Source: Lachnospiraceae bacterium (GTDB taxonomy: Bacteria; Bacillota; Clostridia; Lachnospirales; Lachnospiraceae). From it: a stretch of DNA of 34,150 nucleotides. Positions 1 through 34,150 of the stretch are shown here, piece by piece. The DNA is taken from the NCBI GenBank assembly GCA_024682555.1, contig JAIKZD010000086.1:1-34150 (forward strand), in the 5' to 3' direction. Every line of letters starts with the position of its first letter. Position 1 is the first letter of the stretch. The notes under the pieces were generated by a model. It saw only the letters and a program-made list of their open reading frames with translations, searched no databases and was not told the DNA's origin. Made by a program: the position numbers and the translations under genes.

Positions 1-2186
1 TGGAAGAGATCCTGAGCTCCGTAGAGCAGTCCGTGGAAACCATCTGTAATTATGCGGAAAAAAGGGCCGAAACCCATAAGGACTTTCTGACCGATGAGGC
101 CGATCGCAATCGTTTCAACTATGATGTCTCCGAACTTGGTAAAAGCATAGCCGAGACCACTCCCGGCGCCATATCCGTGTATCTCAGATATAATCCCGAG
201 GAATTCAGTCCCACCGAAGGATTCTGGTACACCATCAATTTTGAGGACGGATCCTGGGATCACACCGAGCCTACTGATATCAGCCTGTATGATAAGGACG
301 ATATTGAGCATGTCGGATGGTATTACATTCCCGTGGAAGCCGGAAAACCCATATGGATGGATCCCTATTTCAACCGGAATCTCGGTATCGACATGATATC
401 TTACATAATTCCCTACTTCCATAACGGCCATACCGTCGGGGTGATCGGCATGGACATAGACATAAGCATGTTACGGGATTTTGTCGCAAATATAAAACTG
501 TACGACAGCGGACGTGCATATCTGGTATCTTCCCAGGGAGATATAATCTTCCACTTTGATTATCCCGACGGAGTACGAAGCAGTGATCTTACGGAAAACC
601 TGATGCCCTTTGTCAACAGCACACTGAACACGCCTGTTGACGAGGTAAGAACCGTTACCGGAATAGACGGTATATCCAGCAAGGTCCTGAAAAAAAGACT
701 GAGAAACGGAATGATCCTCGGCATGAATGCTACCGTTGGTGAGATCAACGTCCCTCAAAGCACTCTTACAAAAAATCTTCTATGGATATCTCTCTTCATA
801 CTCGTTCTTGCCATAGCGGTCTGCCTTGTCTTTATCCGAAGCGTTACAGCTCCGCTAAAACGTATGACAAGGATAGCGGAACATTATGCGGACGGAGATT
901 ATTCTGAGAATATAACCACGGACAGCGCCGATGAGATCGGCACACTGTCAAGATCCCTGCAGAGCATGTCGACCTCCCTGAAAAACCAGATCGAGATAGC
1001 CGATACGGCCAACAGATCAAAAAGCATCTTCCTTGCAAACATGTCCCATGAGATAAGGACTCCGATAAATGCTATCTTAGGCTTTGACGAAATGATACTG
1101 CGCGAGAGCAAGGAAAAGGAAACTCTTGTATATGCGTCAAACATCAAAAACGGCGGTCAGACCCTCCTTGCTCTGGTCAATGAGATCCTGGATTTTTCAA
1201 AAATCGAATCCGGTAAACTCGAGATAGTTCCGGTCGAATATGAACCCGCCATTCTGATAAGCGATATGATCGATATGATAGAATTCCGGGCAGGTGAAAA
1301 GAAACTTGAGATAATCCATAACATAGATCCTTCGATCCCTTCGGGGCTGCTTGGCGATGATATCAGACTCAGAGAGATATTCACAAACCTATTAACCAAC
1401 GCGGTGAAGTATACCGAGAAAGGCAGCATTACCCTGACCGTTAAAAAACTGTCTGCGGATGATCACAAGGTCCGTCTGCATGTTTCGGTAAAGGATACCG
1501 GCATCGGGATCCGGAAAGAAGATACGGCTCATCTGTGGGATTCCTTCCGCAGACTTGACGAAAAGAACAATCGCGGAATAGAGGGAACCGGCCTCGGACT
1601 TGCGATCACACATAAATATATCGAACTTATGGGAAGCGAGCTCCTGCTTGACAGTACCTATGGACAGGGTTCCGATTTTCATTTTGACCTTGATCAGGAG
1701 ATAACCAACCCCGAACCTGTCGGAGATTTTGAAAAAATAAGGGAAGGCCGGCACAGGTCGGTAGATATCTACAGGGAAGGTTTTGAGGCCCCCGATGCGC
1801 ATATACTCATTGTTGATGACGTTAAGGTAAACCTTGCCATCATCAAGGGCCTGTTAAAAAATTCTCTTATAAACATCGATACCGCAATGAGCGGCCGGGA
1901 AGCGATCGAAAAAATGCGAAAAAATACCTATGATATCGTTTTTCTGGATCATATGATGCCCGAAATGGACGGTATCGAGACTCTGTCGCTTATCAAGGCC
2001 GATCCCGACATACACAGCGAAAACATACCCATCATCGCTCTTACCGCAAATGCACTCTCGGATGCACAGAAGATGTATGCGGAAAGCGGATTCACCGATT
2101 ATCTGAGTAAGCCCGTCGTTCCCTCATTTCTTGAGGAAATGCTCATCAGATATCTGCCGGATGATAAGCTCATTAAAAAAGAATAG
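1..2186 (+). CDS. Hybrid sensor histidine kinase (dCache-HAMP-HisKA-HATPase-REC), 5' truncated
   Basis: This is a membrane sensor that autophosphorylates on His and passes phosphate to its own receiver domain. The frame is open to the left edge (codons begin at base 3), so the first transmembrane helix and true start lie outside; a GTG at 33 is only the first in-window start codon. Counting from that GTG: extracellular dCache-like sensor about 1-245 (GVIGMDIDISML near the end of the PAS-like fold), transmembrane helix about 248-270, HAMP about 271-325, HisKA H-box NMSHEIRTP with H339, HATPase G boxes DTGIGI and GTGLGL, and a C-terminal receiver with acidic pair D595/D596, phosphoacceptor D639 (FLDHMMPEMDG) and K693. 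All catalytic residues are present. There is no DNA-binding output and no linked response regulator in the window, so the signal and target are unknown. It is convergent with the cstA operon. Confidence 0.93.
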   Translation, partial: EEILSSVEQSVETICNYAEKRAETHKDFLTDEADRNRFNYDVSELGKSIAETTPGAISVYLRYNPEEFSPTEGFWYTINFEDGSWDHTEPTDISLYDKDDIEHVGWYYIPVEAGKPIWMDPYFNRNLGIDMISYIIPYFHNGHTVGVIGMDIDISMLRDFVANIKLYDSGRAYLVSSQGDIIFHFDYPDGVRSSDLTENLMPFVNSTLNTPVDEVRTVTGIDGISSKVLKKRLRNGMILGMNATVGEINVPQSTLTKNLLWISLFILVLAIAVCLVFIRSVTAPLKRMTRIAEHYADGDYSENITTDSADEIGTLSRSLQSMSTSLKNQIEIADTANRSKSIFLANMSHEIRTPINAILGFDEMILRESKEKETLVYASNIKNGGQTLLALVNEILDFSKIESGKLEIVPVEYEPAILISDMIDMIEFRAGEKKLEIIHNIDPSIPSGLLGDDIRLREIFTNLLTNAVKYTEKGSITLTVKKLSADDHKVRLHVSVKDTGIGIRKEDTAHLWDSFRRLDEKNNRGIEGTGLGLAITHKYIELMGSELLLDSTYGQGSDFHFDLDQEITNPEPVGDFEKIREGRHRSVDIYREGFEAPDAHILIVDDVKVNLAIIKGLLKNSLINIDTAMSGREAIEKMRKNTYDIVFLDHMMPEMDGIETLSLIKADPDIHSENIPIIALTANALSDAQKMYAESGFTDYLSKPVVPSFLEEMLIRYLPDDKLIKKE

Positions 2187-2202
2187 GATCGGAAACGCTG
2201 CG

Positions 2203-2235
2203 AAGAGACAGGATACATTTTGCCTGATCTCTTTT
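2203..2235 (+). terminator. Possible terminator of the sensor kinase gene
   Basis: Arms AAGAG-A-CAGG (2203-2212) and CCTG-AT-CTCTT (2223-2234) can pair with small bulges around a 10-base loop, and the right arm ends in TTTT. It begins 17 bases after the kinase stop. The stem is imperfect, so this is moderate evidence only. Confidence 0.45.
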
Positions 2236-2453
2236 CGGATAATATATGAGTCTTTCTAAAACCCTCCGCTATGAAAATTACAATAACAAATGCCTATATC
2301 TACTATCGTATCTATATCATCACCGGTGATGAACATTACAGGGATTATGCCGAATTCATCCATAATAATTCAAGAAATTCTTCCCTGACGTCTGACTGAA
2401 CTTTCGGAAGTGTATTTACCTGTCCTGTTTAGGTTCAGAACAGGGATATATGT

Positions 2454-2494
2454 AAAAAACACCGGAGGAGGGTTTACCCTGATCCGGTGTTTTT
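2454..2494 (-). terminator. Intrinsic terminator of the cstA operon
   Basis: There is a perfect 11-bp inverted repeat, AAAACACCGGA (2456-2466) with TCCGGTGTTTT (2483-2493). Read on the minus strand, the stem is followed by a run of T (complement of 2454-2459). It lies about 57 bases past the cstA stop. The flanking A and T runs could let it work in both directions. Confidence 0.8.
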
Positions 2495-2550
2495 CTGTTA
2501 AAGCTTTCTTTAGCCCTTTTCAGATCAATGCCTGTTCAGGCTCTTTATTC

Positions 2551-4248
2551 TCAGGCCTTCTTTTCAGCCTGCTTCTTGAAGGTCTGAACACCCTCAATAA
2601 CCAGGATAACGGCAAGAATAGCCATTGCAAGTGCAAAGATGAGCTGGAACCAGTCACCCCATACTGCATCGGGAGTGGTGATGAGCTTGCACTTCTTGAT
2701 GATGGTCATTACAAGGCTTGTAAGCGTTGCACAAAGCATGAATACCATGGGGATGAAGAACATCTTGTTGTTCTTTCCTACTTCGCCGAGCCATGCACAT
2801 ACCGCAAGCAGAGCGATACCTGCAAGCAGCTGGTTGGCTGCACCGAACAGACCCCAGATGGCGCTTAACTTAAGTCCGCCGAGTACACAGCCTATGATAA
2901 CCATGAAAGCCGTACCGAATAAAGGATGAGCAAGAAGCTTACGGATACCCGTTGCATCCTTCCATGTTGCCTCTTCCTTCTTTAAGAAGAGCTCGGAGAA
3001 CATGAAACGTGAAAGTCTTGTTCCTGTATCAAGTGATGTAAGAGCAAATACGGAAACAGCCAGTGTTAACAGAGCATAGATCGTGTTGTATGCGCCTGTT
3101 CCTTCATTGTTGAACATTGAAGCAATACCTGCACCGAATGCAGCCGAAGGAGAACCGAACTCTCCGCCCGTGTATTTCTCAAATACCATACCTACAGCTA
3201 TAAGGGATACGATACCGAGAGCTGACTCGATGAGCATCGAGCCGTAACCGATAGCCTTGGCATCTTTCTCGTTGGCAAGCTGCTTGGATGAAGTTCCTGT
3301 TGAAATAAGTGAATGGAAGCCCGAACATGCACCGCAGGCAACCGTTATGAACAGAGCCGGGAACAGAGGTCCTATGCTTGTTGACATTCCCGTAAATGCA
3401 GGGATGGTAAATGTAGCCTGCTTGGTGAATGCCGAAATAATGATACCGATAACGGCGAGAGCCATCATTGCGTAAAGTAAGAAACTTGAAAGATAGTCTC
3501 TCGGCTGAAGCAGTATCCATACGGGTACAAGTGAAGCAACCGTGATATATATACCGATGAATACGATCCATGCGGTTCTGCCCATTACAAATCCGCACTT
3601 AAGACCGATAACGGTGATGAGGATGATACCGATAACGCCTGCGATGGAAGCGGGAACGGTAGCAACATTCAGCTTGTTGGTAACATAGCCGTAAATAATG
3701 GCCAGTACAATGAACAGTAAGGATATCATTGCGGTAGACTGGTTTCCTGTAGGATTTGCGGCAAATCCGAATCCTTCCTCACTGAAGAATGTACCTGCAA
3801 CGACGTTAACAAAGGATGCAATTACAAGGATCAGAACCAGAAGTGCAAAGATGATGAACAGCTTCTTTGCTCTCTCTCCCATGGTATCCTTAATGATCTC
3901 TCCCAAAGATTTTCCGTCATGACGAACGGATGCAAAAAGTGAACCGAAGTCCTGTAATCCTCCGAAGAAGATACCTCCGATCACGCACCAGAGAAATACC
4001 GGAAGCCATCCGAAAACTGATGCCTGAATAGGTCCGTTGATGGGACCTGCTCCCGCGATGGATGAGAAATGATGGCCCATGAGTACTGCCGGCTTAGCAG
4101 CCACATAGTCAACGCCATCCTCTTTCTCTATAGCAGGAGTCTTTCTTGTTGGATCAATGCCCCACTGCTTTGCAAGCCATGAGCCATATGTGATATAGCC
4201 GATGACCAATAAAACGATAGCGGCAATGATGATAAGTAATGCTGTCAT
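2551..4248 (-). CDS. cstA: Carbon starvation protein CstA family transporter
   Basis: This is a multi-pass inner-membrane transporter of the CstA family (TC 2.A.114), whose characterised members take up peptides or pyruvate. The 565-residue product is hydrophobic throughout. It has the family signature near residues 58-73 (GHHFSSIAGAGPINGPI) and further hallmark stretches such as CGACSGFHSLISTGTSSKQL. It is shorter than E. coli CstA (about 700 residues), as is usual in Firmicutes. The start is supported by AGGAGAGG 6 bases upstream. It is the last gene of a three-gene minus-strand operon, 26 bases after the 164-residue gene, and is followed by a strong terminator. No catabolite-responsive operator was identified. 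Substrate (pyruvate or peptides) cannot be decided from sequence alone. Confidence 0.93.
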   Translation of the reverse strand: MTALLIIIAAIVLLVIGYITYGSWLAKQWGIDPTRKTPAIEKEDGVDYVAAKPAVLMGHHFSSIAGAGPINGPIQASVFGWLPVFLWCVIGGIFFGGLQDFGSLFASVRHDGKSLGEIIKDTMGERAKKLFIIFALLVLILVIASFVNVVAGTFFSEEGFGFAANPTGNQSTAMISLLFIVLAIIYGYVTNKLNVATVPASIAGVIGIILITVIGLKCGFVMGRTAWIVFIGIYITVASLVPVWILLQPRDYLSSFLLYAMMALAVIGIIISAFTKQATFTIPAFTGMSTSIGPLFPALFITVACGACSGFHSLISTGTSSKQLANEKDAKAIGYGSMLIESALGIVSLIAVGMVFEKYTGGEFGSPSAAFGAGIASMFNNEGTGAYNTIYALLTLAVSVFALTSLDTGTRLSRFMFSELFLKKEEATWKDATGIRKLLAHPLFGTAFMVIIGCVLGGLKLSAIWGLFGAANQLLAGIALLAVCAWLGEVGKNNKMFFIPMVFMLCATLTSLVMTIIKKCKLITTPDAVWGDWFQLIFALAMAILAVILVIEGVQTFKKQAEKKA

Positions 4249-4274
4249 TTTTTCCTCTCCTTTGCTATGAATTA

Positions 4275-4769
4275 TTACTTATATATTTCCATAACGAGGC
4301 GTTTCAGATCTCCCCCGAGCCGGTTGGTTACTACCCGTCCCGCAGGCGCCTCGATTACGGCTGCCTTATATCTCCCAAAGCCCCAGAGTCCGAGCTTATA
4401 GGATTTCGAATGTTTAAGCTTCTTTATGAGCCCTGCCGTTTCTTCATCAAGTTCATTTACTATGATCAGAAGAGTGACGTCGGTACTCTTGTGTGTCGGA
4501 TCCGGAGTCACCCTGTTGATACCCCTGTCCCAGGCTGTGCTGTCAAGCTTTAAGAGCTCATCCCTTTCTATGCTGTCACGCTTTGCGATGAATACAAATT
4601 CATTGGCGGTCATTTCCGAGAGCTTCGCACTCTTCATAAGAAAATACTGTTCCTGTTTTCCGTTAAAGACCGCTTCCGCATCGAAGGGTGCTTCGCATCC
4701 TTCATCGGTAACATTATAATATACTCCGTATGCATCAAGGAGCTTATCAAAAAGGTCATCGCAGTTCAT
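4275..4769 (-). CDS. Unknown protein, 164 aa, upstream of cstA
   Basis: I do not recognise this family. The product is a soluble, mixed alpha/beta-looking protein with no signal peptide or membrane helix. An N-terminal helix (DDLFDKLLDAYGVYYNV) is followed by a charged region. A central hydrophobic strand (VTLLIIVNEL) precedes a basic C-terminal half containing LGLWGFGRYKAAVIE and ending in a predicted helix. It overlaps the upstream 128-residue gene by 4 bases (ATGA), which suggests translational coupling, and sits 26 bases before cstA. Co-transcription suggests a role linked to CstA activity or regulation, but this rests on position only. Confidence 0.8.
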   Translation of the reverse strand: MNCDDLFDKLLDAYGVYYNVTDEGCEAPFDAEAVFNGKQEQYFLMKSAKLSEMTANEFVFIAKRDSIERDELLKLDSTAWDRGINRVTPDPTHKSTDVTLLIIVNELDEETAGLIKKLKHSKSYKLGLWGFGRYKAAVIEAPAGRVVTNRLGGDLKRLVMEIYK

Positions 4770-5152
4770 GAAACAGCCTCTTCTTCGTCACTCTTTGCCG
4801 GAGCGGTATATACACCTTCCGGGTGAGCTGCCTTTATCTCTTCAAGAAGCATCTTTGCCGCCTTTTCCCCGGGAAGCTGGGCCTCTATCAGCTCTTTGTC
4901 GTTCTTACATACTATCAGATACTCAAAAGTCAGATCTCCCTGATCACAGCACATATTTACGTGATATGAACGTACCCTGCGAAAGATCCTGTCAGTATCC
5001 TCATAGGCTATATAATAGGTTTTGAAACCCTTTTTTATAAAAAGATAGTCTCCCGCAACACAAACAATCCCAATCTGATGACCATTATCAAACTGGGATT
5101 TCAAAATATCCTTATCTGCATCCTTTGCCCCGGTAAGAGAATAAAACTTCAT
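4766..5152 (-). CDS. Unknown small protein, 128 aa, first gene of cstA operon
   Basis: The family is not recognised. This small soluble protein has several beta-strand-like stretches (IGIVCVAGDYLFIKKG, FKTYYIAYEDTDRIFRRV, FEYLIVCKND) followed by one amphipathic helix (EKAAKMLLEEIKAAH). That order resembles a compact PH/GRAM-like fold, a guess from pattern only. The acidic tail (about 115-128) looks disordered. The start is supported by AGAGGAGA 7 bases upstream. It overlaps the next gene by 4 bases and leads the operon that ends with cstA. Confidence 0.78.
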   Translation of the reverse strand: MKFYSLTGAKDADKDILKSQFDNGHQIGIVCVAGDYLFIKKGFKTYYIAYEDTDRIFRRVRSYHVNMCCDQGDLTFEYLIVCKNDKELIEAQLPGEKAAKMLLEEIKAAHPEGVYTAPAKSDEEEAVS

Positions 5153-5214
5153 AACAGTCTCCTCTGTCTGGCAGATACAAGATATGGTAACTGCCCGATC
5201 TCAGCTTACAAGCT

Positions 5215-5243
5215 ATTGTATCACAACTTTTGATTTATTAACA
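5215..5243 (-). promoter_or_regulatory. Candidate promoter of the cstA operon
   Basis: On the minus strand, TGTTAA (5238-5243), a 17-base spacer and TACAAT (5215-5220) lie about 62 bases upstream of the first operon gene, in an A/T-rich stretch. The -35 match is weak and the -10 match good. Confidence 0.4.
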
Positions 5244-5362
5244 GTTTTTTTATAAATCTTAAATTTTATTAAATATAACATTATGCATGCATAAAATCAA
5301 GACTCCGGGAATGTACGACGGCACTGCCGACGCTTTATCCCGCCGGAACGGGAGCACGACAG

Positions 5363-5400
5363 AAAAAAGCTGCCGCATAAGATCATGCGGCAGCCTTTTT
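5363..5400 (-). terminator. Intrinsic terminator, two-gene flagellar-like operon
   Basis: There is a perfect 10-bp stem, GCTGCCGCAT (5369-5378) and ATGCGGCAGC (5385-5394), with a 6-base loop. It is flanked by an A run on the left and a T run on the right, so it could act on both strands. It lies 26 bases past the stop of the minus-strand gene ending at 5426. Confidence 0.82.
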
Positions 5401-5425
5401 CATAAGGTTTATTGCTTTTAAACTG

Positions 5426-6064
5426 TTATACCTCTACACCCATGGCTTTGTAATACTCATCAAACAGAGAATTGGTGGCATCAAGGGTATTCTTGCTTAT
5501 CTCCGGGAGTTCCTTGCCCCAGGCATTGGTGGCATCCTTGTAGCCCTGTTCAATGGCATCCTGCATTTCCTTCATCTTATCCGCGTCATCGCCGGCAAGG
5601 GCACTTGCGAAATCAAACAGCCGCTGGGATGTCTGCTTTACACCGAAATATCCGTCCTCCGAAACATCCTCAGCTGCCTGAGCCTTTGCGGCCTCGGAAA
5701 CCGTTGAAAGATCACCGTCCGCAAATACCTTCCAGATGGAATCATCATCCGTTGCAACACCGAAGGCCTTAACCTGATCGCCAAGCATTTCTTTTACAAG
5801 ATTCTTCATCTGTGAAATACGGGCGTCATTGTCAGCCTTAAGCTGTGTGATCAGGGCATCCCTGTCTTCCTTGCTCATCTTATTTATGGAATAGATCTGC
5901 TTGGAAGTATCACTCTCCGTTTCTTCCGATTTTTCGAAAACCGCAGCCACATCGGATATCTGGGAAGCCTTCTCTTCTATCTTTTCGGGCTGTTTTTTGA
6001 TGTCATAACCGGTATCCGTATTGTAATTACCGTTAAGTCCGGCTATCTGTGATATCGTGCTCAT
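5426..6064 (-). CDS. Unknown 212-aa protein, possibly flagellum-associated
   Basis: The family cannot be named with certainty. The protein is soluble, acidic and helix-rich, without cysteine, signal peptide or membrane helix. It has a Ser/Asn-rich N-terminus (MSTISQIAGLNGNYN), a coiled-coil-prone middle (DALITQLKADNDARISQMK) and a C-terminal region (EDGYFGVKQTSQRLFDFA, later AWGKELPEISKNTLDATN) that looks like a conserved clostridial domain. I place the start at the ATG at 6064, because AAGGAGGTG lies 5-6 bases upstream; a GTG nine bases earlier overlaps that site. It follows the FliD-like gene by 44 bases and shares its promoter and terminator. The absence of a Sec signal fits, but does not prove, cytosolic location or flagellar type III export. 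Confidence 0.8.
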   Translation of the reverse strand: MSTISQIAGLNGNYNTDTGYDIKKQPEKIEEKASQISDVAAVFEKSEETESDTSKQIYSINKMSKEDRDALITQLKADNDARISQMKNLVKEMLGDQVKAFGVATDDDSIWKVFADGDLSTVSEAAKAQAAEDVSEDGYFGVKQTSQRLFDFASALAGDDADKMKEMQDAIEQGYKDATNAWGKELPEISKNTLDATNSLFDEYYKAMGVEV

Positions 6065-6108
6065 TAAATACACCTCCTTGTGTTATTTAATTTAAAAACC
6101 ATGAACCA

Positions 6109-6816
6109 TCAGATCTCTGTTGAAAAGCCCTGATAAAGGCTGTCTATGGTCCCGTTGCTTGTGTAGGTATTGCCCCCTGCATTAGCTGCGGCTCTTGATA
6201 TGGCCGAAGCCTTGGAGCTTACCTGGTCCGCCAATGAGTTCGGATTGCTGAACAGCACCTTAAGAGTGGAAATATCCGCTTTCTTAAGTTCCTCTTCATC
6301 AACGCTTAATTTGTTGTCGGCACCTGTAGAGATGCCCGCTTTCGAGAGCAGGTTGTCAAACTTGCCCATGTTTCCTACCATCCAGCCCGCATTTAACAAC
6401 ACGCCTTTTGTATCGGAGCTTACCGAAGAATCAAGGGTCTTGTTATACGCATCGGCAAAACCTTTTACGGCTTTTGTGATGGCATCCCAGTCGTAATCTT
6501 CGGTCTTTGTCTCTTCCCCTGTGGCTTCGTCAGTCTTCGTGATGGTCTTCTTCTCCCACAGGCTCTTAGAAGTAAGGGCATCTGCGGCAGTTTTCAGAGA
6601 ATCGGAATCAGAGCGGATCGAAGACAATTTTGTATCACTGTCCTTTGCTTCGCTCTGTGATTCAGCCTTCTGATTGGCATAATAAGATTTGGCAAGCTTT
6701 GCATAGCTTCCGTTTTTGACCGAAGCATACTCGCTCAAACTTATGGTGCCGTAAACAGACGTGTCAGGTTTGTTAGAGGACGGCATTCCCAACATACTGT
6801 TGATACTGAACGACAT
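6109..6816 (-). CDS. FliD C-terminal-like short protein
   Basis: The 235-residue protein carries a stretch typical of the C-terminal core of FliD, the flagellar filament cap: LLSKAGISTGADNKLSVDEE then LKVLFSNPNSLADQVSSKAS (about 157-203). FliD proteins are normally 400 residues or more; the D2/D3 region and usual N-terminal half are missing here, so this is not an ordinary cap protein. The rest is Ser/Lys/Asp-rich and helical with no signal peptide. The start is supported by AAGGAGG 8 bases upstream. It is the first gene of a two-gene operon whose promoter carries a sigma28-like -10 element. A flagellar or surface-filament accessory role is inferred; no other flagellar gene lies in the window. 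Confidence 0.8.
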   Translation of the reverse strand: MSFSINSMLGMPSSNKPDTSVYGTISLSEYASVKNGSYAKLAKSYYANQKAESQSEAKDSDTKLSSIRSDSDSLKTAADALTSKSLWEKKTITKTDEATGEETKTEDYDWDAITKAVKGFADAYNKTLDSSVSSDTKGVLLNAGWMVGNMGKFDNLLSKAGISTGADNKLSVDEEELKKADISTLKVLFSNPNSLADQVSSKASAISRAAANAGGNTYTSNGTIDSLYQGFSTEI

Positions 6817-6889
6817 TTTTCTACCTCCTTGTAATATTTTTAGAAATCCGTTTCTTCATACAGGCATAAACATCCACCTATACACATAT

Positions 6890-6918
6890 ATTATCGGCCG
6901 AAATACGCAAAAAGTCAA
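6890..6918 (-). promoter_or_regulatory. Promoter with overlapping sigmaA and sigma28-like elements
   Basis: On the minus strand, TTGACT (6913-6918), a 17-base spacer and GATAAT (6890-6895) form a good sigmaA promoter. The octamer GCCGATAA (6891-6898), the textbook sigma28 -10 sequence, overlaps its -10. The matching sigma28 -35 (TAAA) is poor: TGAC at the right distance. Predicted RNA start is near 6883, giving a leader of about 67 bases. Confidence 0.6.
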
Positions 6919-6933
6919 TATGCAATGAGCAAA

Positions 6934-6968
6934 ACCCGGATCCGATAAAGATCCGGGTCTTGTTTTTT
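6934..6968. terminator. Terminator after the double-glycine peptide gene
   Basis: A 9-bp stem, ACCCGGATC (6934-6942) with GATCCGGGT (6950-6958), has a 7-base loop. On the minus strand it follows the peptide gene ending at 7015 and is trailed by TTTTG; on the plus strand it is followed by CTTGTTTTTT. It sits just upstream of the FliD-like operon promoter and insulates the two units. Confidence 0.72.
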
Positions 6969-7014
6969 AACAAACTGTTTTCAGTATGGGAATCACAACC
7001 CTGAAGGGATCGGA

Positions 7015-7233
7015 TCAATTGTCGATCTCACTGACAGTTTCACCGCAGTTTCGGCATTTTAACTGACCGTGGCCAAAGCTGTCAAAAAGCTGCATGGTAC
7101 CCTTGCATTTTTCGCTTTTGCAGATACGCTGTATGGCTCTTACGGCTCCGTCATCAACTCCGAAAGGGTTTCCGGTCCCGCCGTTTACCTTATTGAGTTC
7201 TTCTTCCCTCATGGATTTTATTCCTTTCATCAT
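7015..7233 (-). CDS. Double-glycine-leader peptide with four-cysteine zinc-ribbon-like core
   Basis: This is a short peptide of 72 residues. Its first 19 residues look like a bacteriocin-type leader: MREEELNKVNGG ends in Gly-Gly, with hydrophobic residues at -4 (V), -7 (L) and -12 (M) and Glu at -8, as in substrates of C39-peptidase exporters. The predicted core begins TGNPFG and contains CKSEKC then CRNC, a C-x4-C...C-x2-C pattern like a small zinc ribbon. I start it at the ATG at 7233: GGGAG lies 7 bases upstream, while an upstream ATG at 7239 is too close to that site and one at 7266 lies near the predicted RNA start. No C39 exporter or modification enzyme is visible nearby. It could be a secreted signal or bacteriocin, or a cytosolic zinc-ribbon protein whose leader resemblance is accidental. 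Confidence 0.72.
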   Translation of the reverse strand: MMKGIKSMREEELNKVNGGTGNPFGVDDGAVRAIQRICKSEKCKGTMQLFDSFGHGQLKCRNCGETVSEIDN

Positions 7234-7269
7234 TGTCATTCTCCCTTCTGCACCATCCCGGTTCATATT

Positions 7270-7275
7270 ATTATA
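7270..7275 (-). promoter_or_regulatory. Candidate -10 element for the peptide gene
   Basis: TATAAT on the minus strand (ATTATA at 7270-7275) lies 36 bases upstream of the chosen start at 7233. No good -35 is found at 17 bases, so support is limited. If used, RNA would begin near 7263. Confidence 0.35.
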
Positions 7276-7315
7276 CGAACAAAGATCCTACCGGGCAGAA
7301 AATATCCGGATGATA

Positions 7316-10156
7316 TTATTTCTTGTTGTCCTTATAGGTCTTCTTGGCTTCCTTGACACCGGCCTTAACGCCTGCAACAGATGCCTTGGCAACTTCCTTT
7401 GAGACCTTGGCTACTTCAACGGCAACATCTTTTGCTATCTCGCCGACCTGAACCGCTTTGTCGATAATCTCTTTCTTAAGATCCTTCGTATCAAACCCTC
7501 CTCTCGTAAATCCCTTATCACCTGAGGCAGAGGTTCCCTGAGCTATGGCTGCCTGTGCGGCTGCCAGTCTTGCTATGGGCACCCTGAAAGGTGAACAGGA
7601 TACATAATCAAGACCTATGCTGTTACAGAACTCAACAGATGTGGGATCGCCGCCGTGCTCGCCGCAGATACCGATGTGAAGCTTTTTATTGACGGGCTTT
7701 CCTATCTCGATAGCAAGCTTCATGAGCTTTCCTACGCCCTGCTGGTCAAGCCTTGAGAACGGATCGTTCTCAAAGATCTTATTGTCATAATATGCCGACA
7801 GGAATTTTCCGGCATCGTCTCTTGAGAATCCGAAGGTCATCTGTGTAAGGTCGTTGGTACCGAAGCAGAAGAAATCAGCGGTCTTTGCAATCTCATCGGC
7901 TGTAAGGGCAGCTCTGGGAGTCTCGATCATTGTACCGATCTCATAATTGATCTTTACGCCGGCCTTTTCGAGCTCCTCGTTTGCGGTCTCCTCAACCGAC
8001 TTTCTTACGTAATTGTATTCCTTTGCATCGGCCGTAAGAGGGATCATGATCTCCGGTCTTACGTCCCACTCGGGATGCTTTTTCTGTACATTGATGGCAG
8101 CCCTGATGACTGCTCTTGTCTGCATAACTGTGATCTCGGGATAGGTTACCGACAGTCTCAGTCCGCGGTGTCCCATCATGGGATTAAATTCGTGCAGCGA
8201 ATCTATGATGGCTTTGATATCCTCTATCGATTTGCCCAGAGCAAAGGCAAGCTTTCTGATATCGGCTTCCTCGGTGGGTACAAACTCATGTAAAGGAGGA
8301 TCCAGAAATCTGATGGTGACCGGACATCCCTCAAGAGCCTCATAGAGCTCCTCAAAGTCCTTCTGCTGATAGGGAAGTATCTTGTCAAGAGCCGCTACCC
8401 TGCCTTCAACCGAATCCGCACAGATCATCTCACGGAAGGCTTCGATCCTTGTCTCGTCGAAGAACATATGCTCCGTCCTGCAGAGGCCTATTCCTTCTGC
8501 GCCCAGCTCTCTTGCCTTTCTTGCATCCTGAGGAGTATCCGCATTTGTCCTAACCTTCATGGTGCGGTATTTATCAGCCCAGCTCATGATCCTGTCAAAA
8601 TCTCCGGCGATCTTGGCATCGGTGGTGGGAATAAGTCCGTCATAGATATTTCCGGTGGAGCCGTCTATGGAAATGGCATCGCCTTCATGATATTCCCTGC
8701 CGCCGAGAGTAAACTTCTTGGCCGCTTCATCCATTACGATATCTCCGCAGCCCGATACGCAGCACTTTCCCATGCCTCTTGCAACAACGGCCGCATGTGA
8801 GGTCATTCCGCCTCTTACCGTAAGTATACCCTGAGCGGATTTCATTCCGGTGATATCTTCGGGAGAGGTCTCAAGCCTTACAAGAACGACCTTCTCTCCT
8901 CTTTCCTTGGCCTTCTCCGCATCTTCCGCGCAGAATACTATGGTTCCGCAGGCAGCTCCGGGTGAAGCACCGAGACCCTTTCCAACGGGCTCGACCTTCT
9001 TAAGGGCTTCGGTATCAAACTGGGGATGCAAGAGCGTATCCAGGTTTCTGGGATCTATCATGGCAACCGCTTCCTGCTCGGTTCTCATGCCCTCATCAAC
9101 AAGGTCGCATGCGATCTTAAGAGCAGCCTGGGCAGTCCTCTTTCCGTTTCTTGTCTGCAGCATGTAAAGCTTTCCGTGCTCAACGGTGAACTCCATGTCC
9201 TGCATATCCCTGTAATGCTCCTCAAGGATCCTGCATACATCGGTAAACTGTCCGAATGCCTCGGGGAACTTCTCACCCATTTCCCTGATCTGCATGGGTG
9301 TACGAACGCCTGCAACAACGTCCTCGCCCTGTGCGTTCGTTAAGAACTCACCGAACAGACCCTTGTTTCCCGTTGCGGGATCTCTCGTGAAGGCAACACC
9401 GGTTCCGCAGTCATCTCCCATGTTTCCGAAGGCCATGGACTGTACATTTACGGCTGTTCCCCAGGAATAGGGGATATCATTGTCTCTTCTGTATACATTG
9501 GCCCTGGGATTGTCCCATGAACGGAATACCGCCTTGATGGCTCCGAAAAGCTGCTCCTTGGGATCCGTCGGGAAATCGGAACCGATCTTTGCCTTATATT
9601 CGGCCTTGAACTGCTCCGCGAGCTCCTTAAGATCATCGGCATCAAGCTCTACGTCCTGCTTAACGCCCTTCTTTTCTTTCATCTCATCAATGAGCTGTTC
9701 GAAATACTTCTTTCCGACCTCCATAACAACATCGGAGTACATCTGGATGAATCTTCTGTAGCAGTCCCATGCCCATCTGGGATTTCCCGACTGTTTTGCT
9801 ATGGTATCGACAACCTCTTCATTAAGACCGAGATTGAGGATGGTATCCATCATACCGGGCATGGAAGCCCTTGCACCTGAACGTACCGAAACAAGAAGCG
9901 GATTCGAAACATCGCCGAACTTCTTCCCGGTTATCTCTTCCATCTTTAAGATATATTCCTCGATCTGAGCACGTATCTCGTCATTGATCTCTTTTCCGTC
10001 TTCATAATACTGGGTGCAGGCTTCCGTCGTAATGGTAAAGCCCTGGGGAACGGGAAGCCCGATGTTGGTCATCTCAGCAAGATTGGCGCCCTTTCCGCCC
10101 AGCAGGTTTCTCATGTCAGCATTGCCTTCGCTGAATAAATATACCCATTTCTTCAT
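7316..10156 (-). CDS. ppdK: Pyruvate, phosphate dikinase with C-terminal extension
   Basis: This cytosolic enzyme interconverts pyruvate + ATP + Pi and PEP + AMP + PPi. Domains in order are the N-terminal ATP-grasp nucleotide-binding part (about 1-340), the swivelling phosphohistidine domain with GGMTSHAAVVARG (catalytic H454), and the C-terminal PEP/pyruvate TIM barrel with GICGEHGGDP (C831). These numbers match the Clostridium symbiosum enzyme (H455, C831) almost exactly, so the canonical enzyme is complete. The usual protein ends near residue 874; here about 70 more residues follow, a Lys/Ala/Val-rich helical tail (for example VAKVSKEVAKASVAGVKAG) ending KDNKK. The start is supported by AGGAGAGGAG about 9 bases upstream. 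It is transcribed alone from its own promoter with a leader of about 140 bases. Confidence 0.97.
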   Translation of the reverse strand: MKKWVYLFSEGNADMRNLLGGKGANLAEMTNIGLPVPQGFTITTEACTQYYEDGKEINDEIRAQIEEYILKMEEITGKKFGDVSNPLLVSVRSGARASMPGMMDTILNLGLNEEVVDTIAKQSGNPRWAWDCYRRFIQMYSDVVMEVGKKYFEQLIDEMKEKKGVKQDVELDADDLKELAEQFKAEYKAKIGSDFPTDPKEQLFGAIKAVFRSWDNPRANVYRRDNDIPYSWGTAVNVQSMAFGNMGDDCGTGVAFTRDPATGNKGLFGEFLTNAQGEDVVAGVRTPMQIREMGEKFPEAFGQFTDVCRILEEHYRDMQDMEFTVEHGKLYMLQTRNGKRTAQAALKIACDLVDEGMRTEQEAVAMIDPRNLDTLLHPQFDTEALKKVEPVGKGLGASPGAACGTIVFCAEDAEKAKERGEKVVLVRLETSPEDITGMKSAQGILTVRGGMTSHAAVVARGMGKCCVSGCGDIVMDEAAKKFTLGGREYHEGDAISIDGSTGNIYDGLIPTTDAKIAGDFDRIMSWADKYRTMKVRTNADTPQDARKARELGAEGIGLCRTEHMFFDETRIEAFREMICADSVEGRVAALDKILPYQQKDFEELYEALEGCPVTIRFLDPPLHEFVPTEEADIRKLAFALGKSIEDIKAIIDSLHEFNPMMGHRGLRLSVTYPEITVMQTRAVIRAAINVQKKHPEWDVRPEIMIPLTADAKEYNYVRKSVEETANEELEKAGVKINYEIGTMIETPRAALTADEIAKTADFFCFGTNDLTQMTFGFSRDDAGKFLSAYYDNKIFENDPFSRLDQQGVGKLMKLAIEIGKPVNKKLHIGICGEHGGDPTSVEFCNSIGLDYVSCSPFRVPIARLAAAQAAIAQGTSASGDKGFTRGGFDTKDLKKEIIDKAVQVGEIAKDVAVEVAKVSKEVAKASVAGVKAGVKEAKKTYKDNKK

Positions 10157-10190
10157 GTGGTGAATCTCCTCTCCTGGTATAGATTATTGT

Positions 10191-10227
10191 AAAAAAAGCC
10201 CAACTTACCCCCTTGGTAGTCAGGCTT
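10191..10227 (-). promoter_or_regulatory. Terminator-like hairpin in the ppdK 5' leader (possible attenuator)
   Basis: On the minus strand AAGCC and GGCTT (outer arms at 10223-10227 and 10196-10200) and TACC/GGTA (inner arms at 10215-10218 and 10206-10209) form a two-part hairpin followed directly by a run of T. It lies about 35 bases upstream of the ppdK ATG and downstream of the ppdK promoter, so termination here would stop RNA before the gene. It could instead be a plain terminator of readthrough from the exporter operon. Confidence 0.55.
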
Positions 10228-10304
10228 ATTTTTCCGATATGATATTGAAAGTCCGATAAATCCCGGAAACAATCATATATGCAAAACCTCTCATTCACCA
10301 AAAC

Positions 10305-10333
10305 AGTATAGCATATACGATTTTAATTGTCTA
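10305..10333 (-). promoter_or_regulatory. ppdK promoter
   Basis: On the minus strand TAGACA (10328-10333), a 17-base spacer and TATACT (10305-10310) make a near-consensus sigmaA promoter. The predicted RNA start is near 10298, about 140 bases before the ppdK start. It lies just past the exporter permease stop. Confidence 0.7.
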
Positions 10334-10376
10334 ATTTTTTTCTTTTTTTGTGTGGTTTTTTTACAATGATCCCCGT

Positions 10377-12695
10377 CTACTCCTGACCCTTAAGCGCATC
10401 TACCATGTCCACCGTTTTGACTTTTCTGGAAAGCACACGGTTTACGGCCATTGAGAGCACAAAAGTTCCCACAATGGTATACAGATATGACAGAGGTCTG
10501 TACTTCGGGACATAATCCATGGATTCGGGCATGGTACCGAAAAGAACGTTGATTATGACCATTCCGCTTGGTATTCCCGCGATGATCCCAAGCACCGTAA
10601 CCCAGATATTCTGCATCTGCAGAATGCTCCTGATCTTTTTCGTTGTGAATCCAAGGACCTTTAAGGTTGCCATCTCCCTGTATTTTTCCACAAGGGAAAG
10701 CACACCGAGGTTATAAAGGACCACGACTCCGAGAATAACGGCCGCAGCGATCATGATGTAAACCATCGCATACATCATCTCTTTCATCTCATCCATGGCA
10801 GACATCATCTCGTTAAGCCCCATGACTCCGGCTATGTCATCGTTATCTTCAAGAGCCTTTTTTGCATCGACGTTTGTATAGACTGTCTGCGGGACAAACC
10901 GGTAATCATAATCCTCAAACATCTTTCTTGTCATGGTGATACCCTGTGTCGCGGGATTTCTGTAAATGGCTGCGACCCTTGACATATGCCATTTATCATC
11001 GCCCGTTATGTGCCATCTGAAAATATCGCCCTCATGAAGGGACAGGATATCCGCCATCTTATATGTCATGGAGATGCCGTCCTGCCTTATGTGCATCCTG
11101 TTCAGTCCCTTATCCTGAAAATGCAGATAATTTCCGGCATCGTATACCGTAAGGTTTCCGGATTTTTTCACCCCCTTCACCTCGAATTCACACCCCAGGG
11201 TCTCAACCATCTGCCCCTTATATTTTCTGGCATATTCAACCGTGGAGGAATAGGGGACCCCTTCATTCATGACAATGGAGTATTTTGAGGTATTTAACTC
11301 ACCGTACATCCATCCCGTCATAAATTCAACCGTGTCAAGACAGGCTGCTGCGGCAAATATGAGCATTGAACATCCGAGCACGCCTATGACTCCCATAAGG
11401 GTCCTCACCTTGTTTCTCAGTATGTCTCTCAGATTCCACTGGGTGGAAAATCCGAGAAGCTGCCAGAGCCTGCTCTTTTCTATAAGGCTGTGCTTCAGAT
11501 TTTTGGGAGATGCCGGCCTTAAGGTCTCCGCAGGGGCAGGTCTTAATTCCTTCCTGCAGGCTATTATGCTTACAATGCCGGATATGAGCACCGAAGCAAA
11601 AAGCGCCGTGACGGTCCTCAGGGAAAAAACGGTATCTATCTCTGGAAGGACATAGGTTGTTTCCATCATGCCGAGAATATATCCTGCAATGGTAAAATAA
11701 CCCGCTAAAGCTCCTGCCGCACCGCCCGTAAGGCTCAGGAAAAAGGCATATGAGGCGTAGTGCAGCGTTATGGTCCTCTTGCTGAAGCCAAGGGCCTTAA
11801 GAGTCCCTATCTGTACCCGCTGTCTGTTTGTCATCCTGGTCATGGTGGTTATGATACCCAGTAAGGCTATGGCAAGAAATATTGAGGGAAATATATAGAC
11901 CATGGATCTGTGCTGTTCTATCTCCGCCCTGAAGGTCTGGTAGCTTATATCCGAATCCTTATCGGTCAGTATCACCCCGTCGGAATCAAGTACATACTTT
12001 ATCTCGTTCATTACCCGGCTCAGTCTGTCCTTTTCCTTATGGGACAGGCCGTCCGTGTTATCAACCCCCAAAGCCTTTACGATCAGCTGATTGTAGTAAA
12101 AATCATCTGCGGGATAAACCTTACTGTCCATCACCGCAAACCCGTACTCTCCGTAATCCGGCATCAGGGCCGCGGCATCTTTGACATAATAAACAAATTC
12201 CGGATGATATACGGCTCCCTTTATCTCCTGCTCAAAAGACAGTCCGTTTATCTTCATCATGAGCTTGTCGCCCACCCTGAGTCCCTGTTTATCCATGAAC
12301 AGACGGTCAAGCCATACTCCCGCCGCTCCTTCCGTGTAAGGCGTGCCTTCCGCAAGATGCATTTTTGATATGTTGTTTTCATCAATAAACAGCATGAAAA
12401 GGTCATGCTCTTCGGACAGCTCGGCCTTTCCGTTTATCTTAAACCTTAAGGCCGCATCCTCCACATCATCGAGATACCTCACCTTATCAAGATCACGTTT
12501 CTTAAAAGCGATCCCCTGGCCCCATATATCGGCAAGATCACAGCTTTCATAAAAGCGTCCTTCATAGGTGTTCATACCGCTGACCTCGGAATCAAGGCCT
12601 GCAAACACAAAAACCCCGAGAAAAGACATGAGAAAAATGGACAGAAACTGAACCTTGCTTTTTTTCAGGTCTCTCCACATTTTACGTAAAAGCAT
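10377..12695 (-). CDS. ABC exporter permease, FtsX/MacB type (two FtsX domains)
   Basis: This is the membrane subunit of an ABC exporter. The 772-residue protein has an N-terminal helix (about 16-34), a large extracytoplasmic domain, then a first FtsX permease domain (about 265-390; MTNRQRVQIGTLKALGFSKR is the usual cytoplasmic coupling segment). A second helix near 430 and a second extracytoplasmic domain follow, then a second FtsX domain (about 645-765; KYREMATLKVLGFTTKKI). This duplicated ABC3 layout differs from the single-domain MacB of proteobacteria. Its ATG overlaps the stop of the ATPase gene by one base (TAATG), so the two are coupled. Substrate is unknown; this class exports peptides, lipids or drugs, or acts mechanically. 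Confidence 0.92.
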   Translation of the reverse strand: MLLRKMWRDLKKSKVQFLSIFLMSFLGVFVFAGLDSEVSGMNTYEGRFYESCDLADIWGQGIAFKKRDLDKVRYLDDVEDAALRFKINGKAELSEEHDLFMLFIDENNISKMHLAEGTPYTEGAAGVWLDRLFMDKQGLRVGDKLMMKINGLSFEQEIKGAVYHPEFVYYVKDAAALMPDYGEYGFAVMDSKVYPADDFYYNQLIVKALGVDNTDGLSHKEKDRLSRVMNEIKYVLDSDGVILTDKDSDISYQTFRAEIEQHRSMVYIFPSIFLAIALLGIITTMTRMTNRQRVQIGTLKALGFSKRTITLHYASYAFFLSLTGGAAGALAGYFTIAGYILGMMETTYVLPEIDTVFSLRTVTALFASVLISGIVSIIACRKELRPAPAETLRPASPKNLKHSLIEKSRLWQLLGFSTQWNLRDILRNKVRTLMGVIGVLGCSMLIFAAAACLDTVEFMTGWMYGELNTSKYSIVMNEGVPYSSTVEYARKYKGQMVETLGCEFEVKGVKKSGNLTVYDAGNYLHFQDKGLNRMHIRQDGISMTYKMADILSLHEGDIFRWHITGDDKWHMSRVAAIYRNPATQGITMTRKMFEDYDYRFVPQTVYTNVDAKKALEDNDDIAGVMGLNEMMSAMDEMKEMMYAMVYIMIAAAVILGVVVLYNLGVLSLVEKYREMATLKVLGFTTKKIRSILQMQNIWVTVLGIIAGIPSGMVIINVLFGTMPESMDYVPKYRPLSYLYTIVGTFVLSMAVNRVLSRKVKTVDMVDALKGQE

Positions 12696-13444
12696 TACCA
12701 GCTCACCTCATCCGCACTCTTTGGCTCATCATTGGTGATGACGGAACTGACTGTCCCGTTTTTTACCCTTATCACACGATCTGCGATATCCGCAAAACTC
12801 GAATTATGTGTGACCATCACCACGGTATGATGCATATCTTTGGATACACTCTGCAAAAGCTTTAACACTTCCCTGCCGGTATCCGTATCGAGAGCCCCTG
12901 TAGGTTCATCGCAGAGCAAAAGCTTCGGATTCTTGCAAAGAGCCCTGGCTATGGAAGTTCTCTGCTGCTCTCCGCCGGACATCTGGGACGGGAACTGATG
13001 CATATGATCCTTAAGCCCTACCGATTCAAGGGCTTTTTTCGGATCGAGCAGTTTTGTACCTGCATTGTCTTTTTCCCAGACCGAACCCTTCTTCACATTT
13101 TTCCTGACATCCTTCATCAGCGCCACATTCTCATAGGCTGTAAGAGTCGGGACCAGATTGTAAAACTGAAAGACCACTCCCACATTCCATGCCCTGTAAG
13201 CCGTCAGTTCATCATCCCTGAATTTTGAAATATCATGACCGTTTATTATGATATTTCCGCCCGTGGGTGAATCCATTCCTCCAAGGAGATTTAACAGAGT
13301 ACTCTTTCCGGCCCCGGAAGGACCTAAGATCACCACCATTTCACCTTCGTAAATTGACAGATTCACATCCTTAAGCGCATAAAAAACATTTTCTCCGAGC
13401 AGATATTTTCTCTCGACATTCCGAAATTCAATAAACGGCTTCAA
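12695..13444 (-). CDS. ABC exporter ATP-binding protein (MacB/LolD type)
   Basis: This is the cytoplasmic ATPase that drives the adjacent permease. The 249-residue protein is complete: Walker A GPSGAGKST (41-49), Q-loop VVFQFYNLVPT (about 90-100), signature SGGEQ (156-160), Walker B LLLCDEP (175-181) and H-loop H213. An extra segment of about 20 residues (KKGSVWEKDNAGTKLLDPKK) sits between Q-loop and signature. It overlaps the end of the membrane-fusion gene by 17 bases and the permease start by one base, giving an MFP-ATPase-permease operon like the YknXYZ arrangement of Bacillus. Confidence 0.95.
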   Translation of the reverse strand: MKPFIEFRNVERKYLLGENVFYALKDVNLSIYEGEMVVILGPSGAGKSTLLNLLGGMDSPTGGNIIINGHDISKFRDDELTAYRAWNVGVVFQFYNLVPTLTAYENVALMKDVRKNVKKGSVWEKDNAGTKLLDPKKALESVGLKDHMHQFPSQMSGGEQQRTSIARALCKNPKLLLCDEPTGALDTDTGREVLKLLQSVSKDMHHTVVMVTHNSSFADIADRVIRVKNGTVSSVITNDEPKSADEVSW

Positions 13445-14894
13445 CTGCTTTTTCCCCTATCCTGTCATCGGTGATGGCATCAACTATGACCGCATCGCCT
13501 TCGTTAAGACCCTTAATGATCTCCACGCTGTCATTTGTGACTATACCCGCCTCGAAGTATCTTTTCTCTACCGTACCGTTATTTAGGAGATAACAGTAAT
13601 CTCCGTCATCATCACTGTAAAAAGCGGCATAGGGTATCGTCATCACATTCTCTTTTTCATCCGTGTATATGGTAACATCTGCTTCGAGGCCCAGTATCAG
13701 GTCTTTTCCGCCTTCTATCTTTACATCCACGGCCACCTTGCTCTTATCCGACGAATCCGTTGTGGCTATCCTGCTGATCTTCGATACATGTCCCACATAC
13801 CTGGTGCCTGCAACGTCGATCTCGGCTCTCTGTCCTTCCTTCACATTTATGACATCATATTTTGACAGCATCACAGTGACCTTAAGATCGTCCGTGGATA
13901 CAATGGTGAAAAGAGGGGTCCCTTTGGTCACCACCGCTCCTTCCTCCACGCTGCATGAGGTCACTATCCCGTCAAAGGTGGCATCGATCCCTGCCTGGGC
14001 TTTTATAAGGTTTTCTCTCTGATATTCCTCGTTTTCCTTTGCAATATCAACCTGATCATTAAGGGCATCCTTCTGTCCCGAAGTAAGGACTCCCTGTTCG
14101 TAGGCATTGATATTTGTTCTAGCCTGGGTCCAGTTCCTGGTTATATCCTCCATGGTATTTGAAATATCATTCAGCATCATGTTTTCTTCGGGAGTATAGG
14201 ACTGGGGGTAGATTGATGCAAGCCTTGATCTGAGCTCGGCTATCCTGTTGTTTTTGTCCGCGACTTCATTCTCTTTTGATTCTATAAGCTCATAATTAAC
14301 AACAGGTTCATTCAGAAGCTTTGTCATTTCACCGTTAAGGTTTGTGATCTCTTCGGATACCTGAGCTATCTCCTTGTTAAGTCCGTCTATCTCGCACTGC
14401 ATCTGATAATTATCGGTATACTGGGTCTCGGTGATGCCGTTTGAATTTTCGCGGCTGATATAATAAAGCACCGAATATGCCATATCGTCGGCTACCGCCT
14501 TGTTGTATTTTGCGGAATATGTATTGCTCTTTGCAATCTGTCCTTTGGCAGAGTCCTCACTCTGTCTGCTCTGCAGCTCTGCCTGCATCATGTTATGCTC
14601 GTAATCGGAGGTGTCATAGACCACAAGCTTATCGCCTATCCTGACTGCATCGCCTTTTTCTATGGATATTGAACTGATGGGTGCACTTATCGCCGCATAA
14701 TAGGTATATTCATCATTTCCGGCTATGTCTCCGGATTCCTCGATGATACCGGCAATATTGCTTTTTGAAACATGAGCGCACTCATATTCCTTTCCGCCTC
14801 CGATGGCGGAAACAGGTTCCTCACAGGCTGACAGAATAAAGACGGCGCAGGCTGCAAGAAGTCCTGCAGTCCCGTATCTCTTCAACATGTTCAT
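13428..14894 (-). CDS. Lipoprotein membrane-fusion (HlyD/RND-type) subunit of ABC exporter
   Basis: This is the extracytoplasmic adaptor of the exporter. I start it at the ATG at 14894 (488 aa): AGAGGGG lies 7 bases upstream, and this gives a proper lipoprotein signal with lipobox LSAC and lipidated C24. The open frame extends 33 codons further upstream without a ribosome binding site and with non-signal-like sequence. Downstream are a barrel/lipoyl half-motif (ISAPISSISIEKGDAVRIGDK), a long coiled-coil hairpin (about 100-300), the second lipoyl half (IDATFDGIVTSCSVEEGAVV) and beta-barrel domains. It is the first gene of the three-gene operon. Confidence 0.9.
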   Translation of the reverse strand: MNMLKRYGTAGLLAACAVFILSACEEPVSAIGGGKEYECAHVSKSNIAGIIEESGDIAGNDEYTYYAAISAPISSISIEKGDAVRIGDKLVVYDTSDYEHNMMQAELQSRQSEDSAKGQIAKSNTYSAKYNKAVADDMAYSVLYYISRENSNGITETQYTDNYQMQCEIDGLNKEIAQVSEEITNLNGEMTKLLNEPVVNYELIESKENEVADKNNRIAELRSRLASIYPQSYTPEENMMLNDISNTMEDITRNWTQARTNINAYEQGVLTSGQKDALNDQVDIAKENEEYQRENLIKAQAGIDATFDGIVTSCSVEEGAVVTKGTPLFTIVSTDDLKVTVMLSKYDVINVKEGQRAEIDVAGTRYVGHVSKISRIATTDSSDKSKVAVDVKIEGGKDLILGLEADVTIYTDEKENVMTIPYAAFYSDDDGDYCYLLNNGTVEKRYFEAGIVTNDSVEIIKGLNEGDAVIVDAITDDRIGEKAVEAVY

Positions 14895-14984
14895 CTCATT
14901 CCCCTCTTCCTCATTGTTTTGTATTCTGCGGTATGATCCGGTTTTTCTCCGTTTAAGAGAAAGCACCGTAAATCCATCACTATA

Positions 14985-15002
14985 GGTTAGCACAGGCTAA
15001 CC
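14985..15002. promoter_or_regulatory. Inverted repeat, candidate operator of the ABC exporter operon
   Basis: GGTTAGC-ACAG-GCTAACC is a perfect 7-bp dyad with a 4-base spacer, about 90 bases upstream of the exporter operon start. On the minus strand it follows a TTGAAA (15005-15010) by 2 bases, so it would overlap the core promoter. The size suits a dimeric repressor such as a TetR- or MarR-type protein, but no regulator gene is adjacent. Confidence 0.5.
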
Positions 15003-15010
15003 CTGATTTC

Positions 15011-15041
15011 AATAAAAATCCGGAAATATTTTCCGGATCTT
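15011..15041 (-). terminator. Intrinsic terminator of glyS
   Basis: A 9-bp stem, ATCCGGAAA (15018-15026) with TTTCCGGAT (15030-15038), has a T run on the minus strand (complement of 15012-15018). It starts about 20 bases past the glyS stop and separates glyS from the exporter operon. Confidence 0.78.
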
Positions 15042-15060
15042 TATTATCGGTCTTATGATC

Positions 15061-16449
15061 TCAGAACATGAACTTCCCGTCGAAATAGGAAACAAGATCT
15101 TCGATCTTAACCCTTTCCTGCTCCATGGAATCCCTGAACCTTACGGTTACCGCATTGTCGGTCTCGGAATCAAAGTCATAGGTGATGCAGAAGGGCGTTC
15201 CTATCTCATCCTGTCTGCGGTATCTCTTTCCGATGTTTCCCCTGTCGTCAAACTCACAGTTATATCTCTTCGAAAGCTCCGTATAGATCTTTTCGGCACC
15301 TTCGTTAAGCTTCTTCGAGAGAGGCAGCACGCCTATCTTAACGGGAGCGATGGCGGGATGGAAATGAAGCACCGTTCTCATATCGCCCCCTTCAAGCTCT
15401 TCCTCATCATATGCGGCACACAGGAATGCAAGGACAACCCTGTCTGCGCCAAGTGAAGGCTCGATAACATAAGGGATGTATTTTTTGTTTGCCGTATCGT
15501 CGAAATAGGTCATATCCTGACCCGAAGTTTCCTGATGTCTCGTAAGGTCATAGTCTGTCCTGTCGGCAATGCCCCAGAGTTCACCCCAGCCGAAGGGGAA
15601 CAGGAATTCTATGTCCGTGGTCGCCCTTGAATAGAAGGACAGTTCAGCTTTATCATGATCCCTTAACCGAAGCTCTTCCTCTTTTATTCCCAGAGAAAGG
15701 AGGAAATCGCGGCAGAAACCTCTCCAGTAATCGAACCACTCAAGGTCTGTATCGGGCTCACAGAAGAACTCAAGCTCCATCTGTTCAAATTCCCTTGTTC
15801 TGAAGGTGAAGTTTCCGGGTGTGATCTCGTTACGGAAGGATTTTCCTATCTGTCCGATACCGAAGGGGATCTTCTTTCTCGAAGTCCTCTGAACGTTCTT
15901 GAAGTTCACAAAGATGCCCTGTGCGGTCTCGGGTCTTAAATATACCGTATTCTTGGCATCCTCCGTAACACCCTGGAAGGTCTTGAACATGAGATTAAAC
16001 TGTCTGATATCCGTAAAATTATGCTTTCCGCAGGTGGGACAGGGAATGTTGTTCTCTTCCACAAAAGCCTTCATCTCTTCCTGTGAAAAAGCATCCACGG
16101 GCTTCGGAAGCGTAAGGCCCTTTTCCTGTGCATAATCCTCTATGATCTTGTCCGCCCTGAATCTCTCATGACACTCTCTGCAGTCCATAAGAGGATCGGA
16201 AAAACCGCCCAGATGTCCGGAAGCAACCCAGGTCTGCGGATTCATGAGTATGGCGCAGTCCACACCCACATTATAGGGACTCTCCGTAACGAATTTCTGC
16301 CACCAGGCCTTTTTTACATTGTTCTTGAGCTCAACTCCAAGATTTCCGTAATCCCAGGTATTGGCCAGTCCTCCGTATATCTCGGAGCCCGGATATACAA
16401 AGCCTCTGGTCTTGGCCAGTGCAACTATCTTGTCAAGCGTTTTTTCCAT
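15061..16449 (-). CDS. glyS: Glycyl-tRNA synthetase, dimeric class II type
   Basis: This enzyme charges tRNA-Gly with glycine in the cytosol. The 462-residue single-chain protein is the alpha2 type, not the two-subunit alpha/beta type. It shows the N-terminal signature [12 protein letters not shown], paired cysteines C90/C93 and C137/C140 in an insertion, motif 2 around [20 protein letters not shown] (204-223), motif 3 EPSLGADR (about 328-335), and a C-terminal anticodon-binding domain (about 360-462). The start is supported by GAGGAGA 7 bases upstream. It follows a lipoprotein gene by 45 bases. There is no room for a T-box immediately upstream, so control probably comes from the promoter before the lipoprotein gene. 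Confidence 0.96.
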
Positions 16450-16494
16450 AACTCTTTCTCCTCATTCTTAATTTATTGTGGTCCGGTCTCCCGG

Positions 16495-17139
16495 TCATTT
16501 CAGTATCATGTATGCTCTGCCCGAGGAATCACTGGACATTCTCCCATGTCTTTTGTCCAAGACTTCAACATTGGCGGTGACATACAGTATATCCGACAGG
16601 CTTTCCACCAGCACGGGCTCCGATATTATGATGATATGCGATGAACCGAGCTTTACGATATCATCCTTATTCACATTGCTTCCGTCAACCGTGGATTTCA
16701 TGGTAACATCGAGGGTAAAGCCTTCCGAAAGCGCATCATTGACGGTTCCGTAAAAAAAGTCCACCTTGTTGAAATCCGCATAATCGCTGAAGCTATTATA
16801 GATCATGGTGACCTTTGCTCTTCCGTTTTCAACCCGTATCCCTTCAAGCTTCACCCTGTCCTTTTCACCGGTAAGGATATCATAAGCAGCGATCTCCTTC
16901 TCGATCATGCTCTTTAATTCATCCTGACTGTAATAGTTCTTATTGAAGCTTTCATTGATCTCATTGGTGATCACGCCTTTTTTTGATATGCTTATGGTGG
17001 TTTCGTTATATTCGGTTTTTTTTGAGCATCCCGAAATGAGTGCAGAAAAAAGAACAGGCATAAAAAGGCATGTCAAAACAGCTGTCATGCCCCTTTTCTT
17101 TAAAGATGCACTTTTTTCAGGTGTCTTCCTCTGGGTCAT
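16495..17139 (-). CDS. Putative lipoprotein of unknown function, upstream of glyS
   Basis: The 214-residue protein has a basic N-terminus, a hydrophobic segment and a lipobox LISGC with lipidated C38, so it should be anchored on the outer face of the membrane. The mature part is a mixed alpha/beta domain with repeated strands (KVTMIYNSFSDYADFNKVDF, SHIIIISEPVLVESL). I do not recognise the family; its place between recO and glyS is its best description. The start is supported by GGAGG 4-5 bases upstream. It has its own strong promoter and probably shares an mRNA with glyS. Confidence 0.83.
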   Translation of the reverse strand: MTQRKTPEKSASLKKRGMTAVLTCLFMPVLFSALISGCSKKTEYNETTISISKKGVITNEINESFNKNYYSQDELKSMIEKEIAAYDILTGEKDRVKLEGIRVENGRAKVTMIYNSFSDYADFNKVDFFYGTVNDALSEGFTLDVTMKSTVDGSNVNKDDIVKLGSSHIIIISEPVLVESLSDILYVTANVEVLDKRHGRMSSDSSGRAYMILK

Positions 17140-17181
17140 TTATACCTCCGCGGAAACAAAACCCTTTTTGATCATAACGAG

Positions 17182-17210
17182 ATTATAATTATATAAACGT
17201 TTAAAATCAA
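17182..17210 (-). promoter_or_regulatory. Promoter of the lipoprotein-glyS operon
   Basis: On the minus strand TTGATT (17205-17210), a 17-base spacer and a perfect TATAAT (17182-17187) lie about 43 bases upstream of the lipoprotein start. Confidence 0.72.
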
Positions 17211-17227
17211 CCCGGATTTATGGCAGG

Positions 17228-17251
17228 CGTCAAAAGCCGGGGCGTTTGACG
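17228..17251 (-). terminator. Hairpin after recO, weak terminator candidate
   Basis: CGTCAAA (17228-17234) and TTTGACG (17245-17251) form a 7-bp stem with a GC-rich 10-base loop, 27 bases past the recO stop on the minus strand. There is no T run, so it may be an RNA-processing or Rho-related structure rather than an intrinsic terminator. Confidence 0.3.
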
Positions 17252-17277
17252 GATATCAGCTTACGGTCACGGGGATC

Positions 17278-17925
17278 TTACATGGCATCAAGGATGTCCA
17301 GGGATCTAAAGTGATGATCGGTAAATCTGTTCCTGTAATCATCCGCAAGTGCCGTAAGTTCGCCAAGGACCTTATCGGATACGGCGAAATTAAACACACT
17401 GTTTACCGGCGTCCTTACTATATGTTCGATGGTATAGACTGTGGCTTCGCTTAAGCTCCTTCCTTCCGGGATCCCCGGAAACTCTCCGTTTACCACCAGG
17501 ATCTTCAGCTCGTACACCGCTCTTATGAGCCTGTTGTCGAGATTCTTGTTTATTATGGCCCTCACGGACTGGTACAAAAGCTTTAAAAGCTCCGAATCGT
17601 CATTATTCTCTCTTGCATAATAGGCAGCATATTCAAGGAAATACATCCCGAGATAGGCTCCCATAAAGTCTTCCCTTAATTCTTCAAAATAGTTGTCAAT
17701 TTCCACATCTATGAGATTGTAGGCATTCTTTCCTTCACTGAGCTTGAATTTCCCGAAGCAGAAGGGATTGGTGGCTGCCATCATTTTGGAATTGGTCCTT
17801 TTGGCACCTCTTGCAAATACGGTGATCTTCCCCCTGTCCGTAGTAAGTATCACAAGCCTTCTGTCATAATCGTTCACGGGGGATACGGAAAGTATCATTC
17901 CGGTTGCCAGAACAAAATCCCTCAT
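17278..17925 (-). CDS. recO: DNA repair protein RecO
   Basis: RecO helps load RecA on gapped DNA with RecF and RecR. The N-terminal OB fold (about 1-78) carries typical features: GMILSVSPVNDYDRRLVILT and KITVFARGAKRTNSK. A helical C-terminal domain follows. At 215 residues it is a little shorter than the usual 240-260, and the four-cysteine zinc motif found in many RecO proteins is absent. Its ATG overlaps the era stop by 4 bases, so recO is translationally coupled to era, the order seen in many Firmicutes. Confidence 0.92.
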   Translation of the reverse strand: MRDFVLATGMILSVSPVNDYDRRLVILTTDRGKITVFARGAKRTNSKMMAATNPFCFGKFKLSEGKNAYNLIDVEIDNYFEELREDFMGAYLGMYFLEYAAYYARENNDDSELLKLLYQSVRAIINKNLDNRLIRAVYELKILVVNGEFPGIPEGRSLSEATVYTIEHIVRTPVNSVFNFAVSDKVLGELTALADDYRNRFTDHHFRSLDILDAM

Positions 17926-18836
17926 AGTTCATCTTCCCTGTATCCGAAGTTCTTAAGCAGCATGTCGCTGTCCCGCCAGTCCTTTTTCACCCTGACCCAG
18001 AGCTTCAGATTGACCTGCTTTTCCACAAGCTTCTCTATCTCGAAGCGGGCGGCGGATCCGATCTTTTTTAACATACTGCCTTTTTTCCCTATGATTATAG
18101 CCTTATGGGAATCCTTTTCACAGCAGATCTCGGCATCTATGTTTACTATCCTGCCCGCATCCTGCATCTTTTCAATGGTGACTGCGATACCGTGGGGAAC
18201 TTCCTCGCTCAGACACTTAAGGGCCTTCTCCCTGATAAGTTCGGCCGCTATCTGTCTTACCGGCTGATCCGTCACCGTGTCATCATCATAAAAGGGCTCT
18301 CCGTAGGGCAGGTATTCAAAGATCACGGATATAAGCTCCTGTATATTGTCCCCCTTAAGAGCCGAGACCGGAACGATATCGTTAAAATCGCACAGATCCT
18401 TATATGTGTCTATTATCCCGTACATATCATCATGCTTCACCGTATCGGCTTTGTTGATGACAAGAACAAGGGGTGTCTTTATGTCCTTAAGCTCCTCCGC
18501 TATGGCACGGTCCCCGCCTCCGATATGGTCGGAAGCCTCCACAAGCCAGAGTATCACATCCGCATCGGAAAAAGTGCTCTTTGCCGCTTTCACCATATAC
18601 TGTGAAAGCTTGTTCTTCTGCTTATGAAGCCCCGGAGTGTCAAGGAACACTATCTGTCCCTTATCGTCGGTGTAAACGGTCTGTATGCGGTTTCTTGTGG
18701 TCTGCGGCTTGTTGGAGGTTATTGCTATCTTCTGGCCGATGATCTTATTCATGAGAGTGGATTTTCCCACATTCGGTCTGCCTATGATGGCCGCAAACCC
18801 GGATTTATACTGTTTATTGTTCTTTTCTTCCATCAT
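17922..18836 (-). CDS. era: GTPase Era
   Basis: Era is an essential GTPase that binds the 3' end of 16S rRNA and assists 30S subunit assembly. The 304-residue protein has G1 GRPNVGKS (19-26), G3 DTPGLH, G4 NKAD and G5 SAL motifs, then a C-terminal KH domain (KAIIIGKKGSMLKKIGSAAR). It follows the DUF4349 gene by 2 bases and has no clear ribosome binding site, so translation probably depends on coupling. Two adjacent ATG codons could both serve as the start. Confidence 0.97.
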   Translation of the reverse strand: MMEEKNNKQYKSGFAAIIGRPNVGKSTLMNKIIGQKIAITSNKPQTTRNRIQTVYTDDKGQIVFLDTPGLHKQKNKLSQYMVKAAKSTFSDADVILWLVEASDHIGGGDRAIAEELKDIKTPLVLVINKADTVKHDDMYGIIDTYKDLCDFNDIVPVSALKGDNIQELISVIFEYLPYGEPFYDDDTVTDQPVRQIAAELIREKALKCLSEEVPHGIAVTIEKMQDAGRIVNIDAEICCEKDSHKAIIIGKKGSMLKKIGSAARFEIEKLVEKQVNLKLWVRVKKDWRDSDMLLKNFGYREDEL

Positions 18837-18838
18837 TC

Positions 18839-19996
18839 TTACTTTGCCGTATCATCTGTTTTTTCGGAAGAAGTTTTATCAGCTGTCTTGCCGGACTCAT
18901 CCTTAACGGGCTTTCCCGTCATGGGATCGAAGTTTTTCCCGTTTGGTCTGCCGTTTTCCCCGGCATTTTTTGATCCTTTTTTTGCGGATCCCGAATGCTT
19001 ATTCTTTCTTGACCGGTTTACGGCATAGATGATAAGAAGGATGCCCCCCGCAAACACCGCGATCAGTAAAAGGAAGGGAAGTACCGTGACCACCGCAACG
19101 GCAAGATCCTGTAAAAATTTTCCCATGGTTTCAAAGCTTGATACAAACGCCTCTCCCATTCTCTGTCCGAGGGTCTGTTCATTTGTAGGTGTTGGCGTAT
19201 ATCTGCCGACTTCTTCAATATCAAGATATACGGTGCTGTAGGTCACCTGGTTGTCCATCACCCGGAGCCTTGATTCATATGATTCTATCTCATACCTTAC
19301 CTCAGCAAGTCTTTCCTCAAGCGCAAGTATCACTTCAAGGCTGTCTGCCTGTGCCAGCAGGTCGTTAAGCCTGTCACGTTCGGTCTTTAGGGACTCGACC
19401 TTGGCTTTCATGTCCACATAATTGAGGGTTACATCCTCGGTACTGTCATTCTGTGAAAGCACATTGCTTTCTTCGGTAACGGAATCTGTGAATTCGTCAA
19501 GCTTTGCCGCGGGTATCCTTGCGGTTATGCTTGCGGTCCTGTTTGCCGTGGAACCGTAGCTTCTGCCGCCCACATATGAACTCTCCACATATCCCCCGAG
19601 TCTTTCTATCTTTTTATTTACATTTGTCAGAAGCTCGTCAAACTGCTCGGTCTCAACGGAAAGATTGACGGTCTTTATAAGCTTTCTGGAAGTGTCTGTC
19701 GTTTCTTCCTGCGCGGATATCTCGGATGAAGCTCCCGGATCATCGGTCAGCAGGGTATTGCCGGCGGTACTTATCTCGGCGGAAACGTCGTCGGAATCAT
19801 ATTCCTCATAAGAATCCTCGGAGTATGCCCTGGCTTCCTCAGGTGCCCCGTAGGAAGCAGCTATTTCATCATCATAATAGCCTGATCCGGAAGACTCTTT
19901 TACAAGCGGAACCGAAGATTTTGAACTGCCGCAGGCCGACAATATAAGACTCATCAATACAAGCGCTGTTACAGGTGTAAATGCTTTCCTTTTCAT
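18839..19996 (-). CDS. DUF4349 lipoprotein with C-terminal membrane helix
   Basis: I start this at the ATG at 19996 (385 aa), which has AAGGAGGG 5 bases upstream and gives a lipobox LSAC with C22; the frame extends nine more codons upstream without a binding site. After an acidic Ser/Tyr/Glu-rich stretch (about 25-115) comes the DUF4349 domain (about 118-285; KIERLGGYVESSYVGGRS, ARIPAAKLDEF) with a coiled coil (VESLKTERDRLNDLLAQADS). A transmembrane helix (about 305-330) and a charged Lys/Asp-rich tail follow. Lipidation plus a C-terminal helix would tether both ends to the membrane. Function is unknown. It sits between the M16C peptidase and era. Confidence 0.85.
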   Translation of the reverse strand: MKRKAFTPVTALVLMSLILSACGSSKSSVPLVKESSGSGYYDDEIAASYGAPEEARAYSEDSYEEYDSDDVSAEISTAGNTLLTDDPGASSEISAQEETTDTSRKLIKTVNLSVETEQFDELLTNVNKKIERLGGYVESSYVGGRSYGSTANRTASITARIPAAKLDEFTDSVTEESNVLSQNDSTEDVTLNYVDMKAKVESLKTERDRLNDLLAQADSLEVILALEERLAEVRYEIESYESRLRVMDNQVTYSTVYLDIEEVGRYTPTPTNEQTLGQRMGEAFVSSFETMGKFLQDLAVAVVTVLPFLLLIAVFAGGILLIIYAVNRSRKNKHSGSAKKGSKNAGENGRPNGKNFDPMTGKPVKDESGKTADKTSSEKTDDTAK

Positions 19997-20050
19997 TTTT
20001 CCCTCCTTATTATCACATCTCATTCATAGAACACATATTTACATAACGGC

Positions 20051-22990
20051 TCAGTCCTGACCATATGTAAGGTTCTCCGTTACATCAAATATATCCTTGT
20101 CTTCCTCGATCTTTTCCTCCGAGCCCACAACGCAGATGTGATCTCCCGTCGTTATGACCCTTACATAGGGCGCCAGAGCCCGTATATCCTCTTTCGTACA
20201 GTTTATCACCTGATCCCTCTCTCTCTGCAGGTTCTCATATTTTTCTCCCGCAAGATAGAGGCTCATTGCTCTTTTCCCTGCCATGCTGGGAGTGAGAGGG
20301 GTATCAAGTGCGGATACGGCACCTATGATGTATTTTGTCATATCCCTTTCATCCGCATCAAAACCTTCAAGGTATTCGGGCGCTTTATCATAGATCTCCA
20401 GAGTCTTTTTAAGGTTAGGATCCCTGTAGGAGGTAAAATAACAGTCTCCGTTTCTCAAAAACGAGCTCATACAGCCGTAGGCGCCGCCCTTTACCCTGAC
20501 ATTGGTCCACAGATAATCATATCCGAGCATCACCTTCATAACCCTCAGGGCACCCGTATACTTAAGTCCGGATCTGATGAAATTGCCGGCTTTTGCCACA
20601 TACTGTATCTTGGATGCGGTCTTGTAACCCGTCTTTTCATCAAAAAGCGTAAGGGGGTCGCCGCCCTTCTCATACGGATCTTTGTACAGACAGTCCGCAA
20701 ATTCCTCCGTAAGCTTAAGGATGTCCGAGTGATCCGGATCAGTCACGGTATAATCCACAAACATGTTCTCCTTCCGGAATATGATATTCATGACCCGTCT
20801 CATTCCGGTTATCAGATCCTCTTTTATCTCATCGAAGGAGGAGTCAAGTTTTTCGATATATCGATAAAAATTCACACCGGACATATGCTCGGACTGTGCC
20901 GCTGCAGCCGATATGCCCGAAAGAGCCCTGTGTGCGGCAAGTGAATGACCGGATGATATCATGGATGCCTGCATCCTCGATTTTATTATGCCTGTAAGCT
21001 CCTTAAGCCTTTTTTCATCCTCAAGCTTAGTGGTCTTTATCATCTCCTTTATCATGTCAAAGGCAAATTTCAGGCTGTTCTCGAAAACCTTGGCCTCAAA
21101 GGAAAAAGCCGTGGTATACCTTCCCGAATTGTCAGCATAAAAATATGTCATTGTGGAAGGAATGATCCCGCCGCTTTTTTCAAATATCTCATTGAACAGC
21201 TCATTATAGGTGAAGTGTTCCGTACTCATGAGTCCCAGAACGCTCTTGAGCATTCCGACATATTTAAGATCCCCGGTCCCGACATCCTTTATGTCAAAAA
21301 GTACCGTAAGATAGCCCACACCGTTTGTAAAGATCTCATGGGTGAGAACGGGTATGCCGGATGTCTTATTTTCCTTATATTGGAACGGCTTTGCTTCCTT
21401 TGTGATATCGGATATCTTAAGTAAGGGGATGGTCTCCATCGCTTCCTTACTGTCCTCTGTCTCCTGATACTCCCTGAGAGCCCTTGTATCCTCGACAAGT
21501 TTTATGATCTCATCCTCCGACAGGCTTTTTTTTAACTCAGCCATCTTTTCCCTTAACATTTCGTCCTTTTCGGCTGTAAGACCTTTTTTCGGTTTTAATA
21601 CGACAACGGCCGAATGGGGATTGTTTAAGAGATACTCTTCTATCAGTCCCTCAAAATATCCCGTTTCGATCCTTTCCCTCATAAGGGCATAGGTATCATT
21701 TGCTTCAATATGCATGAAGGGATCCGTCTCGTCATAAAGCCAGGAATCAAAGGAATCAAGTCCGTAGAAAAGTCCCTTGGGATACCCGCCGTAATCGGCC
21801 TCCCTGTATTTGAACTCAAGGGTGTTGACCGCAGCCCTCAGGGCTTTTTTATCGATCCCGTTCTTTACAAGGTTTCTTAAGGTATCGTTTATGATCTGCT
21901 TGAATCTTTCCAGATCCTTAAGGTTTGCATTTTCCGCGATTATGGAAAAATAGGGTTGATACACTCCGCTTTCGTAGGTACTCTGGATATCCGAACCGAT
22001 GCCCGAGTCAAGCAGGGCCTGGGTAACGGGGGCACCCGGTGAGGCAAGGAGAACCGTCTCAAGTATATCAAAGGCAACGTAAAGCTCTTTATTAAGGCTT
22101 GTATCAAGAACATAATTGATACTTAAATAGGTTTTGTCATTTGTGCTCTCTTCCGTTGTTATGCCGTACTCTTTTTCCACATAGCGCGTCTCGTTAAAAG
22201 GCTTCTGCAAAAGGATCTCCGTATTTATGTCTCTTCTGTCAAAAGCGCCGAGGTACTCTCTGTCAAGATAATCAAGCCTCTCCGCCATATCCATGTCACC
22301 ATAAAGATAGATATAGCTGTTGCTCGGATGATAATAGCTTCGGTGAAACTCCATGAATTTTTCATATGAGAGCTCGGGGATATGATCCGGATCGCCGCCG
22401 GATTCAAAACCATAAGCCGTATCGGGGAACAGGGCGTTGAATATCTCCCTTTCAAGAGCCGATTCCGGGGATGAAAAAGCGCCCTTCATCTCATTGTATA
22501 CCACACCGTTTATCCCTATTTCCCCGTCCTTTGAATCCAGCTCGTAATGCCAGCCTTCCTGCCTGAATATCTTTTCCTCGCGGTAGATGTTCGGATAGAA
22601 TACGGCATCAAGATAAACTCCCATAAGATTGTTGAAATCCTTGTCATTGCAGCTTGCAATGGGATATACGGTCTTATCGGGATAGGTCATGGCGTTAAGG
22701 AAAGTGTTTAATGAACCCTTTACCAGCTCCACAAAAGGATCCTTTACGGGATATTTCTTTGAGCCGCAAAGAACCGAGTGCTCCAGTATATGCGTAAGTC
22801 CTGTGCTGTCGATGGGAGGGGTCCTGAAACCTATATAGAATACCTTATTGTCATCATCATTTGACAGTAAGAAGATCCTTGCACCCGTTTTTTTGTGTCT
22901 GAGCAGCATTCCCCTGGAATTAAGGTCTTTTACGTCCTTTTCCTTTATGATCTCATATGCCTTAAGATCTTTTACCGAATCAGTCTTCAT
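20051..22990 (-). CDS. M16C zinc metallopeptidase (PreP/insulinase family)
   Basis: This is a zinc protease of the presequence-protease type that degrades short peptides inside a closed chamber. The inverted zinc motif HILEH (67-71) gives H67, E70 and H71, and the third ligand is E167 in YNEMKG. The 979-residue length and the central M16C-associated region match bacterial PreP-like enzymes with all four domains in one chain. No signal peptide is present, so it is probably cytosolic. The start is supported by AGGAGAGG 5 bases upstream. It overlaps the upstream sigma-like gene by 4 bases (ATGA). Natural substrates are unknown. Confidence 0.93.
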   Translation of the reverse strand: MKTDSVKDLKAYEIIKEKDVKDLNSRGMLLRHKKTGARIFLLSNDDDNKVFYIGFRTPPIDSTGLTHILEHSVLCGSKKYPVKDPFVELVKGSLNTFLNAMTYPDKTVYPIASCNDKDFNNLMGVYLDAVFYPNIYREEKIFRQEGWHYELDSKDGEIGINGVVYNEMKGAFSSPESALEREIFNALFPDTAYGFESGGDPDHIPELSYEKFMEFHRSYYHPSNSYIYLYGDMDMAERLDYLDREYLGAFDRRDINTEILLQKPFNETRYVEKEYGITTEESTNDKTYLSINYVLDTSLNKELYVAFDILETVLLASPGAPVTQALLDSGIGSDIQSTYESGVYQPYFSIIAENANLKDLERFKQIINDTLRNLVKNGIDKKALRAAVNTLEFKYREADYGGYPKGLFYGLDSFDSWLYDETDPFMHIEANDTYALMRERIETGYFEGLIEEYLLNNPHSAVVVLKPKKGLTAEKDEMLREKMAELKKSLSEDEIIKLVEDTRALREYQETEDSKEAMETIPLLKISDITKEAKPFQYKENKTSGIPVLTHEIFTNGVGYLTVLFDIKDVGTGDLKYVGMLKSVLGLMSTEHFTYNELFNEIFEKSGGIIPSTMTYFYADNSGRYTTAFSFEAKVFENSLKFAFDMIKEMIKTTKLEDEKRLKELTGIIKSRMQASMISSGHSLAAHRALSGISAAAAQSEHMSGVNFYRYIEKLDSSFDEIKEDLITGMRRVMNIIFRKENMFVDYTVTDPDHSDILKLTEEFADCLYKDPYEKGGDPLTLFDEKTGYKTASKIQYVAKAGNFIRSGLKYTGALRVMKVMLGYDYLWTNVRVKGGAYGCMSSFLRNGDCYFTSYRDPNLKKTLEIYDKAPEYLEGFDADERDMTKYIIGAVSALDTPLTPSMAGKRAMSLYLAGEKYENLQRERDQVINCTKEDIRALAPYVRVITTGDHICVVGSEEKIEEDKDIFDVTENLTYGQD

Positions 22991-23763
22991 TTATCCTCTC
23001 CTTTTATGCCTTCAATATATTCTATGTTATCACCTGAAAGAAAAACGGTTTCCCTTATCTCATCCGCATCAAGGGACAGCTCATCTGCCAGTTCCTCTAT
23101 GGTTATCTTCCGCTCAAGATCTTCGGACAGCTCCCTTGCCGCATCATTAAGCCTGTTAACCCTTTTTAGGACCTCATCCATGAGATCCGCATTATCAAGA
23201 TCGTCCATGATACATTTTTCCATTGCGTCCATGATCATCCTTATGACGAGTTCATCCGCCTCACCGGCGCTGTCGCACATTTCAACGGCCTTTTCTGCAA
23301 GAAGTACCGCAAGATTTCCTTCGCCCACAAGGTCTTCCGTAAGAACCCCCTGTCCCTCGTAAAGCCTGGCTATATCCTTTACGCTGTCAAGATAGAGCTC
23401 TGCAAATACCTCCTTGGGATCATCCTCCCGAAGAAGGATCCTTTCAAGGCTCTTTAACCGCCGTTTCCTGTTTTCTCCTGCGGGCTTACCCGCTTCTTTT
23501 TTGATGCTTTTTCCGGTTTTTGCGGGATCCTGTTCCCTGCATGATGCAAGCCTTTCCTCTTCGGTATCATAAAGGCTGATCCCCGACTCTTTAAGATATG
23601 CATATATAAGATCCAGATGCCCGTCCGACAGTCCGATGCCTGCCTCTTTCTCATCATCGGAAAAAAGTCTTTCCTTTATCTGGGCCTTTGACATCTTTTC
23701 ACCCTGACTCTTTGCAAGAGCCCGGATCTTTACAAGTTCCTTTTTTAAGGACAGTTCATCCAT
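22987..23763 (-). CDS. Sigma-70-like protein lacking region 4
   Basis: The 258-residue protein resembles a degenerate primary-type sigma factor. A region 1.1-like N-terminal part (about 25-66; LDLIYAYLKESGISLYD) is followed by a basic linker. Then comes a region 2-like block (about 115-180) that keeps the hydrophobic frame of sigma helices (IARLYEGQGVLTEDLVGEGNL) but not the usual aromatic -10-reading residues, then a region 3-like block (ITIEELADELSLDADEIRET). It ends there, with no region 4 helix-turn-helix. I start at the ATG at 23763 because GGATGGAG lies just upstream; the ATG four codons earlier has no site. It may bind RNA polymerase or another sigma without acting as a normal sigma factor; this is inference. 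Confidence 0.82.
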   Translation of the reverse strand: MDELSLKKELVKIRALAKSQGEKMSKAQIKERLFSDDEKEAGIGLSDGHLDLIYAYLKESGISLYDTEEERLASCREQDPAKTGKSIKKEAGKPAGENRKRRLKSLERILLREDDPKEVFAELYLDSVKDIARLYEGQGVLTEDLVGEGNLAVLLAEKAVEMCDSAGEADELVIRMIMDAMEKCIMDDLDNADLMDEVLKRVNRLNDAARELSEDLERKITIEELADELSLDADEIRETVFLSGDNIEYIEGIKGEDK

Positions 23764-23841
23764 ATAAAACTCCATCCGGATCAGATCTGTGATCCCTTAT
23801 CATATTCACGGGATGAAAGGGTCTGCATATCTTCCCGCATA

Positions 23842-24741
23842 TCATCTGTGTTCGTGTGTAAAAAGATGCTCCTGACAGTATTCGAAATTACCGTGACATT
23901 TGGAGCAGAATCTGAATTCAAGATCGTCCCCGTCAAGCTCGGTCCTTCCGCAGATCGCGCACTTATGCTTATAGGGCCTTATGCTTCCCTGGGGCTTATC
24001 CGGCGTCCCTGTGTATCCGGAAGCGGTTCTGTTTATGTTTCCTGCGGCATTTCTGATCTGTTTCTTAAATGCGGCCCGCCTTCTTATCTCTTTGGGCGAA
24101 AATCGCCTGAAATTGGTGGTCCCAAAGAAAAACAGTATAAAATTGAGCAGAGAGGTGATGATTGATACCTTTATGCCCCAGTTACCCTGGAAGAAGCTTA
24201 AGGCAAGCACCGCAACGTCAAGATACGCAAGCCACTTGATCTTGATGGGGATGATGAAATACAAAAGCACCTGCATATCCGGATAAGATGCGGCAAAGGC
24301 AAGAAAGATAGACAGGTTGATATAATACGTACTGAAAGCATTTGCAAGAAAATCGCCTATGGCGGCCCCGGGATATCCCATGAGGCTGTATACGGCAAAC
24401 AGAAAAAAAGCTCCCAGTATCGTAAACAGGATACCCGAAAAAATATAGAGATTATAACGGAACGCTCCCCAGGTCCTTTCCAGGGATGTTCCTATGGAAT
24501 AGTAAAAGAACAGCATGATTATGGTAAAGATATTAAGCGCCGAAGGCGGCACTATTATCCAGGTGATGATCCTCCATATCTGTCCGTGCAGTATCTTATA
24601 GGGATTTAAGGCAATAAATTCAACCGAACCCGTAAGAGTCAGGATATAGCCTATCACATATGCGATTATTATGAATAATGACAGATTTGATACGGCATAT
24701 CTTCCGAATCTTCTCTCAAGCTTATTTATAAGCTTATTCAT
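23842..24741 (-). CDS. Rhomboid-fold membrane protein with C-terminal zinc finger, probably not a protease
   Basis: I start at the ATG at 24741 (299 aa), which has AGGAGA 9 bases upstream; 19 further upstream codons have no site. About six membrane helices follow. The segment HGQIWRIITWIIVPP and the following GTSLERTWGAFRYNLYIFSG match the WR motif and first loop of rhomboid proteins. The active-site GxSG is replaced by GYPGAA, and no matching catalytic His is evident, so it is probably a pseudoprotease of Derlin-like type. A soluble tail of about 85 residues ends in a Cys/His-rich finger: CAICG, CSKCH, YCQEH and HEH. Function is unknown. Confidence 0.83.
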   Translation of the reverse strand: MNKLINKLERRFGRYAVSNLSLFIIIAYVIGYILTLTGSVEFIALNPYKILHGQIWRIITWIIVPPSALNIFTIIMLFFYYSIGTSLERTWGAFRYNLYIFSGILFTILGAFFLFAVYSLMGYPGAAIGDFLANAFSTYYINLSIFLAFAASYPDMQVLLYFIIPIKIKWLAYLDVAVLALSFFQGNWGIKVSIITSLLNFILFFFGTTNFRRFSPKEIRRRAAFKKQIRNAAGNINRTASGYTGTPDKPQGSIRPYKHKCAICGRTELDGDDLEFRFCSKCHGNFEYCQEHLFTHEHR

Positions 24742-24869
24742 CTTGTAATTCTCCTGTTGTCTACATGTATGCTTACTATAATTTAACATTGACGCCAAAA
24801 AAAGTAAACCGTGTCACGGCTGGGCTTCAGTAATTCACTGTTTTTTAATAAATAACGGATTTTATTTAA

Positions 24870-24898
24870 TTGAATTTATCTTTCTAATCACTTATAAT
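24870..24898 (+). promoter_or_regulatory. Promoter of the activase fusion gene
   Basis: TTGAAT (24870-24875), a 17-base spacer and a perfect TATAAT (24893-24898) lie about 48 bases upstream of the ATG at 24946. Confidence 0.72.
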
Positions 24899-24945
24899 CA
24901 CTTTCTTGGATATACAAAGATACTTAAGAAGAGGAAAGATCGGTC

Positions 24946-27900
24946 ATGCCCGAAAAATATACTCTCGGAATAGATATAGGATCAACAACGGTCAAGGTCG
25001 CCATCTTAAATGATGCTCATGAACTTCTGTTCAGCGATTACCGCAGACATTATGCAAATATCCGTGAAACACTCAGTGATCTTGCCAAAGATGCCGAGGA
25101 AAAGCTGGGTAATATTACTCTCCATCCGATGATCACCGGTTCCGGCGGTCTGACCCTGGCAAAACATCTTGATATTCCCTTTGTACAGGAAGTAATAGCC
25201 GTATCCACCGCACTTACTGATCACAACAGCAAGGTGGACGTGGCAATAGAGCTTGGCGGGGAAGACGCCAAGATCATCTATTTTGAAGACGGCAACGTTG
25301 AACAGCGTATGAACGGTATCTGCGCCGGCGGAACCGGATCCTTCATCGATCAGATGGCCTCCCTTCTTCAGACCGATGCCTCGGGCCTGAACGAATATGC
25401 AAAAAACTACAACTCTCTCTATACAATAGCTGCCAGATGCGGGGTTTTTGCCAAATCCGACATCCAGCCCCTTATCAATGACGGCGCCACAAAAGAGGAT
25501 CTGTCAGCCTCCATCTTTCAGGCGGTTGTAAACCAGACCATATCGGGACTTGCCTGCGGAAAGCCCATACGCGGCTATGTTGCCTTTCTCGGCGGCCCGC
25601 TTCACTTTCTTTCGGAGCTTAAGGCTGCCTTCATAAGGACCTTAAAGCTTGACGATGAGCATATCATCGCCCCGGAAAACTCCCATCTGTTCGCTGCAAT
25701 GGGTGCCGCCCTCAATTACAGGGAAGATAACTGCATTGCTTTATCGGAGCTCAACCAAAAGCTTGGTCAGGATATAAAAATGGAATTCGAAGTGGCAAGG
25801 ATGGACCCTCTCTTTGAGGACGAAGAAGCCTACGGACAGTTCCTTGAAAGACATGAAAAACACAGGGTGAAGACCGCGGATCTCTCATCATATTCAGGCA
25901 ACTGCTATCTGGGTATCGATGCAGGTTCCACCACTACCAAGACTGCTCTCATATCGGAGAACGGTTCCCTTCTTCATTCCTTTTATTCCAACAATAACGG
26001 AAACCCTCTGGGGACGACATTACGTGCCATAAAGGAGATCTATTCCCTTCTTCCGGAAGGTGCAAAGATAGTCCATTCCTGCTCCACGGGATATGGCGAA
26101 TCCCTTATAAAAGCCGCTCTCCTTTTGGATCACGGTGAGGTCGAGACCGTCTCCCATTATTTTGCCGCAGCCTTCTTTGAGCCTGATGTGGACTGTATCC
26201 TGGATATCGGCGGACAGGACATGAAATGCATCAAGATAAAGGATCATTCCGTGGACAGCGTACAGCTGAATGAAGCCTGCTCCTCAGGATGCGGATCATT
26301 TATCGAAACCTTTGCAAAATCCCTTAACTATTCCGTTGAGGATTTTTCCAAAGAAGCACTTTTTGCAAAGCATCCCATCGATCTCGGAACAAGATGCACC
26401 GTCTTTATGAATTCAAAGGTCAAGCAGGCCCAGAAGGAAGGTGCCTCCGTTGCCGATATATCCGCGGGCCTTGCCTATTCTGTCATAAAGAATGCGCTTT
26501 TCAAGGTAATAAAGGTATCCGATGCCTCTTCTCTCGGGAAGAAAATAGTGGTTCAGGGCGGAACCTTTTATAATGATGCCGTCCTTCGTTCCTTTGAAAA
26601 GATCGCCGACTGCGAAGTGATAAGACCGGATATTGCAGGTATCATGGGAGCCTTCGGAGCCGCACTCATAGCAAGGGACCGTTATCCCGAGAAAAGCTCC
26701 ACCACCATGCTTTCCATAGATAAGATAAATTCTCTGGAATATACCACCACCATGGCCAAATGCAAGGGCTGCACCAACAGCTGCAGACTTACCGTCAATC
26801 GTTTTTCAGGCGGCAGGCAGTATATATCAGGAAACAGATGCGAGCGCGGTATCGGAAAACAGAAGAATGAACACAACCTCCCCAATCTTTTCGATTACAA
26901 GGAGCATCGTATATTTGATTACGAACCTTTGGATGAAGTCGCCGCAAAAAGGGGCATCATAGGCATACCGAGAGTCCTCAATATATATGAGAACTATCCC
27001 TTCTGGTTCACTTTTTTCACCGAGCTGAAGTACAGGGTCTTAATATCCCCGCGCTCATCTCACAAGATATACGAACTCGGAATAGAATCCATCCCCAGCG
27101 AATCGGAATGTTATCCCGCCAAGCTTGCCCACGGACATGTGGAATGGCTTATAAAACAGGGCATAACAAATATCTTCTATCCCGCCCTCTTCTACGAGAG
27201 ACGGGAATATGACGATGTGCCCAACCATTATAACTGTCCCATAGTCACCTCCTATTCCGAAAACATCCGCAACAACATGGATGAAATAAGCGACGGCAGC
27301 ATTAACTTCATGAACCCTTTCTTATCCTTTGAGTCCGAAGAGATCATCTCAAAGGGTCTTGCGGATTACTTTAAAGACATTCCCGGAGAGGAAGTTAAGG
27401 CTGCGGCCAAAAAAGCCTGGGCCGAAATGCAGAGTGCCAGGGATGACATGAAGAAAAAGGGCGAAGAGACCATAGAATATTTAAAGGCAAATGACAAACA
27501 CGGCATTGTACTTGCCGGCAGGCCTTATCATATAGATCCCGAGATAAACCACGGCATCCCAGAGATGATCAATTCATACGGTCTTGCGGTGCTTACCGAG
27601 GATTCCGTTGCCCACCTTAATCCCGTTAAGCATCCCATCCTCGTGGCCGATCAGTGGACCTATCACTCAAGGCTGTATGCCGCGGCCAATTATGTAAAGA
27701 CCACCGACTATCTCGATCTGGTACAGCTCAATTCCTTCGGCTGCGGTCTCGATGCCGTGACAACGGATCAGGTGGCCGACATCCTAAACGATTCGGGCAA
27801 GATCTACACCTGTTTAAAGATCGATGAAGTAAACAATCTCGGTGCCGCAAGAATCAGGATCCGCTCTCTCATCGCGGCAATAAATCTTAAAAAACGGGAG

Positions 27901-29181
27901 CATAAGGAAAGAAAGATAGTGAGTTCAACCTACCGCCGTGTCCTCTTTACGGAAGAAATGCGCAAAAACTACACGGTGATCTGTCCTAATATGTCCCCCA
28001 TCCATTTTGATATTCTGGAAAAGGCTTTTGCCGCCTGCGGCTACAATCTGGTGATCCCGGATAATTCCAACAGATCCGCCATAGATACCGGCCTCAAATA
28101 TGTCAACAATGATGCCTGCTATCCTTCGCTGATAGTTGTGGGACAGGTAATGGATGCCATCCTCTCCGGAGACTATGATACGGACCGTCTTGCCGTTGTG
28201 ATGACTCAGACGGGCGGCGGCTGCAGGGCGACCAATTATATCGCATTCATCAGAAGAGCTCTCAAGAATGCGGGCTATGAGCATATACCCGTCATATCCC
28301 TGAATCTTTCAAAGCTTGAGAGAAATCCCGGCTTCCATATCAACCTGGAAATGCTGATACGGGCAGGATATGCCGCCATATTCGGTGACATCTTCATGCG
28401 CTGCGTTTACAGGATGAGACCTTATGAGCTTAATCCCGGAGACACTGAAAAGGTTCACGCCAAATGGATTTCGAGATGTCAGGCCTTTGTTACGAAAAAA
28501 TACATGGGGCTTCGTGAATTCAATACAATGTGCAGGGAAATGATCCGTGAATTTGATTCGATCCCCATCGATGAGGAGCTTAAGAAACCCCGTGTCGGGA
28601 TCGTCGGTGAGATCCTTGTCAAATATTCCCCCACGGCAAACAACGATCTTGTGAACCTGATAGAATCAGAAGGCGCAGAGGCCGTGGTCCCCGACCTTAT
28701 AGACTTTATGTGCTACTGCTTCTACAACCAGATATACAAGGCCGACCATCTGGGGACCTCCAAAAAGACGGCCTTTTTATCCTCGCGTGGCATATGGCTT
28801 GTTAATACCCTGAGAAAGAGCGCGGCTAAGGAACTGAAAGCATCAAAGCATTTTGATGCACCTGTTGACATCAGACAGATAGTTAAATACGCCGAGGAGA
28901 TAGTTTCCATCGGCAATCAGACCGGTGAAGGCTGGTTCCTTACCGGCGAGATGATAGAACTCATTCATTCCGGAGTAAAGAACATCGTCTGCACCCAGCC
29001 CTTCGGCTGTCTTCCCAATCATGTTGTTGGAAAGGGAGTCATCAAGGAGGTGCGCCGTCATTACAGGGGATCCAATATCGTAGCCATCGACTATGATCCC
29101 GGCGCCAGCGAGGTTAATCAGCTTAACCGCATAAAGCTGATGCTTTCGACCGCATTTAAGGAGATCGAAAACAGATCATAA
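24946..29181 (+). CDS. 2-hydroxyacyl-CoA dehydratase activase / dehydratase-like fusion (BcrAD-BcrAD-HgdB type)
   Basis: This 1411-residue fusion has two ATP-hydrolysing electron-donor modules of the BadF/BcrA/HgdC family followed by an HgdB-like dehydratase part. Module 1 (about 1-300) has LGIDIGSTTVK and cysteines C126 and C165, one residue off the [4Fe-4S] ligands C127 and C166 of Acidaminococcus HgdC. Module 2 (about 320-585) has LGIDAGSTTTK with C445, C449 and C484. Next is a cysteine group C606, C609, C613, C632, then a DUF2229/HgdB-like region (about 645-1400; SECYPAKLAHGH, NDACYPSLIVVG, TQPFGCLPNHVVGKG). Such enzymes use ATP to fire low-potential electrons. No CoA-transferase or partner gene is adjacent, so the substrate is unknown. 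AGAGGAAAG lies upstream of the ATG. Confidence 0.92.
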   Translation: MPEKYTLGIDIGSTTVKVAILNDAHELLFSDYRRHYANIRETLSDLAKDAEEKLGNITLHPMITGSGGLTLAKHLDIPFVQEVIAVSTALTDHNSKVDVAIELGGEDAKIIYFEDGNVEQRMNGICAGGTGSFIDQMASLLQTDASGLNEYAKNYNSLYTIAARCGVFAKSDIQPLINDGATKEDLSASIFQAVVNQTISGLACGKPIRGYVAFLGGPLHFLSELKAAFIRTLKLDDEHIIAPENSHLFAAMGAALNYREDNCIALSELNQKLGQDIKMEFEVARMDPLFEDEEAYGQFLERHEKHRVKTADLSSYSGNCYLGIDAGSTTTKTALISENGSLLHSFYSNNNGNPLGTTLRAIKEIYSLLPEGAKIVHSCSTGYGESLIKAALLLDHGEVETVSHYFAAAFFEPDVDCILDIGGQDMKCIKIKDHSVDSVQLNEACSSGCGSFIETFAKSLNYSVEDFSKEALFAKHPIDLGTRCTVFMNSKVKQAQKEGASVADISAGLAYSVIKNALFKVIKVSDASSLGKKIVVQGGTFYNDAVLRSFEKIADCEVIRPDIAGIMGAFGAALIARDRYPEKSSTTMLSIDKINSLEYTTTMAKCKGCTNSCRLTVNRFSGGRQYISGNRCERGIGKQKNEHNLPNLFDYKEHRIFDYEPLDEVAAKRGIIGIPRVLNIYENYPFWFTFFTELKYRVLISPRSSHKIYELGIESIPSESECYPAKLAHGHVEWLIKQGITNIFYPALFYERREYDDVPNHYNCPIVTSYSENIRNNMDEISDGSINFMNPFLSFESEEIISKGLADYFKDIPGEEVKAAAKKAWAEMQSARDDMKKKGEETIEYLKANDKHGIVLAGRPYHIDPEINHGIPEMINSYGLAVLTEDSVAHLNPVKHPILVADQWTYHSRLYAAANYVKTTDYLDLVQLNSFGCGLDAVTTDQVADILNDSGKIYTCLKIDEVNNLGAARIRIRSLIAAINLKKREHKERKIVSSTYRRVLFTEEMRKNYTVICPNMSPIHFDILEKAFAACGYNLVIPDNSNRSAIDTGLKYVNNDACYPSLIVVGQVMDAILSGDYDTDRLAVVMTQTGGGCRATNYIAFIRRALKNAGYEHIPVISLNLSKLERNPGFHINLEMLIRAGYAAIFGDIFMRCVYRMRPYELNPGDTEKVHAKWISRCQAFVTKKYMGLREFNTMCREMIREFDSIPIDEELKKPRVGIVGEILVKYSPTANNDLVNLIESEGAEAVVPDLIDFMCYCFYNQIYKADHLGTSKKTAFLSSRGIWLVNTLRKSAAKELKASKHFDAPVDIRQIVKYAEEIVSIGNQTGEGWFLTGEMIELIHSGVKNIVCTQPFGCLPNHVVGKGVIKEVRRHYRGSNIVAIDYDPGASEVNQLNRIKLMLSTAFKEIENRS

Positions 29182-29294
29182 ATCGGGTCAGGGAAGCTTA
29201 TGGATCCGTTGACTGTTTTTCCTTATCCGATTCTGTGGTATTATGTTCATGACAGGGGTTTTTCTCTGAATATGTATATGTGATCTGATACCGT

Positions 29295-30323
29295 ATGGAT
29301 AATATATTAAATATCACCATCAATTTCATCCTGTTCATCTTTGCGATACTGTCCGTTGCCGTCTGCATTGATACGCTGCAAAGGCTTAAGGACAAAGAGG
29401 GCTGCAGACGTTTCAGAATGCTTTGTACAGCCTATGTCTGTATGCTTTTCGGAACCATAATCCTGTTTTATTCAAAAAACGGATCCTATACGGAGATCAT
29501 CGCCGTACAGTTTCTGTGGTTTTCTTTCGTCGCTCTTCTGGCTTCCTTTATATCAACACTGGCTTATGTCCTTGACGGATATGATAAGACCATATCGGTG
29601 GCAGTCTCCTGTTTCTGCTATTTCGGACTGATCACCATGATCATTGAACTGGTATGGGGCGGCTACAGGATAATAAACGCACCCACCGGGGTATTCTTTG
29701 AATCCACTCTCTCGCCTTATCATATGGACATCCTGTATATCGTACCCATAGCCGCATTTATCGTTCTGACCGTAAAACTGCTCATCGGATATCATCACAA
29801 CCGTAAAAAGAAATGCGAAAAGAGACTCTTTCAGATAACGCTCATATCGGTGATCATTTGTTTTGCCGGGCTGTTATGCGAGATCATCCTGGAACACTAT
29901 TTGGTCTATTACCCTGTTTTCAGGCTCTGTCTGTTGCCCTGTCTGATAATACTGAGAAACTGTCTCATGATCTCAAGAAGCGACAGACTTGTAAGAGACG
30001 ACTATGCGGAATATCTTTCCGACAGGTTAAGCATCCCGGTATACATTACGGACAGCGGCCTTAGGATCGCCTTCGAGAACGAGGCGGCAGAGGTTTTGGC
30101 TTCCATGTGCCATGAAGAGACCATCGGCATGAGGATTCCCGGATTGTTTGAAATTGACACCGAAACAGAAAAACGGCTTGCGGACGATATCCTCTATGAT
30201 GAGGACATGAACATATCCGCCACTCACAGAATAACCGGCAGGGAATACCTGATCACCGTAAAAAGGGTCATGGATACGGCCGGCGGCCTCTTAAGCAGCA
30301 TTCTTTTATGTTACGAAAAATAA
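29295..30323 (+). CDS. Seven-helix membrane sensor with PAS-like tail and no output domain
   Basis: The 342-residue protein has about seven membrane helices in the first 225 residues, resembling the 7TM sensor module found in front of many clostridial histidine kinases and diguanylate cyclases. A PAS-like domain follows (about 240-340; RLSIPVYITDSGLRIAFEN, EETIGMRIPGLFEI, ITGREYLITVKRV). The frame stops at the end of the PAS fold, and no kinase, GGDEF or phosphatase domain follows. It could be a complete short sensor or a remnant of a longer one. The ATG at 29295 is the first in frame, with a stop three codons before it, but it has no clear ribosome binding site. It is convergent with the STAS-NRPS gene, 15 bases apart. 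Confidence 0.78.
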   Translation: MDNILNITINFILFIFAILSVAVCIDTLQRLKDKEGCRRFRMLCTAYVCMLFGTIILFYSKNGSYTEIIAVQFLWFSFVALLASFISTLAYVLDGYDKTISVAVSCFCYFGLITMIIELVWGGYRIINAPTGVFFESTLSPYHMDILYIVPIAAFIVLTVKLLIGYHHNRKKKCEKRLFQITLISVIICFAGLLCEIILEHYLVYYPVFRLCLLPCLIILRNCLMISRSDRLVRDDYAEYLSDRLSIPVYITDSGLRIAFENEAAEVLASMCHEETIGMRIPGLFEIDTETEKRLADDILYDEDMNISATHRITGREYLITVKRVMDTAGGLLSSILLCYEK

Positions 30324-30338
30324 ACTGCCCGTAAGGTT

Positions 30339-33300
30339 CTAATGAACCATCGCCAGTATACTGTCAATATCATCCTCTCTTAGCATTGCATCAAGAATAT
30401 CCTTAAAGTCCCCGGCAAATCCTTCCGCCTTCTCAGCCGAAAACAGATTTGAATGATAATCGATATTTATTGTATATGAACCGTCCTTTCTCTCAAAGGT
30501 CTGTATAATGAACTTAAGTTTTTCATATACGGCATTCTCCTGAAGATCCAGGACCTTTACGGGTTTTCCGTCCATTTCGTAATCTTCGGGATAATAGGGC
30601 TGGCAGCAGTATATGAAATCATACATGTTCGGATACTTCCCCATGATCTCGGAAAGAGGCATAATCGGAAACATCATGACATTGAACATGTTTCTCTTTA
30701 TCCTTGTCAGGAATGTCTCCACCGTGTCATCTTTTTTGATCTCAAAGAAGTTAAGAAGCACCGTTGAGATATAGCCTATGGTATTTGCAAGTCCCGAATC
30801 ATTCCGGCCGGTATACAGAGTGGCAAAGGACCCGCTTTGCGTTGAATTATGGGCCGACAGTATAAGTGAAAGTATGCCGAGGAAGACGATGCTTGAAGAA
30901 ATGTATTTTTCCCGGCAGAATTCCCTTAGTGCTTCCCCGTCCTGACAGATCACCGTTTCGTAATGAGCGGATCTCCATTCGCCGTTATCCTCATAATCCT
31001 CGGGCATGGAGCTTATGCCCGATATCTGCAGCAGATCCATATAGCTTTCCCTGCACCGCCTGCCTGCCCCGGTATCAAAAAAGCCGTGAAGATATTCGGA
31101 ATACTCCGTCATCGGGATACTTTCCTCCCGGAGTTTATTTCCTTCATAGGCGGCAATGATATCATCCGTAAGGATATTTATGGATTCACCGTCGGTGACA
31201 AGATGATTATATTCCGCTAACAGATATTTTTTATTAAGACATTCGATGATCTTAAAACTGAACAGCCATTTTGCATCCGGCGGTGTCGGTGTACTGTAGG
31301 TCATGGGATCTGCCAGTTCATCCGTGTCAAGCTTTATAACGGGTATTTCTACGTCCGAGATATCATCTTTTGGTATCTGCCAGACCGTACCTTCTTCATC
31401 CTGCTCAAAGCTGACCCTTAATCCCGGATGGATGCTTATGACCCTTAGCACGGCTTCCTTAAGCTTTTCCGTATCCACGGATGCGTCAAACACATACAGC
31501 ACCGGGAGATTTAAGTCATTGTTTCCCGCCATTGCTTCCAGATAATCATACATCTGAACATCCGGAACATGATATCTTGCAAGTTTTTTCAGATTCTTCC
31601 TTTTGGGAGAAGCAATGACAAATTCCTCAAGACTCAGTATGGTGGGATGATCCACTATATCGTTTACATTTACCGGGATGTTATACTCATCACCTATCAG
31701 CGAGATAAACAGCATCACATCTAGAGATGAAAGCCCGGTTTCGATGAGATCGGTATCGGTTCCGAAGTCATCATCATCCGTTACCTGCACCAGAAAATCA
31801 AACAGTTTTCTCTGGATATCGGTCTCCGGGGCCCTTCTGTTCTTAGCCTCGGGTTTTACCGTCGGAAGGGCTTTTCTGTCTACCTTCATGTTGGCTGTCA
31901 TCGGCATCTCATCAAGCTTTACATAGATATCGGGATGCATATAATGGGCAAGATGATCCTTTGCATAGGCTCTCAGCTCATTCTCCGAAACACCGGAGTC
32001 CGAAACATAATAAAGGCACAGATATTTACCTTCCAGCGAAGCCGCAACACAGCTGTCGATGCCCGGCATCCCGCTCATCAGCGACTCAACCTCCAAAAGC
32101 TCTACCCGAAGGCCTCTTATCTTTACCTGATAATCCTTTCTGAAGAGGTATTCGATCTCCCCTTTTTCGTTTATACGGCACATATCCCCGCTTTTATAGG
32201 CACGCATGCCGTTATGGGTGAAAAAGGCTTTTTTTGTTTCTTCCGGAAGATTTAAATAACCTCGTCCCACACATTTACCGCAGATTATGAGTTCACCGAT
32301 CTCCCCTTTCGGGACTTCATTATTGTTCATGTCTGCCACAAAGGTATGGACATTGGCATTTGGAAATCCTATGGTGATATCTTCTTCGCTCGTTAACACC
32401 TTCATGGTACAGCTTATGGTGGTCTCGGTAGGTCCGTACCCGTTCATGATATATACGTCCTTATTGACATCTCTTATCTTATTGTAGAGACTTGCGGGAA
32501 ATGCTTCCGCACCGATATCGGCAACCTTAAGCCTGGAAAGTGCCTCCTTCGCTGCGGGAAGCTTTAACAGAGCTGTCAGATATGCGGGAGTGAAAACAGC
32601 TCCATCCACCTCATATTTATTCATCAGACCGATCATCTTAAGCGGATCCGATATTTCGCTTAAGCGTGCCATCACAACGGTATTTCCGGACACGAGCGGA
32701 ACGAACATCTCCATTATCGAAACATCAAAAGTCATGGCCGCCATGGCAAGAAGCCGCCTGCTTCTGTCTGCCAATCCCCTGTATTCCCCGTTATCCTGTG
32801 TATCCGTAAGGAAATTCGAAAGATTTCCGTGTTCGATCATGACGCCTTTGGGGTTTCCGGTGGAACCGGAGGTATATATGATATAGCAGAGATCCGATGA
32901 GTATATGACCCTCCCCGGGTTCCCGGTATAAGGGAACGTGATCATATTCTCATAAAACAGAGGCCTTTTCATCAGTTTATCCACAAAGAGTTCCAGTCTT
33001 TCATAGACCATGGCTTTGGATGAGATAATGAAGGCAGCAGCCGAATCGTCATGAATATATTTGATACGCTGATCGGGATAAAGGGGATCTGCAATGACAT
33101 AGGCACAGCCCATCTTAAGTACGCCTAAGATCGCGGCATATACCTCAATGCCCCTGTTTAACATTATCATCACCACATCCCCATGCCTTATACCCATGAA
33201 CATCAGGCTGTTTGCTATCCTGTTTGCGGCAGCGTTAAGCTCTTCATAGGTAAAGGATCCCTTTGAGGATACCACTGCTTCCTTATGAGGGTGAAGACAT

Positions 33301-33743
33301 GCCTCTTCTTCGAAACGGGTGATAACGGATATAAAATCCTTATCCGTCTCTATCCTGTCATCCGCTTCCCGGCCCGTGATTCCGGGTATTATATTATCTG
33401 CTCCGGCATCGTCCTTATCCGGAGCATCCGTCTCCGTTTTTCTTTCTATCCCCAGGATATCTTCAAGTCCCGTGATGGATATCGTTTCATATACCTGATC
33501 CGACACATTCTTTATCGAAAAGTCGTGACATTTTTTCCTGAGCTTTAAAAGGATACGGATACCCGCCGAAGAAATATACTCAAGGTTACCGGCTTCCACC
33601 TGCGTTCTGTCTATGGTCTTTCCTTCGGATAAAAGCTTTTCCGCATAATCTTCTATCTCTTTGTCAAGTCTGAGTGCAGTGTCATAATCCAGGGCTTCGT
33701 CAAAGTCAATGAAGAGTTCTCCGTTATCATATGATAATCTCAT
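30339..33743 (-). CDS. STAS-adenylation-carrier-condensation fusion (NRPS-like)
   Basis: The 1134-residue protein joins a signalling domain to a nonribosomal peptide synthetase module. STAS domain about 1-100: YISSAGIRIL places S59 where SpoIIAA/RsbV are phosphorylated. After an acidic linker comes an adenylation domain (about 140-635) with A3 YTSGSTGNPKG, A5 NGYGPTETT, A7 KSGD, A8 DYQVKIRGLRVE and A10 lysine K620. A carrier domain (about 640-715) has GLSSLDVM with Ppant serine S673. A C-terminal condensation domain (about 735-1134) has NHLVTDG with catalytic H847 and D851 but Asn in place of the first His. The A-T-C order implies loading an amino acid and joining it to an acceptor. The start is supported by GGGGAGGAA. 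The product is unknown. Confidence 0.92.
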   Translation of the reverse strand: MRLSYDNGELFIDFDEALDYDTALRLDKEIEDYAEKLLSEGKTIDRTQVEAGNLEYISSAGIRILLKLRKKCHDFSIKNVSDQVYETISITGLEDILGIERKTETDAPDKDDAGADNIIPGITGREADDRIETDKDFISVITRFEEEACLHPHKEAVVSSKGSFTYEELNAAANRIANSLMFMGIRHGDVVMIMLNRGIEVYAAILGVLKMGCAYVIADPLYPDQRIKYIHDDSAAAFIISSKAMVYERLELFVDKLMKRPLFYENMITFPYTGNPGRVIYSSDLCYIIYTSGSTGNPKGVMIEHGNLSNFLTDTQDNGEYRGLADRSRRLLAMAAMTFDVSIMEMFVPLVSGNTVVMARLSEISDPLKMIGLMNKYEVDGAVFTPAYLTALLKLPAAKEALSRLKVADIGAEAFPASLYNKIRDVNKDVYIMNGYGPTETTISCTMKVLTSEEDITIGFPNANVHTFVADMNNNEVPKGEIGELIICGKCVGRGYLNLPEETKKAFFTHNGMRAYKSGDMCRINEKGEIEYLFRKDYQVKIRGLRVELLEVESLMSGMPGIDSCVAASLEGKYLCLYYVSDSGVSENELRAYAKDHLAHYMHPDIYVKLDEMPMTANMKVDRKALPTVKPEAKNRRAPETDIQRKLFDFLVQVTDDDDFGTDTDLIETGLSSLDVMLFISLIGDEYNIPVNVNDIVDHPTILSLEEFVIASPKRKNLKKLARYHVPDVQMYDYLEAMAGNNDLNLPVLYVFDASVDTEKLKEAVLRVISIHPGLRVSFEQDEEGTVWQIPKDDISDVEIPVIKLDTDELADPMTYSTPTPPDAKWLFSFKIIECLNKKYLLAEYNHLVTDGESINILTDDIIAAYEGNKLREESIPMTEYSEYLHGFFDTGAGRRCRESYMDLLQISGISSMPEDYEDNGEWRSAHYETVICQDGEALREFCREKYISSSIVFLGILSLILSAHNSTQSGSFATLYTGRNDSGLANTIGYISTVLLNFFEIKKDDTVETFLTRIKRNMFNVMMFPIMPLSEIMGKYPNMYDFIYCCQPYYPEDYEMDGKPVKVLDLQENAVYEKLKFIIQTFERKDGSYTINIDYHSNLFSAEKAEGFAGDFKDILDAMLREDDIDSILAMVH

Positions 33744-33780
33744 GTGGGTGATTCCTCCCCGTCTGATATGTAATGCTCAT

Positions 33781-33809
33781 ATTATAACCTAAACTTTATT
33801 CCGGTACAA
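33781..33809 (-). promoter_or_regulatory. Promoter of the STAS-NRPS gene
   Basis: On the minus strand TTGTAC (33804-33809), a 17-base spacer and a perfect TATAAT (33781-33786) lie about 38 bases upstream of the ATG at 33743. The -35 match is partial. Confidence 0.6.
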
Positions 33810-33816
33810 AAAGCAA

Positions 33817-33845
33817 TTGCAAAACCGTTATTTCTGGAATAGTAT
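33817..33845 (+). promoter_or_regulatory. Candidate MATE promoter placed for a leaderless mRNA
   Basis: TTGCAA (33817-33822), a 17-base spacer and TAGTAT (33840-33845) are followed after 6 bases by the ATG at 33852. The expected RNA start would fall on or next to that ATG. No Shine-Dalgarno sequence precedes it. Confidence 0.45.
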
Positions 33846-33851
33846 TCATAT

Positions 33852-34150
33852 ATGCTCAAATCAAATGATGTGAAAAATGATCAAACGGCCAAAAAGGGAA
33901 ATTTCGGTGAGGGAAAGATAGGCACCCTCATACTTTCCCAGGCCATACCTTTAACCCTTGCACAGCTTGTGCAGGTCATATACAACATAGTAGACAGGGT
34001 CTATTTGGGCCATATGTCCGGTGAGACCGAGGGTATCGCTCTTACCGGTGTGGGTCTTACATTTCCGGTAATAAGCCTGACAGCCGCTTTCATCAACCTC
34101 TTTGCCACAGGCGGGGCGCCCCTCTGCGCAATGGCCCGCGGTTCCAAAAA
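33852..34150 (+). CDS. MATE family efflux transporter, 3' truncated
   Basis: This is a membrane exporter of the multidrug and toxin extrusion family, driven by Na+ or H+, cut by the right edge after about 99 residues. A hydrophilic N-terminus (MLKSNDVKNDQTAKKGNFGEG) leads into the first MATE helix: KIGTLILSQAIPLTLAQLVQ, then YNIVDRVYLGHMSG and GIALTGVGLTFPV, characteristic of the family. The ATG at 33852 gives the full N-terminus but has no ribosome binding site; a GTG at 33870 is an alternative start. It is divergent from the STAS-NRPS gene with 108 bases between starts, so the two may be co-regulated and the transporter may export the NRPS product, by inference. Confidence 0.9.
   Translation, partial: MLKSNDVKNDQTAKKGNFGEGKIGTLILSQAIPLTLAQLVQVIYNIVDRVYLGHMSGETEGIALTGVGLTFPVISLTAAFINLFATGGAPLCAMARGSK

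Follow-up and report, generated by a model that had tools for sequence, protein, structure and literature searches.

A STAS domain fused to a one-module non-ribosomal peptide synthetase in a genus of Lachnospiraceae, a candidate phosphorylation-dependent switch

A gene joining a STAS domain to the adenylation (A), carrier (T) and condensation (C) domains of a one-module non-ribosomal peptide synthetase (NRPS) lies on the minus strand of the 34,150-nucleotide stretch of Lachnospiraceae DNA analysed here as a whole (the window). The following features were located:

30339..33743, minus strand: complete gene, 1134 aa, STAS, linker, A, T (PCP) and C, in a single frame without internal stop
33754..33760, minus strand: GGGGAGG, ribosome-binding-like site 10 nt 5' of the ATG of the STAS part, read from the sequence
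33435..33743, minus strand: STAS domain, residues 1-103 (AF2 and Foldseek; Pfam at 10-103, E 1.2e-6, 28.6 bits against a cut-off of 22.6)
33567..33569, minus strand: codon of S59, putative phosphoserine (alignment with RsbV; conservation)
33327..33434, minus strand: linker, residues 104-139 (low model confidence, pLDDT <50 at 101-137)
31869..33326, minus strand: adenylation domain, residues 140-625 (Pfam AMP-binding 144-497, E 1.9e-77, and AMP-binding_C 551-620, E 1.3e-6; TIGR01733, 353 bits against a cut-off of 317)
31608..31826, minus strand: carrier (T) domain, residues 640-712 (Pfam PP-binding 656-709, E 8.9e-9)
30351..31601, minus strand: terminal condensation domain, residues 715-1131 (Pfam 724-1122, E 6.7e-32)
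31188..31208, minus strand: condensation motif NHLVTDG, residues 846-852 (H847, D851 and G852 kept, first His replaced)
33852..34148, plus strand: 5' part of a divergent gene for a MATE transporter, truncated at the contig end (sequence comparison of the visible part)

The initial annotation had read a STAS-A-T-C order in one frame, and this order was borne out by Pfam, with every domain match above cut-off, over exactly that open reading frame. Since a ribosome-binding-like site precedes the STAS start codon and residues 90-150 contain no in-frame ATG, GTG or TTG, the STAS and A domains are translated as one. The promoter scan listed no site before the gene, and the full-length model of the fusion was poor overall (mean pLDDT 63, six sequences).

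A survey for the same architecture, which had been proposed as a check, found the fusion in at least 7 of 37 genomes of the genus (the window's and six others), a lower bound as up to 12 candidates were scored per genome and the list of matches had a length limit. Identity to the window fusion over the matched stretch was 55 % in G034, 50 % in G030, 49 % in G009, 40 % in G023, 39 % in G024 and 38 % in G016; the G030 frame carries one internal TAG and that of G023 reaches the contig end. In overlapping samples of 392-398 genomes, holding hardly any of this genus and with two candidates scored per genome at an E cut-off of 1e-100 or 1e-180, the fusion was seen in no other genus. Beyond the genus, none of the inspected proteins related to the NRPS part carried a fused STAS, among them all five whose matches began in the STAS region at model positions 54-77 (G426, G491, G1017, G199 and G040). 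Among the matches listed, plasmid searches gave ordinary NRPS and MATE relatives alone, and a single-protein query of a named genome collection gave one distant ligase. No description of the fusion or of its control was found in the full-text collection searched, which leaves most subscription papers and preprints outside. The assembly has 159 contigs, of which the window is one, and an error of assembly that fused two separate genes was among the initial concerns. Given six other genomes with the identical architecture, forming one clade, and one ribosome-binding-like site without a further start codon around the linker, a join made by assembly or by annotation is rejected and its probability is negligible.

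Residues 1-105 were modelled as a STAS fold with a mean pLDDT of 95.2 (AF2), as had been anticipated for the first hundred residues. Among solved structures, Foldseek ranked five SpoIIAA chains from complexes with SpoIIAB highest for this model (TM 0.81 for the first, 1th8_B); next came a Haliangium antagonist and RsbV of an RsbV/RsbW complex, the STAS domains of SulP/SLC26 being poorer matches. By sequence, a PDB search returned a weak match only, RsbV (E 0.097), and in this weak alignment S59 falls on the serine of the RsbV 'MDSTG' motif, which we take to be the RsbV phosphosite. A serine stands at this position in all seven fusion copies found, in 19/19 STAS domains of alignment A3 and in 37/37 STAS domains picked by a local profile in the fetched loci, and S59 is invariant in the six rows of alignment A1. 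The earlier placing of S59 at the usual phosphorylation position is thus upheld. Unlike STAS domains of the SulP/SLC26 type, the fused STAS is N-terminal to an NRPS, and no transporter domain was detected in the fusion by Pfam.

The relatives of the NRPS part provide a genomic setting. In the A-domain tree, the seven fused A domains form one clade (100/100), whose sister group under midpoint rooting (100/97) consists of the A domains of module 1 from four genomes that lie outside the genus (G279, G332, G471 and G553). All four encode a three-module NRPS adjoining, on the same strand, a MATE-HATPase_c_2 gene, and this position of the sister A domains, in module 1 of an NRPS beside a MATE-RsbW-like fusion, is new here. 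The NRPS of G279 and that of G471 are then followed by genes for a phosphopantetheinyl transferase, a STAS protein and SpoIIE, G279 having a free RsbW-like gene in addition. In G332, the contig ends after a 228-aa gene and a STAS gene, and downstream of the G553 NRPS no phosphopantetheinyl transferase, STAS, SpoIIE or free RsbW-like gene was detected. More widely, NRPS, STAS and SpoIIE genes share one strand and one gene run in L043, L044, L045, L128, L143 and L149, of which L043, L044, L045 and L149 come in addition to the sister genomes. A MATE exporter with an RsbW-like tail adjoins an NRPS gene in ten fetched loci, and other NRPS loci hold partial sets of partner-switching genes; these numbers are not frequencies, since the loci were picked for apparent linkage or for a top rank in profile searches. 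The local profiles were built from Pfam-checked proteins, and many neighbours were typed by them alone; for parts of G471, G553 and G698, the local typing was confirmed by Pfam. The N-box E..N is kept by HATPase_c_2 in 30 of 34 MATE fusions compared, the other four tails being degenerate and without the pattern, and the tails of L040 and L118 were below the Pfam threshold or not found by Pfam.

The linkage count was the sole test against chance, with rounded genome sizes and, for STAS and SpoIIE, 14 genomes of the genus. Within 5 kb of a condensation domain lay 7/35 SpoIIE genes against 0.53 expected, 4/53 unfused STAS genes against 0.67 and, among the matches listed, 6/78 MATE-HATPase genes against 0.67; the counts are not independent, as G023 and G035 carry similar loci, and at 3 kb they fall to 2-3 per class. 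Left out of the count were the G040 and G048 rows (other genera), the seven fused STAS domains, SpoIIE matches with E values above about 1e-10 and MATE-HATPase matches not spanning the model.

The expectation of linked SpoIIE and RsbW-like genes was borne out for relatives of the NRPS part and failed in the window, where neither an RsbW-like kinase nor a SpoIIE phosphatase was found by Pfam (18 of 23 ORFs) or by local STAS, SpoIIE and HATPase profiles (23/23). The neighbours of the fusion gene vary between relatives. In the window's genome (95.7 % complete), two SpoIIE matches exceeded the cut-off, a strong one (G000:C55:19839-20420, E 6.9e-44) and a second in a 251-aa frame (E 2.5e-7). No RsbW-like kinase was found there above the Pfam cut-off, and each of the six other fusion genomes has a HATPase_c_2 match above it. 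A profile of fused HATPase domains gave six weak matches in the window's genome: the best falls in the C-terminal portion of an AMP ligase (L126:3657-5672), where Pfam does not call HATPase_c_2, and the second one checked is a histidine kinase. The divergent MATE at the contig end is likewise unsupported as a partner kinase by its visible part, which resembles a plain MATE (L094:1132-2544 nearest, 77 % over 86 aa) and reaches at best 33 % with MATE-kinase fusions. On contig C11 of the same genome, an NRPS lies beside a long-tailed MATE that gave no HATPase signal at maximal sensitivity.

With moderate confidence, we propose that the protein is a stand-alone one-module NRPS, an amide synthetase (A-T-C) that would activate an amino acid, switched, or docked to an exporter, through phosphorylation of S59 in a SpoIIAA/RsbV-like STAS domain, a reading of which the phosphorylation, the identity of the partner and the effect on synthesis are the parts that we infer. 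An RsbW/SpoIIAB-type ATPase domain would bind the unphosphorylated STAS and phosphorylate S59, and a SpoIIE-type phosphatase receiving its input from an external sensor would reset it. In the relatives, candidate kinase domains could be free RsbW homologues or the tails that MATE exporters carry in the cytoplasm. STAS binding would keep the synthetase at its partner or free it from it, so that synthesis, or its coupling to export, may track the signal without new transcription. The operon setting of the relatives suggests direct control, at the level of the protein itself, over the making or export of a small peptide.

A broader form of this proposal, which we regard as unlikely, is that RsbW-like domains of MATE exporters dock STAS-bearing enzymes and that partner switching governs metabolon assembly at the membrane. 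The docked enzymes would be an NRPS, a ligase and an APH-type kinase, and the degenerate RsbW-like domains fused to SDF symporters would also serve as docking sites. Unphosphorylated STAS-enzymes would be held at the transporter, channelling substrate or product, until phosphorylation of S59 released them and a sensor-driven SpoIIE phosphatase re-docked them; membrane metabolon assembly, not sigma factors, would then be under partner switching.

How much an NRPS makes is generally attributed to transcription and the supply of substrates. If the S59 switch is real, a phospho-switch built into the synthetase would let bacteria control a secreted small molecule quickly and reversibly, and partner switching would extend from sigma factors to enzymes and transporters. 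The proposed switch is directly testable with small constructs, and gene runs pairing an NRPS with exporter-kinase fusions, STAS and sensor-SpoIIE genes provide a handle for finding more such clusters.

The STAS domain could instead be a constitutive docking or ligand-binding module that forms dimers, has a nucleotide or lipid as its ligand, or holds a carrier protein, with no role for phosphorylation. The STAS domains of SulP/SLC26 act as docking or ligand-binding modules, and that of E. coli YchM holds acyl carrier protein. This possibility, somewhat improbable in our judgement, draws on the missing above-cut-off kinase of the window's genome, on the carrier domain present in the same protein and on the SulP/SLC26 STAS domains also matched by Foldseek, though less well; yet kinase-bound antagonists are the best structural matches, the phosphosite serine is invariant, and kinase-like and phosphatase genes stand beside the closest NRPS relatives.

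Alternatively, the synthetase may be in decay or repurposed: a single module that came away from a larger NRPS, has a drifting C domain and at most loads an amino acid on its carrier for another enzyme. The first His of the condensation motif is absent from 7/7 fused C domains, as against 34 of 35 non-fused C domains in which it is present (the 35th had no motif match), and the branches of the fused group in the C-domain tree are long. The internal TAG of the G030 copy points the same way, as do the lack of a thioesterase or second module in the fusion by Pfam and the finding that the fusion is the sole condensation domain found in G034, G009 and G030. Against this, the second His, D and G are kept in all seven copies. 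The carrier serine S673, the expected phosphopantetheine site, and the key residues of the A-domain core motifs (YTSGSTGNPKG at 290-300, FDVS with D340, and K620) are invariant in alignment A1 at 36-54 % identity to the window's protein. Such invariance indicates a frame long under selection. We regard this alternative as distinctly unlikely.

Classical transcription control, in which the STAS of the NRPS titrates an anti-sigma factor and the synthetase senses amino acid supply and releases a sigma factor, fits SpoIIAA and RsbV as best STAS matches, both of which release sigma factors, but is very improbable: no sigma factor was present among the four Pfam-typed neighbours of free RsbW-like genes (M18 peptidase, radical SAM, GNAT acetyltransferase and YicC-type nuclease), and 34 of 47 HATPase_c_2 domains in a chosen list are tails of MATE transporters.

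Among known systems, SpoIIAA and RsbV are single-domain proteins acting on sigma factors. Their STAS fold is common with that of the fusion (TM 0.81-0.82 of query length for SpoIIAA in complex, 0.72-0.75 for RsbV, which has a serine at the phosphosite), whereas the fused STAS forms the N-terminus of an NRPS. Module 1 of the four sister NRPSs has the A-T-C order of the fusion, but these enzymes have three modules, a separately encoded STAS where present, and an intact HHxxxDG motif. The A and T domains of linear gramicidin synthetase LgrA match the fusion by sequence (E 2.6e-154), LgrA being multi-module and the fusion one-module, and we know of no STAS on solved NRPSs such as this one. Indigoidine is the product of a one-module NRPS. 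In Vogesella indigofera, which is reported to lack an RsbV homologue, TciR (receiver plus RsbW-like domain) affects indigoidine production, and the text consulted reports no STAS on the synthetase (PMC12826045). The same paper describes Vibrio fischeri SypA/SypE, in which an RsbW-like kinase and a PP2C-type phosphatase switch a STAS protein whose effect is post-transcriptional; no enzyme is attached to SypA and its output is biofilm (PMC12826045), whereas the fused STAS is joined to an NRPS. By its published description, Anabaena all4160, a glycosyltransferase, resembles the fusion in bearing a STAS N-terminal to a biosynthetic enzyme and differs in enzyme class (PMC8256260).

As to origin, the fusion of an operon's own STAS to its NRPS fits the A-domain tree and not the STAS tree. 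In the latter, the fused STAS groups with STAS-APH fusions, apart from the free STAS domains encoded in NRPS operons (92/85, an unstarred branch of weak support), so that it would not simply be an operon STAS joined to its NRPS. The C-domain tree does not resolve the kinship of the fused group, and kinship with module 1 is retained for the A domain only. STAS-APH fusions themselves adjoin SpoIIE genes in two loci (L051 and L067).

The STAS domain, linker, adenylation (A), carrier (T) and condensation (C) domains are encoded by one gene:

33743 to 30339, minus strand: STAS-A-T-C gene, open frame of 1134 aa

The reading of this fusion as a single frame in the initial annotation was borne out by an uninterrupted ORF, in which the STAS, AMP-binding (with its C-terminal part), PP-binding and Condensation families of Pfam were all called over their cut-offs. 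The A domain scored 353 bits against the NCBIfam amino acid adenylation domain model (cut-off 317), a GGGGAGG site lies 10 nt upstream of the ATG and, in the sequence as read, no in-frame start codon occurs between residues 90 and 150. The same annotation had made its proposal depend on the N-terminus modeling as a STAS fold. A PDB sequence search with residues 1-104 gave only weak matches, the best being RsbV (E 0.097). The structure predicted for residues 1-105, with 19 STAS domains as input, reached a mean pLDDT of 95.2, and the first nine Foldseek matches to it were all antagonists, namely SpoIIAA in complex with SpoIIAB (five matches), a Haliangium anti-sigma-factor antagonist (two) and RsbV in complex with RsbW (two). 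Judging from this model, the N-terminal STAS domain is genuine. S59, the putative phosphosite, opens helix 59-71 of the model and stands opposite the serine of the RsbV motif MDSTG in the alignment from the PDB search. It is invariant in six aligned fusions, and a serine occupies this position in all 19 STAS domains used, seventh fusion included, and in 37 of the 37 found by local profile in the fetched loci.

In the NRPS part, S673, which we take to be the carrier serine, and residues such as D340 and K620, presumably A-domain motif positions, are invariant in the six aligned fusions. All seven fused C domains keep H847, D851 and G852 and have the first histidine replaced by N, S, P or A; of the 35 C domains outside the fusions that were compared, 34 retain HH and the other lacks a motif match. 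Since the sole condensation domain found in the genomes G034, G009 and G030 sits in the fusion, no second C-domain module was found there, and we infer that any condensation would have to use a free amine or a different carrier as its acceptor. The architecture was searched in 61 genomes (37 of the genus, own genome included, and 24 others) and occurs in at least 7 of the 37, the G030 copy being interrupted by one TAG and the G023 copy running to a contig end. Wider surveys, which overlap and took in few genomes of the genus, covered 392 genomes of the order, 397 of the family and 398 of the phylum and scored two candidates in each genome. Apart from the own gene, no match in them extended to the beginning of the STAS part; five matches that began at model positions 54-77 proved on inspection to lack a fused STAS.

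The seven fused A domains group as one clade (100/100) when 52 A domains are placed in a tree. With a midpoint root, the sister of this clade (100/97) is module 1 of a three-module NRPS found in four genomes of other genera (G279, G332, G471 and G553), of which G279 and G332 also belong to another family. With G279 as the sole representative of the four, this kinship had already appeared. The genes around these NRPSs, where MATE-HATPase denotes a MATE exporter with an RsbW-like HATPase_c_2 tail, are as follows:

G279, seven-gene run, one strand: MATE-HATPase_c_2 (overlapping the NRPS start in the ORF calls), NRPS, phosphopantetheinyl transferase, STAS, LPG_synthase_C, dCache-HAMP-SpoIIE phosphatase, RsbW-like kinase
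G471, one strand: MATE-HATPase, NRPS, phosphopantetheinyl transferase, STAS, SpoIIE
G332: MATE-HATPase (cut by contig start), NRPS, 228-aa gene, STAS, contig end
G553: MATE-HATPase, NRPS; no STAS or SpoIIE detected downstream

Hence, the linked SpoIIE and RsbW-like genes that had been anticipated do occur beside relatives of the NRPS, as in the G279 run, but no RsbW-like kinase or SpoIIE phosphatase was found among the window genes (Pfam on 18 of 23 ORFs, local profile on all 23). The LPG_synthase_C gene of the G279 run (L128:12324-13268) is phosphatidylglycerol lysyltransferase-like and may hint at membrane-linked chemistry. In the STAS tree, the fused domains cluster with STAS-APH fusions, apart from the free STAS domains encoded in the NRPS operons (92/85); thus, either the fusion did not simply arise from the STAS of the operon, or domains of this length have yielded a wrong tree.

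Partner-switching genes also accompany NRPS genes at other loci:

G032:C2, G032:C167 and G035:C140, one strand: NRPS, STAS and SpoIIE genes
G698, one strand: NRPS, STAS, SpoIIE and MATE-HATPase
G006:C121, one strand: SpoIIE-HATPase (part within the fetched stretch), two NRPS genes, STAS, MATE

By local profile, a MATE-HATPase gene adjoins an NRPS gene in ten loci (L040, L047, L052, L117, L118, L127, L128, L143, L144 and L149), a count that is no frequency because the loci were chosen. The HATPase_c_2 part exceeds the Pfam cut-off in eight of them (L127 via the overlapping L098), falls below it in L040 and is absent from the Pfam listing for L118. A condensation domain lay no more than 5 kb away for 7 of 35 SpoIIE, 6 of 78 MATE-HATPase (among the matches listed) and 4 of 53 unfused STAS matches, against 0.53, 0.67 and 0.67 expected by chance placement, and no more than 3 kb away for 2, 3 (among the matches listed) and 3, against 0.39, 0.50 and 0.50; as G023 and G035 have similar loci in common, the P values of this linkage are too small.

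Full-length MATE-HATPase fusions occur in at least 29 of the 37 genus genomes. In an order-wide sample with three candidates scored in each genome, 34 of 392 genomes had a match at 1e-100, that of G352 spanning the transporter part only. Of 34 MATE fusions compared, 30 show the N-box pattern E..N. HATPase_c_2-like domains, below the Pfam cut-off, are also fused to the N-terminus of SDF symporters (L053, L061), where the N-box seems degenerate on visual inspection. STAS domains are fused to AMP ligases (L061, L062) and to APH-type kinases, the latter adjoining a SpoIIE phosphatase gene in G016 and G023 (L051, L067) and occurring twice in the own genome:

L057:341-1513 (C119): STAS N-terminal to an APH/choline-kinase-like phosphotransferase
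L058:6226-7473 (C77): same arrangement

At L061:4151-7717 (G013:C108), a STAS-AMP ligase gene is followed after 24 bases by a HATPase_c_2-like-SDF symporter gene; from their domains, these neighbors may be two halves of a partner switch, one joined to an enzyme and the other to a transporter. Two MATE-HATPase_c_2 proteins (L082:4396-7056, 886 aa; L083:4203-6869, 888 aa) carry about 300 extra C-terminal residues. In L065:4989-6362 and L066:4913-6205, STAS lies at the C-terminus behind a part of about 330-360 aa, for which no further Pfam family was found in L065.

Partner switching by SpoIIAA/SpoIIAB and RsbV/RsbW is well established. By analogy, an RsbW-like domain would bind the unphosphorylated STAS of the synthetase and phosphorylate S59, and a SpoIIE phosphatase would undo this modification. 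As many RsbW-like kinase domains of the genus are exporter tails, a bolder form can be proposed in which the STAS domain would dock the synthetase at an exporter. Among the titles and abstract openings listed by searches of an open full-text library, none reports the STAS-NRPS architecture or the operon pattern. The nearest precedents come from two papers: an RsbW-like response regulator that affects indigoidine production and SypA/SypE (PMC12826045), and an Anabaena STAS-glycosyltransferase (PMC8256260). What we call new is the combination of NRPS and partner switching, both of known kinds, in one protein.

In the own genome (3.1 Mb in 159 contigs, the 34,150-base window being the entire contig C92), STAS is matched four times and SpoIIE twice, with one strong SpoIIE match (C55), and there is no HATPase_c_2 over cut-off. 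An AMP ligase on C88 (L126:3657-5672) ends in about 130 residues weakly resembling an RsbW-like ATPase (22.7 bits, below the Pfam threshold) and, on this resemblance, could be the missing kinase partner. The neighbors of the fusion differ between genomes, and the visible part of the divergent MATE of the window, a gene cut by the contig end, looks plain. Other genes of the window are:

29295-30323: 342 aa, convergent with the synthetase gene, N-terminal half hydrophobic on visual inspection, no Pfam match above threshold
22987-23775: 262 aa, weakly similar to sigma-70, with region 3 passing its cut-off (1.3e-6) and region 2 falling short, adjoining an M16-type peptidase gene
24946-29181: CoA-enzyme activase, 1411 aa, with BcrAD_BadFG and DUF2229 domains
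33-2186: hybrid sensor histidine kinase, dCache-HAMP-HisKA-HATPase-receiver
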